Made by a program: the position numbers and the translations under genes. Of a DNA stretch of 64,000 bases, positions 1 to 64,000 are shown in pieces. The DNA comes from Photorhabdus heterorhabditis (GTDB taxonomy: Bacteria > Pseudomonadota > Gammaproteobacteria > Enterobacterales > Enterobacteriaceae), in the NCBI RefSeq assembly GCF_018448905.1, contig NZ_RCWA01000016.1, forward strand, positions 1-64,000. Reading direction: 5' to 3'. Each line of letters begins with the position of its first letter. Positions within the stretch are counted from its first letter, which is position 1. The notes under the pieces were generated by a model. It did no database searches, was not told the origin of the DNA, and saw nothing but the letters and a program-made list of their open reading frames with translations.

Positions 1-316
1 GGCCAGCCGCGCACCGGGGCTGAGGTAACCGCGCAGCGCCCTTGGGTGGGCGGCGCCGACATAATGTTTGTTAAGCGCGGCGGGCCGTTCAGGCCCATTG
101 CGCTTAATGCCACATTATGTTGAATGGCGGCTGACCGGCAACGATTGTTACAGAGAACGCCGCAGTTTAGCGCCGGGTGGCCGGCATTTACTGCCGGGCA
201 CGCCGTAGGTAGGGAGGCAGTCTGCGCGCAGGGACGCGCGCAGTCTGCCTTTCACTGCACCCCACAGGTTCACCGGGAACCGGCTAACCTTCGAACTGTC
301 CAACCGCACTGTGGTT
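1..316. other. non-coding GC-rich stretch beyond the integrase gene
   Basis: No convincing gene is visible here. Open frames on both strands look like by-products of high GC content. The stretch holds the nested palindrome at 59-120, described separately, and lies beyond the 3' end of the tyrosine recombinase gene. The composition matches the integrase-primase module rather than the AT-richer chromosome to the right, so it is probably part of the same mobile segment, whose left end is outside the window. Confidence 0.5.
59..120. repeat. 62-bp nested hyphenated palindrome near the tyrosine recombinase
   Basis: Three nested complementary blocks are visible. The outer arms are ACATAATGT and ACATTATGT (perfect complements), the middle arms contain TTAAGCGC and GCGCTTAA, and an inner hairpin is GGGCC/GGCCC around GTTCA. 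Spacers between blocks differ by about one base on the two sides. It lies about 200 bp past the recombinase stop. It could be a recombination or attachment site folded as single-stranded DNA, or a strong RNA hairpin. No integron-type GTTRRRY end was found, so a classical attC is not supported. Confidence 0.55.
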
Positions 317-1345
317 TCAGGCCGGCTTCGGGCTGTCCGGCTTATTACTATCGGCCTGTTTATCGTCTGGTGTGGCCTGCTTTGACTGCCGTTCTGCCGG
401 GTGGGTCTGCTCATGCACTTTCTTTAAGTGACCGATGGCCACCCGGGTATAGATTTGGGTGGTTTCCAGACTCGCATGCCCTAATATCGCCTGGATGTGC
501 CGGGTATCGGCCCCGTTGTCCAGCATTTGCGTGGCCATTGAATGCCGGAACAGGTGACAGGCTCCGGCTTTCTCCAGTTGCGCTTTTTGGCGAATGCTGG
601 CCCCCGTCAGATGGGTGAGTCTGTCGCGTGACATCTGTCGGCCATTGAGGGTGATAAACAGGTGGCCGCTGTCATGGCGGTGGGCCAGTCGGGGCCGCAC
701 GCTGTCAAGGTAGCGTTGTAACCAGTGCAGGGCCTGTTCCCCGATGGGCACTACCCGGTCTTTACGGCCTTTGCCCTGCCTCACCAGCAGCACGCCGCGC
801 CCGAAGTCGATGTCGCTTAACCGCAGGTTGGACAGTTCCATCCGCCGGATACCGCTGCTCCACAGCACTTCAAGGATGGCCCGGTTTCTTAAGCCGGTCG
901 GCCTGTTGATATCAATGGCCTGTAATACCGTCTGTGTTTCGTCCTCGCTCAGCACCTGCGCGGGCAGGCGTTTGTCTCTTCGGGGCAACACCAGTTCCTC
1001 AGCCGGGTTGTACAGGATGTACTGGCGTTGTCGCAGCCAGCGGAACCAGACCCGGAGGTCACTCAGCCGTTTTGACTGTGTGCTGACGGCCAGCGTGTTG
1101 CCGTCGGCTTTACGATAGGCTCTCAGCCAGGACTGATAACTTTCCAGTAACGGCGGGCTGACTTGCGGGGCGGACATGACTCCCCGGGCTTCACACCAGT
1201 TAACGAACGGCAGCAACCGTTCCTGATAGCCGGTCAGCGTCCAGACGCTGTAGTGTCTGGCGGTCAGGCAGTCCAGATAGGCTTCAAGCTGCTGGCGTAA
1301 TGTGGTGAGATGAGCGGGGCGTGTAGCGGCGATAGTCTGAGTCAT
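317..1345 (-). CDS. tyrosine recombinase/integrase (XerC/D-like)
   Basis: Tyrosine-family site-specific recombinase of about 342 residues that cuts and rejoins DNA through a 3'-phosphotyrosine. An N-terminal SAM-like core-binding domain covers roughly residues 15-110. The catalytic domain shows the complete set: Arg167 (SSGIRRMEL), Lys192 in GKGRKDR, His264 and Arg267 (HLFRHSMAT), His290 (LGHASLETT) and Tyr299. The charged tail after residue 310 looks unstructured. The start was set at the second Met (MTQT), with AGGA about 10 bases upstream; a start 8 codons earlier is possible. It lacks the extra helix of integron integrases. The next gene, the large primase, is on the same strand about 250 bases upstream, and both share high GC. 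It probably mobilises this module. Confidence 0.88.
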   Translation of the reverse strand: MTQTIAATRPAHLTTLRQQLEAYLDCLTARHYSVWTLTGYQERLLPFVNWCEARGVMSAPQVSPPLLESYQSWLRAYRKADGNTLAVSTQSKRLSDLRVWFRWLRQRQYILYNPAEELVLPRRDKRLPAQVLSEDETQTVLQAIDINRPTGLRNRAILEVLWSSGIRRMELSNLRLSDIDFGRGVLLVRQGKGRKDRVVPIGEQALHWLQRYLDSVRPRLAHRHDSGHLFITLNGRQMSRDRLTHLTGASIRQKAQLEKAGACHLFRHSMATQMLDNGADTRHIQAILGHASLETTQIYTRVAIGHLKKVHEQTHPAERQSKQATPDDKQADSNKPDSPKPA

Positions 1346-1593
1346 GACGGGGTTTCCTGTAAGGTACATGGATTGTTGTTATGGGGTAATGCGTGACTAC
1401 GATACGATGATGTTTTTCTTTATTGTCTGCCGGAACAGTGCTTTTTCCTTTTCCCCGACCGGTTTAGCGCCGGGGCCTTGTATGGCTTGCCTCTGGGGGG
1501 ATGGAGGCTGTCCGACCGGTCCCCGACCTGCCTCCGACAGGTGGGCGACCGTCTGCGTGATAACCCCGACCGGACTGAATCATACGCCGGTTT

Positions 1594-4320
1594 TCAGGGG
1601 GCTATCAGCCCGCACAGGTGCGCCGTGTCGTTATCTTCACCGTCGAACAGCAGTTCATAGACGAACGTCAGTCCGCGCCGGTGCAACAGCAGGTATTCCA
1701 TTTCGACCAGCCGTGACAGATGGATTTTTAGCTGGGTATCGCCCCACTGGATGGCGTCGCGTAACAGTTTGCGGGTGAACAGCCACTCATGACGCGGCTG
1801 CCCGCTTTCCCTGACCCAGTTTTGTATCAGCAGCAACAGCCTGCGCGTCTGCGGCGGCATCTCATCCAGTGTGCGGCCTAATATCTCGTGGGCCAGCCGG
1901 TTTGCTAAGCTAATATCGTCTTTGGTCACCTCGATATATTCAAGCCGTTTGCCCCGGTGTTCCGCGGTCTTCACCTCGCGCTGGTGCTGATGCAGCAGGG
2001 CGATACTTTGTATCAGGGTGAGATATTTCATGTGGTCGCGCCGGGTGCGGGTTTTATCGCTCATGAACGTTAACTGTGAGGCATAAGGGTTAACCACATT
2101 GAGCGGGCGCAACAGCCGCTGGGCGTTTTGATGCAGTTCGGTGATATACGCCTTTTCATTCTCGGCCAGTAAGCCTTCGAGGGTTTGCTTATGGCGCTGC
2201 AAGGCGTGGATAGCTTCGGTCTGTTCCCGCGATTCGTTCACGGTCAGCACCAGACAGCGGTTTAACAGCTCTTCATCGACATCTATCGCGGTGGTGGTGA
2301 GCATCAGCATCACCGGTCCTTTCACCGTGTACTGTTTGGTGACCAGATTCCCGCTGGCATCGTCTTTACCGGTGCTGGCAATGGTCAGTTCGCCGTCGCT
2401 TTGCAACAGCTTAAGCGCATAGGCGGCCTGCCTGACGCCTTCCTCTTCGGCAATGGCTAAGATTTTATGCTGGAGATTGGTTTCCCCCAGATAGAACAGA
2501 CTCTGGCCGGTCATGGCGCTGTATTGCAGCCGTTCCTCTGCCGGTATCAGATTGAGGACCGCATCCATCAGTGAGCTTTTCCCGGCGGCACTGCTGCTTT
2601 GTATCAGCACGGCCAGCGGACGGTCCAGCTTGCGACTGACGGCGGCTAAGTAACCGGCCAGCAGGTTAGTGGATTCGCCTACCACGCCACAGGCGGCTAA
2701 ATCAGCGGTGATGCGCTCGCTCAGTTTCGGGTCTTGCAGCAGGGCCAGTGCTGCTATCCGCTGGTCCTCACTCAGTTCGGGAACCGGTGGGGTTTCGGTT
2801 TGTTCACTGACACCGGCCTGTTGACACTGTTCCAGTACCAGCAACACCTGCCCCAGCGCCCGGCGCAGGTCACCTTCGGCCAGCCCCAGTTCGGTGGCGG
2901 CCAGCCGCGCATACCCGCCCCGGCTGCGGGCGTTCATCATGTCCACGCTGTCGGCGAACATCACGCCGCTGTCGGTATCAATCACCTGCGCATTGACTTT
3001 CATGACGGCGGCCCCGGCTCTGACCTGAGCCAGCCCGCGAACACACCAGCGCAGCGGACCCAGTGAGACGATGATTTCGCCGTTTGGCCCGGTCTCCCAC
3101 ACGACTCCGGGCAAAGACAGCGGTCTTGTTGCCCGCTCAGCGGCTAAAGCAACAGGGGGTTCCGTTGCCGGGGACGGCGGCGCTGCCGGTGCGCCCGGTG
3201 CTTCGGTGTCGGTTTTCTGCACCGGCTCATACATTGGCACCGCGCCATCCAGCAATAACCCGAATGCCGGTTCGGGCTCGGCGACCTGACACAGATAGCC
3301 GTTGGCATCCATGCCCTCGGGGAACACTACCCGGAACACGGTCATGCCGGCGGCGGTCAGGTCTGCGGCCAGTTTCACCGCCGCCTCATTGCCGGCGGGG
3401 TCATTATCGAAGGCAATCAGCACCTGCCTGACCTGATGCTGTTGCAGTGCCTGCCAGTGGTCGGGGGTAAAGCCATTGACGCCGTAGGCGGTGGTCACGT
3501 TACGGTATCCCGCCACCCAGAACGACATGGCATCGATTAATGACTCACACAGGATAAGCGATTTGGCCGCTATCATGGCGGCTTCATTCCACACGCCGCG
3601 GTGCTCGCCGGGCAGGTAGAGATGTTTCGGGGTACCCGCCCGCAGGCGCTGGATGATTTTCCGGCCATAGATTTCCTGTACCTGCCCGTGGTTGTCGAGT
3701 ACCGGTATCACGAGCGAGCCGCTAAAGTGTTCATGACCTGACTCCCGCATCAGGCCCACCGCTTGCAACCGGGCCCGGATAGCTGCGCCGGCTTTCAGTT
3801 GTTTCTCCGGCAGGCGGTAAGCCAGGGTTCGGTTGGCAAAGCCGAGCTTAAAACCGGCGACTAATTCGGGATGATGTAACCGGCGTTTTTCCAGATAGGC
3901 CACGGCTTCGGGGGCGTTCAGCAGCGTATGATGGTAAAACTCCACCACCCGGCTGAGCAGCGCCTGCCGTCCGGCTTCGTCTTCGGCCAGCACGGTGGGT
4001 TCATTCGGCTGAACCAGCGGCGCAACAGCCGGATTATTCCCCAGCGTGCCGCGCAGGTGCTCTGCCGCCCGTCGCAGGCTCAGGCGTTCGGTTTTCATCA
4101 CCCAGTCCAGCACTGAACCGCCGGTGTTGCAGCCAAAACAGTGATAGAGGTTTTTTTCCGGGCTGAGGACCATTGACGGGGTTTTTTCCTCATGGAACGG
4201 GCACAGCAGCACGTAATCTTTACCGCGTTTAATCAGCTTGCGGCCCTGTTGTTCCGCCACGGCCACTAAGGAGACGGCGGTTTTCAGGTGCTGTAATTCG
4301 GCTTCCGGGATGCGTGCCAT
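1594..4320 (-). CDS. large CHC2/Toprim DNA primase fused to an ATPase domain
   Basis: A 908-residue replication protein of a mobile element. Residues 1-100 form a DnaG-type CHC2 zinc domain with ligands Cys40, His43, Cys61 and Cys64. A Toprim domain follows near 245-340, with acidic motif CESLIDAM and later FDNDPAG. After a proline-rich linker a second half has a Walker A at about 574-582 (SSSAAGKSS) and looks like an AAA+ or helicase-type motor. Primase plus ATPase in one chain is typical of element-encoded replication initiators. The start is at MARIPEAE, preceded by GGGGGG seven to eight bases upstream; the longer frame lacks this. Alternative view: a primase with a DNA-transporting ATPase rather than a helicase. 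Confidence 0.85.
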   Translation of the reverse strand: MARIPEAELQHLKTAVSLVAVAEQQGRKLIKRGKDYVLLCPFHEEKTPSMVLSPEKNLYHCFGCNTGGSVLDWVMKTERLSLRRAAEHLRGTLGNNPAVAPLVQPNEPTVLAEDEAGRQALLSRVVEFYHHTLLNAPEAVAYLEKRRLHHPELVAGFKLGFANRTLAYRLPEKQLKAGAAIRARLQAVGLMRESGHEHFSGSLVIPVLDNHGQVQEIYGRKIIQRLRAGTPKHLYLPGEHRGVWNEAAMIAAKSLILCESLIDAMSFWVAGYRNVTTAYGVNGFTPDHWQALQQHQVRQVLIAFDNDPAGNEAAVKLAADLTAAGMTVFRVVFPEGMDANGYLCQVAEPEPAFGLLLDGAVPMYEPVQKTDTEAPGAPAAPPSPATEPPVALAAERATRPLSLPGVVWETGPNGEIIVSLGPLRWCVRGLAQVRAGAAVMKVNAQVIDTDSGVMFADSVDMMNARSRGGYARLAATELGLAEGDLRRALGQVLLVLEQCQQAGVSEQTETPPVPELSEDQRIAALALLQDPKLSERITADLAACGVVGESTNLLAGYLAAVSRKLDRPLAVLIQSSSAAGKSSLMDAVLNLIPAEERLQYSAMTGQSLFYLGETNLQHKILAIAEEEGVRQAAYALKLLQSDGELTIASTGKDDASGNLVTKQYTVKGPVMLMLTTTAIDVDEELLNRCLVLTVNESREQTEAIHALQRHKQTLEGLLAENEKAYITELHQNAQRLLRPLNVVNPYASQLTFMSDKTRTRRDHMKYLTLIQSIALLHQHQREVKTAEHRGKRLEYIEVTKDDISLANRLAHEILGRTLDEMPPQTRRLLLLIQNWVRESGQPRHEWLFTRKLLRDAIQWGDTQLKIHLSRLVEMEYLLLHRRGLTFVYELLFDGEDNDTAHLCGLIAP

Positions 4321-4442
4321 AACAAAGATCCCCCCAAAATATGTCAAGATTTATTTTGCTTCGATATGCGATATATTATATATTCGTATTACGATATTAA
4401 AGCAAGTCGTTTTTGGAACTCACCTTATACTTGGAGCATTTT

Positions 4443-4853
4443 ATGGCTGATGTGATAGATGAGATTATGCAGACCGAAGAACAGCGCCGGGCATTCGGTA
4501 AACGACTCAAAGAGTTACGTAACCAACAGCGACGAACACAGAAGGAAGTTGCTGCCCTGATTGGCTTGCAACTTTCGCAGTACAACAAGTATGAGTCCGG
4601 GATGCACATCCCTCCGGCTGATAAGTTGATCCAACTGGCTGAGTTGTTCACGACAACTATTGATTACTTATTGCTTGGCTCGCCTAACGAACAGAGACCA
4701 ATTAGCAACACGCGATTAATGGAGCGATTTAAAGCACTGGCCCAATGCCAGCCGGAAGAACAGGAGACCGTGATTAAACTGATTGATGCGGTGATTGTTA
4801 AGCACCGGGTTGAGTCGGCAATACGCCCTGTTGATCAGGAGAAGAATAACTAA
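4443..4853 (+). CDS. XRE-family HTH transcriptional regulator
   Basis: A 136-residue Cro/C1-type DNA-binding protein. The helix-turn-helix lies at about residues 12-65, with the usual LKELRNQQRRTQKEVAALIG and a recognition segment QLSQYNKYESG, followed by a conserved dimerisation-like helix (LIQLAELFTTTIDYLLLG). The C-terminal half is helical with no recognised enzyme domain. The ATG at 4443 has TTGGAG upstream; an earlier TTG at 4413 is possible. It is divergent from the primase gene across about 120 AT-rich bases, so it probably controls the integrase-primase module, itself, or both. Confidence 0.82.
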   Translation: MADVIDEIMQTEEQRRAFGKRLKELRNQQRRTQKEVAALIGLQLSQYNKYESGMHIPPADKLIQLAELFTTTIDYLLLGSPNEQRPISNTRLMERFKALAQCQPEEQETVIKLIDAVIVKHRVESAIRPVDQEKNN

Positions 4854-4938
4854 GTCTAAAGTGATTTTTTAGCACGGCGTTGAAGTGCAGCAACACAACA
4901 ACGCCGCTCACCACAAGCAACTAAGAAGGAGTTGAATG

Positions 4939-5201
4939 ATGGCTAAGGCGCATTCTAAAGCAGAAGCGGCGATAAATAAAGCTGTGAAAACAGAACGTTA
5001 TTACACGGTGGGCTATGTGCCGAACGGGAATAAGGTCAACAACGCCACCCCGGCGGCCAGATTACGGTGAAGGTGATGGACGGTTGTCTGGTGCTCATTC
5101 CTGACAGTGAGGCCACGCAACAACAGTACCAGCGGCAACAGGCTCAACTACGGGAGATAAAGCAGCAGATGCGGGCGCTGATAACCGGTTTTGCGGGTTA
5201 A
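4939..5201 (+). pseudogene. frameshifted, internally deleted SymE-type toxin gene
   Basis: The first frame (4939-5070) encodes MAKAHSKAEA followed by RYYTVGYVPNGNKVNN and stops after 43 residues. The continuation sits in another frame (about 5060-5201): ITVKVMDGCLVLIPDS then a Gln-rich helix. Together they match the beginning and end of SymE-family toxins (RYYTVGY ... VTVKVM.GCLVL.P), but the central part (normally P.I.I.G.WL...GF..G..) is missing and the frame is broken. AGAAGGAG precedes the ATG. In E. coli SymE is an SOS-induced toxin repressed by antisense SymR. Here the product is very probably inactive. Confidence 0.7.
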
Positions 5202-5214
5202 GGGAGAGGATAAA

Positions 5215-5412
5215 ATGAAAGTGGTGATTGAACATTTGCAGGACATTCAGTTAACTCACCTTGAAGCGCTGGCCTTGGCCCAACTGGTCAAGCGGCTGTG
5301 CTGGTCTGAGATACGCGCCTGTGCCGTGAATGACGAGGAAGCGTATCAGATCAAAGATGCGATCTCTAAGCTCCAATCTGCTCTAGCGTACAGTGGGTAT
5401 GCGCCACGGTAG
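5215..5412 (+). CDS. small conserved-looking protein after the symE remnant
   Basis: A 65-residue mostly helical protein starting MKVVIEHLQDIQLTHLEALA, with GGAGAGGATAAA before the ATG. It starts 13 bases after the end of the SymE remnant, so the two were probably co-transcribed. No catalytic motif is visible. The sequence resembles small proteins often annotated beside SymE-like genes, but I cannot name a function. A strong hairpin terminator follows at 5422. Confidence 0.6.
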   Translation: MKVVIEHLQDIQLTHLEALALAQLVKRLCWSEIRACAVNDEEAYQIKDAISKLQSALAYSGYAPR

Positions 5413-5421
5413 ATCAATAAG

Positions 5422-5456
5422 AAAGCCGGAAGATCTCAAAGGATCTTTCCGGCTTT
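5422..5456. terminator. hairpin terminator between convergent genes
   Basis: AAAGCCGGAA pairs with TTTCCGGCTTT through a stem extended by GATC, with A and T runs at the outer ends on both strands. It lies between the rightward small gene (ends 5412) and the leftward immunity gene (ends 5476), so it can stop transcription from both sides. Confidence 0.8.
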
Positions 5457-5475
5457 ATTAATACAACTTGCCTAT

Positions 5476-5907
5476 CTAACAACTGAGTATAAATGATATT
5501 GCCTTTTGCTTTTCTGGATTATTATCTAAAAAGCGATAAAGATATTCTTTAACTTCTTCTTTATTTGGAGAATTAGTTAATATATTCTTATATATATCTA
5601 TATGCTTTTCAGAATTTGTTATCCTATAGTGAATTATATCAAGCCAATCTAAAGCCTTTTTTTGTAATATTTCATTGAATCCGATAATAGTAGAAACATA
5701 ATCTATAGCTTCAAAAGACTCCGCCATTCCCATAATTTCTTTCATCATGTCAGTATATTCACTTTCGTCATCCAAATAATTTAAAATTATTGGTAAATAT
5801 TTCTTATCTTTTGACTCGGCCATTTTTTGTAACGTATTAGAAAATATACGAATACTTTCAGGGGAGTCCATGCTTGATGATTTTTCAAGATCTTCGATTA
5901 AATTCAT
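5476..5907 (-). CDS. putative immunity protein for the Rhs toxin
   Basis: A 143-residue acidic, mostly helical protein with no signal peptide. It directly follows the Rhs effector: the ATG at 5907 comes 8 bases after the Rhs TAG, with AGAGGAT as ribosome binding site. A GTG 24 bases earlier would overlap the Rhs gene. This position, the low GC shared with the Rhs tip, and the family logic of polymorphic toxins make it the cognate immunity protein, expected to bind the nuclease tip in the cytoplasm. The helical repeat character recalls known immunity families, but no family can be assigned with confidence. Confidence 0.72.
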   Translation of the reverse strand: MNLIEDLEKSSSMDSPESIRIFSNTLQKMAESKDKKYLPIILNYLDDESEYTDMMKEIMGMAESFEAIDYVSTIIGFNEILQKKALDWLDIIHYRITNSEKHIDIYKNILTNSPNKEEVKEYLYRFLDNNPEKQKAISFILSC

Positions 5908-5915
5908 TTTATCCT

Positions 5916-8900
5916 CTATTTTCTTGGACACTTAGATGGTTTTTTAAATACATCGGGGAATGTTTCTTTATTCAGCCTGATAGTCTCCCTTAAACCTTGT
6001 TTAATTTCTTTAGTATATAATCCTTGATCTTTATATATTTTTCTAGCATCCATGATATCTTTGGCTAATGTTTCTCTTGGTGTTTCATGAAGGAAAGGTC
6101 TTCTTGCGTAAGATCTGGTTAATGGATGCCTTCCTTTATTAGATGGATATTTATGTTCCATTTGCATTGCAATGGATTTACTTTTAGAAATTCCAAACTT
6201 CTTCTTCATATATTCAGCTGAAGGCATGTGATGACCAGTTAAATCATCGCCGGGAGTACCGGGTAATTTTCCATAAGGCCCCACACCACCTTCCCCAGGA
6301 AGTAATGCATTCAATCCGAACGGGTCAATCCATCCTGTGGGATTTTTGACGTATGCATACGGATTCTCACCACCCCAGAGGCCCGTAGGATCGGCACTCA
6401 GGTAACAACAGCCTTCCGGCAAATAATACCTGAACCGATTATAGAATAAACCACTTTCTTCATCAAAAAGTTGCCCGGCAAATCGGAGGCCCGGGTCCAG
6501 TTGCGGATTCTCGCCGTGTCCACCCAGCCGCAGGCCGTACAGAGACTGCTTCGGCCGCCGCCACACCCGTTTACCCGTCGGGTCGAACAGCGCCAGTGGC
6601 TCGCCGGTCGGGGCGCTGACCGCATACTGGGTTTGCACCTCCCCGGCCATCAGTTCCACCCGGTTGTCCAGATTAAGCGTAAACTGTTGCGTCTGCTGCG
6701 CCACCAGTTCCCAGCCGTCAAACACCAGATGGCGGATCATTTTCAGCCGGCCATGCTGGTATTCGCGGATTTCCGCCGGCACGTCGCCGTCCCACACATA
6801 CGTAGTCAGTTTACCGGTTTGGATACAGCATTTTTCGATCCGCCGTCCAAAGGTATCATAGCGATATTCCCACCGGATACCGTCCGGGGTGATGAGGCCC
6901 GTCAGCTGATTCTGGCTGTTCCAGCGGTATCGGGTCAGTGCTGGACGGTAACCTTCTTCTAAACGCTGTTTCTCTTTCATACGACCAGCCCGGTCGTAGA
7001 CAAACCGGTGCGAGTCAATCCAGTTCAGGCGGTGACCTTCCTGGTATAGCGTTTCCCCCATAATCTCCTGCACCCCGTCGAACCGCCGTGACGGGTAACC
7101 GCTTGCATCATACTGATAGTGTTCACGTAAATTCCGTCCGTCACCGACCGACATCACCTGGCCGTTGCCGTTGAGGAGGTAGCGTAACTGCTGTCCGTCA
7201 TCATTGGCGGCTGTCAGGTTCAGTGTGGCATCATATTCATACTGACGCACCAGACCCGCAAAGGTGGGGTCAGGAATATCCGCCAAGTCAGTCTGCCGGA
7301 AAAAATGTGGGTTATAGCCGGCACGTTGTGCCGTTAATTGGCCCATCAGGTTATATTGCTGGCGCAGGATGAAACCGCTTTCGGTGTAACGGCCTGTTTC
7401 CCGTCCGGCGTCGTCCCGTTCCACGGTCAGAGGCAGTTGCCCCTCCAGCGTTAACCCGGTCAGTTCCCCGGCCCGGTTGACTTGCATCCGGCTCTGCCAG
7501 TGTTTCGGGTGAGTCTGTCCGGTGAACCGGGACGGTCCTTCTGCGGGGTCGGTTTCGCCGGTCAGCAGCTGTCGTTCCACCGTGCGGTTATCTGGGTAGT
7601 GGCGTTGAATTTCCCCGTATGGCTGGATTTCCCGGACTATCCGGTCTTGTTCATCATATTCAAAAGACAGGGTGTTATCCGGTGACTCAACTGTCAGCAG
7701 CCGTCCCACAATATCGTAATGATAATGCGTGGTGCCTTCCGGGGTGTGCTGGGCAGTCAGCCGGTGTGCCGCATCATAGTCATAGCGGATAACCGTTTCT
7801 TCTCCGTCCCGTTTCTCAATGCAGTTGCCCGATAAGTTATAACGGTAGTGCCAGCGGGTGCCGGCATAATCCTGCTCAGTGACCACCCGGCCATCCGCAT
7901 CGAGAATGTACGTGTAGTTTTCGCCCTGTGGGTTTATCACCTGAGTCAGTTGCAGAGTATCCGCATCATAGCGGTACTGCCAGCGGTGCCCCTCACCATC
8001 AACACGTGCTATCGGTAGGTCAAACGGCCCGTACTCCACCAGCCAGTCTATTCCGAGAGCATCAGTCCAGCGGGTCAGGTTACCGTGCCGGTCATGGTGA
8101 AAGTGTTCCAGATTGTTATCGGGCCGGTCGCTGGCGGCCACCCGGTGATGTCGGTCGTAACGCCAGCGCCACAGCGCTCCAGCGGCGGTCAAGCTGCGCA
8201 GCCGGTCCTGACTGTCATAGCCGAGGCTGATGGTGCGGTTCTCTTCATCAAACAGTCTTACCAGCCGCTGATGGGTATCATATTCCTGAGTACGGCGGTT
8301 ACCGTCGGTGTCTTCTTCCGCTGTCACCAGCCCGAAAGCATTACGGGTCAGGGTGGTTTTCCGACCGTCTGGGGCAATAAATCCTTTCGGCTGGCCCAGC
8401 TCATCATACAGTTGTAGCCAGGTGCGTTGCAGTGGGTCAGTCATACCGGTCAGTTGCAGGGTGTCCGCATCATAGCTGTATTGCCAGACTGCCCCGGTCG
8501 CATCAGTAAGTGAAGTCACCCGACCGGTATCGGCCAGGTAGGTTAGGGTCAGAGTTTCTCCCATCGGCAACGTCTGTTGTATCAGATTGCCCCAGTTATC
8601 GTAGTCATAGCGGGTGATACCGCCGCCAGGAGTGTGAACTTCAGTGACCTGATGCTGGTCATTGTAATGCCAAGTAGTGGTGTGCCCCTGTGGTGTGGTA
8701 GAGCGGGTGAGGCCGGGAGCATAGTCCAGGTGGACAGGATAGAAGCCTCCAGACCCTACACTGTCAGTACAGCGCCCCTGTTTATCGTAGCGGTAATCCA
8801 CCCAAGTCTGGTCGCCGTCAGACCAGCGGCTTATCAGGCCCTGCGCGTTGTATTCATAGTACAGGTGGAATTGCTGGGTACTGTCCGCTTCCGCCAGCCG

Positions 8901-10319
8901 GCCATTATCATGGTAGCGATACCGGGCCATCACTTCCTGCAACCCTTCATCGGTGCGGAGAATCTCCGTCAGCTGTCCGCTCAGGTTGTAACGCAGTGTC
9001 AGCACTGGTCCGTCACTGTGGATGACTTCTGTCAGCTGATAGCGGTTGTTATAGACAAAACGCAGCTGGTTATCATACACGTCCCGGTGTTCAGTCAGCA
9101 GCCAGCTCTGGGTGTCGTCGTCAGAAGCCGGTGCAGGCAGGGCAAAATATTTTTGTACCGGGGAATCGCGGTGGCGGAGGATATACCCAGATTGGCCCCG
9201 GCTCAGGGTAAAATCCGGGTGGTCGGGGTTGATACTGTGGGTACAGGTGGCAGGTAAAGCAAAATAGAGTGAAGCCCCTTCGGTGGTGCTGATTTCCACC
9301 CGGTCGCCGGTGACCCGGATGCATTCGGAAAAGCTGTCAGTCCAGCCCGGTCCCAGTAAGCCCTGTTCCCCGGGGACCCAGCTGCGTAAAAACACCAGCG
9401 GCAGGGTCTGGCCGAGCGCGATATCGGTACGCTGGTCAAACAGCTGGCCGGTGGTAACGTCAATCGGGTCGCCGGTGAAGAATTTTTTAGTTGCTTCCAA
9501 GTAACGTTTCGCGCCCTGCGTTTCTTTAAAGGCGGTTTTGGCACAGGAAATCGTACCCATCGACACGATTTTTCCGGCATGCCGGGCGCCGGCTTTTGCC
9601 CCGTTCAGCACCGTTTTACGACCCGCTTTAGTGAACAGTTTACCGATGCCCTTAATGGCGCCCCGGGATGGTGGTGCCAGAAATTCCACAGCTATCAGAA
9701 TCGCCCGCTCCCAAGCGGAGAACTCTTCCTCAATGTCCAGATAGGTGCCCTGACCGGAGCCGATAAACACGGTTTTGGCACCGGATTTGATGGTGGAGCC
9801 GCAGACCAGTTTGTCATCCACCCGGGCTGCCGGGTAGCCGTTGATGAACACCGTTTCACTGCCCTGAGCAATCAGGGGCGGAGCAGGGTGTTTCGTACAG
9901 GCGGCAGTATCGGCTGTGGCTCTGGCTGCCGGTTTGCCTTCAATGGACACATCTGGCGAGCCGTTTATTATTTTGCCGTCGGGCGGGCCAATACTGTCTA
10001 CCATGCGGGTGACCGCAGAACTGGCGGCACTGATAACATTCCCCAGAGCCAGTGTGCCGGCAGTGCCCAATGCAATCACCGCAACGGTGGCTAAGCCACC
10101 GGTACCCACCACCACCGCAGCGGCTACGGCAAAGACCGCAGCACTAATCAGAGCGCCGGTAATGGCACCGGCCAGCGCGCCGAGGAAGCTGGCATGTTTA
10201 ATCGGGTCGCCCTCACGGGCAGCTGCCGGGCCGGGCGTCCCTTGAGGAGGGGAAACGGGTGCAGCGTGTCGGGCACCGACCCGGGCAATCCGGGTGACAA
10301 TTTCATCACCAAGTGACAT
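5916..10319 (-). CDS. PAAR-containing Rhs effector of type VI secretion with GHH nuclease-type tip
   Basis: A 1467-residue polymorphic toxin. The N-terminus has the prePAAR motif AAREGDPIKH (residues 33-42), a hydrophobic hairpin (about 47-96) and a PAAR domain (about 115-190) that caps the VgrG spike. A DUF6531-type entry segment (GDPIDVTTGQLFDQRTD) leads into many YD repeats forming the Rhs shell. The core ends with the conserved junction GWIDPFGL. The last 131 residues (1337-1467) are a variable toxin with GHHMPSAEYM, then MEHKYP and GRH, like HNH/EndoVII GHH nucleases. The toxin-coding 5919-6311 is much AT-richer than the core, the usual sign of tip exchange. GGAGG precedes the start. Confidence 0.92.
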   Translation of the reverse strand: MSLGDEIVTRIARVGARHAAPVSPPQGTPGPAAAREGDPIKHASFLGALAGAITGALISAAVFAVAAAVVVGTGGLATVAVIALGTAGTLALGNVISAASSAVTRMVDSIGPPDGKIINGSPDVSIEGKPAARATADTAACTKHPAPPLIAQGSETVFINGYPAARVDDKLVCGSTIKSGAKTVFIGSGQGTYLDIEEEFSAWERAILIAVEFLAPPSRGAIKGIGKLFTKAGRKTVLNGAKAGARHAGKIVSMGTISCAKTAFKETQGAKRYLEATKKFFTGDPIDVTTGQLFDQRTDIALGQTLPLVFLRSWVPGEQGLLGPGWTDSFSECIRVTGDRVEISTTEGASLYFALPATCTHSINPDHPDFTLSRGQSGYILRHRDSPVQKYFALPAPASDDDTQSWLLTEHRDVYDNQLRFVYNNRYQLTEVIHSDGPVLTLRYNLSGQLTEILRTDEGLQEVMARYRYHDNGRLAEADSTQQFHLYYEYNAQGLISRWSDGDQTWVDYRYDKQGRCTDSVGSGGFYPVHLDYAPGLTRSTTPQGHTTTWHYNDQHQVTEVHTPGGGITRYDYDNWGNLIQQTLPMGETLTLTYLADTGRVTSLTDATGAVWQYSYDADTLQLTGMTDPLQRTWLQLYDELGQPKGFIAPDGRKTTLTRNAFGLVTAEEDTDGNRRTQEYDTHQRLVRLFDEENRTISLGYDSQDRLRSLTAAGALWRWRYDRHHRVAASDRPDNNLEHFHHDRHGNLTRWTDALGIDWLVEYGPFDLPIARVDGEGHRWQYRYDADTLQLTQVINPQGENYTYILDADGRVVTEQDYAGTRWHYRYNLSGNCIEKRDGEETVIRYDYDAAHRLTAQHTPEGTTHYHYDIVGRLLTVESPDNTLSFEYDEQDRIVREIQPYGEIQRHYPDNRTVERQLLTGETDPAEGPSRFTGQTHPKHWQSRMQVNRAGELTGLTLEGQLPLTVERDDAGRETGRYTESGFILRQQYNLMGQLTAQRAGYNPHFFRQTDLADIPDPTFAGLVRQYEYDATLNLTAANDDGQQLRYLLNGNGQVMSVGDGRNLREHYQYDASGYPSRRFDGVQEIMGETLYQEGHRLNWIDSHRFVYDRAGRMKEKQRLEEGYRPALTRYRWNSQNQLTGLITPDGIRWEYRYDTFGRRIEKCCIQTGKLTTYVWDGDVPAEIREYQHGRLKMIRHLVFDGWELVAQQTQQFTLNLDNRVELMAGEVQTQYAVSAPTGEPLALFDPTGKRVWRRPKQSLYGLRLGGHGENPQLDPGLRFAGQLFDEESGLFYNRFRYYLPEGCCYLSADPTGLWGGENPYAYVKNPTGWIDPFGLNALLPGEGGVGPYGKLPGTPGDDLTGHHMPSAEYMKKKFGISKSKSIAMQMEHKYPSNKGRHPLTRSYARRPFLHETPRETLAKDIMDARKIYKDQGLYTKEIKQGLRETIRLNKETFPDVFKKPSKCPRK

Positions 10320-10337
10320 GTTGTGCCTCCTGCCGGG

Positions 10338-10757
10338 TCAGGCTGCTTGAAAGCTGCTGATAACTGCCAGCAGGGTATCACGCTGACCGGCTTCAAAAGG
10401 CGCAGGAGAGGTCAGGTTGAAGGTCAGCAGCTGTGTGCCCCGGATTTGCAGTACCACGGTCTGGTACATATCGCCTTCCGGGCTTTTCCACTGGTAATCC
10501 AGACGGCGGGCTGGTTGCTGGCTGAGGGGGATTTCGCTGCGCTGGTGCTCTTGGTAACCGGGCAGGTGGGTGCGGAACTGTTCCAGAGTCTGTTCATAGT
10601 AAGTGTTATTATCCACGCCAAGGGGGACCGGTGTGCGGCTGACTACCAGATTAATGCCGCTGTCATCCGGCAGTACAAAGACATGCATGGACTCATCCCG
10701 CCAGTTGTCCGGGATAGTCAGGGTGCCTTCATTCATCTGATACACTGTGTTTTCCAT
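10338..10757 (-). CDS. EagR-type (DUF1795/DcrB-like) T6SS effector chaperone
   Basis: A 139-residue cytoplasmic protein with a DcrB-like fold: GTLTIPDNWRDESMHVF at the start, then alternating strands, ending in LLAVISSFQ. EagR chaperones bind the hydrophobic prePAAR helices of the neighbouring Rhs protein, keep them soluble and help load the effector onto VgrG. It sits between vgrG and rhs on the same strand, 18 bases from rhs, exactly as expected for its partner. Confidence 0.88.
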   Translation of the reverse strand: MENTVYQMNEGTLTIPDNWRDESMHVFVLPDDSGINLVVSRTPVPLGVDNNTYYEQTLEQFRTHLPGYQEHQRSEIPLSQQPARRLDYQWKSPEGDMYQTVVLQIRGTQLLTFNLTSPAPFEAGQRDTLLAVISSFQAA

Positions 10758-10818
10758 GCTTTTTTCCGTTATTAGTTAAGGTCATGCATTAAATTAAGTT
10801 GCTGAGCGTCAATACCGG

Positions 10819-12714
10819 TCAGTTCACATTGACCTGTTTGCCGTTGATGGTGATATTCAGTCCCTGAATGCTGATATTGCCGGCACTGTCGATGGTAATG
10901 CTGCCTCCGGCTGTGGCAATTTCGATACCACCAGCCTGGGAATGTATTTGAATGTTATTTTTCACGTTCAGCAGGCTGTCTTTTTCTACCGTGACCTGAC
11001 GTAGGCCGGTGATGGCACTGACTTCATTGCCCGTCACCTCTTTATGGCGGTCATTTCTAATCGACAGCACCTGATTATGGCCGATGCTTTCGGTGTGGTC
11101 GTTCATTACCCGGGTTTCGCGGTTATTGAGCACCACGGTATTCATATCGCGCTGGGCATGCAACGCCAGCTCTTCACTGCCTTTGGCATCTTCAAAGCGC
11201 AGTTCGTTATAGCCTTCTCCCTTATGGGTTTTTGAACGGAAGGCCATCTGGGTTTTACTGCCTGGTAGGGTTCCCGGAGGAATGTTACTGGCATGATAGG
11301 TCCGCCCGGTGACTATTGGCTGGTCCGGGTCACCATGCAGGAAATCCACCACCACTTCCTGACCGATACGCGGGATAGCCAGCATGCCCCAGCCCTGACC
11401 GGCCCACGGCTGGGTCACTCGTATCCAGCAGGAACTGCGGTCGTTACTCTGGCCGTAACGGTCCCACAAAAACTGTAACCGGATACGGCCATACTGGTCG
11501 CAGAAGATTTCTTCCCCTTCCGGGCCAACCACTTTGGCAATCTGCGGGCCGTCCATCACCGGTTTGGGCCGGAGAGCTGGCCGCCAGTGCTGGTCATAAG
11601 GGATAAAGGTGAAGTGGTTACTCATGACGGTGCCCGACTCACCGCCAGCCTGTTCCAGCGCCTGTGGTTGGCTGCCGGTATGCGCCACACTGACCAGTTG
11701 CCAGAGCCGGTTGAGGTCATGACGCGGATGGTTGGTCAGGGTAAACAACACGCCCGGTTGCATGGCCGCATCGTTACTGTCTCCGTACCCCATCAGAGCA
11801 TTGCTGCGCAGGGCTTCCAGCCGGTAGCGGGTGAAATCAGCGCCATGTTGCTCATCTTTGAAGCGCCCGGGAAAATCAAAGTGTTCATAGCCGGTATACT
11901 GGAGGTCGGTTTCGCGCATTTGCTGGCGAAACTCGGCGGCCCAGGCTGGATTTTTAAAGGTGTAATCCTTGAGTTCGACGGCAGCCGGACGCACCTGAGC
12001 ACTGCGGGTCAAGGCGGTGATACACAACTGTTGGGCTTGGGCCGCGTCCTCCGGGTGATAAGGCAGAACTGGCCCTTTGGCAATAGAGCCGGCATCGTCA
12101 GCAAACACTAGGGTGTTTTTGTTGCCGTCGAACTCGAAGAAATAAAAGATGCCCTCTTCCGCAGTCAGCCGTTGCAGAAAATCAAAATCGGTTTCACGGT
12201 ACTGGACACAAAACTCTCGCTCCGGGTGCGGATAACGCAGACTGAAAATGACATCCTGGACCCCGCTTTCTTTGAGCAGGGTGGTAATGATAGTTTTGAT
12301 ATCCTGCTGTTGAAAGATGCGGGAATTCTGGCGCAGGGTGGTGCGCCACATATCAGGACGGATAGTCATTTCGTAACGGGTCTGATGCTTACCGGTATTG
12401 CCCTGAACAAAGCTGGCGACCATGCCGGTGACGGTGCGTTGGACTTTCCCTTCGCGCAGGATGGACAGGGTGGCACGTTTATCGAGGACGGCGGTAAAAT
12501 CAATCGCTGGGTCGGCACTGGCTAAGCTGACGTCAAGGCTGAACGGGATGGAAAAGGCTTCATTTAATGAAAAAGCGGCAACGACAAAGGTGTGAGGCGG
12601 TAAGCCGCCGGCAGTGAGGGTGAACTGTAAGCCCCCGGCGCTCTGGGTACTGAATCGGTCAGCGAGTTGCTTTAGCGCACTGGGCAACCCGGCGGATGTT
12701 TTCTGGAATGACAT
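10819..12714 (-). CDS. vgrG: type VI secretion tip protein VgrG (TssI)
   Basis: A 631-residue spike protein. Residues about 25-350 correspond to the gp27-like base, including FDFLQRLTAEEGIFYFFEF. The gp5-like OB region contains WDRYGQSNDRSSCWIRV and GMLAIPRIGQEVVVDF, both VgrG hallmarks. The C-terminus is a run of short beta repeats forming the needle (about 500-631), with no extra effector domain. It is the first gene of the cassette vgrG-eagR-rhs-immunity and should carry the Rhs cargo. Core T6SS genes are absent nearby, so this is an orphan VgrG island using an apparatus encoded elsewhere. AGGAG lies upstream of the ATG. Confidence 0.95.
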   Translation of the reverse strand: MSFQKTSAGLPSALKQLADRFSTQSAGGLQFTLTAGGLPPHTFVVAAFSLNEAFSIPFSLDVSLASADPAIDFTAVLDKRATLSILREGKVQRTVTGMVASFVQGNTGKHQTRYEMTIRPDMWRTTLRQNSRIFQQQDIKTIITTLLKESGVQDVIFSLRYPHPEREFCVQYRETDFDFLQRLTAEEGIFYFFEFDGNKNTLVFADDAGSIAKGPVLPYHPEDAAQAQQLCITALTRSAQVRPAAVELKDYTFKNPAWAAEFRQQMRETDLQYTGYEHFDFPGRFKDEQHGADFTRYRLEALRSNALMGYGDSNDAAMQPGVLFTLTNHPRHDLNRLWQLVSVAHTGSQPQALEQAGGESGTVMSNHFTFIPYDQHWRPALRPKPVMDGPQIAKVVGPEGEEIFCDQYGRIRLQFLWDRYGQSNDRSSCWIRVTQPWAGQGWGMLAIPRIGQEVVVDFLHGDPDQPIVTGRTYHASNIPPGTLPGSKTQMAFRSKTHKGEGYNELRFEDAKGSEELALHAQRDMNTVVLNNRETRVMNDHTESIGHNQVLSIRNDRHKEVTGNEVSAITGLRQVTVEKDSLLNVKNNIQIHSQAGGIEIATAGGSITIDSAGNISIQGLNITINGKQVNVN

Positions 12715-13384
12715 ATATAAAGGGCTCCTGATTATTACTGAAGGGTTTCATGCACGGCATTGTCAGCCCGGCGACGCTCTGCTACGTGAGTGATAACTCA
12801 TCAAGGGGGTAAAGAAGCCAGACCGGGAAAGTCCGTCAATATCGTGATGCCGGATTATCGGGTCCGCTGCCCAGGGAGGATAAAGAGCGGTCACCAATAC
12901 TTTCATCCGATTAATATATAACGAGGAGAATATAATAAAAAATTTAAAGTGTCTTGGATATTTGATAGATGGATTTCTGTTTAATTTAAAAAAGTGTGAT
13001 TTAAATCATAGAATACTTTAGGTGATTTACCTTAAGACTAATCCTATTAGCTGAAAAGTTGGGTTTTTTTAGGGTTAATTCGTGTTTCTTGTTTATCGTG
13101 CTTTTATACTACGTAATCGAGTCATCGTGTTTCTTTGATAGACATTAAGCTAGCTCTTTGTTTACGGATCACACCAAATTCGTTTCAAATGATGACGTAC
13201 AATGGCATAGGTTCATATTAACCTCTAATAATGCCAAATTTATCCATTGGATTTCAATATTATATTAATTTGGGGTGATAATCAGAGAGGTCAGATTCGT
13301 AACGAGCATGGATATCTACACGGACTAAGGCTATTTATCCAGGTAAAAAATCTGAGATAAATAACCACTCTGTACGGGTCTGGG
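12715..13384. other. intergenic region upstream of vgrG
   Basis: About 670 bases without a supportable gene. The part next to vgrG (to about 12900) is GC-rich like the cassette; the remainder is AT-rich. The vgrG promoter should lie here, but no box pair was convincing enough to mark. The composition step near 12900 probably marks the edge of the imported T6SS cassette. Confidence 0.4.
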
Positions 13385-14128
13385 CTACTGAATAATGAGC
13401 GTCAATATTTCCTGTGGGTAGATAATAAATTGTCCACGGAATATTGTACCTGCTGGATAGTTATTGGTGAGTGTTTCCTGCAACTGTAATATTATCTCGT
13501 TGTTTTCGAGAGATAAGGTAATAATTTCGGCTGCTTCGAAACCAAAAAAGCGTTTTACATGTGGATAGAGCGCTTTAAACAGGCTTTCTTTTACAGAAAA
13601 TGCCAGTGTGAACATCTGCTCAGGTGATAAATGACAATGATTCAGGAAGGGTATTTCTCTGTCATTCAATACCATTTTTATCATTTCATCCATATTTTGA
13701 TGGTTGACAATGGTTTCTATATCGACACCAATTAATCGGTTATTAGTTTGCGGTGCTGCCAGTATAATTGCATGTTGCGCTGAATGAGAAACAGAGCCAC
13801 AAATACCCTGCGGCCAGATTGGGGCACGATCATTGCCAGATATCAAATTAAACTCTGGTTGTCCTAATTGTGCTAAAAGTTGACGGGCACAATAACGTGC
13901 TGCCAGATATTCAGCCCGTCGTTTATTGACGGCTTTGGCTAATTGAGCAGGGAAGGGAAGGTTTAATCGCCCGAACAGTTCATCGTGATAATAAGAGAGA
14001 TCAAAACGAGCCTGCCAGAGATGTACTTGAGGATATTGAATAACCGTTCCATACTCGATTTGAGTGATAAATCCATTACCATCTTTCGGCAGTGTGGCTT
14101 GACTGGTGTGTATAACTGTTTGTTCCAT
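13385..14128 (-). CDS. ngrA: 4'-phosphopantetheinyl transferase (EntD/NgrA-like)
   Basis: A 247-residue Sfp/EntD-type enzyme that moves phosphopantetheine from coenzyme A onto carrier domains of nonribosomal peptide and polyketide synthases. The three family motifs are present: ICGSVSHS (109-116), GVDIE (134-138; Mg ligands Asp136 and Glu138) and FSVKESLFKA (177-186; Glu181). In Photorhabdus the EntD-like PPTase NgrA is needed for siderophore and antibiotic production and for nematode growth. The symbol is given because of this family resemblance in a Photorhabdus-like genome, not from a database match. It lies downstream of the fimbrial operon on the same strand, 44 bases away. Confidence 0.8.
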   Translation of the reverse strand: MEQTVIHTSQATLPKDGNGFITQIEYGTVIQYPQVHLWQARFDLSYYHDELFGRLNLPFPAQLAKAVNKRRAEYLAARYCARQLLAQLGQPEFNLISGNDRAPIWPQGICGSVSHSAQHAIILAAPQTNNRLIGVDIETIVNHQNMDEMIKMVLNDREIPFLNHCHLSPEQMFTLAFSVKESLFKALYPHVKRFFGFEAAEIITLSLENNEIILQLQETLTNNYPAGTIFRGQFIIYPQEILTLIIQ

Positions 14129-14172
14129 GTTGATTATCCAGATAAGAAAATGCTATACAGTTTATATTAATA

Positions 14173-15201
14173 TCATTCATATTGAATTGTAAAATGTGCG
14201 GTGGCATTAGCTGTTCCGCCGGTTATTTTATTTCTGGTTTGGTAATATCGGGCAGTAAAATGGGCTATATCGCCAGAATCTTGTGATGTGTGATCCAAAA
14301 ACAGCGGTTTTCCTAGAGAAACAGGTGTTCCATGATATAAGATTTGGACACCAACACCTTGTGCTGTATTTGCATCGTTGCTGTTATCGAGTCTAATAAC
14401 ACTATCTGGAGTGTCTGTAGGGTTTTTAATTCCTCTCCCTGAAAAAGTAATTTTAGGTATAACATTCTCTACACAATGAATGATGATACCAAAATTAGCA
14501 TAGCCAGCAGTGGTTCCTTTTCCTTTAAATAAAGAACTTTGTACGTTACCGAAGTTTACTTTTGGTGATGGTGTTGTTGTCATGCAACCCATGGTCTTAA
14601 ATCTATATGTACTTGAATGCCTTACTGAAATTAAATTTAGTACTGGGCTTCCTAATGCTGCTAATTTAAACATGACTCCGGAAGATAGTGATTTTCCTGA
14701 ATGCATTGCTCCTTTCTTGTGAAGATAAATACTAACGTTTCCTATATCTTTCCAGGTGATTTTTTTTCTTGTTCCAAGGTTATATGAATAGTTAGTTCCA
14801 TCTGATTTAGGATAACCTATTTTACCAATATTGCCTCCAGAAATAACAAAATATAAGTATAACTTATCTTCAATTATTTTTAATCCACCAGTGCCATGTT
14901 CAGTATTACCCGGTTTTCCAGTAAGAACGCTGTCGCCAAACATTAGAGGTATATTTTCTTCATCACATGAAAAAATTGGAGCGTTTACATCAATACCCAT
15001 CTCTGAGGCTATCTGTTCAGCACTGAAAGTTTTTATGTTAATGTCTTTATTATTCGCTTTGTTAATTTTTTTCTCAGATTCTTTTAAATTAAAATACAAA
15101 GAAATAGGGGCGGCGTTTGGATTTAATTGACATTCGGCGAATGACTTGTTGCTGTTCAACAGTAGTATAGAAGTAATGAATAACCATAAGTAGTGTTTCA
15201 T
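14173..15201 (-). CDS. fimbrial tip adhesin
   Basis: A 342-residue secreted protein with a signal peptide (MKHYLWLFITSILLLNSNKSFA). The N-terminal half (about 25-195) is unique and probably binds the receptor. The C-terminal half (about 200-342) is a pilin domain: VNFGNVQSSLFKGKG, an HCVENVIPKITF stretch and the penultimate-Tyr ending HFTIQYE used in donor-strand exchange. Two domains and last place in the operon fit a FimH-like tip adhesin. The receptor is unknown. Confidence 0.8.
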   Translation of the reverse strand: MKHYLWLFITSILLLNSNKSFAECQLNPNAAPISLYFNLKESEKKINKANNKDINIKTFSAEQIASEMGIDVNAPIFSCDEENIPLMFGDSVLTGKPGNTEHGTGGLKIIEDKLYLYFVISGGNIGKIGYPKSDGTNYSYNLGTRKKITWKDIGNVSIYLHKKGAMHSGKSLSSGVMFKLAALGSPVLNLISVRHSSTYRFKTMGCMTTTPSPKVNFGNVQSSLFKGKGTTAGYANFGIIIHCVENVIPKITFSGRGIKNPTDTPDSVIRLDNSNDANTAQGVGVQILYHGTPVSLGKPLFLDHTSQDSGDIAHFTARYYQTRNKITGGTANATAHFTIQYE

Positions 15202-15229
15202 ATAAATTCCGGTTGAGATTTGTTTTTAA

Positions 15230-17719
15230 TTATTGACAATTCAATGAAGCTAGGATGATACCATTAATTTTTTGGTATCTTTTACTATCAAAGTTAATGT
15301 AACAGCTTTGTTGATCACCTAAATCAGCCTTTAATTTTACTGTATCACTAACACCACTGAGAAAGACTTCTCCTCTTTCATTCACCATACCATTGATACC
15401 ATTGATACCATTTTGGCCCGTGACTACCGTTCCAAATGGAAGTTTTTTACCGTTATGCTGTAATGTTAAAAATACTCGATGACCAACGCGAATAGAATAA
15501 TCCGCCAATACCAACGCACCTTTTGTTGGAATAACTTTAGTGGTTGGGTTATCAATATCTACGTCAGTACTAAATGTATTGGTATCAAGAGATAAAGCAT
15601 TCTCCCGATATTGCGATATATAGGGAACAACGGTATATCCTCGCCAGTCTGTGCTGATAGAAGTATTATTTAATACTTTTGCATTGGCTGCCCCTGGAGC
15701 GCGAATTAAGGCACTAGCACCGCTTTCGCTAATATTTTGCGCCAGGGTAACACCATAAGGATGCGCAATAATTGCGCCCTCTAATCCATAATTAATACGC
15801 TTATTTTTTCTATGATTAGTGGTATAACCTGCATTTACTGAACCATATGATCCTCTATAATACAAGCTGACTGAATTACCTGATTCTTTTTCTTTCTCTG
15901 ATTTTTCGTAGCTGTAATTCTGAGAAATCATATAGTTTAGATTCTGCTGTTCCAGTAAAGAGCCAGATAATGTCATCGTATGTTGGCTGTCGCCATCTGT
16001 ATTATAAGTAGTATCATAATCTACAGTTGCACTGTGATGACCAGATGGCAACCATTTATCCAAGGGAACACTAATATTTAACGAAAAAGTTTGATCGTTA
16101 TTAATACTTGAACGATTACGATGGTAATTGTAGCTCAATGATAAGGAGATATCATGAATATTGGTGTTATAAGACATCATGTATGATTGATTTTTGCTGG
16201 TTTTATCTTGCCAGTAATCTTGTTGCCAGGCTGATAATGAAAGATTGCCATATTGTCCTAAACTCTGTCCTAGGGTTATTTGCATATGATTTTTCGGCGC
16301 ACTATTTCTGCTATTATCAGTAAATTGGTCGTTATTATTAGCGTCGCTAAAACTAAAAAAACCATTGGTATTGTAACGATAGCCAGCCAGTGTCACCGTG
16401 GTATTCGTTGCAGTGAAACCTTTATCGTAGCGTATCTGATAAGACTGACCGGTTTTCTTTTCTCTATTTGGGAAACGCGTTGCTGCCTTTGTGACATCTA
16501 TTGATACAGTACCAAATGAGCCGAGATTATGCCCTAAACCTAATGCATGACTTTGATAGTCGGAAGAAACAATTGTTCCACCATAAATTGTGGTACTGTC
16601 CCATAGCCCGTAAGTAGCTTCTGTCTGCACAAACCTTTTTTTGTTGGCTTGTTTATTACCACTGAATTTACCGATATTAACCGAATATTTTATTTGGCCC
16701 TCACGGATCATCAATGGTGAGGCAGAGAAGGGCTGAGTAAATTTTCTGACTTTGCCATTTGCTTCATAAATAGAGACTTCCAGATCACCACTTAAGTTGC
16801 TGGGATAAATATCGGTAATTTCAAACGCGCCTGGCGGAACAAAAGTCTGATAAATCAGATTATCTTTTTGATGGATTTCTATCCTTGCATGAGTCATAGC
16901 AATACCGCGAACGACAGGTGCAAAACTTTGCTGGCTATCTGGTAACATTTGGCTATCGGACATCAGTTTAATGCCATTAAAACTGAAACTATCAAACACC
17001 GTGCTATCAGTTGTTGTTTCCCCCAATACTAAGCGGGACCTTAATGGGCGAATATCTCGTTCAGCATAGGCTTTAAGCGATTTCCATTCAGATGTCGTAT
17101 CAGTATGATTATAGTAACTATTATGGCGAACGCGCCACGGACCTAAATTAAAGCCGCTACGTAAATTCAGGTATTGATTTTGTTCACTTTGATTTTTATT
17201 CCAGGATTGCATGCCTGTTAGATTGTAATTGGTAAAAAACATAGGCAAACCATCATCCCACTGATCAGGAGAGATATCTCCCCTGATTTGTGATTTCATT
17301 GCAGCCTGAGGGAAATTCAGCGTTAGAGTAAGATGGCTTAAATCTAAATCTGCTGATGCATATTTAATATATTTCTCCGGTTGAGAAATGATTTCCTGTT
17401 CAGAAAGTGATGCTAATTCAGGGAAGCTTTCTGTTTTTACCCCGATTTCTTTCAGTAAGCTGACAGATAATTCAGGGCAAAGTTTTTCACCACAGTCAAT
17501 AAAGGATAGGTTTTTAATGCCAATATCCTGTTGATTGACGATAACATTCACTTTATAGATGCCCGGAATGTGGGAATCGGTTTTTGCCAAACTGTCCAGA
17601 TTAATATTTTCTCTGTCTTCATCTGATAATTGTAATGCATTTATATCAAAGTACAGCTCTGCATGTACTGGCAATGATAAACAAAAAGTTATTAAAGCAA
17701 AGCTAATTACTTTTTTCAC
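15230..17719 (-). CDS. outer membrane fimbrial usher
   Basis: An 829-residue FimD/PapC-family usher that assembles fimbriae across the outer membrane. A signal peptide (to about residue 20) is followed by the N-terminal chaperone-binding domain (YFDINALQLS), a 24-strand beta barrel with plug (middle, e.g. GQIKYSVNIGKF), and two C-terminal domains ending with a Cys pair (QQSCYINF and LASLNCQ). The start is GTG with GAGAG upstream. It lies 23 bases after the chaperone gene in one operon. Confidence 0.93.
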   Translation of the reverse strand: MKKVISFALITFCLSLPVHAELYFDINALQLSDEDRENINLDSLAKTDSHIPGIYKVNVIVNQQDIGIKNLSFIDCGEKLCPELSVSLLKEIGVKTESFPELASLSEQEIISQPEKYIKYASADLDLSHLTLTLNFPQAAMKSQIRGDISPDQWDDGLPMFFTNYNLTGMQSWNKNQSEQNQYLNLRSGFNLGPWRVRHNSYYNHTDTTSEWKSLKAYAERDIRPLRSRLVLGETTTDSTVFDSFSFNGIKLMSDSQMLPDSQQSFAPVVRGIAMTHARIEIHQKDNLIYQTFVPPGAFEITDIYPSNLSGDLEVSIYEANGKVRKFTQPFSASPLMIREGQIKYSVNIGKFSGNKQANKKRFVQTEATYGLWDSTTIYGGTIVSSDYQSHALGLGHNLGSFGTVSIDVTKAATRFPNREKKTGQSYQIRYDKGFTATNTTVTLAGYRYNTNGFFSFSDANNNDQFTDNSRNSAPKNHMQITLGQSLGQYGNLSLSAWQQDYWQDKTSKNQSYMMSYNTNIHDISLSLSYNYHRNRSSINNDQTFSLNISVPLDKWLPSGHHSATVDYDTTYNTDGDSQHTMTLSGSLLEQQNLNYMISQNYSYEKSEKEKESGNSVSLYYRGSYGSVNAGYTTNHRKNKRINYGLEGAIIAHPYGVTLAQNISESGASALIRAPGAANAKVLNNTSISTDWRGYTVVPYISQYRENALSLDTNTFSTDVDIDNPTTKVIPTKGALVLADYSIRVGHRVFLTLQHNGKKLPFGTVVTGQNGINGINGMVNERGEVFLSGVSDTVKLKADLGDQQSCYINFDSKRYQKINGIILASLNCQ

Positions 17720-17742
17720 GATACTCTCATCAGATAATATTA

Positions 17743-18411
17743 TCAGAAATTAAACTGGCGCTCTTCCGTTGTGCCACCGTAATCATTGATAGCCGTCAGC
17801 GTCACGCTTTTTATACCACTTTGGGCTGGAAATACCTTGTGACCCAAAGGCGGAATAAATCCTGGGCTGGCTATTAGTTTTCCATCGATTTTCATCTCAT
17901 TAAGATTAACGTAATAAGCCGTGGGATTAGTTAATTGAACACCATTGGTGTTATGTGATGCTTCCAAACGATTAATAGCATTATTCGCATCATCATCAGA
18001 TAGCCCTGTTGGGCGATAAATCAGTTTGATAATGTTTTTGATGGTTATGATCATCTTGCTGTTGTCATTTTTTTCAACCGCCGGAATTGCATTAACATTG
18101 AGCAAAAATATCGATTCCCGATCCGATGGTAGGTAATTTCCCACATATGAAACTCGAATTTGATGCTCGCTTTCCTTCGCTATCTTAAACAATGGCGGCG
18201 TAATAATGAACGGCACTTTGTTTTGACTGTTATCGATATTATCTACCCATGATTGAACAAGATAAGGTCTTTCTGTATCCGAATTAGTGATAGAAATCGT
18301 GGCTTCTTTTTGTGAGCCATTATAGATAAGGCGAGTTCCGCCTAAAGTAATCCCTGCTTGTACTTGTCCTATAAAAAGGACAAGTAAAAAGGGAGTAATA
18401 AAGCGAAGCAT
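17743..18411 (-). CDS. periplasmic fimbrial chaperone
   Basis: A 222-residue PapD-like chaperone with a signal peptide ending QVQAGI. The G1 strand and subunit-binding residues are recognisable: GGTRLIYNGSQKEATISI, PPLFKIAKESEHQIRV (conserved Arg) and the motif IFLLNVNAIPAV, which matches the family signature. It donates a beta strand to pilin subunits and delivers them to the usher encoded downstream. AAAGGAG precedes the ATG. Confidence 0.94.
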   Translation of the reverse strand: MLRFITPFLLVLFIGQVQAGITLGGTRLIYNGSQKEATISITNSDTERPYLVQSWVDNIDNSQNKVPFIITPPLFKIAKESEHQIRVSYVGNYLPSDRESIFLLNVNAIPAVEKNDNSKMIITIKNIIKLIYRPTGLSDDDANNAINRLEASHNTNGVQLTNPTAYYVNLNEMKIDGKLIASPGFIPPLGHKVFPAQSGIKSVTLTAINDYGGTTEERQFNF

Positions 18412-18449
18412 TTTTACTCCTTTACTAATTAAAGATGTTTATTGGGTAA

Positions 18450-18986
18450 TTATGGATATATGATGGTGAAATTGAGTGTTTTATCAATGTTATTAGTAGC
18501 AATAGTCGTTTTTGTTGAAACTAATTCTGCTACGAAATTCATAGCTGCTTTTTTTGAATTGATTGTAGCGATATCAGCGACATTTACTCCTGGGGCTATT
18601 GCTGTATCATTACCTTGTTTGTGTATTTTAATACCTACCCCATCAACCCCTGAAGCATAAAAATGTTTATTACCATCATCTGGAGTACCCGTGAATAAGA
18701 TTCCCAGACTTCCGGTAACACTACAAGAAGATAAATTTATAGTGAAGTTTTTACTTTTTCCAACCATATTTGTTGTAATCTCACCCAGGTTATTTTGGAA
18801 TACGTTTTTTGACAACTTACCGAAATCTACGGTAATGTCTTTTCCTGCTGTTCCTGTGTCTACAGTACATCCATTTTCAATAATCTGACCTGTAAATTTA
18901 ATTTTCCCATCATAAGATAATGCACTGAAACTGCTAAAAGTCCCTAATATCATCACTAAAGAAGCCCAAATAAAATTCTTTCTCAT
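18450..18986 (-). CDS. major fimbrial subunit
   Basis: A 178-residue pilin with a signal peptide ending near ALSYD. The mature part has the FimA-type pattern: GKIKFTGQIIENGCTVD, VDFGKLSKNVF, a second Cys (NLSSCSVTG) forming the disulfide, and the ending TLNFTIIYP with penultimate Tyr. It is the first gene of the operon pilin-chaperone-usher-adhesin, so its promoter should lie in the AT-rich region above 18986. No adjacent recombinase gene, as in switch-controlled fimbriae, was seen. Confidence 0.9.
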   Translation of the reverse strand: MRKNFIWASLVMILGTFSSFSALSYDGKIKFTGQIIENGCTVDTGTAGKDITVDFGKLSKNVFQNNLGEITTNMVGKSKNFTINLSSCSVTGSLGILFTGTPDDGNKHFYASGVDGVGIKIHKQGNDTAIAPGVNVADIATINSKKAAMNFVAELVSTKTTIATNNIDKTLNFTIIYP

Positions 18987-19029
18987 TTAAAAATTCCTTA
19001 CCTTAATAAAGATGTGTTTTAGTTTTGTC

Positions 19030-19144
19030 TATACCCTTCATCCTTCAAGTTGCTGCTTTCACTTATCCCAGTCACATCGTTATCTATGCTCTTGGGGATG
19101 CGTTCACTTGCCGTCGCGCTGCAATTTGAAATCTATTGGGTATA
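19030..19144. repeat. ERIC (IRU) element, 115 bp, internal deletion
   Basis: Starts with TATACCCTTCATC and ends with ATCTATTGGGTATA, the inverted ends of enterobacterial ERIC/IRU elements. The core contains CAGTCACATCGTTATC and GGGGATGCGTTCA. It is 12 bases shorter than the full copies in this window, lacking the GTTGGCTGCG part. It lies just upstream of the pilin gene. Confidence 0.85.
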
Positions 19145-20634
19145 TATAATAAAACTATATATCTAACCAAAGTGATAATTTAATGGTTGATTATATAATT
19201 GAAGACATTTTTATAGTGGTGTGAAACTCAATTGAGTTTACCTCTATTCTTGTCTTTTTTGATTGATGTGAATAAGTCATGACTAATAAATGATTTTTTT
19301 ATAATCTCCTTGAATATTTCTGTGATGAATAGGTTACACTCATTTGGATACTTATTTCTCGTTTACTGTAGCTTGCATATATCACCACTTTTGAATGGTT
19401 TTCGTTATTCTCTGGGTGTTTACTCAAGGCAAGAATTTACCCCGAGCATATCATCATGTTTGTTGATAATAATCTCTGATATTAATTTTAGTCCAAGGAA
19501 GCCTATTTTTTGTTCTCGAAAATATCATCTCTTACTGTAAATAACTTAGTGTTATCGATAATGATTCTCACTTTTATGATAATATTGCAAGCAGTAAAGT
19601 GCAGTAAAAAGTCATACCAATAATGAATTTCTTACAAGATGATGGCTATAATGCAGTGAGAAACTCTTTTGAAATAGAATTAGGAAAACTGCCATCCCGG
19701 TTATGATTATGATGGCAATAACTCTTCTCTAATATCTTCAAATTTTTTATAACTCGGAATTTTCATTTTTCTGTAGGACTATTATCACTCGACGCTGGGG
19801 AGTATTAACTAAAATATGATCTTTTTCAACAGCTTAAACAAAAAAAATGATGTTTTTTTTAAAATTGTCAAATTATCTTTCTATTTCATTATGTTATAAC
19901 TTTAAATTAATCGTTTGATTTAATTGGTTTTGTATGGTTTTAGATTTCTGCATAAGATAATTTTTTACTTTACTATCACTCAAATAGTTTAGTGTGATTT
20001 TCAGCCTCATTGTTGGTTATATGATTAATCTTGGTAATCTATCGCAGTTTCGTGTAGTAAGCGGGATATAATTATACGGCTATTAAACATCTTCAAAATA
20101 TATATCATAGAAATCTGATTTTTATCGTTGTTGAAGAAAATATAATTATTAAAAATCGTGAGTATGGGTGGAGTCTCTACGTTAACGATTTAATTAAGTA
20201 TTGTAGAAGGAAGCTATATTAATAATTTTAGTGGCTGTTTTTATTAAATGGAAATGAGTGCTGGAAATAGTCGATGAAATTTAAAGAGTAAACAGGAGGT
20301 GAAAATTATTCATTGGTGAATATTACCTTAACTTAATTAGTTATAGTATAGGCATTTTACTTGCAAGAACATGGTTATTTTATCTATTGTATTTTTATGG
20401 TTATTTCAAAGTATAGGAATGGAATTATTTTATTTTCTTTATTTATAAGGAAAATGATTTAGGTAAAAATCATCAACCAAACCCTTTGATTTTGCGATTT
20501 ATGTCAGGAAAATCTCAGCCTGGCTGGAGAATGGATGGAGCCAGAATCTGAATTTATAAAAAACTTTTCAGCGGGCCTTTACAATTTATGATTCTGTTAA
20601 CTAGAATCAAGATAGTCGGTTATTAAAGATTACT
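19145..20634. other. AT-rich intergenic stretch upstream of the fimbrial operon
   Basis: About 1.5 kb of very AT-rich sequence. Short open frames exist but none has a good ribosome binding site, coding character or recognisable homology. I saw no clear tRNA, terminator pair or long inverted repeat by eye. It may hold the fimbrial promoter region and decayed genes. Confidence 0.4.
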
Positions 20635-20949
20635 TTATTCGTGATATATAAAAATAACATTGGTTATATATGGATTAGAAATGTCATGTTTATGTGACGT
20701 AAGACGATACAGAAATTTATATTTTTTGCATAGTAATCCTTTCATAGATTGGCATTTTTCTAAATAGGGATACTGTTCGTTATTTCCTGCCAGGAGATCG
20801 CCGCAAGGGAGGCGTAGTACAATGGTGATGGCATCGGCTGTATCGATACTTAGGTTAGGGTTTACCGATTCTGGTTTCGATAGTGCAGCTCTAGAGATGC
20901 TTGATAATTTAGAAAGATCATTCCGTGAAATATTTATCGCCTGTCGCAA
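20635..20949 (-). pseudogene. probable remnant of an XRE-type HTH regulator
   Basis: The frame reads RQAINISRNDLSKLSSISRA and then NPNLSIDTADAITIVLRLP, a recognisable Cro/C1 helix-turn-helix with typical spacing. There is no ATG: only a TTG at 20949, and the HTH-like frame continues upstream to stops near 21020 without a proper start. After about residue 60 the sequence becomes low-complexity and unlike regulator tails. The normally conserved Leu of SKLESG appears as Pro. This looks like a decayed small regulator rather than a live gene. Confidence 0.4.
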
Positions 20950-21049
20950 TTGTTTGGTTTTGTTGCCGATATTTGTACAGGTTTTTTTATCTGGTTTTTT
21001 GTTAAATCGGAGAGATTGAGATTATTAACATTCTAATAAAAGATGCAGT

Positions 21050-21176
21050 TATACCCAATAGATTTCAATTTGCAGCGCGGCGGCAAGAGAACGCATCCCT
21101 AGGAGCATAGATAACTATGTGACTAGGGTAAGTGAACGCAGCCAACAAAGCAGCAACTTGAAGGATGAAGGGTATA
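21050..21176. repeat. full-length 127-bp ERIC (IRU) element
   Basis: Inverted relative to the copy at 19030: begins TATACCCAATAGATTTC and ends GAAGGATGAAGGGTATA, with GCAGCCAACAAAGCAGCAAC inside. The length of 127 bases is the classic ERIC length. Its two arms are complementary over most of the element, so transcripts would fold into a long hairpin. Confidence 0.88.
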
Positions 21177-21318
21177 GTCGCTGCTAAGTGAGAGTAATGA
21201 TAATAATTTAATGATTATTAATTTAAGGAGATAAAGGCACATGATGAAGTTTGTATTGAGAGTTTCCTATTACACTTCAAATGATTAATTATTATATATA
21301 ACAGCCATTGAGGATACT

Positions 21319-21930
21319 ATGAATAGCTATTACGATTATATAATCATTGCCAGTATGGTGAGTATGGTCTTAATTATGCCGGGACCAACAAATACTCTTC
21401 TGGTATCATCTGGATATTCACATGGTTTTATTAGTACACTCAGGCTGATCTTGGCTGAGGCATTTGGTTATTTAACAGCAATTAGTTTGTGGGGGTTATT
21501 TTTATCTACAATTTCTCAAACTTTTATATGGTTGTTGGTTGCCTTAAAGCTTTGCGCGTCGACATACATTGCTTATTTGGCTTTTAAAGTTTGGCATTTT
21601 TCATTAGGTAAAGGGGAGGCAAACGTTCATTTTAACACAGTATTATTTGCCACTTTGCTTAATCCTAAGGCTTTTGTGTTTGCTACATACATATTTCCTC
21701 TTACTGCATTTACTGTGTGGTCAGAATATATTCCTTCCATGGCGGCTTTTATTTGTGCGTTATTACCTGTTTCCTTGATTTGGGTGGGTGCGGGAAAAGT
21801 GCTGTATCTGGGCAATCAGGGAAAAGGATGTTTAAAACCCGAACTGTTTTATCGTCTTGCTTCTTTAGTGTTATCTGTTTTTTCGTTCTCAATGTTTTAT
21901 ACGTCAATAAAAGGTGTTTTATATCTCTGA
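21319..21930 (+). CDS. LysE/RhtB-family amino acid exporter
   Basis: A 203-residue inner membrane protein with about six hydrophobic segments. The family signature is near the start (MVLIMPGPTNTLLVSSG), then TLLNPKAFVFATYIFP, the second typical motif. Members export amino acids or their analogues. GAGGAT precedes the ATG at suitable distance. It stands alone between an ERIC element and ybaL. The substrate cannot be told from sequence. Confidence 0.85.
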   Translation: MNSYYDYIIIASMVSMVLIMPGPTNTLLVSSGYSHGFISTLRLILAEAFGYLTAISLWGLFLSTISQTFIWLLVALKLCASTYIAYLAFKVWHFSLGKGEANVHFNTVLFATLLNPKAFVFATYIFPLTAFTVWSEYIPSMAAFICALLPVSLIWVGAGKVLYLGNQGKGCLKPELFYRLASLVLSVFSFSMFYTSIKGVLYL

Positions 21931-22189
21931 CGTAAAGGTTTGGTGCTACCTTTTTATTGGTCTTTTCATATTGGGGGTATGGAGAGACGGATTGTGTAGG
22001 GTTTCTTTGTCTCAATTTCTTTTAATGAAAGTGTTGTTCTCTCTGAGCCGTCCCTATCACTGTTACTTGAAGTAGTAAGAACGAAAATGGTAAGAACGGC
22101 TCATGTGGTGTCATAGAATACAGGGTAAAGTCATGGTTCCAGCTTATGATGAGAATGAAGAATTATTCCATCAGCGGCTCTGCGTTTCC

Positions 22190-23899
22190 TCAAATTAATG
22201 GTACAAAGGGTGATGCAGGGGGAGGCTCAACTAAATGGTCTTGGCTTTTACTGCTTGCCAACACATTTGCCATTGTTTTAGCAATTTCGTGCTCGCCAAT
22301 AATGACATGGCTAGCTCCACGCTCCATGATATAGGTCACTTCGTCGTCATAGTCAGCTCGAACGATAATATTCAGATCTGGACGAACCTCTCTTGCACTG
22401 GCGACAATCTCGCCCGCTTCATAACCATTCGGTATTGTCAGTAATAGGGAACAGGCACAGTCCAGACGCGCCAGTGACATAATATCTTTGTTGGCGGCAT
22501 TGCCCATGACGGCACTGATACCTTGTTCACCCAATTCTTCAAATTTGGCTCTGGTATTTTCAATAACAACTAGCGGGAATGCTTGTTCCTGTAGGCGCTG
22601 GCATAGCAAACTGCCGATACGTCCATAGCCGACAATAATAATGTGACCACAGATATCGACAGGAATTTGAGTTTCTTCTTCCAGAGTTTCTTCTAATAAT
22701 TGTTCTTCAATAGTTTCTGTTTTTTCCAGATAGCGATCCAGCAGGCTGAACAGAACTGGGTTCAGCATAATAGAAACAATTGCACCAGCCAGAACAAGAT
22801 TACGGGCATCCCCATCAAGTAGGCCAAGTGCAGTACCAAGACCTGCCAGAATAAAGGCAAATTCACCGATTTGAGCCAGACTGACCGAAATTGTTAGTGC
22901 AGTACGGCGTGAATGGCCGAACATTTTCACTAGTAACATGGCAGCGGCAGATTTACCAATAATAATAATTGCTAGTGTTGCCAGTATCGCTAGTGGCTGC
23001 TGGATGAGTACCATTGGGTCGAACAGCATACCAACGGACACGAAGAACAAGACGGCGAAAGCATCTCTGAGCGGCAGCGTATCTTGAGCGGCGCGGTGGC
23101 TGAGTTCTGATTCGTTCAGTACCATCCCGGCGAAGAATGCACCTAGTGCGAATGAGGCGTCAAACAGCGTAACAGCGCCGTAAGCGATACCCAGAGCAAT
23201 GACTAATACTGCGAGGGTGAATAGTTCTCGGGAGCCGGTACTGGCGGTTTTTGCCAGTATCCATGGGATCAGACGGCGCCCAACAACAATCATCAGTAAA
23301 ATAAAGGCAACAACTTTTCCGACTGTAATCGCAAGTTCCATAATTAACTGTCCGATATTGGCTTCCTTATTATCAAGGATACCGGCAGCCGCAGGCAGTA
23401 ATACCAGAGTCAGCACCATTGCCAGATCTTCGACAATCAGCCAGCCGATGGCTATCTGACCTCGTTGGCTATCAATCAATTGGCGCTCTTCTAGCGCTCG
23501 TAGCAGAACAACGGTACTGGCGGTTGATAAACAGAGGCCAAAGACGATACCGCTAAATAATTCCCAACCCAGTATTGCTGATAGCCCTACACCAAGCAGT
23601 GTTGCGACCAATATTTGTGCAATAGCGCCAGGGATAGCAATGGATTTTACTGCCAGCAGATCTTTAAGTGAAAAGTGTAGCCCGACACCGAACATTAATA
23701 AGATAACACCAATTTCTGCCAGTTCCGGTGCCAGTGAGGCATCAGCGACAAAACCAGGAGTGAAAGGGCCTGCGAGTACACCGGCGGTAAGGTAACCGAC
23801 CAGTGGTGAGATTTTCAGGCGTTGTGCCAGCATGCCAAGCAAATAAGCGAGGACAAACCCGCCAACGAGAGTGGTGATAAGTGGTGTCGAATGCTCCAT
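22190..23899 (-). CDS. ybaL: YbaL, KefB/KefC-family cation/proton antiporter
   Basis: A 569-residue monovalent cation:proton antiporter-2 protein. Residues 1-385 are a multi-spanning transporter domain (SPLVGYLTAGVLAGPFTPGF, LCLSTASTVVLLRALEERQL). Residues about 415-530 form a cytosolic RCK/TrkA-N domain with nucleotide-binding GYGRIGSLL and later ANKDIMSLARLDCA. It is nearly colinear with E. coli YbaL and holds the same place before fsr and ushA. The C-terminal 30 residues are variable. Confidence 0.95.
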   Translation of the reverse strand: MEHSTPLITTLVGGFVLAYLLGMLAQRLKISPLVGYLTAGVLAGPFTPGFVADASLAPELAEIGVILLMFGVGLHFSLKDLLAVKSIAIPGAIAQILVATLLGVGLSAILGWELFSGIVFGLCLSTASTVVLLRALEERQLIDSQRGQIAIGWLIVEDLAMVLTLVLLPAAAGILDNKEANIGQLIMELAITVGKVVAFILLMIVVGRRLIPWILAKTASTGSRELFTLAVLVIALGIAYGAVTLFDASFALGAFFAGMVLNESELSHRAAQDTLPLRDAFAVLFFVSVGMLFDPMVLIQQPLAILATLAIIIIGKSAAAMLLVKMFGHSRRTALTISVSLAQIGEFAFILAGLGTALGLLDGDARNLVLAGAIVSIMLNPVLFSLLDRYLEKTETIEEQLLEETLEEETQIPVDICGHIIIVGYGRIGSLLCQRLQEQAFPLVVIENTRAKFEELGEQGISAVMGNAANKDIMSLARLDCACSLLLTIPNGYEAGEIVASAREVRPDLNIIVRADYDDEVTYIMERGASHVIIGEHEIAKTMANVLASSKSQDHLVEPPPASPFVPLI

Positions 23900-24141
23900 T
23901 AAGATTCCTTCTTGCTGAGGCTATTAAATAGCATAGTGAAGAGGTAGGTGTCATAGTATTTTATAGATAATTCGAGGTAAATTCGCTAAAAAAATGAATA
24001 AAACATCAAAAAATATCGATTGAAAGGATTAAATTACCCGTAACAGGGATTTGTATTGATATGTTTGATTATTTATGAGGTATATAAAGGCTACTTCCAC
24101 ATAAAAAATGACTTTTATGTGGCGCTATTATGGTGATTTTT

Positions 24142-25359
24142 CTAGTTATTGTCTTCTATATTAGGTAATAAAGCGGTAAATATCCCAAGTAACGGTAGAA
24201 AAGCACAAATCTGATAAACTAGTTCAATACTTGTTCTGTCCGCAATGTTACCAAGTACCGCTGCGCCGATACCTCCCATACCAAAAGCGAGTCCGAAAAA
24301 TAGACCGGATATCATCCCGGTTTTACCGGGAATAAGTTCCTGTGCGTATACCAGGATTGCAGAGAACGCAGATGCCAGAATCACACCAATAATCACTGAC
24401 AGAATACTTGTCCAGTACAGAGAAGCGTAAGGCAGAACTAATGTAAAAGGAGCTACTCCGAGGATAGATATCCAGATGATATACTTCCTGCCGATTCTAT
24501 CGCCAAGAGGTCCCCCAATAATGGTTCCGGCTGCAACTGCGAATAAAAAAACAAACAGATGGAGCTGGGCGCTTTGTACGGAAATGTCGAATTTGTGGAT
24601 TAAGTAAAAAGTATAATAGCTACTGATACTGGTGAGATAAAAGAATTTGGAAAATATTAAAATTAACAAAATAATCAGAGAGCCTATCACGGCTTTTTTT
24701 GGTAAAACTTTAACGACATGACCCGTTCTGACTTGATTATTCTTAATATAATTCTGAGCTTTATACCATTTACTGATCTGCAATAGTACGATAATTCCCA
24801 GTAATGCGGCCAGAGAGAACCAGCCAACATTGCCTTTGCCATAAGGTGCAATAAATATAGCGGCTAGCAAAGGTCCGAGGGAACTACCGAAATTACCACC
24901 GACCTGGAAAAGCGATTGAGCTAGTCCATGACGGCCACCGGATGCCATACGTGCTACGCGTGATGATTCCGGGTGGAATACCGAAGAGCCAATGCCAATT
25001 AATGCGGACGCTAATAGAATTAACGGGAAATTGTTAGCGTGAGCCAGCAGTAGCAGACCTGATAAGGTGAAGCTCATTCCAATGGGTAATGAATAAGGTT
25101 GTGGATGTTTATCGGTATAGAAACCTATCAGTGGCTGTAATAGCGACGCGGTAATTTGGTAGGTCAACGTGATCATACCGATTTGCACAAAACTCAAGTT
25201 GAATTCTGATTGTAATAAAGGATAAATCGCCAGGATCAGCGATTGGATCATATCGTTCAATAAGTGTGAGATGCTAATCGCCCCAAGAATAGTAAAAACG
25301 GTGTTCTTGGTTTTGCTTGCATGAGAGGAGACTGTCGTTGTGTTGCTCTGTTCGTTCAT
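24142..25359 (-). CDS. fsr: Fsr, fosmidomycin-resistance MFS exporter
   Basis: A 405-residue major facilitator with about 12 membrane helices. SISHLLNDMIQSLILAIYPL opens the first helix, and the MFS loop motif appears as GGPLGDRIGRKYII. Length and order (ybaL-fsr-ushA) are as in E. coli, where Fsr exports fosmidomycin. It is transcribed away from ushA across about 245 bases. Confidence 0.93.
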   Translation of the reverse strand: MNEQSNTTTVSSHASKTKNTVFTILGAISISHLLNDMIQSLILAIYPLLQSEFNLSFVQIGMITLTYQITASLLQPLIGFYTDKHPQPYSLPIGMSFTLSGLLLLAHANNFPLILLASALIGIGSSVFHPESSRVARMASGGRHGLAQSLFQVGGNFGSSLGPLLAAIFIAPYGKGNVGWFSLAALLGIIVLLQISKWYKAQNYIKNNQVRTGHVVKVLPKKAVIGSLIILLILIFSKFFYLTSISSYYTFYLIHKFDISVQSAQLHLFVFLFAVAAGTIIGGPLGDRIGRKYIIWISILGVAPFTLVLPYASLYWTSILSVIIGVILASAFSAILVYAQELIPGKTGMISGLFFGLAFGMGGIGAAVLGNIADRTSIELVYQICAFLPLLGIFTALLPNIEDNN

Positions 25360-25605
25360 ATTGACTGCCAGCTTGTCTTAGGGGGGAGTTTGTTAGTTAT
25401 TTGTTACATTTTATATATTAGGCTGATAGTTAATTTTTTACTACACCGTAGATAGTTTGATGATACGCTCAAAAAAATGAAACGAAACATGTTCTAATAA
25501 TCACATAACGTAACCTATTTCAGAAATGATTTGTTAATCCCGCCTTGTTAGCTTTTGAAGCTGTTTTTGCATGGCAATTCACTTAAAAAAACATGGAGAT
25601 ATACC

Positions 25606-27264
25606 ATGAAGTTTTCGTTTAAGACCTCAGCTTGTGCTTTGGTTGTTTCTATGACATTACTTCCAACAATGGCAAATGCATGGGAAAAAGATAAAACCTA
25701 TGACATTACTATTTTGCACACTAACGACCATCATGGGCATTTTTGGTATAACGACCACGGTGAATATGGTTTAGCCGCTCAAAAAACAGTTGTTGATGAA
25801 ATCCGTCAAGAAGTCACCAAGAAAGGCGGCAGTGTGTTATTGCTTTCCGGTGGAGATATTAATACTGGCGTACCAGAGTCTGATTTGCAAGATGCGGAGC
25901 CTGATTTTAAAGGAATGAATCTGGTAGGTTATGATGCAATGGCGTTGGGTAACCACGAGTTTGATAATCCGCTGTCAGTATTGCGTCAGCAGGAAAAATG
26001 GGCGAAATTTCCGTTCCTCGCGGCCAATATTTACGATACCGGCACCGGTAAACGTTTGTTCAAGCCTTATACCATCTTTGATAAACAAGGGGTGAAAATT
26101 GCGGTTATCGGCCTGACGACTGATGATACGGCGAAAATCGGTAATCCTGCTAATTTCCCTAATGTTGAATTTCGTGTTCCCGCGATAGAAGCGAAAACGG
26201 TTGTAGAGGAACTGAAAAAAAATGAAAGACCAGATGTGATTATTGCAGCAACCCATATGGGGCACTATGACAACGGTAATCATGGTTCTAACGCGCCGGG
26301 TGATGTTGAAATGGCGCGTAGTTTGCCTGCGGGTTATTTGGATATGATTGTAGGTGGCCATTCACAAGATCCGGTTTGTATGTCTGCGGAAAATAAAAAC
26401 TACAAACAGATCGATTATGTACCGGGAACACCATGTTCGCCTGATCGTCAGAATGGTATTTGGATTGTTCAGGCGCACGAGTGGGGTAAATATGTTGGCC
26501 GTGCTGATTTTGAGTTCCGCAATGGTGAATTTAAGCTGACACATTATCAGTTAATTCCCATTAATCTTAATAAAAATGTGAAAAAATCAGACGGTTCTAC
26601 TGAACGTGTTTATTACACTGATGAAATTGCGCAAAACCCGGAGATGATAAAGTTGCTAACACCTTACCAGAATAAAGGTGATAAACAGTTAAACGTAAAA
26701 GTAGGTTCTGTTGAAGGTAAACTGGAAGGTGATCGTAACAAGGTTCGTTTTGTTCAGACCAATATGGCTCATGTTATCCTTTCTGCTTTGATGGAACGCG
26801 CGAATGCTGATTTCGCTATTATCAGTGGCGGCGGTATTCGTGATTCAATTGAATCCGGCGATATCACTTATAAAGATGTACTGAAAGTGCATCCATTTGC
26901 CAACTCATTGGTTTATGTTGATCTGAAAGGTAGTGAAGTTGAAAAATATCTGGCAGTGGTTGCTAACATGAAAGTTGACTCCGGTGCTTATGCTCAGTTC
27001 TTGAATGTTGATTTGATTGTTGATGGCAAGGGGGTTAAAGATGTCGAAATCGGTGGGAAGCCATTGGATCTGAATAAAACTTACCGCCTGGCAATGCTTG
27101 ACTTTAATGCTATCGGTGGTGATGGTTATCCACGTCTGGATAATCATCCAGCCTATGTCAACACGGGTTTTGTTGATGCAGAAGTTCTGAAAGATTATAT
27201 CGAGAAGCATTCACCCTTGAAAGCGACTAACTATGCGCCAAAAGGTGAAATTGTTTATCAATGA
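25606..27264 (+). CDS. ushA: UshA, periplasmic UDP-sugar hydrolase/5'-nucleotidase
   Basis: A 552-residue periplasmic enzyme that hydrolyses UDP-sugars and nucleotides. The signal peptide (MKFSFKTSACALVVSM then ANAWE) is followed by a metallophosphatase domain: ILHTNDHHGHF, GGDINTG, GNHEFDNP, THMGHYDNG and GGHSQDPVC supply metal ligands. The C-terminal domain, from about residue 360, contains the substrate-binding region with GGGIRDSIESGDIT and NAIGGDGYP. The start with GGAG is preferred over an upstream ATG lacking a signal. A terminator follows at 27286. Confidence 0.96.
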   Translation: MKFSFKTSACALVVSMTLLPTMANAWEKDKTYDITILHTNDHHGHFWYNDHGEYGLAAQKTVVDEIRQEVTKKGGSVLLLSGGDINTGVPESDLQDAEPDFKGMNLVGYDAMALGNHEFDNPLSVLRQQEKWAKFPFLAANIYDTGTGKRLFKPYTIFDKQGVKIAVIGLTTDDTAKIGNPANFPNVEFRVPAIEAKTVVEELKKNERPDVIIAATHMGHYDNGNHGSNAPGDVEMARSLPAGYLDMIVGGHSQDPVCMSAENKNYKQIDYVPGTPCSPDRQNGIWIVQAHEWGKYVGRADFEFRNGEFKLTHYQLIPINLNKNVKKSDGSTERVYYTDEIAQNPEMIKLLTPYQNKGDKQLNVKVGSVEGKLEGDRNKVRFVQTNMAHVILSALMERANADFAIISGGGIRDSIESGDITYKDVLKVHPFANSLVYVDLKGSEVEKYLAVVANMKVDSGAYAQFLNVDLIVDGKGVKDVEIGGKPLDLNKTYRLAMLDFNAIGGDGYPRLDNHPAYVNTGFVDAEVLKDYIEKHSPLKATNYAPKGEIVYQ

Positions 27265-27285
27265 CCCCGGATAAAGTATAAATCA

Positions 27286-27313
27286 AAAAGGGTTGCAATC
27301 TGGCAGCCCTTTT
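27286..27313 (+). terminator. rho-independent terminator after ushA
   Basis: AAAAGGGTTGC pairs with GCAGCCCTTTT (one G-T wobble) around AATCTG and ends in a T run, 21 bases past the ushA stop. Confidence 0.8.
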
Positions 27314-27539
27314 GAGGTGATATTAAAAGTATGAAAGGTAAAGTTAACGTTCTGTTTCTATTATAAAATGATCACTAGTGTCACAATTTCATTACATAGA
27401 ATAATTTTATAATTAAGGACAATGGATGAAATGGAGTCTTGAAATTGGTACTCTAATTATGGCTCTGTTGTCTGTATATAAACAGGTAATATTCCGAACA
27501 AATAAGAATAACGAAAATAACATGTTATTCCTCTTTGAT

Positions 27540-27567
27540 AGGCCAATAGAAATATTGGCCTTTTTTT
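27540..27567 (+). terminator. strong plus-strand terminator with no assigned gene
   Basis: AGGCCAATA pairs perfectly with TATTGGCCT around GAAA and is followed by seven T on the plus strand. The minus strand lacks a T run, so it serves rightward transcription. ushA already has its own terminator 225 bases earlier, so an independent short plus-strand transcript may end here. Confidence 0.75.
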
Positions 27568-28378
27568 ATCTCGATTTTTCTAGCAACATCTGAAGTAAAT
27601 TGCCTTCGCCGTACAGGTGCAAAGCGCCAACAGCAACCAGATACCGCCCGGCAGGCAATTCCCGTAAGTATTTATTCCACTGTCTGTTACGATCAATCAT
27701 CAGTAGTTGATAGATATCTTCACTGAAAGTTGTTGGTAAAGAATGTGTTTGTTGTTTAGGTTGATAATCCATCCACCAGCTTATCATTGTTTGTAAAGCA
27801 CGGGCGTTGGCGTGCCAATGTAACAATGTATCTTCTAGTAGTGACAGACCATTATTCGGGAGCTGATTAAGTAAATGAATCTGTGAGTCAGTCCCCTCAA
27901 GCTCGATAATCATTTTTCCTTGTGCTTTGGCTGCATTCAGTAGCTGATAATCAATACCGTAGTGAGGATGCAATCCAAGGTTTTGCGCTTGCCCTGCTTG
28001 CAAAATTAACGCGATTTGCCATGAAGGTAATAAATTGAGTGGTTCTTCTTGTTGGCGGATTTCATTGCAATAGCGCCGAAAATCCTGATACATCTCAGAA
28101 GATAGACGTTGTTCGATACGAGAGTGTGATTGAAATTCGTTATGAAATGGGAAACCTGCTTGAGTAACATCGGCTTCCACAATTAATGTATCGGATTGAT
28201 TAAGTTGATCCATTAATATTTCAGAAAGTGGAAACATATTTTCAGTTCCCATATGAATACTGCCCACCAGATGCAAATGTTTATCACCTGTCAGAGTAAT
28301 ATCATAAGCTGGATAGGGATAACGGCGGGAAGGGTTCAGCCCCAGCATATTAGTAAGATATTTAATCAATCGTCCCAT
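27566..28378 (-). CDS. ybaP: YbaP, TraB/GumN-family protein
   Basis: A 270-residue TraB/GumN-family protein. Landmarks are LVGSIHMGTENMFPL (family GS.H.G motif), DTLIVEADVT, IELEGTDSQIHLL (E..ET-like) and near the C-terminus LVAVGALHLYGEGNLL. TraB/GumN domains are thought to be metal-dependent hydrolases; the E. coli substrate is unknown. ybaK, which sits between ushA and ybaP in E. coli, is missing here. Confidence 0.9.
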   Translation of the reverse strand: MGRLIKYLTNMLGLNPSRRYPYPAYDITLTGDKHLHLVGSIHMGTENMFPLSEILMDQLNQSDTLIVEADVTQAGFPFHNEFQSHSRIEQRLSSEMYQDFRRYCNEIRQQEEPLNLLPSWQIALILQAGQAQNLGLHPHYGIDYQLLNAAKAQGKMIIELEGTDSQIHLLNQLPNNGLSLLEDTLLHWHANARALQTMISWWMDYQPKQQTHSLPTTFSEDIYQLLMIDRNRQWNKYLRELPAGRYLVAVGALHLYGEGNLLQMLLEKSR

Positions 28379-28476
28379 TTGTACTCCGGTTCAGCATTTA
28401 TTTTCAGGCTAATATTACAGCGGTACTTCGGCTGTATCTTTATTTATTTCCATTGCTGTTTCTTTACTCCTGTTAT

Positions 28477-28647
28477 GATTCCAAGGCTAAGGTCATTGTG
28501 TATGCCTGGGTCAACGATGAGGAGACGTTGCGTTCGGAAGGTAGTAAGTCTGACCCCTATGCGATCTTCGGGAAGATGCTGGGACGGTGAAATCCACCCG
28601 ATGACTGGGCTACATTGATCGCAGCCAGCCAGCAGAAGTGGTCATAA
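28477..28647 (+). pseudogene. C-terminal remnant of a YhaV-like toxin gene
   Basis: This frame reads DSKAKVIVYAWVNDEETLRS, then SKSDPYAIFGKMLGR, a TGA stop, and NPPDDWATLIAASQQ. That is the conserved end of YhaV-type ribonuclease toxins of the PrlF-YhaV family, interrupted by one stop and lacking the N-terminal half and any antitoxin gene. It lies in the 427-base gap between ybaP and copA. Confidence 0.65.
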
Positions 28648-28805
28648 CCGGAGTAATTCAGAAATGGAAGGTAACAAAGATGTAATGCAATCTGTTACTT
28701 AAACAAACCAGAATGCCTTGGCTGTTAATTTGTCAGTCAGATAGGTGAGAGATGTAAAGTGCGATCGTAGATACCGCACTTTTACGATCTAACCAAGTCG
28801 ATGCA

Positions 28806-31541
28806 TTATGATTTAGGCTTAAATCTCAACAAACGGTTAGCATTACTCACCACTGTAATTGAAGAAAGTGCCATTGCTGCACCCGCTATCACGGGATCTA
28901 ACAATGTTGCGGTAAACGGATAGAGCACCCCAGCTGCGATTGGAATACCCAGTGTATTGTAGATAAATGCCCCTAGCAGGTTCTGTTTCATATTGCGCAG
29001 AGTTCCTTTAGACAATTCAACCGCATCGGCGACACTATGCAAACTGTGGCGCATCAGGGTCATCGACGCGGTTTCAATGGCGATATCACTACCACCGCCC
29101 ATTGCAATCCCGACATCAGCCCGCGCCAGTGCAGGGGCATCGTTAATACCATCCCCCACCATAGCAACTTTGCGACCTGCCGCCTGAAGTTTCTGGATAA
29201 CCTCCGCTTTGCCATCAGGCAATACACCTGCGATAACTTCATCAATCCCTGCTTCTTGCGCAATCGCATTGGCAGTCACTGGGTTATCGCCGGTCAGCAT
29301 CACTAAACGGTAGCCCTGATGATGTAATCGTTCCAATGCAGCAATGGTATCTTCACGAAGTGGGTCGCGAATTGATAGCACTGCCGCAACTTTACCGCCC
29401 ACGGCCAGAAGAACCGGTGTGATGCCTTTCTCTGCCTGTTGGGCAATCAGTGGTTTTAGTTCCTCTGTATCAACTTGATTTTGTTCCAGCAATGTTTGAT
29501 TACCCAACAACAAGGTTGTGCCATGCACTTCACCACTGATACCCAGCCCAGCTATAGTGCGAAATTGTTCAACTTGCGGTAATAACAATCCTGCGGTTTT
29601 GGCAAGTATTGCTTTGGCTAATGGATGGTTCGAACCATTTTCCAGTGCGCCTGCCCAACACAAGACTTCTTGTTCACTGTACCCATTGAAAGTATGGATA
29701 TCAGTAACTTGTGGCATGCCTTCAGTCAGCGTTCCGGTTTTATCGAAGACAATCGTGTCCAATTTGCTGGCTTGTTGCAAGGCATCGGCATCCCGAACCA
29801 AAACACCGAATTCTGCTGCTCGACCAACGCCAGAAATAATCGACATAGGTGTTGCCAGCCCAAGGGCACAAGGACAGGCAATAATCAGCACCGTGGTAAT
29901 AATGACTAACGAATACATAATCTGTGGTGCTGGGCCAATGAAGTACCAAATAGCACCTGAAATCAGAGCTATCGCGACGACAACCGGAACAAACACTGAG
30001 GAAATTTTATCTGCCAACTGACCAATCTCTGGCTTACTGCTTTGTGCCTGACGTACCAGTTTGATAATCCGTGCTAATGCCGTTTGATTACCCACTGCGG
30101 CGGCAGTAAACAGTACTGTGCCATCCTGTACAGTCGTACCGGCATGAACGTTATCGCCTTTGGATTTTTGCTGGGGAATCGGTTCACCGGTCAACATTGC
30201 TTCATCTATCCAAACTTCACCTTGAATGATTTCACCATCAACAGGGATACGATCACCGGTCGCCAAACGTAATGTCATGCCCGGTTTAACATTAGCCAAT
30301 GGTATCTCTTTTTCGCCATCTTCTGTCACTACACGGGCTGTCGGTGGTGTCAGATCCAGTAAACGTTCCAGTGCTTTTGAGGAACGCTGGCGGGCTCGTT
30401 GTTCCAAAGCATGGCCCAAATTTATCAAGCCGATAATCATAGCGCTGGCTTCGTAATAAAGATGGCGTGCCTGTGGTGGAAAAATATCCGGCCACAGGTT
30501 GACACTGATAGAATAAAGCCAAGCTGCACCCGTTCCCAATGCCACGAGTGTATCCATGGTGGCACTGCCGTTTTTTAGGCTTTGCCATGCATTGCGATAG
30601 AAATGACCACCGGCAAAGATCATTACAGCAAGCGTAATGATCCCGATAGTCAGCCAGATAGTATGGTTTTCTGGTGTGAGCATCATATTATCGCCCATCA
30701 TACCCCACACCATCACGGGAATACCGACGACCAATGCTAATGCTGACTGCCAGCGAAAACGGCGCATATTGGCTTCGGAGACTTGTTGCTGACGTTCACG
30801 ACGCTTGGCTTCATCCTGAATCAGTTCTGCTCCGTATCCGGCTTTTTCCACGGCTTGAATTAGTGCGTTAGGTGATGCGCTACCGGTAATTAAAGCGCTG
30901 CGTTCCGCAAGGTTTACTCTGGCATTTTCCACGCCTTCGACACTCTGTAACGCTTTCTGAACCTTATTCACACAACTGGCACAAGTCATGCCATCCAGCA
31001 GCAACTGGATACTGTCATCGCTATCACTGATCATGAATTCGTCAGTTTTTTCGACCGGAACAGAAGAGATTGCCGCTGCCAAAGGTTCCGGTCTATTTGA
31101 AGCAGGTATTGTCAGCGGCTCAGATTTTGGGAAATGTTGACCAGAAGCCAGTTCTGCGTGATAACCCGCCTGTTCAACTGCCGCAATCAACATATCGGCA
31201 TCGACTTTGCCATACACTTTAGCTGTTTTAGTATTCACGTCTGCGGCAACAACACCATCTACAGCTTCCAGAGCTTTACGTGTTGTACCGGCACAATGCA
31301 TGCAACTGAGGCCAGATAGCGCCAGTTCGATATCAGGCTGGTTGGCAATTTCAGCATCATAACCGGCTTCCTTAATCGTTTCGATTAATGATTCAGGGGA
31401 GGCTTCGCCAGTGATTTTAGCGTAATCGAGAGTAATTTCTGCCTGTTTCACGTCTGCACGATTTCCTAATGCTTTTTTCACACTGTTAACACAGTGCATA
31501 CAGGAGAGTCCCTGTAAGGTTAAAATAGTTGTATGTGACAT
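28806..31541 (-). CDS. copA: CopA, copper-exporting P-type ATPase
   Basis: A 911-residue P1B-type ATPase pumping Cu(I) out of the cytoplasm. The N-terminal 240 residues contain three heavy-metal-associated domains with GLSCMHC (about 11-17), a second GLSCMHC near 80 and GMTCASC near 187; E. coli CopA has two, so one is extra. Then come membrane helices with the transport motif [12 protein letters not shown], the phosphorylation site [18 protein letters not shown] and [11 protein letters not shown]. Divergent from cueR, with a CueR-type promoter in the gap. Confidence 0.97.
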
Positions 31542-31644
31542 AAAAAAACCTCCTAATACATAGTGACGTAATTATTTTTCACACTTGTGTAATAATTGTT
31601 GATTATATTTACTACAACCCAAGTGAATCTCTGGCTTGTTACGA

Positions 31645-31675
31645 AGGTTAAACCTTCCCGTCAGGGGAAGGTCAA
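31645..31675 (-). promoter_or_regulatory. CueR-controlled copA promoter with operator dyad
   Basis: On the minus strand TTGACC (31675-31670) and TAACCT (31650-31645) are separated by 19 bases, the over-long spacer of MerR-family promoters. The spacer holds the dyad ACCTTCCC/GGGAAGGT (31652-31659 and 31665-31672). This matches the E. coli PcopA layout, where Cu(I)-CueR twists the DNA to activate transcription. Confidence 0.92.
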
Positions 31676-31684
31676 GGGGAAAAA

Positions 31685-32086
31685 ATGAACATCAGTGAAA
31701 TTGCTCGAAAAACCGGCCTGACCAGTAAAGCTATTCGGTTTTATGAAGAAAAGGATCTGATCACACCGCCTGAAAGAGGAGATAATGGCTACCGTTATTA
31801 TCAGCAGAAACATATTGATGAATTAACGCTGTTGCGGCAGGCGAAACAGGTCGGTTTTACGCTTGATGAATGTCGTGAGTTTTTAATGTTATTTCGCGAT
31901 CCCAATCGTCACAGTGCTGATGTAAAAGCGGCAACGCTGCATAAAGTGGCTGAGATAGAAAAGACGATTGAAGAGTTACAGAAAATCAGAAGTAAATTGC
32001 TTTCTTTGGCGGAAGAGTGCCCTGGAGATGACGGGGCGGTATGCCCCATCATAGATCATTTATCGGGTTGTTGCCTTCATCACTGA
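31685..32086 (+). CDS. cueR: CueR, copper-responsive MerR-family activator
   Basis: A 133-residue MerR-type regulator. The winged HTH ([20 protein letters not shown]) is followed by a dimerisation helix and the Cu(I) loop with Cys112 and Cys120 ([10 protein letters not shown]), positions identical to E. coli CueR. It binds the dyad upstream of copA. The last 7 bases overlap the convergent ybbJ gene. Confidence 0.96.
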
Positions 32087-32535
32087 GAATTGATGGGTTT
32101 TACTTTCAGAGTAATACCATCAACAGCAATGACTTCTACTTCGGTATTGGCTGGTAGTTCACTGTTACAGTGAACTCGCCAACTACCATCAGCAAGCTTG
32201 ACCCGACTGTAACCATTTTCGGTATCGGCGGTCAGTTTGGCATGGATACCGATGAGCTGGTGGTCTTTCTGATTCAGTGTATCGTTACCTTTTGCTGGGT
32301 GACGACGTAACCAGTAGCGCCACAGTATCGCAGATAGCAGTGTCAGAGTTGCAAACAGAATACCTTGCCATTCCCAGCTCATTCCCGGCAGAAACCAGGT
32401 GACAAGTGCAACAACGATAGCGGCTGTACCCGTCCATAATAGATAACCGCCGGTTCCCAGAAGCTCTGCGATTAACAGTAAGCCCCCGAAGGAGAACCAG
32501 AGCCAGGGGATCTGATCTGTAATCTGTGCAATCAT
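32080..32535 (-). CDS. ybbJ: YbbJ, NfeD-like membrane protein
   Basis: A 151-residue protein with an N-terminal membrane portion of two or three helices ([18 protein letters not shown], then [16 protein letters not shown]) and a soluble OB-fold C-terminus ([17 protein letters not shown]). NfeD-like proteins partner SPFH proteins, and qmcA is the adjacent upstream gene, 2 bases away. Confidence 0.93.
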
Positions 32536-32537
32536 GT

Positions 32538-33458
32538 TTACTTACCTTTTTTGCTTTCGCCAATCAGTTCAGTAATACCGCCAATCGCGCCCATCAGATT
32601 GCTGGCTTCCAGAGGCATCATAATCACTTTGCTGTTATTGGAGGCACCAATACTGGTTAGCGCGTCCGTATATTTCTGGGCAACAAAGTAGTTAATTGCC
32701 TGCATGTTACCGTCAGAAATCGCATCAGAAACCATTTTGGTTGCCCGTGCTTCTGCTTCGGCGGCCCGTTCACGCGCTTCTGCCTGAAGGAATGCAGACT
32801 GACGTTCCCCTTCTGCTTTTAGAATCTGAGACTGTTTTTCACCTTCTGCTTTCAGAATAGCAGCCTGACGGATACCTTCCGCTTCCAGAATATCAGCACG
32901 TTTTGTACGTTCTGCTTTCATTTGAGCGTTCATGGCAGAAATCAGTTCTTTCGGTGGACGAACATCACGGATCTCAATACGGGTAATTTTTACTCCCCAT
33001 GGGTTAGTGGCTTCATCGACGATATGCAGTAGACGGCTGTTGATGGAGTCACGCTGAGATAACATTTCATCCAGTTCCATCGAACCCAGAACTGTACGGA
33101 AGTTAGTCATTGTCAGGTTAATGATAGACAGCTCAAGGTTGCTGACTTCATAGGCAGCCCGAACAGGATCGACGACCTGAATAAAGCAGACCGCATCAAT
33201 GGTCACATTGGCGTTATCGCGGGAAATAACTTCCTGTGAAGGAATATCCAGCACTTGCTCCATCATGTTAATTTTACGGCCAATGCGGTCGATAAAAGGG
33301 ATAATAATATGCAGACCCGGCAATAAAGTTCGGGTATAACGGCCAAAGCGTTCTACTGTCCATTGATAACCTTGCGGTACTGTTTTTACGCAAGTAAATA
33401 CAATCACCACTGCAATGAATATCAGAATAGGTACGGCACCAAAAGCAAATAAATCCAT
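32538..33458 (-). CDS. qmcA: QmcA, SPFH/stomatin-family membrane protein
   Basis: A 306-residue SPFH protein. One N-terminal membrane helix ([14 protein letters not shown]) precedes the band-7 domain ([20 protein letters not shown] through [11 protein letters not shown]), then a charged coiled coil with repeated ILKAEGE units (about 190-240). It forms large membrane oligomers and works with YbbJ; in E. coli it is implicated in membrane quality control with FtsH. Confidence 0.95.
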
Positions 33459-33480
33459 AGCAATTCCTTAATCAAATAAA

Positions 33481-34338
33481 TCAGTAAAGCAGCGAATAAA
33501 CCAGGCGACGATATTGCGAAGCCAGAGCATTACCGGTTCCCATTGCAGACATAATATCCATCATTGTTTTCCGTATTGCACCATTGGCAGCAGAAAGATC
33601 CTTTTTCAGGAAGCCCAGTAGTAATTCCAGAGCTTCTTCATTACGACTGACTTCGTGCAATTTCAGCGCGAGTTTAACAGCCAATTCTGCATTTTCCGGT
33701 TGAATAGAGAACTCTTGTTGCAATTGTTGGATCTCCGGTGTATCCGCCGCTTGCTTTTGTAACTCAATTTGAGCCAGTAAACTATGATAATGAGAGTCTT
33801 GATCCTGTAATGGAATAAGATTCAGAATTTCCTGGGCTTCTTGTATATTATTGAGCATAATTTGCACTTCGGTCAACATTAGTGCAATTTCACTGTTTTT
33901 GGGGGCTAATTGCCAAGCTTCTTTCAATAACGGTAGTGCTTCCTGATGTTTTCCTTCTGCGATAAGTTCCTCAGCTTGAGCAGCTTTTAACTCCTCCGGC
34001 TTGGGCAATACGCGAGTAAGTATCTCTCTAATCGCTTTTTCGGGTTGTGGACCCTGAAAACCATCTACGGGTTGGCCTTGTTGCAAAATGTAAACAGTAG
34101 GAATGGCTCGTAAACCAAATTGTGCTGCGATCATTTGTTCTTTATCACAATCCACTTTTGCCAGGACCAATTGATCGGCATATTCTGCGGCTAGTTTATC
34201 CAGCGTTACACTTAATTCCTGACAGTGAGGGCTACGTTCAGACCAGAAATAAAATAAAACCGGCACAGTCATAGACTGTTCAATAGTTTGATGCAGATTA
34301 CTTTCGTTGATGTCAATTCCAGTAGTGGTTGTTAGCAT
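33481..34338 (-). CDS. cnoX: CnoX (YbbN), thioredoxin-like chaperedoxin
   Basis: A 285-residue protein with a thioredoxin fold (about 1-110) whose active site reads SPHC instead of CxxC, as in enteric YbbN (SxHC). A TPR-like helical tail follows (about 120-285; [17 protein letters not shown]). In E. coli it is a holdase activated by hypochlorous acid that passes clients to GroEL. It lies upstream of qmcA on the same strand. Confidence 0.93.
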
Positions 34339-34404
34339 ATAATGGGTCTCTTAAATTCGATGTTGTAGGGTATTATTGAACAGATGAGGTTACTTTCCTA
34401 ACTT

Positions 34405-35190
34405 TCAAGTTGTACCACTCTGTTTAGTCAGTATTTTATCCATTAATCTGCCCGGTAAAATCCGGCGCATAATGGTTACCGCGTGAGTTATCCAGGTCAC
34501 TGGATAACGTAATTTAGGATTCGGGCTTTCTAAAGCATGAATCAATTTACGCACAACGGCTTCGGGTGTCAGTGTGAAATGGCGGGCAATGCTGGGGTTT
34601 TTGACCGGCTTATCACTTTGTGTCTGATTCACGTTCTCGGTAAAACGTGTTTTTATCGGACCTGGCACAATCAAGCTGGCTTTAATGCCGGTACCTGCCA
34701 ATTCCATTCTTAACGCATCTGACCATGCTTCCAGAGCATATTTACTGGCAGAGTAAGCACCACGGCCTGGGGTTGAAATGAGTCCCATAACCGAACTGGT
34801 TTGGATAATACGACCTTCACCATGAAGTTGCATGGTTGGGAGTAGTAAACAGGTAAGTTGATGTGTACCAAACAGATTGGTAGAGAATTGGTGTTCCAGT
34901 TGTTCACGACTGATAGTGTTCAAAGGGCCATAAATACCAAAGCCGCCATTATTAAACAGTCCGTAAAGGCGGCCATTGGTTAGCCTGATGACCTCGGCAG
35001 CGGCACGTTCAACACTCATCTTGTCATCAAGATCCAATTCGATAGGTTCCAGTCCTAGCTCGCGCATATGTTGTAAATCTGCGGGTTTTCGGCAGGCTGC
35101 TAATACTCGGTAGCCTCGCTGATGTAGTGTTTTAGCCGCTACCAGACCGATTCCACTGGAACAGCCGGTGATAAGAACTGACTTTTGCAT
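34405..35190 (-). CDS. ybbO: YbbO, short-chain dehydrogenase/reductase
   Basis: A 261-residue classical SDR. The NAD(P)-binding TGCSSGIGLVAA, the NNGGFGIYG strand and the catalytic Tyr/Lys pair YSASKYALE with the upstream Ser (IQTSSVMG) are all present. E. coli YbbO reduces aldehydes with NADPH. Gene order and direction match E. coli. Confidence 0.93.
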   Translation of the reverse strand: MQKSVLITGCSSGIGLVAAKTLHQRGYRVLAACRKPADLQHMRELGLEPIELDLDDKMSVERAAAEVIRLTNGRLYGLFNNGGFGIYGPLNTISREQLEHQFSTNLFGTHQLTCLLLPTMQLHGEGRIIQTSSVMGLISTPGRGAYSASKYALEAWSDALRMELAGTGIKASLIVPGPIKTRFTENVNQTQSDKPVKNPSIARHFTLTPEAVVRKLIHALESPNPKLRYPVTWITHAVTIMRRILPGRLMDKILTKQSGTT

Positions 35191-35240
35191 AACTTTACCT
35201 ATTTATATACATCAATTTGTTGAAACTAATAGTTTACTAC

Positions 35241-35876
35241 TTAAGAATAATTAAGATGTGCTGATAGTGTGTCGGACATCCAATCAGCGATAAATGGTTG
35301 GGCGGCCAGATTAGGGTGCAATCCGTCTTGTTGTACCCACTCCGGTTTAATCGCGACTTGTTCCATATAAAACGGGAGCAGGGGAATTTGATTATGTTCT
35401 GCCAGTCTGGGGTAAATTCTGGCAAAAGATTCAGTATAACGGCGCCCGTAGTTTGGTGGCAGACGGATCTGCATTAATAAAGGTTGAATATTGGCTTGTT
35501 TCACTAAGGTGATGATCTGTTGCAGATCGTGTTCTGTTTGTTGTGGGGGAAAACCGCGTAATCCATCATTGGCACCCAATTCTATCAGCACCCAACGGGG
35601 TTGATGTTGTTTAAGTAATCCAGGTAGCCTTTCAAGGCCCTGAGCGGCAGTGTTACCGCTGATGCTGCCGTTGATGACAGTGATTTTATTGCCGGATTTC
35701 TGCCATTTTTTTTCCATCAGAACAGGCCATGATTGTTCAACAGGCAGATGGTAACCTGCACTGAGGCTATCACCGAGAATCAGCAGGGTATCCGCCGCAA
35801 TAGCTCTGGCGCTGGATAACACCACTAGTAATAGGAAAAGTAAATGGTAACGGGAAATATTCTTGAAGTTCAGCAT
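35241..35876 (-). CDS. tesA: TesA, periplasmic thioesterase I/lysophospholipase L1
   Basis: A 211-residue SGNH hydrolase. The signal peptide ends SSARAIA. Block I is LGDSLSAGYH (catalytic Ser), block II has the Gly of INGSISGNTAAQG, block III is ELGANDGLRG and block V is DGLHPN (Asp-His). The start at 35876 gives the family length and a proper signal; longer frames run into ybbA. Its 5' end overlaps the divergent ybbA by 33 bases. Confidence 0.95.
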   Translation of the reverse strand: MLNFKNISRYHLLFLLLVVLSSARAIAADTLLILGDSLSAGYHLPVEQSWPVLMEKKWQKSGNKITVINGSISGNTAAQGLERLPGLLKQHQPRWVLIELGANDGLRGFPPQQTEHDLQQIITLVKQANIQPLLMQIRLPPNYGRRYTESFARIYPRLAEHNQIPLLPFYMEQVAIKPEWVQQDGLHPNLAAQPFIADWMSDTLSAHLNYS

Positions 35877-36530
35877 CTCAGTAAGCACGTTGGTCAGGGG
35901 GAACACCGGATCACTATATTGCAGGGAGTCGGGCTGGTTGTCGAGCCTGCGCAGACTATTGCTTTGGTGGGAGAGTCGGGATCGGGTAAATCCACACTGC
36001 TTGGCATTATTGCCGGGTTGGATGATGGTAGTGACGGTGAAGTCCGGCTGTTGGGACATAATTTAAGCCAGATGAATGAAGAACAGAGGGCGCAACTACG
36101 GGCTGAGAATGTCGGTTTTGTATTTCAGTCATTTATGTTAATTCCGACTTTGAATGCATTGGAAAATGTCCAGCTTCCTGCTTTATTACGTGGTGAGTCT
36201 GAAAGTAGTAGTAAAAAGCAGGCAATTGAATTGCTTGAACAACTCGGATTGGGGAAGCGTTTAAAACATATGCCAGCCCAACTTTCTGGTGGTGAACAAC
36301 AAAGGGTGGCGTTGGCTCGGGCATTTAGCCGTCAGCCCAAAATTCTGTTTGCTGATGAACCAACCGGTAATTTGGATCGACAAACTGGTGATCGCATTGC
36401 TGACTTACTGTTTTCTCTAAATCGTGATTATGCCACAACGCTAATTCTGGTCACTCATGACAGCCAGCTTGCTGCCCGTTGCCAACGTTGCTTGCGGCTG
36501 GTTGATGGAACATTGAGGGAAGAAAGATGA
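35844..36530 (+). CDS. ybbA: YbbA, ABC transporter ATP-binding protein
   Basis: A 228-residue LolD/MacB-type ATPase with Walker A GESGSGKST, signature LSGGEQQRVALARA and Walker B ILFADEPTGNLD. It pairs with the FtsX-like permease YbbP encoded directly downstream (4-base ATGA overlap). YbbAP together with TesA has been proposed to extract and cleave hydrophobic molecules at the membrane. Confidence 0.95.
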   Translation: MVTGNILEVQHLSKHVGQGEHRITILQGVGLVVEPAQTIALVGESGSGKSTLLGIIAGLDDGSDGEVRLLGHNLSQMNEEQRAQLRAENVGFVFQSFMLIPTLNALENVQLPALLRGESESSSKKQAIELLEQLGLGKRLKHMPAQLSGGEQQRVALARAFSRQPKILFADEPTGNLDRQTGDRIADLLFSLNRDYATTLILVTHDSQLAARCQRCLRLVDGTLREER

Positions 36531-38962
36531 TTTGGCGCTGGTTCTGGCGCGAATGGCGCACTCCCTCTTTATTGATTGTTTGGTTATCCCTCACTCTGGC
36601 AGTAGCCTGCGTGTTGGCATTAGGCAGGATCAGTGATCGCATTGATCAAAGTGTTCATTACCAGAGCCGGGATTTTCTGGCGGGTGATCTGGTGCTGCGG
36701 GCTTCTTATCCGGTAGATAATAGATGGTTACAACAGGCGAAAGATCTTGGGTTAAAGTTGAGTAGCCAGCTCTCTTTCACCACGATGACCTATGCCGGGG
36801 ATACGCCTCAACTGGCAAATGTGAAAGCCGCAGACAGTCTCTATCCGTTATATGGCAAGCTGGAAACTCATCCACTTGGTTTGAAAGTAGAAAAAGGTAC
36901 CGTTCTGGTTGCTCCTCGCTTACTTGAACTGTTGAAAATCAAAATTGGCGATAATCTGGATGTAGGTGACACCACACTCAGAGTCAGCGGAGAATTAATT
37001 CAGGAGCCAGACAGTGGCTTCAACCCATTCCAGATTGCGCCGCGGATTTTAATCAGTCTTGATGATGCGCAATCTACAGGGGCAATTCAGCCGGGTAGCC
37101 GCCTGACTTACCGTTATATGTTTTCCGGTGATAAAGAAGCAGTTTATCAGTATCAGCAGTTGATTGATCCACAACTTAAGGCTGATCAGCGCTGGTATAC
37201 CTTGAAGCAGGATAGTGGCGCGCTGGCAAAATCTATTGCTAGAGCGCAACAATTCCTGTTGTTATCAGCTTTGCTCACGTTATTACTTGCCGTTGCTGCC
37301 GTGGCAGTATCCATGACTCACTATTGCCAGAGCCGTCATGACTTGATCGCTGTGCTTAAAACATTGGGTGCGGGGCGCTGGGCCTTGCGTAAGTGGGTGA
37401 TTGGTCAGTGGTTGGCGTTATTGGGTGCGGCGGCATTAGTGGGCGCGCTTTTAGGATTGATGTTTGAATATCTGCTAGTACACATCCTGGCGTCTATGTT
37501 GCCGAAGGCTTTACCAGAAGCAGGATTCTGGCCGTGGGTATGGGCATTGGGGGCATTATCTGTGATTGCTTTGCTGGTGGGAATGCGTCCATATCGGCAA
37601 TTAATGACAACTCAGCCATCACGAGTACTGCGTGATGATATTATCGCCCCCATCTGGCCATTACGCTATTACTTGCCATTGGTGACATTGGTTGTGGTGA
37701 GTGGGCTGGTTTTTCTGGTTGGTACCAGTCCTATGTTATGGGCGTTACTTGCTGGTGTAATGATTGTTGCGGTGTTATTAGCTGTACTCGGTTGGGGAGG
37801 ATTGTGGCTATTGCGTCATCTGAAATCCCGCCATCTCAGTTTTCGTTTAGCGGTTAGCCGATTGCTGCGGCAGCCATTTCAGACGGTGACTCAATTGGCG
37901 GCTTTCTCTTTATCATTTATGTTACTTGCTTTGTTGTTGGTGGTCAGGGGCGATTTACTTGACCGCTGGCAGCAACAATTGCCGCCAGACAGCCCAAACT
38001 ATTTTCTGATTAATATGACTGGGCAGCAAATTCCACAGGTAAAGCATTTACTGGCTCAGTATCAGGTTAAACCTGCGGAGTTTTATCCAGTGGTATTGGC
38101 TCGCTTGACGGGAATTAATGATCAATCAGCCATAGCGTGGGCAGATACCAAAGAACCAGAAAGCAACATTGTGCGGCGGGAATTGAACTTGACATGGAAA
38201 GAAGAACTACCCCCGTTTAATACTTTGACAGAAGGTAGTTGGCCGCCAACAGAAAATGAGGTTTCTATTGAACAAGGGGTTGCTGAGCGTTTGGCAATCA
38301 AAATCGGCGATAAACTGACATTCAGTGGCGATACGCAGCAATTCAGTGCCATAGTCAGTAGTATCCGGTTGGTGGATTGGGAAAGCTTGCGGCCAAATTT
38401 CATATTTATTTTCCCAAAACGAACATTGGAAAATCAGCCGCAAACCTGGTTGACCAGCTTCCATTATGAAGGTGATGGCCGCCTTCTGACCGAACTTAAT
38501 CGTCAGTTTTCGACATTGAGTTTGCTTGATACGGGGGCCATGATTAAGCAAATTCAGGATATTTTGCAACAGGTAGGCAAAGCACTGGAGGTTATGGTCG
38601 GGTTGGTCATGGTATGTGGCATCTTACTCCTGTTAGCTCAGATTCAGGTAGGAATGCACCGGCGGCAACTTGAACTCGTGGTTTACCGTACCTTGGGAGC
38701 GAGTAAGCCATTACTGCGCCGTACCCTCTGGAGTGAATTTGCTTTGCTTGGATTAATGGCGGGTTTTGCTGCGGCATTAGGCGCAGAAGCTGCGCTTTGG
38801 TTATTGCAAATAAAGGTTTTTGATTTTCCATGGCAACCAGAATGGCAGATGTGGCTCTTACTGCCAATCATCGGCAGCTTATTGCTTTCTTTATGTGGTA
38901 GTTGGCTGGGGATCAGGTTGTTACGAGGAACCGGATTACATCGGCAGGTTCAAAAGGGATAA
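36527..38962 (+). CDS. ybbP: YbbP, FtsX/MacB-family ABC permease
   Basis: An 811-residue permease with about ten membrane helices: one at the N-terminus (LLIVWLSLTLAVACVLALG), a group around 240-430 and the final FtsX domain (about 685-800, with VVYRTLGASKPLLRRT). Large periplasmic segments lie between. The partner is YbbA. A hairpin terminator-like repeat follows at 38974. Confidence 0.95.
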   Translation: MIWRWFWREWRTPSLLIVWLSLTLAVACVLALGRISDRIDQSVHYQSRDFLAGDLVLRASYPVDNRWLQQAKDLGLKLSSQLSFTTMTYAGDTPQLANVKAADSLYPLYGKLETHPLGLKVEKGTVLVAPRLLELLKIKIGDNLDVGDTTLRVSGELIQEPDSGFNPFQIAPRILISLDDAQSTGAIQPGSRLTYRYMFSGDKEAVYQYQQLIDPQLKADQRWYTLKQDSGALAKSIARAQQFLLLSALLTLLLAVAAVAVSMTHYCQSRHDLIAVLKTLGAGRWALRKWVIGQWLALLGAAALVGALLGLMFEYLLVHILASMLPKALPEAGFWPWVWALGALSVIALLVGMRPYRQLMTTQPSRVLRDDIIAPIWPLRYYLPLVTLVVVSGLVFLVGTSPMLWALLAGVMIVAVLLAVLGWGGLWLLRHLKSRHLSFRLAVSRLLRQPFQTVTQLAAFSLSFMLLALLLVVRGDLLDRWQQQLPPDSPNYFLINMTGQQIPQVKHLLAQYQVKPAEFYPVVLARLTGINDQSAIAWADTKEPESNIVRRELNLTWKEELPPFNTLTEGSWPPTENEVSIEQGVAERLAIKIGDKLTFSGDTQQFSAIVSSIRLVDWESLRPNFIFIFPKRTLENQPQTWLTSFHYEGDGRLLTELNRQFSTLSLLDTGAMIKQIQDILQQVGKALEVMVGLVMVCGILLLLAQIQVGMHRRQLELVVYRTLGASKPLLRRTLWSEFALLGLMAGFAAALGAEAALWLLQIKVFDFPWQPEWQMWLLLPIIGSLLLSLCGSWLGIRLLRGTGLHRQVQKG

Positions 38963-38973
38963 TTGCCAGGCAT

Positions 38974-39012
38974 TCAGGGAATGGGTAGGTTTGTTGTGAA
39001 CCCATTCCCTGA
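38974..39012. terminator. 13-bp perfect inverted repeat after ybbP
   Basis: TCAGGGAATGGGT and ACCCATTCCCTGA flank a 13-base loop. The stem is strong but no T run follows, so it may end transcription with Rho or protect the 3' end of the ybbAP mRNA. Confidence 0.6.
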
Positions 39013-39054
39013 TTAGAAGTTGGTGTTTTATCTGTAGCTCTCTTTATCGATGTT

Positions 39055-39181
39055 TATACCTGTTATCTTTCAAGTTGCCTCTTTGTTGGCTGCGTTCACT
39101 TACCCCAGTCACATCGTTATCTATGCTCCTGGGGATGCGTTCATTTGCCGCCGCGTTGCAAATTGAAATCTATTGGGTATA
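39055..39181. repeat. full-length 127-bp ERIC element that supplies a stop codon
   Basis: Begins TATACCTGTTATC and ends ATCTATTGGGTATA. Its right end overlaps the 3' end of the flavin monooxygenase gene: the last codons TAT-ACC-CAA-TAG of that gene are the ERIC terminal repeat read on the minus strand. Confidence 0.9.
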
Positions 39182-40237
39182 GGCAAATTCAGCTCTGAGT
39201 TGTGGCAGGATTTTTTCGCCGAAAGTGGTTAAGCCCTTAACATAATCAGGGAAGATCAACATAACCCCATCTAATTCGCATTCACGTAGTAAATCTGATA
39301 ATTGTTTGCGACATGTTTCCGGGTTGCCAATAGCTGTGTGGGTCATGAAGGCATTTTGGGATCTTTCAACCATAGCATTGCTTTTTTCGCCAACATCGAC
39401 GCCAAAACTGTGCATCATGCTTTTAACGGCTTCTATATCCAGACCATCACGATAGAACTGTGCCAGCGTTTCAGCTTCTTCATCTGTTTCAGCGCAGATA
39501 ATCGTACTCATACAAAAGGTTTTGGCGGTGGTACCGTATTCTGCTGCAATACGTTTAGCCATCAGACTGATTTGTCGTGTTTCTTCTTCATCTTTACCAC
39601 CAATAAAACACACATCGGTATGGCGTACACTAAAACGCAGCCCACGTTCTGACTGACCGGCGCATACCAAATAAGGGCGAGGAACGGAAATAGGTTTAGG
39701 TTCGGAAACGCAATTAGTTAAATTAAAGTAATCCCCTTGATGATCAACCTGCTTTTCACACCAAAGTCGTTTGATCAATTGAGTCCATTCTTCGGTCATT
39801 GCGTAACGTTGATCGTGATCTAAATGGCTATCCCATTCTCCCATTTGTTCAAATTCGTCTTTAAAGGAGCCAGAGACAATATTCAGTCCGGCGCGTCCAT
39901 GACTTATCTGATCCAATGTCGCGATCATTTTGGCTGTCACGGCAGGGTTATGCAGCCCGGCATGCATGGTCGCGATAAGTCGGGCGTGATGAGTGACTTC
40001 GGCAATACCTGCCATCATTGTGACTGATTCCAACGAACTGCCCCAATGTTCTGTTTCACCGCCAAAGCCACGCCATTTACTCATGGACATAATAAAATCT
40101 AGGCCAATTTGATCAGCCAGAATAGCTGCTTCACGGTTTTGCTGATAAGAAGCATCCAGTGGTGGGGTATTTTTAGAAATAATCCATCCACCTTTGGCGA
40201 TAGGTAGAAATACTCCGAATTCTTTATTTGCCATCAT
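39170..40237 (-). CDS. RutA-like LLM-class flavin-dependent monooxygenase
   Basis: A 355-residue luciferase-like monooxygenase using reduced FMN. It tracks RutA (pyrimidine oxygenase): FGVFLPIAKGGWIIS, SMSKWRGFGGETEHW, GRAGLNIVSGSFKDEFEQM, LVCAGQSERGLRFS and DGVMLIFPDYVKGLTTFGE line up with the family. Neither an obvious flavin reductase nor other rut genes are adjacent. The C-terminus YTQ is encoded by an ERIC element. The likely operon is Tsx-like porin, MFS permease and this enzyme, suggesting uptake and oxidation of a nitrogen heterocycle. The exact substrate is unknown. Confidence 0.85.
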   Translation of the reverse strand: MMANKEFGVFLPIAKGGWIISKNTPPLDASYQQNREAAILADQIGLDFIMSMSKWRGFGGETEHWGSSLESVTMMAGIAEVTHHARLIATMHAGLHNPAVTAKMIATLDQISHGRAGLNIVSGSFKDEFEQMGEWDSHLDHDQRYAMTEEWTQLIKRLWCEKQVDHQGDYFNLTNCVSEPKPISVPRPYLVCAGQSERGLRFSVRHTDVCFIGGKDEEETRQISLMAKRIAAEYGTTAKTFCMSTIICAETDEEAETLAQFYRDGLDIEAVKSMMHSFGVDVGEKSNAMVERSQNAFMTHTAIGNPETCRKQLSDLLRECELDGVMLIFPDYVKGLTTFGEKILPQLRAEFAYTQ

Positions 40238-40273
40238 TAATTCCTTGTTTGTGTGTTATAAGGAATGCCTTTT

Positions 40274-40343
40274 TATACCCTTCATCCTTCAAGTTGCTGC
40301 TTTCACTTGCCGCCGCGTTGCAAATTGAAATCCACAGGGTATA
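40274..40343. repeat. 70-bp deleted ERIC element
   Basis: Has both ERIC ends (TATACCCTTCATCC and CACAGGGTATA) but lacks the central palindromic core; the sequence jumps from TGCTGCTTTCACTT to GCCGCCGCGTTG. It lies between the permease and monooxygenase genes. Confidence 0.8.
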
Positions 40344-40363
40344 GGTTTATTTTATTTTTAAAT

Positions 40364-41638
40364 TTAGTTAAGCAAGGAACTGTTGCCAGAATGTTTCCTT
40401 GCTATTTGTAAAGGTGGTTTCATCGTAAATGTGATAATCAGAATGATAAGCACCGGTATAGCAATAATGAGAAATGCCGGTGTAAAACTACCTGAATAAT
40501 CCTTAATGGCTCCCACCAGAAAAGGGGCGAAACACGCGACAGTGGAGATTAAGTTCACCACTGAAAATAATTCCAGATAGGGCGCGCGACCAAAATAATT
40601 GAACAGTAATATGCTGGATGCCAGAAAGGTCATGCCATAACCGATGCCAATACACAAAGTGAATAGGATTAAAAATGTCCATGAGGTAGCGGCACTGAGT
40701 GCGATAAGACCACAGATAATTATCGACAGACTGCCGATAAGCAGTTTCTTGGGATCGAGCCATTCACCAACAGCACCTCCTGCAAATCTTGAGAATGCGT
40801 TAATAAAAGCCAAAATACTGAGCGAGGAAGCAGCGACAGATTCGCTAAATCCATTTTCAGTAATATGGGCTACAGCAAAACTGTTGACGGTTATTCCACA
40901 CAATAAGAAAGAAGTATAAGCGGCTGCAATGGCATAAAATTGCCAGGTGTGCAGTGCTTGCCGGACATTCCATATTTCCCTCGTGCGATAGATACTGGAA
41001 GGGACATGGTCTTGTTGATTTTGGCTGACTCTTTCAGCATGGGCATTTTCCTTTTTACCTTCTCGCATAATTAAAATGGTCAATAGACTGATCAACGTCA
41101 GTAATACCCCGGAAATTGCCCAGTGCATACGCCAGCTTCCCCAAAATACCGTTGCCAGGAAATAGATCCACGGACCCACCACACCACCTAATCCTCCAAT
41201 GGTGAAATAGATACCAAAAGCGAGTGATTGTTTTTCAAAAAGTCGGCTGATGACATAAGTTCCGGGAACAGTAGCCATAAGACTAAAGCCGATGCCTAAT
41301 AGTGTTGTACCGGTGAAATAAGCGGTGAGACTGTGAGTGTTATAGAGGATATAAAAGCCGGTGATAAAAGTGAGTGTACCGATCAGTAAGGTGACACGAA
41401 CATTTGTACGGCGAATAAACATTGCCGGGAGATAACTGGCCAGTCCACATGACAGACCAAGTAAAGTGAATCCCAGACCTGCATCAGTCCAACTCCAGTG
41501 TAATTCCTTGATCATACTGGGTAACACAACGCCCAATGAAGTAAATGTGGTTGCGGTGACCAAAAAGTAAACTAAACCCAACAGTATCAGCAGGAGCCAC
41601 TGATAAATACGTCCGAACCTGTCATGTTGAATGGGCAT
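40364..41638 (-). CDS. MFS transporter beside the RutA-like monooxygenase
   Basis: A 424-residue permease with 12 predicted helices. The first helix region is YQWLLLILLGLVYFLVTATTF, the central loop (about 185-215) is charged, and FARFAGGAVGEWLDP-like residues in helix 8 loop (written RFAGGAVGEWLDPKK) recall the MFS motif. It resembles the oxalate/monocarboxylate group more than sugar porters. The start at MPIQHDRFG has GGAG upstream. The porin gene lies 56 bases upstream and the monooxygenase downstream, all on one strand. Confidence 0.85.
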   Translation of the reverse strand: MPIQHDRFGRIYQWLLLILLGLVYFLVTATTFTSLGVVLPSMIKELHWSWTDAGLGFTLLGLSCGLASYLPAMFIRRTNVRVTLLIGTLTFITGFYILYNTHSLTAYFTGTTLLGIGFSLMATVPGTYVISRLFEKQSLAFGIYFTIGGLGGVVGPWIYFLATVFWGSWRMHWAISGVLLTLISLLTILIMREGKKENAHAERVSQNQQDHVPSSIYRTREIWNVRQALHTWQFYAIAAAYTSFLLCGITVNSFAVAHITENGFSESVAASSLSILAFINAFSRFAGGAVGEWLDPKKLLIGSLSIIICGLIALSAATSWTFLILFTLCIGIGYGMTFLASSILLFNYFGRAPYLELFSVVNLISTVACFAPFLVGAIKDYSGSFTPAFLIIAIPVLIILIITFTMKPPLQIARKHSGNSSLLN

Positions 41639-41694
41639 CTTGACTCCATAATGGATAGAAGTGATCAAAAAATTCCTGATATTTTATTTTGGTA

Positions 41695-42582
41695 TCAGAA
41701 GAAACTATATCGAATAAAGGCTCCATAGCTAAATTGATCAGTTCGATAATAAGATGTATCTCTTATTTTATATTTATTTTTTATTGGATTCAGGACAATG
41801 CCTACCCATAAATGACCGGGTTGGTTACCGAGGTGTTTTCCTAAATCGTAATGCAATTCTGGTTTGAAATCGATAGTTTCAGGTTTCCCATGTAAACCTA
41901 ATGTATAATCAAAAGTCCCAACAATGCGGAAATCACCTAAACGATTGTTGAAGGGAATTCCATAATCGATATGAACTCGCTGATCATTCCAGCTACTATT
42001 GCCGTTATTCTCAAAATAAAAGGTTGTACGCAACCAACTAGTCCAATTTGTCTGCCAGTCAATACTGATACCTGGGAAATAGTCGTAATCTATGCCTTTA
42101 GTTTTAGCAACCCATTGAGCGAACAAAATATCTTTTAACGGCCCAAAAGAGATGTCATTTCCCGTGACTTTACTAAAGCTCACTCTTGGTACAACTTTAT
42201 AATAATAGGTGCTTTTATCACCTTTATAATCATTTTGCAGCGAGTTTTGCCAAATACTATAGACGTACATATCGCCGACACTATAGTCGCCGAAAGCCTC
42301 TAAAATCGGTGAAAGGGTTTTTCTGGGATCGACCCGATTCTCAAATTGCATATAAAGGCTGGTATCAATAGATTGAAAATTAACAAAATTACTGGCTTGA
42401 GCTTGATTGATTGCTGGCAGCAATAAAAGTATTGAAAGTAATCGGCTCTTCTTTAAGCGGGTGTTGATCCAGCGACGGATGAGTGCCAAATAAGCGGTAT
42501 AATAAAGTGGAAAAGAGATCCTTGAAGAGAAAAAAAGCAGCGGGCAGTTTTTCGTATCGTGGGTTTTTGAGGCAAATAACAC
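41695..42582 (-). CDS. Tsx-like nucleoside-specific outer membrane channel
   Basis: An outer membrane beta-barrel of the Tsx/OmpK family: after a signal-like LLSILLLLPAINQAQAS come amphipathic strands such as SIDWQTNWTSWLRTTFYFE and DFRIVGTFDYTLGLHG, ending in the aromatic YSFF. Tsx channels pass nucleosides. The start is uncertain: only a far-upstream GTG opens this frame, and a TTG near 42487 (MALIRRWIN) would give a more normal signal peptide. It may feed the neighbouring permease and monooxygenase. Confidence 0.75.
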   Translation of the reverse strand: MLFASKTHDTKNCPLLFFSSRISFPLYYTAYLALIRRWINTRLKKSRLLSILLLLPAINQAQASNFVNFQSIDTSLYMQFENRVDPRKTLSPILEAFGDYSVGDMYVYSIWQNSLQNDYKGDKSTYYYKVVPRVSFSKVTGNDISFGPLKDILFAQWVAKTKGIDYDYFPGISIDWQTNWTSWLRTTFYFENNGNSSWNDQRVHIDYGIPFNNRLGDFRIVGTFDYTLGLHGKPETIDFKPELHYDLGKHLGNQPGHLWVGIVLNPIKNKYKIRDTSYYRTDQFSYGAFIRYSFF

Positions 42583-42940
42583 GAAGGTACCCCTTCTTAT
42601 GCGGTATTGGGCTGATGGTAGTTAGCATTGATCTGATAGGATGGTTTTGTCAAAGGGATATTTGATTTTATTGATAAAAGGTGAGGAGAATAGAAAAATA
42701 AGATTATTTTAACCTTAGTGATTTTTTAGTATTAGTAATATATTGATTATTTAATTAACGATGGTTTTTTAATTTTGTGTTGAGAATTTGAAAAATGATT
42801 GTTAATTAATTCGAGTTTAGACTAAAATAATAAATGGATATTTATTTTAGTCTGTGTCCCGTAATCTATTTAAGGAAGAAATTCAGCGGAAACACTTGCC
42901 ATTCTTTTTTTTATGATTATATGGAATAAATGGTTTTTAT

Positions 42941-43068
42941 ATTTCTATATTTCTATATTTCTATATTTCTATATTTCTATATTTCTATATTTCTATATTT
43001 CTATATTTCTATATTTCTATATTTCTATATTTCTATATTTCTATATTTCTATATTTCTATATTTCTAT
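42941..43068. repeat. sixteen perfect copies of an 8-bp tandem repeat (ATTTCTAT)
   Basis: The unit ATTTCTAT is repeated exactly 16 times in 128 bases without a mismatch. A short plus-strand frame through it encodes a repetitive FLYFYISI peptide, which is surely incidental. Eight is not a multiple of three and the tract is upstream of the hemopexin-lectin gene, so copy-number change by slipped-strand mispairing could alter promoter spacing. Confidence 0.95.
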
Positions 43069-43436
43069 AACATGATTTGTCATCATTTTATGAGCCAATT
43101 TAGTTGATGTCATTCCTCGTAATTAAAGGGATTATTTAAGATGTTCGTTAAAGTTTATACAAAAATATGATTTATTTTATTGCTATAACTTATGAAAATT
43201 ATCAACGGAAATCTTTAATCTCTTTGAAATAATTACCACCCAATCATGAAGATGTTATTTTTATGACCAGGTATTAATTGTAACCTAAGTTAAATATTAT
43301 TAAGGACTATATTGTTATGAAAGCATAAATGGTTACAGGAAAATAAAAACATTAAACCTATTAACGAGTTGATAATATATAATATTGCTTATGACCGATC
43401 AGAAGTATTAATTTAAATAATATAATTCATCCTATA

Positions 43437-43497
43437 TATACCCAATAGATTTTAAATTGCAGCCAACAAAGCAGCAACTTGAAAGATGAAGAGTATA
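43437..43497. repeat. 61-bp deleted ERIC element in the leader of the hemopexin-lectin gene
   Basis: Begins TATACCCAATAGATTTTAAA and ends GAAAGATGAAGAGTATA with GCAGCCAACAAAGCAGCAAC between; the central half is missing. It ends 23 bases before the ATG at 43521, so it is probably in the 5' untranslated region. Confidence 0.85.
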
Positions 43498-43520
43498 AAT
43501 ACCAAAAAGGATATGTAATA

Positions 43521-44552
43521 ATGAATACATCAAGTTATCTCTTTCTTAATGCAGAAAATATTAAGTACAATGAAATCTCTGTTTCTAATAGAGTGTATGC
43601 AGGTTATCCAAAACATATCAATAATGATTGGCCTAACCTTCCTGTAGAATTTCAAAGGCATATCGACGATATTATTAATTTAAATGGCTATTTGTATTTT
43701 TTTAAAGGTTCACAATATCTTAAATTCGATATAGAGAAAGCGCAAGTAAGTGATGGACCGAAGCCGATTATCGAAGGATGGCCTAGATTAGCAGGAACCG
43801 AATTTGAAAATGGGATAGATGCAGCCACGGAATGGATAGATATAAATGCCCCAGACAAAACAGATGTTGTTTGTTTCTTTAAGGGTAGCGATTGTATCGA
43901 TTATACAGTGAGCTCACATACGATTAACCAGAAAACTATCTCGGAAAAATTAGGAGCCACAGGAAAATATGCAGAATTCAGTGCAAATATTGATGCGGCT
44001 ATTTTATGGAGAACCCGAGGATACCATTATATCTTCATTTTCAAAGGTAATTCTAATATCCGATTTAATCTTAAATTAAATGCCATTGATAGAGGACCAT
44101 ATACCCCTAATAAAACTAATTGGATAGGCGTCGATTTCAAAAAAATTCAAGCTGCTATATCAGTCGATACTGACTTATTAGGTAGCAAACAATATGGCGG
44201 AACATGTGGTAATAATGATACCGGTAAATATTGTTTCCAATTATCTAAAAACACCCAATTTAGGCTGACAACTTACACAAATACTGATGTTCATCAGCAA
44301 ACTGTAAAAGTGTATGTTGATGACATTCTGGTAGATACATTAACCGGTAAGGGAATAGATAACTTAATAGCTACCAAATCCTATTCATCGGGTGCAGGCA
44401 AAGTCTGTATTGAGATCGCCGGAGATGGCAAACCATGCAAACTCCGCTATGCTTATAACACACTTGATGGAAAACCGGGGACTGTCATTATTGGGGCCGA
44501 AAATGGCAACAATAACCATTACAACGACAGTGTGGTCCTATTGAATTGGTAA
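43521..44552 (+). CDS. photopexin-like hemopexin propeller fused to a LecB-type lectin domain
   Basis: A 343-residue protein without an obvious signal peptide. Residues 1-215 contain four hemopexin repeats (YLFLNAENIKYN; YLYFFKGSQYLKFD; VVCFFKGSDCIDY; YIFIFKGNSNIRFN), a four-bladed propeller as in Photorhabdus photopexins. Residues about 233-343 follow Pseudomonas LecB (PA-IIL): FQLSKNTQFRLTTYTNTD, a VKVYVDD strand and the end GAENGNNNHYNDSVVLLNW. LecB calcium ligands N21, E95, N103 and D104 are kept (N254, E327, N335, D336), but D96, D99 and D101 are N, N and H, and the C-terminal Gly is missing. AAGGAT precedes the ATG. Confidence 0.8.
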   Translation: MNTSSYLFLNAENIKYNEISVSNRVYAGYPKHINNDWPNLPVEFQRHIDDIINLNGYLYFFKGSQYLKFDIEKAQVSDGPKPIIEGWPRLAGTEFENGIDAATEWIDINAPDKTDVVCFFKGSDCIDYTVSSHTINQKTISEKLGATGKYAEFSANIDAAILWRTRGYHYIFIFKGNSNIRFNLKLNAIDRGPYTPNKTNWIGVDFKKIQAAISVDTDLLGSKQYGGTCGNNDTGKYCFQLSKNTQFRLTTYTNTDVHQQTVKVYVDDILVDTLTGKGIDNLIATKSYSSGAGKVCIEIAGDGKPCKLRYAYNTLDGKPGTVIIGAENGNNNHYNDSVVLLNW

Positions 44553-44593
44553 ACAGGTTGGAATTAAAAAGAGATCAAATTTATCAATGAATT

Positions 44594-44617
44594 AAAGCGG
44601 TATTATACCGCTTTTTT
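44594..44617 (+). terminator. terminator after the hemopexin-lectin gene
   Basis: AAAGCGGTA pairs with TACCGCTTT around TTA, followed by TTTTG; it lies 42 bases after the stop codon. Confidence 0.85.
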
Positions 44618-45009
44618 GTTGTGTGTCATAATAAGGATATTGCGGTAAAGAGATACCGGCCTTACTGGTAGCATATGCCGTTATCAACAGAAAAATAATA
44701 TTTCAATTTTACGGTAGCGTAATAATTTGAGCAAAATGGGCTACATGGTTGTAGCTTAACAATCAATAGCATAAATGAAGAAAATAAAACTATAGAATTG
44801 AATTTAATTCCAGAAACGTTAAAGGCTACTAATCTGGGTAATATTAGAATTGATGATTTACTTAACTATGAAATAGATCAAACAACCAGAACGATTAATA
44901 CGAATAGATCAATATAATAATTGAAATAACATAAATAGGTTGGAATTCAGAGTAATAATCCTTACATCCTCCTGATTTATGAGGGATTTTTTCAGCTAAT
45001 TTAATAAAA

Positions 45010-45033
45010 AATAGCCCAGGGAGTTGGGCTATT
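45010..45033. terminator. hairpin in the gap downstream of purK
   Basis: AATAGCCCA pairs with TGGGCTATT around a GGGAGT loop, with A-rich and AT-rich flanks. On the minus strand it would follow the toxin remnant; on the plus strand it has only a weak T run. Confidence 0.5.
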
Positions 45034-45044
45034 AAAGATAAGTC

Positions 45045-45152
45045 TCACATCTTGAATAACTTTGCATGGCTACCGATCCGATATAAAAGAACTTCTTGCT
45101 CAGTTCTCTTATAAATCAACAAGATAATCAGATCATAAACAAACAACGTCAG
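45045..45152 (-). pseudogene. C-terminal remnant of a RelE/YafQ-type toxin gene
   Basis: Read on the minus strand this stretch gives YDLIILLIYKRTEQEVLLYR followed by IGSHAKLFKM and a stop. It resembles the last strands of RelE/YafQ family mRNA-cleaving toxins (typically DLLLIY..... L.R.GSHSELF). No start, upstream half or antitoxin gene is present. Confidence 0.5.
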
Positions 45153-45196
45153 TATCAGACTTAACTTCAGCTTCGCTTGTGCAAAGCTGAGGCTAA

Positions 45197-46264
45197 CTAA
45201 ATTAATTTTTCTTGCGCCCATTCAAGGCCACTATGGTATTCAGGCGGCAGCATTGGAATAAGTTTCTGCAATGTATTTTTTAACTCGTTTTTATCTGTGT
45301 GAGAAAGATTAAGATGACCAACTTTACGTGCCGGGCGAACTTCTTTCTCATACCAATGTAAATGTACCAATGGCAAGCTGAGCCATTGCGGATTGACATC
45401 TGTACCAATCAAATTAACCATGACTGATGGCGCGTTAACTTCTGGCTGAGGCATGGGTAAATCCAGAATAGCGCGGAGATGTAGTTCAAACTGGCTGATA
45501 GACGCGCCGTTTTGAGTCCAGTGACCACTGTTATGAACCCGCGGCGCTAGTTCATTAATCAGTAAATTATCGCCGACAATAAAACATTCCATTGCCATCA
45601 CACCGACATATTTCAGCTCATGCATAATGGCTGACAACATGCTTTCAGCTTGTTGCTGTAGATGACAATTTTCCGAAGGAAAAGCAATACTGGTACGCAG
45701 AATGCCATCCTGGTGCAAGTTGTATGTTAATGGATAGAACACACAATCGCCATTCTCATTGCGGGCGCCGACCAGAGAAACTTCGCCAGAGAACGGAATG
45801 GCTTGCTCAGCAATACATTCGCCATAAATATCATCCGGTAACTCTGTTTCATCCCCGGGACGAATGCGCCATTGTCCTCGACCATCATAACCACCAATAC
45901 GGCGTTTAACGATGACCAGATTACCGAGTTCAGTGAACAGCTGCGGCCACTGGCTGGTATCAGCAAGTAATTGCCACGGAGCAGTTGCAAGCCCCAGGCT
46001 ATCTATTAATTGCTTCTGCGGTAAACGATCTGCCAGACGAGGAAAAATATCCCGATTAGCGAAAGCTTTGTGGCGAGCAAGTTCTTGGGTAAGGGCTGTT
46101 TCCGGCCAGCGTTCAATTTCGGCGGTAATCACACTATTCTGGTAAGGAACGGCTTCGGGTTCTGCATCCAGACCAACAGGATAAACCGAGATACCTAAAG
46201 GCTCACCGGCCTGACGTAACATCCGTCCAAGCTGACCATTACCTAATACACAAACTGGCTTCAT
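45197..46264 (-). CDS. purK: PurK, N5-carboxyaminoimidazole ribonucleotide synthase
   Basis: A 355-residue ATP-grasp enzyme that carboxylates aminoimidazole ribonucleotide with ATP and bicarbonate. Landmarks: [19 protein letters not shown] at the N-terminus, [18 protein letters not shown], a Glu-rich [14 protein letters not shown] and [14 protein letters not shown]. Length matches E. coli PurK. The start overlaps the end of purE by 4 bases, so the two are coupled. Confidence 0.97.
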
Positions 46265-46791
46265 ATTTCCTCCCGTGGATCGGGATTATCGAGTACATCC
46301 TGAGTTTGTGTTTCACGCCAATAAGTAAGGCGTTTCAGCAAATCTTTATCATGACGAGCCAGAATCTGTGTTGCCAACAGCGCTGCGTTTGCGGCGCCTG
46401 CTTTCCCAATCGCCAGTGTGCCGACAGGAATACCTTTCGGCATCTGTACGATAGAGTAAAGGCTGTCTACGCCATTAAGCGCGGCACTTTGTACGGGTAC
46501 ACCCAGAACCGGCACTAAGGTTTTAGCGGCCAACATTCCTGGTAGATGGGCGGCACCGCCTGCGCCAGCGATAATGACATCGAAACCATTTTGTTCAGCT
46601 TGCTCGGCAAAACTGAATAATTTATCTGGTGTGCGGTGGGCAGAAACAATTTCAACATGGAAAGGTACATCAAGAGAAGTGAGAATATCAGCTGCGTGCT
46701 GCATGGTTACCCAATCGCTTTTAGACCCCATGACAATGGCGATTTTAGCGTTGTGCTGAGCTGTTCCTGCTGAATCAGGCCGGGCAGTCAT
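46261..46791 (-). CDS. purE: PurE, N5-CAIR mutase
   Basis: A 176-residue class I PurE that moves the carboxyl group of N5-CAIR to C4. Active-site pieces are [23 protein letters not shown] and [15 protein letters not shown]. It is slightly longer than the E. coli protein at both ends. A PurR-type operator lies about 85 bases upstream. Confidence 0.97.
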
Positions 46792-46874
46792 AAATCAAAT
46801 GCTCCTGTATTTTAACGTCCACCAGAACGAATATAGCGCTTTAAGGCCGCGGATCATATCATGCTCACACGCTA

Positions 46875-46890
46875 AGGAAAACGATTGCGT
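46875..46890 (-). promoter_or_regulatory. PurR operator upstream of purEK
   Basis: On the minus strand the 16-mer ACGCAATCGTTTTCCT differs at one position from the PurR-type sequence ACGCAAACGTTTTCCT and sits upstream of purE, as in E. coli, where PurR with hypoxanthine or guanine represses the operon. Confidence 0.8.
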
Positions 46891-46929
46891 TACTTTATAC
46901 TTTGCATTTTGATACCTGGTAAGGGTGAT

Positions 46930-47652
46930 TCAGAATGGGAAAAAGATAAGGTCGGTTGATTTGTCCGTTATTTTGAACATTGATCCTTGATGATGCCATG
47001 CACCAAGCACACCGCGGTGATACATTTTATTATGTCGAGCAACTTCATGTACCGCAGGACGATGAGTATGCCCGTGGATCATCCAGTCAGCTTGATACCG
47101 CTCAAAAGCATCAATAACAGCTTGCTGATTGACATCCATAATGGCTTCTGATTTTCGGCGGTTGACAGATTGACTATTTGCCCGCATTTTTACGGCAATT
47201 TTCTGACGGATAAACAGCGGTAATAGTAAAAACAGACGTTGAATCCATGGGGTATGAACCCGCTTACGGTATTGTTGATAACCTACATCATCAGTACATA
47301 AGGTATCTCCGTGCAGGATTAGCACCCGCTTACCATACAATTCCAGGACTTTTTCCTGTGGCAGCAAGATTATTCCACTTTCTTTAGCAAAGCGGGAACC
47401 GATTAAAAAATCACGATTGCCATGAATAAAATAACAGGTAACACCTTGTTGATGCAGTGTTTTTAATGCACTGGCGATTTCACGGTGGAGAGGGTTATCA
47501 TCATCATCACCAATCCAGTAATCGAACAGATCACCGAGGATATAAAGGCTATCTGCCTGGAGAGCATCCTTACGCAGAAAACGCAGAAAACCGGCAGTGA
47601 TAGCCGGTTCGTGTTCGCTTAGATGTAAATCCGCGATAAAAAGTGTGCACAT
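46930..47652 (-). CDS. lpxH: LpxH, UDP-2,3-diacylglucosamine pyrophosphatase
   Basis: A 240-residue calcineurin-like phosphoesterase of lipid A synthesis. Metal-binding motifs are [44 protein letters not shown] and [12 protein letters not shown]. Same length as E. coli LpxH and 10 bases downstream of ppiB. Confidence 0.96.
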
Positions 47653-47662
47653 ACGCAGTAAA

Positions 47663-48157
47663 TTACTCGCTGATGGTCACTCTTTCGATAATGACATCTT
47701 CACGTGGTACGTCTTGATGCATACCGCTTCGGCCAGTAGAAACGCTTTTGATTTTATCAACAACGTCCATACCTTCGATAACCTCTGCAAATACACAGTA
47801 ACCCCAACCATCAGGGCGCTCAGAACGGAAGTTCAAGAAATCGTTATCAACAACATTAATGAAGAATTGTGCGGTCGCTGAGTGTGGATCGTTGGTGCGG
47901 GCCATTGCCAGAGTACCACGGTTATTTTTCAGACCATTGTTGGCTTCATTTTTGATAGCTGCATCAGTCGATTTCTGTTTCATACCAGGTTCAAATCCAC
48001 CACCTTGGATCATGAAACCGTTAATAACACGGTGGAAAATAGTATTGTCGTAGAAGCTATTGCGGCAGTAGTTTAAGAAATTCTCAACAGTTACAGGAGC
48101 TTTATCGGCGAAAGTGTTAATTACGATATCGCCAAAATTGGTATGGAAAGTCACCAT
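47663..48157 (-). CDS. ppiB: PpiB, cytoplasmic peptidyl-prolyl isomerase B
   Basis: A 164-residue cyclophilin. Active-site segments [28 protein letters not shown] and [19 protein letters not shown] are present, and there is no signal peptide. Divergent from cysS across 269 bases that should hold both promoters. Confidence 0.97.
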
Positions 48158-48426
48158 GATTGAAATCCTAATAATAGTTTTGATTAACCCGATTCAGGGC
48201 ATTCGGACCAGGTGGCTTTTATATCACATCTACCATAATGAGTCAGTACCTATTAATTTCAGTAAGCTATCTTGATCGTCAACCTTGCAAAGTGCTTAAT
48301 ATCAGGTTTCAATATCTTGTTGGACTATGCCATATCGAGAATTTATTCATGAGATAAGGACATAAATCCAGAATTATCAATTTGTTATTTTTAATCACGC
48401 GTACAGTGAATTTACGGAAAATCCCG

Positions 48427-49812
48427 ATGCTAAAAATTTTCAATACCCTCAGTCGTCAAAAAGAAGAATTTAAGCCAATTCATCCAGGGATAGTAGGGAT
48501 GTACGTGTGTGGTATCACGATTTATGACCTATGCCATATTGGTCACGGCAGAACATTTGTTTCCTTTGATGTGGTTGCTCGTTACCTGCGTTACCTGGGA
48601 TATGACTTGACATATGTGCGGAATGTGACCGATGTTGATGATAAGATCATCAAACGTGCAGCCGAAAATCATGAAAGTTGTGATGAACTGACTAGCCGTA
48701 TGTTGGCTGAAATGTATAAAGATTTTGATGCGCTAAACATTTTACGCCCTGATCTGGAACCACGTGCGACTCGTCATATACCGGAAATTATTGAACTGAC
48801 CGAATCGTTGATAAAACGTGGTCATGCTTATGTCGCAGATAATGGTGATGTCATGTTCTCTGTCGAAAGTGATTTGGATTACGGAGCGCTTTCCCGCCAG
48901 GATCTTAGTCAGTTACAGGCAGGAGCACGAGTAGAAGTGGCTGATGTTAAGCGTAACCCAATGGATTTCGTATTGTGGAAAATGTCTAAGCCAGGTGAGC
49001 CAAGCTGGGAATCGCCGTGGGGAAAAGGGCGTCCGGGGTGGCACATTGAATGCTCTGCAATGAACAATAAACAGTTGGGTAATCATTTTGATATTCATGG
49101 TGGTGGCGCGGATCTGATGTTTCCACATCATGAAAATGAAATTGCTCAGTCTACCTGTGCTCATGATGGCCCGTATGTGAATTATTGGATGCATTCGGGA
49201 ATGGTGATGGTGGATAAAGAGAAGATGTCCAAATCGCTGAACAACTTCTTTACTATCCGTGATGTACTGAAATATTACGATGCAGAAACGGTACGTTATT
49301 TCCTGTTGTCAGGCCATTATCGCAGTCAACTTAACTACACGGAAGAGAATCTGAAACAGGCACGCACCGCGCTTGAACGTCTTTATACTTCTCTGCGTGG
49401 TACGGATGCTTCTGTCTCGCCAGCAGGCGGTGAAATGTTTGAAGCGCGTTTCATTGAAGCAATGAATGATGATTTCAATACCCCGGAGGCTTATTCAGTA
49501 CTGTTTGATATGGCACGTGAAATCAACTGCCTGAAATCAGACGATTTATCCGCCGCGAATGGTTTGGCGGCTACGTTGCGTAAACTGGCTGGAATTTTAG
49601 GTCTATTGGAACAAGAGCCGGAGCAATTCCTGCATAGTAGTGTTCAGGTTGATGATGAAGACATTGCTAAAATTGAAGCATTAATTAAGCAACGTAATGA
49701 TGCCCGTAAAAACAAAGATTGGGCGCTAGCAGATTCTGCTCGTGATCAGTTAAATGAGATGGGTATTGAACTGGAAGATGGTCCGCAAGGGACGAGCTGG
49801 CGTCGTAAGTAA
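48427..49812 (+). CDS. cysS: CysS, cysteinyl-tRNA synthetase
   Basis: A 461-residue class I synthetase. HIGH motif CHIGHGRT near the start, KMSKS motif at [10 protein letters not shown], and the zinc ligands Cys28 plus CSAMNNKQ and HHENEIAQ segments. The start [11 protein letters not shown] gives exactly the E. coli length; the longer frame upstream has no family support. A strong terminator follows. Confidence 0.98.
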
Positions 49813-49842
49813 GCTCAATAGAGTGCAACTGCCTTGATAATT

Positions 49843-49870
49843 AAGGCTCCCTTTTTGGGGGAGCCTATTT
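49843..49870. terminator. terminator shared by convergent cysS and ybcJ
   Basis: AAGGCTCCC pairs with GGGAGCCT around a T-rich loop, then ATTTT on the plus strand. It lies 31 bases past cysS and just before the ybcJ stop. Confidence 0.85.
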
Positions 49871-49873
49871 TAA

Positions 49874-50092
49874 CTATTCTTTGATGCAAACAGAATCACC
49901 ATTGAAGGTGACAACCTGTCCGGCTGTAATTTTACAGCGCTTGCGTATCTCTGTTTGACCATTGACTTCAATCAGACCTTCGGCAATCACTGCCTTGGCG
50001 GTAGCGCCGCTTTCACTCCATCCTTGAAACTTCAACAGATCGCACAGTTCCACATGGGGATGACCTTCCAAATAAAAAATTTCCATTAACAA
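49874..50092 (-). CDS. ybcJ: YbcJ, S4-domain RNA-binding protein
   Basis: A 72-residue single S4 domain: LCDLLKFQGWSESGATAKAV then EGLIEVNGQTEIRKRCK, the classic alpha-L RNA-binding surface. It probably binds structured RNA; its function is not established. It follows folD by 3 bases on the same strand, as in E. coli. Confidence 0.93.
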   Translation of the reverse strand: MLMEIFYLEGHPHVELCDLLKFQGWSESGATAKAVIAEGLIEVNGQTEIRKRCKITAGQVVTFNGDSVCIKE

Positions 50093-50095
50093 CCT

Positions 50096-50962
50096 TCAGT
50101 TTTTTTCCACATCGTGATATTCCTCGCAAGCTTGCAAAGTATTCTGAATAAGCGTAGCTACTGTCATTGGACCGACACCACCTGGAACAGGAGAGATCCA
50201 ACTTGCTCGTTCTGATGCGGTTTCAAAATCAACATCACCGATGACTTTACCGTCTTCCAGACGATTAATACCGACATCAATAACAATGGCGCCGGGTTTA
50301 ATCCACTCACCAGGGATAAAGTTTGGCTTACCGACCGCCACAATTAGCAGATCTGCATGTTCCACATGGTGGCGTAAATCTTTGGTAAAACGATGAGTAA
50401 CCGTAGTGGTACAGCCAGCCAGTAACAATTCCAGACTCATTGGACGACCAACAATATTTGAGGCACCGATAATGACGGCATTCAGGCCATAAGTATTGAT
50501 TCCACAACGCTCAAGCAAAGTTGCAATGCCGCGTGGAGTACAGGGGCGTAGCTTTGGTGCGCGTTGACACAGGCGGCCAATATTATAAGGATGGAAGCCA
50601 TCAACATCTTTATCAGGTTGGATACGTTCCAGAACTTTGACGTTATCAATTCCGGCTGGTAAAGGAAGTTGAACCAGAATCCCATCAATATCTGAATCCT
50701 TATTAAGCTGATCGATAAGGTTCAACAATTCTGCTTCGCTGGTGGTATCTGGCAGGTCATAGGAACGGGAAACGAACCCGACTTCTTCACAGGCACGACG
50801 TTTACTTGCGACATAAATCTGAGAGGCAGGGTTTTCTCCGACTAAAACAACGGCAAGACCGGGAGCACGTTTCCCCGCTGCGACACGTTGTTGAACACGT
50901 TCGGCTACTTCACTTCTAATTGTCTGCGCAATCGTTTTCCCGTCAATAATTTTTGCTGGCAT
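50096..50962 (-). CDS. folD: FolD, methylenetetrahydrofolate dehydrogenase/cyclohydrolase
   Basis: A 288-residue bifunctional enzyme of one-carbon metabolism. Catalytic [16 protein letters not shown] (Tyr, Lys), [10 protein letters not shown], the NADP loop [11 protein letters not shown] and [10 protein letters not shown] are present. The start at MPAKIIDG matches the family; a Met 9 codons upstream is less likely. Confidence 0.96.
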
Positions 50963-51084
50963 GTACTCATAAATCCATAAATCAAACATTGGGATATCGT
51001 CTATTTTGTCAGAACATGAACGTGCTGTCAGTTTTATTGATAATCAGAAAATAGCCAGATGAAGATTTATAAGAAGAAAAGCCA

Positions 51085-51112
51085 TTGACTCAAGGGCTTG
51101 TCCCCGTATAAT
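51085..51112 (+). promoter_or_regulatory. argU promoter
   Basis: TTGACT and a perfect TATAAT are spaced 16 bases apart, followed by a C-rich discriminator (CTCACCCCGC) typical of stable-RNA promoters. It ends 46 bases before the tRNA. Confidence 0.85.
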
Positions 51113-51158
51113 CTCACCCCGCATCGAAGCATTACTGATGCAGCTCATCTCCCAAGAT

Positions 51159-51235
51159 GCGCCCTTAGCTCAGCTGGATAGAGCAACGGCCTTCTAAGCC
51201 GTAGGTCACAGGTTCGAATCCTGTAGGGCGCGCCA
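51159..51235 (+). tRNA. argU: tRNA-Arg (anticodon UCU)
   Basis: A 77-base cloverleaf: acceptor GCGCCCT pairs with AGGGCGC, D-loop AGCTCAGCTGGATAGAGC, anticodon loop CTTCTAA with TCT at 51193-51195, T-arm with GGTTCGAATCC and encoded CCA. Same isoacceptor and neighbour (folD) as E. coli argU, the site where prophage DLP12 is inserted. Confidence 0.98.
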
Positions 51236-51240
51236 TTTAG
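51196..51240 (+). other. probable prophage attachment core at the 3' end of argU
   Basis: The prophage integrase gene ends 22 bases past the intact tRNA. By the usual rule the phage carried a copy of the 3' part of argU and the core lies inside it. Only this end is visible, so the core boundaries are inferred; the partner copy should lie beyond the window. Confidence 0.55.
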
Positions 51241-51256
51241 AATCAATAACTTACCA

Positions 51257-52414
51257 CTATTTTGCGATTTTTAGTTTTGCGGACTGGGACGTATATGGGA
51301 CGCATGCGCCAAGAACTGCATCAATTTGACGCGCATGCTCTGTTAAATGACTAGGCGCTAAATGTGCATAGCGCCTTACCATTTCTATACTCTCCCATCC
51401 GCCCATCTCTTGCAGAATTGACAATGGAACTCCTGATTGCACAAGCCAGCTAGCCCACGTGTGTCGCAAGTCGTGGAATCTGAAATTCTCTATACCCGCC
51501 CGTTTCAATGCTGAATTCCATGCCGTATTATCATCTACGCGCATCTTTCTAACAGCGGGGGTTTCCGTTCCGTTCTGTCTGATTGATGCTTTCGTGTGGA
51601 CAAAAACCCATCTGCTGTGATTTCCTATTTGATCACGTAATACATTACAAGATGTCTCATTCAGGGCCACCCCTATGGCCCTTGCTGACTTGCTTTGATC
51701 TGGGTGTATCCATGCGACTTTTCTTTGCATATCAATTTGCGACCACTCAAGATTAATGATATTTGACCGCCTTAAGCCTGTTGCTAATGCGAACTTGACA
51801 ATTGACTTAAGAGGTTCCGGGCATTCATCAATTAATCTTTGCGCCTCATTAGGTTCCAGCCATCTAACGCGCCTCTCTCTAATTGTTGGCACTTTAATTA
51901 CCGGCGCTTTCTCTAACAATTTCCAATCTCGCTCAGCAGCCCTTAGCAGAGATTTTATTAATGATAAATGCTTAGCTTTAGTTGCTGTTGATACCGGAAC
52001 TTCTTTATATGCAGGGATTTCCTTTCCTTTTTTCTCAGCTGCTTTTACACTGCTTTCCCACCGCTCTTTAGTCTTACGATTTTTCATCTTACTAATCGCT
52101 GCATAAATCCTAGTTTCGGTTATGTCCTTTAACTTAAAGCCTTCAAAATGTATCAGCCAAAACTCTAAGCGCCCCTTGTCATCATCCAGTGATTTTTTGT
52201 CTGCTTTCTCTTCAATCCAACGTAAACACGCTTCTTCAAAAGTGACATCAGGGAAGTCCCCCAGGCGATCTATTCGCCATAATTCGGCTTTTCGCTTGTC
52301 ATGCAACTCCTTAGCTTGCTTTTTGTCCGTTGTCCCAAGAGACTCCTTAATTCTTTTGCCGCTCGGCGTCGTGTAGTTCCCATACCATGTATTTCCTCTA
52401 CGGAAGATTGACAT
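51257..52414 (-). CDS. int: prophage integrase (tyrosine recombinase)
   Basis: A 385-residue phage integrase. The N-terminal arm-binding domain ([20 protein letters not shown]) is followed by the core-binding domain and a complete active site: Arg215 (TGLRRSNI), Lys242, His314 and Arg317 (HDLRHTW), Trp340 (GGWES) and Tyr349. AAGGAG precedes the ATG, so the start is firm. It faces argU and catalyses insertion and excision there. The upstream xis-like gene overlaps its first 145 bases. Confidence 0.95.
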
Positions 52415-52671
52415 TTTTTAGCTCCTTCTTCTGTCGCATCTACCGTGCTCACCAACACAGTTTGGATCGGATTGCTGATTGCTGCAATACATGCGGCACG
52501 TGTAAATAAATATGGTGAGTTTGGTTTAGTGGGGTTCTTCTTTGTGTACGCTATTTTACCAATTTTGCACCAAAGAGATAATGTATCTACATCAATTCCT
52601 ATAAATGCCGCTGCTTTTTTTCTTGATAATGATATTCCTTTCTCTCTATTACCACTTGTGATTAATTGCAT
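52270..52671 (-). CDS. putative excisionase/recombination directionality factor
   Basis: A 133-residue protein with an N-terminal MerR-like winged helix segment: [20 protein letters not shown] then [13 protein letters not shown]. The C-terminal third is basic. Position directly upstream of int and the DNA-binding look support an Xis role. The frame overlaps int by 145 bases in another register, longer than the lambda xis-int overlap; both genes have good ribosome binding sites (AAGGAATAAAT here). Confidence 0.65.
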
Positions 52672-52673
52672 AT

Positions 52674-52889
52674 TTATTCCTTTTGTAAATCCCGAACATA
52701 CTGAGAAAGCCAGGCTTTCGGCGTTGACTTTCTCATCTGATGCTCATTCATAATTAACTTGAACTTGTGTGTATATTTATCGAGTATTGCTGTGACTGCT
52801 TTATCGTCGTATCTGTTAAGAGCTGTCAGCTCGCTTAAGCATTCCCTTGCTATTTTGCGACGTCCGTTTTCGTATATTTGTTCTGACAT
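52674..52889 (-). CDS. small prophage protein, unknown
   Basis: A 71-residue basic helical protein (MSEQIYENGRRKIARECLSE). The start at 52889 overlaps the stop of the preceding gene as TGATG, indicating coupled translation; a longer frame inside that gene is less likely. No motif recognised. Confidence 0.65.
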   Translation of the reverse strand: MSEQIYENGRRKIARECLSELTALNRYDDKAVTAILDKYTHKFKLIMNEHQMRKSTPKAWLSQYVRDLQKE

Positions 52890-53134
52890 CAGACTTGAAC
52901 TAGTGTTTCTTTCCAATCAATGCATTCTAAATCGACGCAAGCGACAGGCATGCAAAAAATATCAAAATTACTTGCAAGCCATGCCCCATCGTCCAGTCTC
53001 GGCGCTTCGCGATATGCGTATATAAATCCATCTTCATCTGTTGCAAGACATTCAACAATTCTTAGAACTGTTAATTGAATGCCGAAGTAGTCAACAGTCT
53101 TTGTTTCTATCGGGAATGTGTTAATAAGCTTCAT
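52889..53134 (-). CDS. small prophage protein, unknown
   Basis: An 81-residue protein (MKLINTFPIETKTVDYFGIQ) with beta-rich character and Cys residues near the end (CMPVACVDLECIDW). AAAGGAA precedes the ATG. It overlaps the upstream methyltransferase gene by 14 bases and is coupled to the gene below. Confidence 0.65.
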   Translation of the reverse strand: MKLINTFPIETKTVDYFGIQLTVLRIVECLATDEDGFIYAYREAPRLDDGAWLASNFDIFCMPVACVDLECIDWKETLVQV

Positions 53135-53672
53135 GTGATTTTATTTCCTTTAATATGCCAGAACTAGTTGACATTAGTTCATCTTTATCAACTGTTGTGA
53201 ATATGCAGCGAGATTTGATAAATGGACGCCAAATTAAAAGCATCGACCCTTTTGTATTACTCTTACTTTTTATACCCAGTTCTGCTGGAATAAATTGAAT
53301 CCTGCCGCCTGTTATCAATCTAATTTCATCAACGCTTTCCATAGCTAATTTAAACCAGCCGACCGATGTATCGGCTGGAACTAACATAACAACAGTCTGT
53401 AATTGCTTCCTGCATTGTTCTGCTGCCTTTAATATCCACGGACCAATATCAGAGTAGGGCGGGTTACACCAAATTTCCCCGTAGCTTATCCATTCGCATT
53501 CAAGTGCATTATCTCGTTCCGTGAGATAATGAGCGCATAAAGCATTTTTATAATCGGCGGCGGCGTCGAGATAAAAACCAAATTCCAGGTCTAATGCTGT
53601 AAATATCTCGATCGGGGTTTGCCATTTATCACGAAGTTCTTTTGGCGTATTACTTCTTCCAAAGTCTGCCAT
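53121..53672 (-). CDS. phage-type DNA N6-adenine methyltransferase
   Basis: A 183-residue Dam-family enzyme of the phage type. WQTPIEIFTALDLEFGF opens the domain, DAAADYKNALC is the typical substrate segment and WCNPPYSDIGPW contains the catalytic NPPY. It probably methylates adenine in phage DNA, protecting against restriction. The start with GGAG at 53672 is preferred over a longer frame that runs into the upstream gene. Confidence 0.88.
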   Translation of the reverse strand: MADFGRSNTPKELRDKWQTPIEIFTALDLEFGFYLDAAADYKNALCAHYLTERDNALECEWISYGEIWCNPPYSDIGPWILKAAEQCRKQLQTVVMLVPADTSVGWFKLAMESVDEIRLITGGRIQFIPAELGIKSKSNTKGSMLLIWRPFIKSRCIFTTVDKDELMSTSSGILKEIKSHEAY

Positions 53673-53676
53673 AAAT

Positions 53677-53892
53677 TTAATCACTCCAATATGATAAACT
53701 TTCTTTCGCTGCGTCATGCGGATGAATATATTTCCAGTACCCGCGTTTCTTTGAATATGTTTCAATCTCACATGCAGCAATGTCTTTTGCTTTTGATAAA
53801 CTAGTTTCGCTCGATACGAGAGTATTTATCATGTATCGCTTGAACATTCGTTTCCAGATAAAGTAAAAGTGATAGCAGAGATAATCATTCAT
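53677..53892 (-). CDS. small prophage protein, unknown
   Basis: A 71-residue protein (MNDYLCYHFYFIWKRMFKRY) with an aromatic-rich basic start. The ATG overlaps the end of the preceding gene by 8 bases. No family recognised. Confidence 0.55.
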   Translation of the reverse strand: MNDYLCYHFYFIWKRMFKRYMINTLVSSETSLSKAKDIAACEIETYSKKRGYWKYIHPHDAAKESLSYWSD

Positions 53893-54517
53893 TATTTATC
53901 TCCGGTGCGGCCGGATAAATAATGGGTGCCCAAGCAATCACTTTCAATTCTTCATCAATGGGTTGATACCAGCCATTATAATCAGGATGATCATGAACAT
54001 GATGCCAGCCCACCATGTTCAGCCAAAGATAATAATCATTTTCTACTGCCCAAGAAGGGATTGCCCATTTTTCTTCCAATTTTTCTCTGAAATCAAAATC
54101 GTTAATATCTTCACATGTTGGAGTGGGTTTATTAATCCATGTGAGCATTATCACTTTTTTTAATAATGAATCAGATTCATTGTCTTTTATCTCTACATAA
54201 GCCCAGCACTTCATTTCTTCACCGACTTTAATATCTGGATGCTCTGTAAAATTCCAGTCAATATTAAGCATTGATTCAATCTTATCAATTACTTGCCCCG
54301 GAGAACCTGAATCATCTTCTGCTTTAATACCTACCGCATTAGCTATAGCACCTAACCCCAGGCATGATTCAACAAACATTCCTTTATAACTTTCACGTTC
54401 TTTACGAAGAGATTTCAATTTACCAGCAATCTCATTCAAAATTAAATAATCGTCACGACTTGCTATTCTTGCTAATTCGTGACATGCGGATATTAAAGTT
54501 TCTGTGTTTTTAGTCAT
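53885..54517 (-). CDS. prophage protein, unknown, with acidic C-terminal half
   Basis: A 210-residue protein. The first 60 residues form helices including LNEIAGKLKSLRKERESYKG (possible coiled coil), then a Trp-rich C-terminal part (WAIPSWAVENDYYLWLNMVG and HVHDHPDYNGWYQP). AAAGGTAA precedes the ATG. Resembles accessory early-region phage proteins, but no function can be given. Confidence 0.65.
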   Translation of the reverse strand: MTKNTETLISACHELARIASRDDYLILNEIAGKLKSLRKERESYKGMFVESCLGLGAIANAVGIKAEDDSGSPGQVIDKIESMLNIDWNFTEHPDIKVGEEMKCWAYVEIKDNESDSLLKKVIMLTWINKPTPTCEDINDFDFREKLEEKWAIPSWAVENDYYLWLNMVGWHHVHDHPDYNGWYQPIDEELKVIAWAPIIYPAAPEINNE

Positions 54518-54536
54518 GATAATTACCTTTAATTTA

Positions 54537-55001
54537 CTATTTTTTATAAAATACTATCCAGTGTGTATTTGCTTGCTTGCCCGATAAGTGACCGAAAACA
54601 GGCTTTACATCAGTCAGCGCTAAAATTTCAGATGTTTTTATCTGAGTTTCATTCCATTTAAAAATAAGAGATCCATTTATTTTCAGGACTCGAAATGCTT
54701 CTCTGAATCCATGAGTCAAATCATCTCTCCAAGTTTTATTTAGTGCACCGTATTTTTTACGCTGCCAGCCATTTTCACCGGCTCGGCAAAGATGCGGCGG
54801 GTCAAAAACAACGAGATTGAATGAATTACTAGCAAATGGCAGAGCACGAAAATCACAAACAATATCTGGCTCAATATTCAGCTCCCGGCCATCACATAAA
54901 ATGTGACTTTCTCGCCGGATGTCACAGAATAAAACATCGGGATTAGATTTATCGAAATAGAACATTCTACTGCCGCAACACATGTCTAATATATGTTTCA
55001 T
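54537..55001 (-). CDS. putative phage SAM-dependent methyltransferase
   Basis: A 154-residue class I methyltransferase-like protein. HILDMCCGSRMFYFDKSNPD matches the SAM-binding motif I, CDFRALPFASNSFNLVVFDP followed by PH gives the catalytic DPPH, and ALNKTWRDDL with later FKWNETQIK fits the family. The target could be DNA or a small molecule. The ATG lies just past the TGA of the upstream gene. Confidence 0.75.
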   Translation of the reverse strand: MKHILDMCCGSRMFYFDKSNPDVLFCDIRRESHILCDGRELNIEPDIVCDFRALPFASNSFNLVVFDPPHLCRAGENGWQRKKYGALNKTWRDDLTHGFREAFRVLKINGSLIFKWNETQIKTSEILALTDVKPVFGHLSGKQANTHWIVFYKK

Positions 55002-55006
55002 GATAA

Positions 55007-55441
55007 TCACATCTTTTTAACAATCATATTTTCGCAAATTTCTTTAGCTCGATGACAAGTGTCAATATCGAACCAACCAAAGTGACATTCGCATTTGTTA
55101 ATTCCTAGCTTTCCCGCTAGCCAGCGATACGCATCCGTGCGATCTAAATTCCATTTTTCCCGCATTTCTTCAAACTCTCGTTTGCCGTTCATTCGTGCTA
55201 AACGAGTTGCTTTATTTGCCAATGTACCGAGCGGAATACCTGTAAACGGGTGCATGCCAACGTATGCCCCGCACGATGTGCATATATATAGCCAGGGCCA
55301 CTTACTATGAATTTTGCGGAATATCTTTTCATGATGAGCTATTGTCACTTGCCCATTACAGTAGTGACAATTAACTGGAATTGGGAGCGGGTCTTTAACC
55401 CGCTGAATTGCGCGTTTGTTAGGATTCCAGGGGGTGTTCAT
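55007..55441 (-). CDS. phage zinc-finger protein (DUF3268-like)
   Basis: A 144-residue protein with two Cys pairs, NCHYCNGQV and YICTSCGAYVG, then HPFTGIPLGTLANKATR. This is the layout of the zinc-finger domain often seen in phage early regions. The C-terminal part holds more Cys and His (KCECHFGWFDIDTCH). GGAG precedes the ATG. Probably binds nucleic acid. Confidence 0.75.
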   Translation of the reverse strand: MNTPWNPNKRAIQRVKDPLPIPVNCHYCNGQVTIAHHEKIFRKIHSKWPWLYICTSCGAYVGMHPFTGIPLGTLANKATRLARMNGKREFEEMREKWNLDRTDAYRWLAGKLGINKCECHFGWFDIDTCHRAKEICENMIVKKM

Positions 55442-55742
55442 GTAGTCTCCTTAATGCCTCTTTCACGGCATTTAAACGAGAGTCCATCCGTTTGTATTTT
55501 TGACTACGCATTTTTAGCGTGCCATCAAGATAGTTGATGATATATTCGTTATCAGCTTTGAGAATAAAATCAGATAATGAACATGACATTGCGGGCCAAA
55601 ATGAAGTCCACGACTCACTGTATTCAGAGATAGTTATTCTCCCCCGGCCATCTCCATAATCCTCTAAATAAACATGAATAGGGTCATGTCGTGTAACGTC
55701 TGTAATTAACAATTTCACGACATTTGATTTTTCAATTTTCAC
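55419..55742 (-). CDS. prophage protein, unknown, conserved-looking
   Basis: A 107-residue protein starting at GTG with AAGGAG upstream. The middle is a compact beta region (DYGDGRGRITISEYSESWTS, then FWPAMSCSLSDF). It overlaps the following zinc-finger gene by 23 bases. Similar short proteins occur in enterobacterial prophages; function unknown. Confidence 0.65.
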   Translation of the reverse strand: MKIEKSNVVKLLITDVTRHDPIHVYLEDYGDGRGRITISEYSESWTSFWPAMSCSLSDFILKADNEYIINYLDGTLKMRSQKYKRMDSRLNAVKEALRRLHEHPLES

Positions 55743-55762
55743 AATAGTTTTCTCCTTTGTAA

Positions 55763-55945
55763 CTAATTAATATAACGATTGCCAATATATTCATTGTCCA
55801 TTGAGTTTAATAATTTAGTTCTTAATTCAGTGAGGAGCTGCCTTTCTTCGTGCGTACTACATGAAGTAAATGCGGTTGAATATTCAACATGATGCTTATT
55901 TAAGTCTTCATTAAACGAGATAAAAATTTCTAACTTCACAGCCAT
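55763..55945 (-). CDS. small prophage protein, unknown
   Basis: A 60-residue protein (MAVKLEIFISFNEDLNKHHV) with GAGGTGATTT before the ATG. No motif recognised. Confidence 0.55.
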   Translation of the reverse strand: MAVKLEIFISFNEDLNKHHVEYSTAFTSCSTHEERQLLTELRTKLLNSMDNEYIGNRYIN

Positions 55946-56017
55946 AAATCACCTCATTAAATTAATTAATTTTCACATCTTTCAGGATTTCCAAGAATAA
56001 ATGCACGATGGGTGAAA

Positions 56018-56566
56018 TTATCTCGTCAGAGCCTGGTAAATAGCTGAAACATATTTTGCCTGGTGGATTGCATCGTCTAGCGCATTGTGTCGTATTCCGT
56101 CGAATGGCATGTCACGCTTAGGGTCAAAGCCAATCGCTTTACCCATTTCAACAATGGTTCTTACGTCTCTGTCATTCCACCACACCCAAGGAATTGTTAA
56201 GCCGCATAGCCCGTATGAGTTACGAAGAATGACGCAATCGAAAGATGCGCCATTTCCCCATACTTGCAGATATTTGCTATTCACATTTGTATTGATGAAC
56301 TGACGGAATTCAAGTAGTGCTTCATTAAGCGGCTTTGTCGCTTCAGATACAGACGCTCTTGCTTGTTCACTTTGCTGCATCCACCACATAATCGTGCTCG
56401 CGTCTGGGGCCGCACCGCGCTGCATCGATGATTCCAGGGAGATATTAATTGAAGTACTGGCACCCAAATCGCCGGTTGAAGGTTCGAAGAAAACAGCGCC
56501 GATTGAGATAATCGGCGAATTTGGTGTATTACCCATAGTTTCTAAGTCAATCATTAAATTGTTCAT
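56018..56566 (-). CDS. 3'-5' exonuclease, ExoVIII/RNase T-like (DEDDh)
   Basis: A 182-residue DnaQ-fold exonuclease. MIDLETMGNTPNSPIISIGA gives the first acidic pair, WGNGASFDCVILRNSY the second Asp, and RHNALDDAIHQAKYV the His-Asp of the DEDDh class. Such proteins are frequent in lambdoid recombination or replication modules. AGGAAA lies upstream. Confidence 0.88.
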   Translation of the reverse strand: MNNLMIDLETMGNTPNSPIISIGAVFFEPSTGDLGASTSINISLESSMQRGAAPDASTIMWWMQQSEQARASVSEATKPLNEALLEFRQFINTNVNSKYLQVWGNGASFDCVILRNSYGLCGLTIPWVWWNDRDVRTIVEMGKAIGFDPKRDMPFDGIRHNALDDAIHQAKYVSAIYQALTR

Positions 56567-56586
56567 TAACTTAATTTCCTGTTTTT

Positions 56587-57189
56587 TTAAAATGGAGAGA
56601 AATTATCGTCGTATTGATTTGACTGCATGTTGCTATCATAATAATTATCATAGCTATTATTATGTGATTTCTTTCTTTCGTCTCTGTCTTTTAAGTTTGA
56701 GACAATGTTATTTACAGTTTCAGCAACTTTACCCTCTTTTAATTCTTGCAAAGTTTGTCCTGTTTTTGCAATAAATGGAATTCTAATATCAAAACCAAAT
56801 GTGTCATTGCCGTCTGATTTCTTTGTTCGTAATGTTTTTTGTAGCACCAGGCCAACTTTTTTTCCCGCAATCTCCGGCGCTATAAAAGTCTCATCTTTCT
56901 TGATATAACTTAGTTGCTTTATTCCGGCACAACCGATGATTGCATTAATCATATTAATGCCGTATTGATTGTCAGTGCCATCATTCTTTTTATAGCAAAC
57001 GCTCAAATAATTAACTTTTCTTCCGTCATTTGATTCACCAGCCAATTCAATAAAACAAGCCCCTCCCTTTCCTGTTGTAAATTTAGCTTCGCTTATCGTG
57101 ATAATATAAGCTCCACTTTCTGTGATGAATCCGCTTTGACCCGCCGACAGTGCTAATTCTTCGTTATAAACAAACATAACATTATTCAT
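56587..57189 (-). CDS. putative phage single-stranded DNA-binding protein
   Basis: A 200-residue protein with a beta-rich N-terminal domain (GAYIITISEAKFTTGKGGAC, FIELAGESNDGRKVNYLSV) like phage DUF669-type proteins and OB-fold SSBs. A disordered tail rich in Asn, Tyr and Ser ends DDNFSPF, closely resembling the acidic DDDIPF tip by which SSBs recruit partners. Adjacent to a RecA-like ATPase and an exonuclease, which fits a recombination module. Confidence 0.7.
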   Translation of the reverse strand: MNNVMFVYNEELALSAGQSGFITESGAYIITISEAKFTTGKGGACFIELAGESNDGRKVNYLSVCYKKNDGTDNQYGINMINAIIGCAGIKQLSYIKKDETFIAPEIAGKKVGLVLQKTLRTKKSDGNDTFGFDIRIPFIAKTGQTLQELKEGKVAETVNNIVSNLKDRDERKKSHNNSYDNYYDSNMQSNQYDDNFSPF

Positions 57190-57200
57190 TTCATTTAACC

Positions 57201-57857
57201 TTATTTATTGATTTCGTAATAATGACAAATTGTTTCATCGATAACAGCTAAATCATTTTCTATTTCATGTTTATCAAACATGCCCATTGGGGATTTAACT
57301 GTATCGTAGCCGTTGTTTCTTGTTGAGAAAAGATAATTGTCATCCTTGACAATTGTTCTTAATACTATTGTAAACATTCCTTCAATAGTTATTTTTTCAT
57401 CCAGCATTTTTCCTATTGTCTTTATTTTAACTTTCCCTGTTTGAGTTTCTTCTGTATGAGACAGAAAATAAATTCGTAAATCGTCCGGCGTTCCATTTAT
57501 TGCCTTGTCAATGATATTCCACGCATGACTACCGATTTCCGTAAATTTATCGAATGACTTTTCATCAGAGCGACGCATAAATTCATTTGCCATCACATAT
57601 TGAAAGTCATCGATGATAACGATTTTCTTTCCGTATGAGTGAGCTTTTATTATCGCCCCTTCGATATGACTATATTTATCTGAAATAAAAACGGAGGTTT
57701 CTGGTTTTTCTCTGTCCCACAATTTCCATAATGTGGATTTAAATGGTAGCGGTTTCCTTACCGTCTGGACCAGTAAACAATCTGCCGGATTTAAATTTCT
57801 GAGACTCGTTGACTTCCCTGTCCCCGATTCCCCTAAAATTAATGTTGCTGTTCCCAT
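57201..57857 (-). CDS. phage RecA-like ATPase (Sak4-type)
   Basis: A 218-residue ATPase with Walker A LGESGTGKSTSLRNL at the N-terminus and Walker B KIVIIDDFQYV. A conserved LSHTEETQTGKVKIKTIG segment and STRNNGYDTVKSPMGMF complete the phage RecA/Sak4 look. These act with an SSB in single-strand annealing or strand exchange. GGAG precedes the ATG. Confidence 0.82.
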   Translation of the reverse strand: MGTATLILGESGTGKSTSLRNLNPADCLLVQTVRKPLPFKSTLWKLWDREKPETSVFISDKYSHIEGAIIKAHSYGKKIVIIDDFQYVMANEFMRRSDEKSFDKFTEIGSHAWNIIDKAINGTPDDLRIYFLSHTEETQTGKVKIKTIGKMLDEKITIEGMFTIVLRTIVKDDNYLFSTRNNGYDTVKSPMGMFDKHEIENDLAVIDETICHYYEINK

Positions 57858-57872
57858 TATTATCAACTCCAA

Positions 57873-58559
57873 CTAATTGATGAAAGTCATTCTCTTGTGA
57901 ATAGCCCTGACTCGCTCAACATCACCCTCGCAATATTTAGCGACTGTTGAGATTTTCCCATCCCGGACAAAATCCCAAACTTTACTACCGTCAATATCCT
58001 CACCAGTCTCAGAACCTTTTTGAGGCAAACTAAGAACATGGCATAACTTATCAAGTGACACTCTGTTGCCGTGCCCGGACCAAGTTGTCATTGTATCGAA
58101 CACTTGTTTATCCCAAGGTCTCGCTCCGAACGGGATAAATCTGGGGGGCTTAATGCCGAGCACAACCGCACGTTGAAACATGAATCTCAAATCGAAGCCA
58201 GCTATATTATGACCAATGAAAACCGGAGGTATCTGACGTGACGGGTCGTAATTGCTTTCGAGATAATGAAATAAATCAGTAATAATTGCAGATTCTGAAT
58301 TTTTCCAGTTCTCATCAAAAAACGTCACAACAGGCTCATCGTTAATTGCTACACTGACACAGCAAATTTGGCCGAGTCCGCCGTCGAAGCTGGTTTTTCG
58401 CCAGTCCTCTTCTGCAACTTTATCTCTATTTTCAGTAAGCCATTCATCAATACTCTCTTGCTTCTTGTAATTGCCGGGCGCTTTCACATTATCGAGAAAA
58501 GATTTTTTAACTGATTCGTTTTGCGCCGGGATTGTTTCAATATCAATATAAATATTCAT
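57873..58559 (-). CDS. PolB-like 3'-5' exonuclease (DnaQ superfamily)
   Basis: A 228-residue exonuclease. MNIYIDIETIPAQ supplies the first Asp-Glu, FIGHNIAGFDLRFMFQR the second Asp, and AKYCEGDVERVRA the Tyr...Asp of the DEDDy class; LDKLCHVLSLPQKG is a family signature. It matches predicted PolB-type exonucleases of phages. Together with the ATPase and SSB-like protein downstream it forms a recombination cassette. Confidence 0.87.
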   Translation of the reverse strand: MNIYIDIETIPAQNESVKKSFLDNVKAPGNYKKQESIDEWLTENRDKVAEEDWRKTSFDGGLGQICCVSVAINDEPVVTFFDENWKNSESAIITDLFHYLESNYDPSRQIPPVFIGHNIAGFDLRFMFQRAVVLGIKPPRFIPFGARPWDKQVFDTMTTWSGHGNRVSLDKLCHVLSLPQKGSETGEDIDGSKVWDFVRDGKISTVAKYCEGDVERVRAIHKRMTFIN

Positions 58560-58578
58560 TTTGTTTCCTGTTAAGTTA

Positions 58579-58752
58579 TTAAGTAAAGTCGCCGTTAAAT
58601 TCGATTGAGCTAATCGGCATATTCATATCCATTACCTGAATAGAGCGCTTATGTTCAATCTCTTTATGCTCGATAATTTCTTTATCTGAATAGCCGATTT
58701 TCTTATAGAATTCCGTTTCTTTGCTTTTTCCATGATGCTGATGAGAGTTCAT
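58579..58752 (-). CDS. small prophage protein, unknown
   Basis: A 57-residue charged protein (MNSHQHHGKSKETEFYKKIG). The start at 58752 lies one base after the stop of the gene before it. No motif. Confidence 0.5.
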   Translation of the reverse strand: MNSHQHHGKSKETEFYKKIGYSDKEIIEHKEIEHKRSIQVMDMNMPISSIEFNGDFT

Positions 58753-58753
58753 A

Positions 58754-58939
58754 TTACAAAGCCTCGATTTTGTAACCCCTATTTTCAAAATACTCCTTTA
58801 CTTCATTGAAGCAGAGATTAGAGTTTCCGATAATTTCATCAGCAGTTCCTTTTGTTATGAAATATCCGTCTTCAACTTCAATTTCATATCCTTTATTTTT
58901 TGTAAAGCTCTTAAAAGTGTCACAGTAAATTTTAAGCAT
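58754..58939 (-). CDS. small prophage protein, unknown
   Basis: A 61-residue protein (MLKIYCDTFKSFTKNKGYEI) with a good GAGGT before the ATG at 58939; the longer frame upstream has no signal. No motif. Confidence 0.55.
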   Translation of the reverse strand: MLKIYCDTFKSFTKNKGYEIEVEDGYFITKGTADEIIGNSNLCFNEVKEYFENRGYKIEAL

Positions 58940-59017
58940 AATTACCTCATAAAAATTAAAATGATTGTTGAAAACAGAATTAAACACGATGGATATAACA
59001 TAGCGAATAGACACTCT

Positions 59018-59155
59018 TTAATCATCTTCATATGCTAATCTCAGATATTGCATTGCTATAAACCACTCTATTTGACATTCTATTTGACATTCTATATTAC
59101 ATGCTGCTTTAGCTTTAGATTGAGCTAAATTGAAAAGTTGTTTGTTTATTTTCAT
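59018..59155 (-). CDS. 45-residue prophage peptide with an internal duplication
   Basis: ATG at 59155 with GGAG upstream. The product MKINKQLFNLAQSKAKAACN continues with a tandem IECQ-IECQ-IEW, created by a 12-base direct duplication. It is helical and charged, with no known family. It fills an otherwise empty stretch of the left operon. Confidence 0.5.
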   Translation of the reverse strand: MKINKQLFNLAQSKAKAACNIECQIECQIEWFIAMQYLRLAYEDD

Positions 59156-59199
59156 GATATATCTCCGCGCCGTCCGCTGGCGTCATAATTCCGTATATA

Positions 59200-59598
59200 T
59201 TAAAACTCACCTTTATTTATTTTTACTAATGCTTCGCTATGCTGTTTAGCGGCTTCTTTTGTTAAATGAATAATGCCGGACTGCAAACGATAGTAATCAG
59301 AATTATTATTTCGCCACACAAAATATTCCAACCCATCAAATGTTGCAGTAAAATATCTATCCCATTCTTTTAGCCAATAATCAACAGGCTTCGGAAAACT
59401 GACAGTACCAACAGTTATCATTTCCGGCTTGCGGCGATATAAATAGTCAACTTGCCACCTGGGGTGATTAGTCAAAGTTCTCCAGTCGCTATCAGAACAA
59501 AACATTTCCCAAAGCTCATACGGCCTATCCGTTTTCAAAGCATCTTGGGCATATTGCATCATTAACTCAGCGTGTACGTGTTTTTTATTTTCTGACAT
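59200..59598 (-). CDS. prophage protein, unknown, Trp-rich
   Basis: A 132-residue protein. Trp and Arg clusters (SDWRTLTNHPRWQVDYLYRR, DYWLKEWDRYFTATFDG) are typical of phage accessory proteins. A helical end AAKQHSEALVKINKGEF follows. GAGGATTAAAC precedes the ATG. Confidence 0.65.
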   Translation of the reverse strand: MSENKKHVHAELMMQYAQDALKTDRPYELWEMFCSDSDWRTLTNHPRWQVDYLYRRKPEMITVGTVSFPKPVDYWLKEWDRYFTATFDGLEYFVWRNNNSDYYRLQSGIIHLTKEAAKQHSEALVKINKGEF

Positions 59599-59614
59599 TG
59601 TTTAATCCTCTATA

Positions 59615-59827
59615 TTATTCATCTAAAGGCACCGCACCTTCTTCATGATATCCTGTAAGATAGATCCCCAATCCTTTGTATTCAATATCATCATCATCAT
59701 TTATTTCAATATTGTCATCGATAGTATATTCTGTTTCCAGTATTTCATTAGGTGGCATAATATATTCAATGCCTGCAAAATCACATGCATACAGTATTTG
59801 TTGTGTTGTTAATGTTATTGAAGCCAT
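59615..59827 (-). CDS. small acidic prophage protein, unknown
   Basis: A 70-residue acidic protein (MASITLTTQQILYACDFAGI), with an acidic run NDDDDIEYKGLG. Possibly an anti-host or DNA-mimic protein, but that is only a guess from charge. Reasonable ribosome binding site. Confidence 0.55.
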   Translation of the reverse strand: MASITLTTQQILYACDFAGIEYIMPPNEILETEYTIDDNIEINDDDDIEYKGLGIYLTGYHEEGAVPLDE

Positions 59828-59850
59828 AATTATTACTCTCTATTTGTTAA

Positions 59851-60120
59851 TTAACTCTTCAATGCAATCATGTTGTTATCTTGCATGTGTTTTAATATAG
59901 CAAGTGGAAAGGTTTTTTCTCCTTTACACATACTTGTCAATGCAATTTCACTCATGTCTTTTTGACGCTTAAAAAAGTCTTTAGTACAAGACTCAAAAAG
60001 GGAGTTATATAAATCTCCGTTCTCTTTTACTATTTCAAGCAACTGATTTTTATTTTCGAAAAGATTGATAATATCATTTGCGATACACTTCATATAAAGC
60101 TGATGTTCTTTTGTTTCCAC
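59851..60120 (-). CDS. prophage protein, unknown, helical
   Basis: An 89-residue helical protein starting at GTG (METKEHQLYMKCIANDIINL) with GAGAGG upstream. No family recognised. Confidence 0.55.
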   Translation of the reverse strand: METKEHQLYMKCIANDIINLFENKNQLLEIVKENGDLYNSLFESCTKDFFKRQKDMSEIALTSMCKGEKTFPLAILKHMQDNNMIALKS

Positions 60121-60193
60121 AATTAAAACCTCTCTGCAATTAACTCATCACAGCCCATTTATAGTGGGCTGTAATTAGATAGCTGGCAATTAA

Positions 60194-60466
60194 TTAGATG
60201 TAACCGTAAGCTATTTCTTTTTCTAGCAATAAAATCATTTCTTTCAGCTGTTGCTCTGATTTAATGACCCTGAATTCTGCTTTTAATTTACCTGGAAGCG
60301 GTAAATTACTACAACAAATCAATGCTTCTCCGTTTCTAATCATAATAAACATTTGCACATAGAGTCGTTCATTTACAATTCTACTGACAGATATTTCATA
60401 TGCGTCTTCCCGAATTTCAATTCCTTTTTGCTTTGCAAAATTAATTGTTGATTTACTGATTTTCAT
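60194..60466 (-). CDS. prophage protein, unknown
   Basis: A 90-residue alpha/beta protein (MKISKSTINFAKQKGIEIRE) with a VIKSEQQLKEMILLLEKE helix at the end. GAGGATGTAAAT precedes the ATG. Second gene of the left operon after the N-like gene. Confidence 0.55.
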   Translation of the reverse strand: MKISKSTINFAKQKGIEIREDAYEISVSRIVNERLYVQMFIMIRNGEALICCSNLPLPGKLKAEFRVIKSEQQLKEMILLLEKEIAYGYI

Positions 60467-60484
60467 ATTTACATCCTCATAATA

Positions 60485-60712
60485 TTATCTTACTGAATAA
60501 AGCCAAGTATTAGGCAAGCATCTGTTATTAAGTGATTCTACTGTCTTATTTTGCGTGATAGCAGAGAGTGAAATAGCTTTTAATGTTTTTGTTGAACATC
60601 CGGCTAAAGTTGTGACGATCTTCCTTTCAAGTTTTCTGTCAGCTTCAATAAGTTTTTGCTCTTTCATGCGCTGATTTTTACGACGTAATTTGCAACGTTG
60701 TTTTGCATTCAT
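60485..60712 (-). CDS. N-like arginine-rich antitermination protein
   Basis: A 75-residue protein whose first 20 residues, MNAKQRCKLRRKNQRMKEQK, form an arginine-rich motif aligning with lambda N (MDAQTRRRERRAEK) and P22 N (NAKTRRHERRRK): the Ala at 3, Arg at 6 and Arg-Arg at 10-11 coincide. It is the first gene of the left transcript and is preceded by a boxA plus hairpin (60870-60908) and a long inverted repeat. GGAGG lies before the ATG. In lambda such proteins bind boxB RNA and make RNA polymerase ignore terminators. The C-terminal part is not recognisably conserved. Confidence 0.72.
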   Translation of the reverse strand: MNAKQRCKLRRKNQRMKEQKLIEADRKLERKIVTTLAGCSTKTLKAISLSAITQNKTVESLNNRCLPNTWLYSVR

Positions 60713-60727
60713 AAGAACCTCCGTTAA

Positions 60728-60858
60728 TTAGCTTTGTTGTGATGCAAATGTGACATTGTGGCTCTATCACAGTCGCGCCTACTGCCATCCCGGTATGGGT
60801 TTGTATCTGTGAATACACTCAATTACTTTTTGGCCCGGTTGCATCACAACAAAGCTAA
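60728..60858 (-). promoter_or_regulatory. 20-bp perfect inverted repeat in the N-like leader (RNase III-type stem)
   Basis: TTAGCTTTGTTGTGATGCAA at 60728-60747 is perfectly complementary to the copy at 60839-60858, with a 91-base loop. In the leftward transcript the downstream arm ends about 15 bases before the start codon of the N-like gene and just upstream of its ribosome binding site. Lambda has a comparable RNase III-cut stem in the N leader that controls N translation. Confidence 0.7.
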
Positions 60859-60869
60859 CTTCGCCTTGT

Positions 60870-60908
60870 GTACACCTCGCGGCATACGTTTCATATTGTT
60901 AAAGAGCG
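60870..60908 (-). promoter_or_regulatory. nutL-like site: boxA and GNRA-loop boxB hairpin
   Basis: On the minus strand boxA CGCTCTTTAACAAT (60908-60895) is followed by 7 bases and then GTATGCC-GCGA-GGTGTAC (60887-60870), a 7-bp stem with two wobble pairs and a GCGA (GNRA) loop. The layout equals that of the right-hand site at 63110-63148. Confidence 0.75.
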
Positions 60909-61052
60909 AACATCCCTTTAGTTACTGCTTCCTGTTATTGCTGGTACTGCGTTGTTTCTTAGCACTTGCGAATCATCTACCTCTTCATCTGCCGGTAGCG
61001 ACTACTTCGTGGGCTTTCCTTGCCTTTTCGTTGTGTGCCTTTGATGTGATTA

Positions 61053-61081
61053 ATAATCACATATTGTGTTTTGCTAGTCAA
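61053..61081 (-). promoter_or_regulatory. prophage early left promoter pL
   Basis: On the minus strand TTGACT (61081-61076), a 17-base spacer and GATTAT (61058-61053). One operator covers the -10 side and another the -35 side. Transcription would lead into nutL, the N-like gene and the genes to int. Confidence 0.75.
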
Positions 61082-61094
61082 CACGAAATGTGAT
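61056..61094. promoter_or_regulatory. left operators OL (two 15-bp sites)
   Basis: ATCAC-ATATT-GTGTT at 61056-61070 and AACAC-GAAAT-GTGAT at 61080-61094, 24 bases apart, both matching the rule WWCAC-N5-GTGWT of the right operators. A degenerate half-site with GTGTT ends near 61122 and might be a third, weaker site. Confidence 0.75.
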
Positions 61095-61235
61095 TTATTT
61101 TGTCGAATAAATATTATGTGTTTGATTTTTCGATTAATTTATTTTGAAAAAATTTTTCTGAGGTGAGATTTTAGTTAGCTCGGTGAGAAGAGGGTATAAA
61201 AAAGCCACCAGATTGGTGGCTTAGTGTGAGGGTTA

Positions 61236-62273
61236 TCAGTCTTCTTTTTTGTGGATAACAGATATTAGTTGTCCTGCTGAAACATGGTTATTTTCTGTGA
61301 CTTCAACATAGTTTATGGTGAGAATATTTTCTTGAGCAACCGCATCTGTAAACTCTTTTAATTCATCTGTTGATGTCATTTCGGTCGTAGTTTTAATGAT
61401 AAATGTATCATTGTTACTCGCCCTAGTGACGGTGATACTTATATCTTGATTCACCGGTCCAGTTCTTGTAACACCTTTAATGTAAAAATCATCTTCTTTG
61501 GTTATTTTGTTTCTATCAATAGATTGTCTTTGGCTATGAGTGTTAAGTTGATCTCTATTGACGATTTTTTCACCTAGAGAAACAGTGGTTACTGTTGGAT
61601 CTTGGGCTAGTTGCTTTAGTAGTTTATTTTTCCCATCTTCACCATGTGCAAGTATTTCTCTGCTGGTAGATGTTTGCCCAGTCCTCAAAATTTCCAATGT
61701 GTTTTGTTGTGCCTGAAGAACGGCATCAGTTGAAGCTTTAGAAAGGGCAATTTGGGCGGATGTAGTTTCTCTTTGTGTACTCCAATATTCGTCAGCAATT
61801 TTCCAGCTAACGGTGCCACAAGCAAGAACGAGCGCTATGACCGCGCATAGCGCTTGCCTTCCCGTCATTCTTCCTATAGCTTCTCTTAACACGCTAACAG
61901 CTCCGTTTATCACTTTGTCTGAGGTGCCATCAGCCTGACTGGAGCCCTCTCTAATATGGTAGACTATATCAAGTTTTTGTTTATCCGGATTGGTTAATCT
62001 CTGTAGGTTTTGCGATCCATATTTAATAATAGCAAATGCTCTTTGTATTTCTTCTGTTAGTGCAGCCATCCCAAAAAGCATTGATGCTGTAATTGAAGAG
62101 TTATAACGATTGGAATCGCCTTTTACATTTATGTCTAGAGTGGGCCACCCCCTGAATTCTATGTCAGGAAATAAAAATTCATCCGAATCTAAGTCTTTCC
62201 TATTTATCATTTGACTGATAAATGAGTAGAATTCATCCTCGTTGGTAATAACGAAATTTGGTTGTAAATTCAT
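61236..62273 (-). CDS. prophage membrane protein of unknown function at the rex position
   Basis: A 345-residue protein with one clear membrane helix at about 141-158 (ALCAVIALVLACGTVSW) preceded by a soluble N-terminal domain of 130 residues and followed by a helical then beta-rich domain. The region after the helix (TSAQIALSKASTDAVLQAQQ) looks like a coiled coil. AAGGATTAG precedes the ATG. It lies just downstream of the repressor gene on the same strand, so it is probably expressed in the lysogen, where lambda keeps its rexAB exclusion genes. No enzymatic motif is seen. Confidence 0.7.
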   Translation of the reverse strand: MNLQPNFVITNEDEFYSFISQMINRKDLDSDEFLFPDIEFRGWPTLDINVKGDSNRYNSSITASMLFGMAALTEEIQRAFAIIKYGSQNLQRLTNPDKQKLDIVYHIREGSSQADGTSDKVINGAVSVLREAIGRMTGRQALCAVIALVLACGTVSWKIADEYWSTQRETTSAQIALSKASTDAVLQAQQNTLEILRTGQTSTSREILAHGEDGKNKLLKQLAQDPTVTTVSLGEKIVNRDQLNTHSQRQSIDRNKITKEDDFYIKGVTRTGPVNQDISITVTRASNNDTFIIKTTTEMTSTDELKEFTDAVAQENILTINYVEVTENNHVSAGQLISVIHKKED

Positions 62274-62355
62274 CTACTAATCCTTAATGGTGTTCACCTA
62301 TGATAAATGTTTTGCAACCCTCACAAGTAGCACTTTGGTTATTAAAAAAAATTAC

Positions 62356-62760
62356 TTATGCTTTCTTTTTGCTCTTCTTTTGTGATAGTTCTTCTAGTAA
62401 TTGATTGTAATACCGTTTTTTTTCTTCAAGAGTTTTTAAAAGTTCGTCAGCTTCGCTATCCGGGAGTTCATCAAACAGTTCGAGAAGTATTTCTTGACGT
62501 CGACTCAACTCCTTACTTTTAAGTTGGCTATCTACGCAGCACTCTTGTTGTTCGCCGAACATTAATTCAGATGGAGAAACACAAAGGGCTTTGGATAAAA
62601 TGACAGCATCATCGGCGCTGACATTTCTAGTGCCGGATTCATAGTTTCCTATTCTTGATTGAGAGGCCCAGCCGCACCGTTCCGCGAGTGCGGCTTGGCT
62701 CATTTTTTGTTTGTTTCTAAGGCGCTTAATTCTTGCGCCGACGCTTTCATTAGTTTTCAT
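62356..62760 (-). CDS. CI-type prophage repressor without a self-cleavage domain
   Basis: A 134-residue repressor. The HTH spans about 10-65, with SQAALAERCGWASQSRIGNY and ESGTRNVSADDAVILSKAL. The C-terminal half (about 85-134) is a charged, coiled-coil-like helix. The LexA/S24 serine-lysine peptidase domain of lambda CI is missing. The recognition part SQSRIGNYESG is shared with the divergent Cro-like protein, so both should read the same operators. TAAGGG precedes the ATG. Confidence 0.85.
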   Translation of the reverse strand: MKTNESVGARIKRLRNKQKMSQAALAERCGWASQSRIGNYESGTRNVSADDAVILSKALCVSPSELMFGEQQECCVDSQLKSKELSRRQEILLELFDELPDSEADELLKTLEEKKRYYNQLLEELSQKKSKKKA

Positions 62761-62772
62761 GAACCCTTATTT

Positions 62773-62833
62773 AACACACCGCGTGTTTTTTATCTTTCAC
62801 GATTTGTGTTTACAATGAATCACAAATCGTGTT
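62773..62833. promoter_or_regulatory. right operators OR (three 15-bp sites, 23-bp period)
   Basis: AACAC-ACCGC-GTGTT at 62773-62787, TTCAC-GATTT-GTGTT at 62796-62810 and ATCAC-AAATC-GTGTT at 62819-62833. Starts are exactly 23 bases apart. The rightmost lies inside the pR spacer, the middle overlaps the pR -35 box, and the leftmost is next to the repressor gene, as for lambda OR1, OR2 and OR3. Confidence 0.85.
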
Positions 62834-62837
62834 TAAT
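62809..62837 (+). promoter_or_regulatory. prophage early right promoter pR
   Basis: TTTACA (62809-62814), a 17-base spacer and TTTAAT (62832-62837), 28 bases before the Cro-like ATG. Covered by two of the three operators. Confidence 0.75.
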
Positions 62838-62865
62838 GATGATGATTTAGATACAGGGAGTAACT

Positions 62866-63078
62866 ATGAACAAGATCTCAAATGCCAGAAAAGTGATCGG
62901 CATCACCCAATCTGAGTTAGCAAAAATACTTGGGTGGTCACAGTCACGTATTGGTAATTATGAATCTGGAATTAGAACCCCAGATTTGCATTCATGCCGC
63001 GAAATTGTGTTAGCACTGAATTCTTTTGGTGGGATGTATTGTCTTGATGACATCTTTCCACCCAAAAAAGCGGCATAA
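62866..63078 (+). CDS. Cro-like repressor
   Basis: A 70-residue HTH protein (MNKISNARKVIGITQSELAK) with recognition segment GWSQSRIGNYESGIR, nearly the same as in the divergent CI-like repressor. First gene of the right transcript, with GGGAG before the ATG. Expected to bind the shared operators and favour lytic growth. Confidence 0.82.
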   Translation: MNKISNARKVIGITQSELAKILGWSQSRIGNYESGIRTPDLHSCREIVLALNSFGGMYCLDDIFPPKKAA

Positions 63079-63109
63079 CAACACACAAAGCGAGCCAGTA
63101 TAGCTCGCA

Positions 63110-63148
63110 TGCTCTTTAACAATCCGCCTCCTACGCTGCAAAGTGTAG
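63110..63148 (+). promoter_or_regulatory. nutR-like site: boxA and GNRA-loop boxB hairpin
   Basis: boxA TGCTCTTTAACAAT (63110-63123), identical to the rRNA-operon boxA, a 7-base spacer, then CTACGCT-GCAA-AGTGTAG (63131-63148), a 7-bp stem with one wobble pair and a GCAA loop. It follows cro as in lambda. A separate GCGAGC/GCTCGC hairpin (63090-63108) lies directly before boxA. Confidence 0.78.
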
Positions 63149-63190
63149 ATTCCCTGTTTAAGAATAGGGATTCCCCGATTGCGGGGAGCG

Positions 63191-63208
63191 TAGCCTTAAC
63201 CAAGGCTA
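63191..63208 (+). terminator. tR1-like terminator between nutR and the CII-like gene
   Basis: TAGCCTT pairs with AAGGCTA around AACC, followed by AT-rich TAAATTTAATTTT. Two further hairpins (CCCCG/CGGGG at 63173-63186 and TCCCT/AGGGA at 63151-63170) precede it. The site is where lambda has tR1. Confidence 0.55.
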
Positions 63209-63241
63209 TAAATTTAATTTTAACTTAAGGAAATTTAACAT

Positions 63242-63586
63242 ATGGATATCGCAAAAACTTGCAAAACTCAGATCACATGCAAACCCGAACTGCTAGAAAG
63301 TTACTGGTTAAAAACCGCTCTTGAGTATGGGAATAATCAACTTGCTAAAGAGATGGGAATACATCCGTCCGGCTTAAGCCGGGATAAGAATCGGATCGCT
63401 AAATTAGCGAGTCTGATGGTTGTTAAACTTGGATTACCAGAGGGTAGCGTCGCCGCTCCTGGATGTGATGCAAATATTGTTCTAACGGGAGTAGAAGCAA
63501 GTAAGTTGCTTTCGATACTTGAGCATATCAGAGAGCCGAAAGAAAAAGCCCCGGTTGTTGGAGCAACTGAGGCTAATCAAATATGA
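63242..63586 (+). CDS. CII-like transcriptional activator
   Basis: A 114-residue protein in the CII position after nutR. An HTH is seen at about 25-55: TALEYGNNQLAKEMGIHPSG followed by LSRDKNRIAKLASLMVVKL, close to lambda CII (GTEKTAEAVGVDKSQISRWK-like). The C-terminus is longer and acidic. AAGGAAA lies before the ATG. Lambda CII activates repressor and int expression; the same role is inferred. Confidence 0.75.
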   Translation: MDIAKTCKTQITCKPELLESYWLKTALEYGNNQLAKEMGIHPSGLSRDKNRIAKLASLMVVKLGLPEGSVAAPGCDANIVLTGVEASKLLSILEHIREPKEKAPVVGATEANQI

Positions 63587-63638
63587 GTCAACAGGGGAAA
63601 AGCGTTCCCCTATATACCACTAACATAGCGAGATAATC

Positions 63639-64000
63639 ATGACAGAGAAACCAATTATTTTCAACGGTGAGATGGTCCGTGCGATTTTGTACGGGCAAAA
63701 GACGCAGACGCGGCGGCCTGTTAAGCCGCAGCCAAACAATCTTCAAGAATTCATAGGTTGGGCAATGAGCGGCGCATTATCAAAAGATAGCGTTGTATTT
63801 GCTGAGGGTGAAAGCTCTCCGCTAAAAAATATTCTACGTATTCTTTGCAATTGGAAAGTGGGTGATCGGCTGTGGGTGCGTGAAACCTGGGCTCATTACC
63901 AAACCATTAATTATCTCGCTCGCAGTAATGGTCGTTCATTTAGTGAAGTAAGTGACGGATTTGCAGCATATCGAGCTGACGGGTACGAGAGTATTAGCGA
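63639..64000 (+). CDS. phage protein with ASCH-like features (partial, runs off the window)
   Basis: At least 120 residues, open to the window end. MTEKPIIFNGEMVRAILYGQ then KTQTRRPVKPQP, and later WKVGDRLWVRETWAHY; the K.QTRR and GDRLWVRE.W pairs are typical of a common phage family with an ASCH-like fold, probably nucleic acid-binding. It follows the CII-like gene, after a short hairpin (GGGGAA/TTCCCC near 63595-63611). Confidence 0.7.
   Translation, partial: MTEKPIIFNGEMVRAILYGQKTQTRRPVKPQPNNLQEFIGWAMSGALSKDSVVFAEGESSPLKNILRILCNWKVGDRLWVRETWAHYQTINYLARSNGRSFSEVSDGFAAYRADGYESIS

Follow-up and report, generated by a model that had tools for sequence, protein, structure and literature searches.

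The early region of the prophage in the window, by which we mean the whole 64-kb stretch of DNA analysed, raises the question of whether it contains a complete lambda-type N/nut antitermination circuit, and of what is carried by the leader between its nutL site and its N gene.

Early-region layout and the N protein

The N gene (60485..60712, minus strand) lies leftward behind nutL and, together with a repressor, a Cro-type gene, nutR and a CII-like gene, forms a lambda-type layout. The repressor-type HTH gene (134 aa; 62356..62760, minus strand) and the Cro-type HTH gene (62866..63078, plus strand) were identified by profile matches, and the CII-like regulator (63242..63586, plus strand) by weak matches only (phrog_191, E 0.0016; Pfam CII below the cut-off). 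An ORF matching phrog_6191, of unknown function, was located between the repressor and N (61236..62273, minus strand). The evidence for a candidate leftward early promoter (TTGACT-17-GATTAT with an extended -10; 61053..61081, minus strand) is weak because 36 promoter-like sites were counted versus 32.0 in shuffles.

The first left gene had been described in a first-pass annotation as a relative of N rich in arginine. The profile searches agreed with this description: the 75-aa protein scored 31.3 bits against Pfam PF25694 (N_peptide; cut-off 27.9), was also found in the genome scan and matched phrog_271. In its arginine-rich N terminus, MNAKQRCKLRRKNQR, residues R10, R11 and R15 were invariant in the 12 rows of alignment A1. 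Some form of a C-terminal ITAR-type tail was present in 9 of these rows; it was missing from the N proteins of the window and of prophage L018, and the tail of L032 was of another kind. A PDB sequence search with N returned no match up to E 10, and a viral-contig search with A1 returned 22 contigs, the same set as an earlier search.

nut sites and boxB covariation

The three-part nut site claimed earlier for both early transcripts was found in full, with the 7-nt gap between boxA and boxB, the 7-bp stems and the GNRA loops. In nutL, the boxA CGCTCTTTAACAAT (60895..60908, minus strand) was followed by a boxB with the stem GTATGCC/GGTGTAC and a GCGA tetraloop (60870..60887, minus strand). In nutR, the boxA TGCTCTTTAACAAT (63110..63123, plus strand) was followed by a boxB with the stem CTACGCT/AGTGTAG and a GCAA tetraloop (63131..63148, plus strand). 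Both boxA elements were exact motif matches. The two hairpins were predicted to fold as drawn, with shuffle z values of -1.84 (left) and -5.57 (right) in isolation, and of -0.25 and -1.48 when boxA and the flanks were included. Ten hairpins with 7 bp and a GNRA tetraloop occurred on the two strands of the window, and two of them stood at an identical offset behind its only two exact boxA matches. None of the five boxA-like sites with two mismatches had a hairpin, and one site with three mismatches had one at a different offset. Estimated from hairpin density, the chance of finding the exact boxA-boxB spacing twice was about 6e-9. The genome itself contained 10 exact copies of YGCTCTTTAACAAT, versus 0 for a reversed-pattern control; we take this repeated boxA motif to be the rrn boxA.

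Comparison of the two stems left two earlier statements only partly standing. One wobble position is indeed shared, but the counts differ, with two wobble pairs in the nutL stem and one in the nutR stem. Two pairs change on both sides between left and right (G-C to C-G, and C-G to U-A), but 9 of the 14 stem bases are identical, and pairing without sequence identity was therefore an overstatement. Covariation of the hairpins was found in related prophages, in rows chosen by a pairing search. Because this search demanded a hairpin (a GNRA loop, with 5 or more of the 7 pairs formed), the paired percentage is partly built in: 89.7% of cells were paired in 18 distinct boxBs, versus 71.1% in shuffles. 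Double-change cells in this set numbered 25 versus 8.9, and 0 of 500 shuffles were as high. The 13 closest boxBs gave 92.3% versus 75.1% paired cells and 14 versus 4.7 double changes (0/500). Two measures were not unusual in the set of 18 (131 and 169 of 500 shuffles as high), nor were the pair types in the set of 13 (404/500). GNRA letters are present in both loops of the window, and the A2 relatives were picked for GNRA. Judged from these alignments, boxB pairing is conserved and covarying in relatives. The core YGCY-GNRA-nGYG was also found in Photorhabdus-type, Hafnia and Tatumella prophages, which rules out a boxB family unique to this prophage, and HK620 has a close variant; the earlier term "new boxB family" was thus too strong. 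Further N lineages carry other tetraloop boxBs.

The closest known systems share most of this arrangement. Lambda is alike in gene order, in boxA preceding boxB, in the leftward N behind nutL and in the leader stem GGCTTTGG...CCAAAGC ahead of N, whereas its boxB loops are of 5 nt (GAAGA/GAAAA) instead of 4-nt GNRA, its N is 27% identical in a loose alignment, and its leader interior differs. HK620 has GNRA loops with the same GC core, and the leader stem; the main difference is a C.U mismatch under its boxB loop, and its 60-nt leader interior is of another type. The HK620 record likens its N to the N proteins of H19B and 21. In the Hafnia phage Pocitis76 and related prophages, the nutL boxB (GTATGCC-GAGA-GGTGTAC) resembles that of the window, and the Pocitis76 N is 47% identical over 72 residues; unlike the window, Pocitis76 has a C.U mismatch in the nutR boxB and a tRNA-Gly as leader interior.

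Layout, N-family protein and covarying boxB all support the lambda-type circuit proposed in the first-pass annotation, and by these sequence criteria it is of the ordinary kind, with an N that lacks the usual C-terminal tail. By analogy with lambda, N from the first leftward message would bind the GNRA-tetraloop boxB of both early transcripts, boxA would recruit host Nus factors, and RNA polymerase would then pass downstream terminators.

A folded RNA in the N leader

A structured RNA between nutL and N was absent from the earlier account. The leader contains a long stem (60726..60860, minus strand) of 22 pairs, with arms at 60860-60839 and 60747-60726, in the position of the lambda RNase III site, and its core recurs in lambda, Sf6, HK620 and others. 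The stem is capped by an RNA of about 110 nt, in which two arms are joined through a loop-loop helix. Alignment, covariation and model search placed the structured domain (model R1) at 60731..60854, with helices P1 (60848-60839/60747-60738), P2 (60838-60835/60793-60790), P5 (60787-60783/60755-60751) and P6 (60779-60777/60762-60760), the loop-loop helix (60812-60807/60772-60767) and a conserved AAAAGTAAT (60830-60822), all on the minus strand. The five helices were picked by eye on the same seven rows that were later counted; over these seven sequences and 29 pairs, 99.0% of cells were paired versus 82.5% in shuffles, and 17 pairs showed double changes versus 8.4 (0/500). When P1 was left out, the values were 99.2% versus 88.4%, with 8 versus 4.3 double-change pairs (0/500). 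RNAalifold, run unaided, returned P1, P2, P5, P6 and two further helices. A local pairing of 17-20 with 33-36 was rejected, being broken in the window and in L300, and the pairing 17-20/65-68 was kept in 7 of 7 rows. Since its pairs covary, the discrete fold of the leader RNA is considered real.

Model R1, built without the loop-loop helix, matched 5 of 392 genomes, and the RNA was seen in 5 of the 154 sampled genera. One match was new (G111, 67.3 bits); in this eighth member the two loops, a new combination of sequences, were exactly complementary over 6 nt (144 of 20000 shuffles). In 7 of the 8 members, the distance from the end of the right arm to the following start codon was about 17-21 nt. 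One member was located not before N but within an E. coli prophage, in a part for which no genes are annotated, where it adjoins another leader-type RNA; among 5426 E. coli genomes, the RNA was found in one. A phage search with the RNA core gave 3 records only, so that most of the 255 records of a broader search match other parts of the stretch. This RNA was not detected by signature scan in the sibling prophages L017, L018, L019 and L145, nor in G301, where the model gave no hit either. Siblings without it retain nut and N, and the leader RNA is therefore dispensable for the circuit. Rfam 15 gave no match to the leader at gathering (best sub-threshold hit 23.8 bits, versus a gathering score of 90), and the RNA is a structured family absent from Rfam. 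No tRNA fold was found in the window leader, and relaxed ARAGORN at 75% made calls on both strands alike.

Exchange of leader interiors and possible function

Leaders and N genes were compared over a set of loci of which 77 had been fetched by a right-arm pattern, and the counts are therefore not a prevalence. The set gave 84 distinct leader/N combinations, superseding the 25 and 12 from two stricter extractions, and 30 interior clusters, or types, of 4 to 217 nt. Seven of the 30 occurred with at least two N clusters, and 156 of 253 N pairs at least 90% identical had unlike interiors; slot contents and N genes thus appear to shuffle independently of each other. A tRNA fold was present in the slot of L042, L218 and L235. 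Stability was dropped as proof of structure in the interiors, since their energies were like those of shuffles (mean z -0.22 for 29 cluster representatives, after exclusion of a short one; 0.2 for the window interior).

The RNase III site of the lambda N leader, reportedly described by Wilson et al. in 2002, is likewise a stem that lies between nutL and the place where ribosomes bind for N; it is not known to contain a folded RNA domain that can be exchanged. In the literature searched, none of the titles listed reported an exchange of RNAs in N leaders, and one N-leader small RNA was found. This is P22B, a P22 sncRNA upstream of gene 24, the N homologue (PMC13397905). P22B maps to the P22 leader, and the right arm of that leader's stem forms its end; it resembles the window RNA in coming from an N leader, and differs in its interior.

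The reading that we favour, with a probability of about 0.8, is that two things share this leader: the N/nut circuit and a folded RNA that RNase III probably releases and that would act in trans. The long stem encloses P1 and two arms with paired end loops. In other lambdoid phages this slot holds other RNAs, tRNAs among them. Judging from its position and from work on lambda, RNase III probably cuts this stem, which would set free a stable early RNA, comparable to P22B, that would act in trans on some host target. The cut would also adjust N translation, as in lambda.

The leader RNA could instead be a cis control element, riboswitch-like or protein-sensing, for N translation or early transcription, with a swap of interior being a swap of signal. 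The distance of the right arm from the start codon in 7 of the 8 members fits such a role, and so does the fold: two arms that pair through their loops around a stem resemble known aptamers such as the purine riboswitch. This reading is possible but doubtful, given that one member is not before N and that a given interior is seen beside different N clusters, as a given N is beside different interiors. Direct action in cis on RNA polymerase, adding to nut in the manner of the HK022 put RNA, is quite improbable; following nutL in the pL transcript, it is the first large folded RNA and stands roughly where putL lies, but members in N leaders keep N, and interiors are very diverse.

Two other accounts deny the RNA or the circuit a function. 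The shuffle-like energies and the wide range of lengths would suit a neutral filler in an RNase III site of which only the outer stem matters. This is very improbable for the window's RNA type: the covariation outside P1 (8 double-change pairs, 0/500) speaks against filler, as does the recurrence of the RNA in 5 of 154 genera and once outside an N leader; filler could hold for other types. Decay of the circuit, with an inactive, tail-less N and remnant nut sites, would explain why the 75-aa N stops before the ITAR-type tail, but it is unlikely, as the N of the L018 prophage ends equally short and both nut sites are intact and of a kind that covaries.

An extension of the favoured trans-acting reading is more tentative: the N leader may be a dedicated slot for interchangeable compact RNAs (tRNAs, tRNA-like RNAs and RNAs with loop-loop kissing). 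Being among the first RNAs made in an infection, and freed by RNase III, these might act early, either as effectors or as decoys directed at host functions, for example defence. The window RNA would be one new family, found as well in another prophage, in a stretch holding only RNAs.

The nut sites add, to the natural pairs of N and boxB, candidates whose tetraloops read GNRA and which are ready for work on specificity. The leader matters more, since it names a structured RNA family and makes the textbook RNase III site a candidate cargo slot. It can now be tested whether the earliest lambdoid transcript would deliver a functional RNA before N is made.

The nut sites and the N protein

The two nut sites of the window matched the first-pass annotation, each with a boxA, a 7-nt spacer and then a hairpin 18 nt long, made of seven pairs capped by a GNRA tetraloop. 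Seven-pair GNRA hairpins occurred ten times in the window, counting both strands, and two of them shared one offset behind the window's only two exact boxA matches; none of five boxA-like sites with two mismatches had a hairpin behind it. The exact boxA string had 10 copies in the own genome, two of them being the nut sites, and the reversed pattern, used as a control, had none there. Six of the eight non-nut copies were inspected, and all lay in the same surrounding stretch, presumably the ribosomal RNA leader, with the available sequence stopping 29 nt from where the match begins. Between nutR and the CII-like gene, three hairpins stood in a row (63151-63209), perhaps a tR1-like terminator region, and the fold of the whole region 63080-63210 had a z of -5.3. 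A tRNA gene at 51159-51232, left of the N operon genes, was possibly the integration site.

The 75-residue protein (60485..60712, minus strand) was indeed of the N family, as proposed, with 31.3 bits to Pfam N_peptide (cut-off 27.9) and a match to phrog_271. An N with 88% identity was found in a genome of the same genus (G301). Among 392 genomes of the family, a protein search picked up relatives in 14, own genome counted, and a Pfam family search in 67 (61 above its cut-off); relatives were also found in 22 viral contigs and 4 genome contigs. The N proteins of the window and of the sibling prophage L018 ended at the same point, before the ITAR-type tail, some form of which was present in 9 of the 12 aligned N proteins. 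The N of L029, L032 and lambda (L043) combined window-type arginine-rich heads with lambda-like C termini (...GKSIPLI), so that N looks like a modular protein whose head and tail are exchanged. Phage mEp213 (L217) carried two tandem N genes (3043-3375 and 4528-4800): the one of lambda type follows a nutL of that type, and the one of HK620 type has a leader stem of its own. Near another N locus, L321 contained repetitive Gly/Tyr-rich reading frames built from short repeats (2577-3037). Overall this is an ordinary lambda-type circuit, with the missing tail of its N as the one caution.

boxB in related prophages

The nutL beside the closest N genes kept the form [GC]TATGCC-GNRA-GGTGTA[GC]. In Photorhabdus-type prophages, nutR read either CTACGCT-GCAA-AGTGTAG or CTATGCC-GCGA-GGTGTAG. 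Hafnia-type prophages mostly carried CCCTGCC-GCAA-TGTGGGG there, a hairpin with a C.U mismatch just below its loop; HK620 had TCCCGCC-GAAA-TGCGGGA at both nut sites. The reading of this boxB as a new family was not supported: the tetraloop form, in contrast to the 5-nt loops of lambda, is native and common to a group of prophages. The search, which accepted only hairpins with a GNRA loop and five or more of the seven pairs, gave 30 distinct ones, of which 18 were used for covariation; 12 were excluded because their stems were shorter, their cores differed or their phage setting was unclear (L061/L094, L063/L096, L074/L112, L116, L124, L134, L200, L208, L210/L215, L212, L213 and L214).

The expected covariation was found: 89.7% of cells in the 18 boxBs were paired versus 71.1% in shuffles, a percentage partly built in because of how the rows were found, and 25 cells carried double changes versus 8.9. 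No shuffle was as high on paired cells, double-change cells or score, whereas pairs with double changes (131/500 shuffles as high) and pair types (169/500) were not unusual. The 13 closest boxBs gave 92.3% versus 75.1% and 14 double-change cells versus 4.7 (0/500), with pairs with double changes at 28/500 and pair types at 404/500. Across a wider survey of 80 loci, other N lineages had many other boxB shapes; 17 loci lacked boxA by the pattern used, and some others matched away from nut.

The leader stem and its interior

The stretch from nutL to N folded into a 22-bp stem (z -4.26, 0/200 shuffles). A similar stem, GYTTTGG...CCAAARC, stood just before N in lambda, Sf6, mEp213, HK620 and other prophages, and a motif-based count found at least 12 pairs at this position in 42 of 104 non-redundant loci. 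In two sibling prophages the stem was gone: in L017 boxB led directly to the ribosome site of N, and in L018 it continued into other sequence.

The interior of the stem differed wholesale between loci. With 77 contigs added by a right-arm pattern search, which biased the sample towards leaders with that arm, 84 distinct leader/N combinations grouped into 30 clusters by interior and 17 by N. Seven of the interior clusters were each found with at least two N clusters; the 217-nt interior of Sf6, which has lambda-type N and nut, shared 94% identity with the interior on a Hafnia-type prophage contig (L173), and BLAST gave no alignment between their N proteins. Conversely, 156 of 253 N pairs with at least 90% identity had different interiors. 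Together these two patterns indicate that slot and N were exchanged independently.

Complete tRNA genes lay inside the N-leader stem in two cases, a tRNA-Gly (CCC) (Pocitis76 interior; L042, 4901-4974) and a tRNA-Pro (AGG) (L235, 369-450); in yong2 (L218), without an annotated N, a complete tRNA-Gly (CCC) lay between the repressor and the next left gene (3001-3074). Of 30 interior cluster representatives, 5 had a T-arm, against a shuffle mean of 0.01 with a maximum of 1 and none in antisense; an earlier count found the arm in 5 of 98 leaders, against a shuffle mean of 0.7 with a maximum of 3. A second interior type had two hairpins with mutually complementary loops, GGCUGA and AUCAG; the search for it required stems, so its pairing was no test.

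The window's leader RNA was 74% identical to that of genome G027 over 113 nt (E 3.5e-10) and 71.6% to Flyfo siphovirus Tbat2_3 (E 3e-3); in Rfam it had only sub-threshold matches, none at gathering. Helices P1, P2 (17-20/65-68), P5, P6 and an inter-loop helix (46-51/87-92) were picked by eye on a seven-member alignment, and on these same rows 99.0% of 203 cells were paired versus 82.5% in shuffles, with double changes in 17 of 29 pairs versus 8.4 (0/500 shuffles). Sliding the helices by 1-3 columns lowered pairing to 30-44%. Without P1, the 19 remaining pairs gave 99.2% versus 88.4% and 8 double-change pairs versus 4.3 (0/500), and pair types were not unusual (351/500). RNAalifold, unaided, returned P1, P2, P5, P6 and two inner helices, one of which, P4, was broken in several rows as aligned. 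A covariance model built without the loop-loop helix matched 5 of 392 genomes: the own genome, G012, G027 and G098 were all in the alignment, whereas the fifth, G111 (67.3 bits), was new. The two loops of G111, CTAAGT and ACTTAG, were exact complements in new letters, a complement present in 144 of 20,000 shuffles of the arm; one position of its P5 was unpaired. In a set of 95 sources, the model found four strong matches (window, L240, L305 and L317, all in the alignment), and three more were weak, scoring 25-28 bits.

Setting and proposed role of the leader RNA

Six of the eight members (window, L240, G027, L305, G098 and G111) preceded an N-type gene that passed either a family cut-off or the local profile; a small reading frame seemingly intervened in G098, and the G111 match contained an internal stop. 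The G012 member preceded a reading frame whose N match was weak (19.6 bits, under the cut-off). The member in a prophage of E. coli MB07152 (L317) lay in a stretch of 890 nt that carries no annotated gene (1096-1985), flanked by one gene on the portal side and one of the Gp49 family. There it adjoined an RNA of the second type, so that the stretch has two or more consecutive leader-type RNAs. Parts of this stretch matched 255 phage records, 134 of them from Klebsiella phages; the window-type RNA itself matched only three, from two Klebsiella phages (96-97%) and the Flyfo phage.

N and nut would work as in the lambda model, with the parts found here. For the leader RNA, the main rival explanation is that it works in cis on N translation. 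An RNA-seq study of P22-infected Salmonella found a 96-nt RNA, P22B, which stops 16 nt short of gene 24, the homologue of N; the study names gene 24 as its putative target and shows no function for it (PMC13397905). Placed on the P22 leader, P22B spans from the inside of the left arm to the right arm, so at least one lambdoid N leader gives a detectable small RNA. Release of the leader RNA by RNase III, after which it would act in trans, is the reading we favour, because slot content was exchanged independently of N, tRNAs occur in the slot, and one member (L317) is located away from N.
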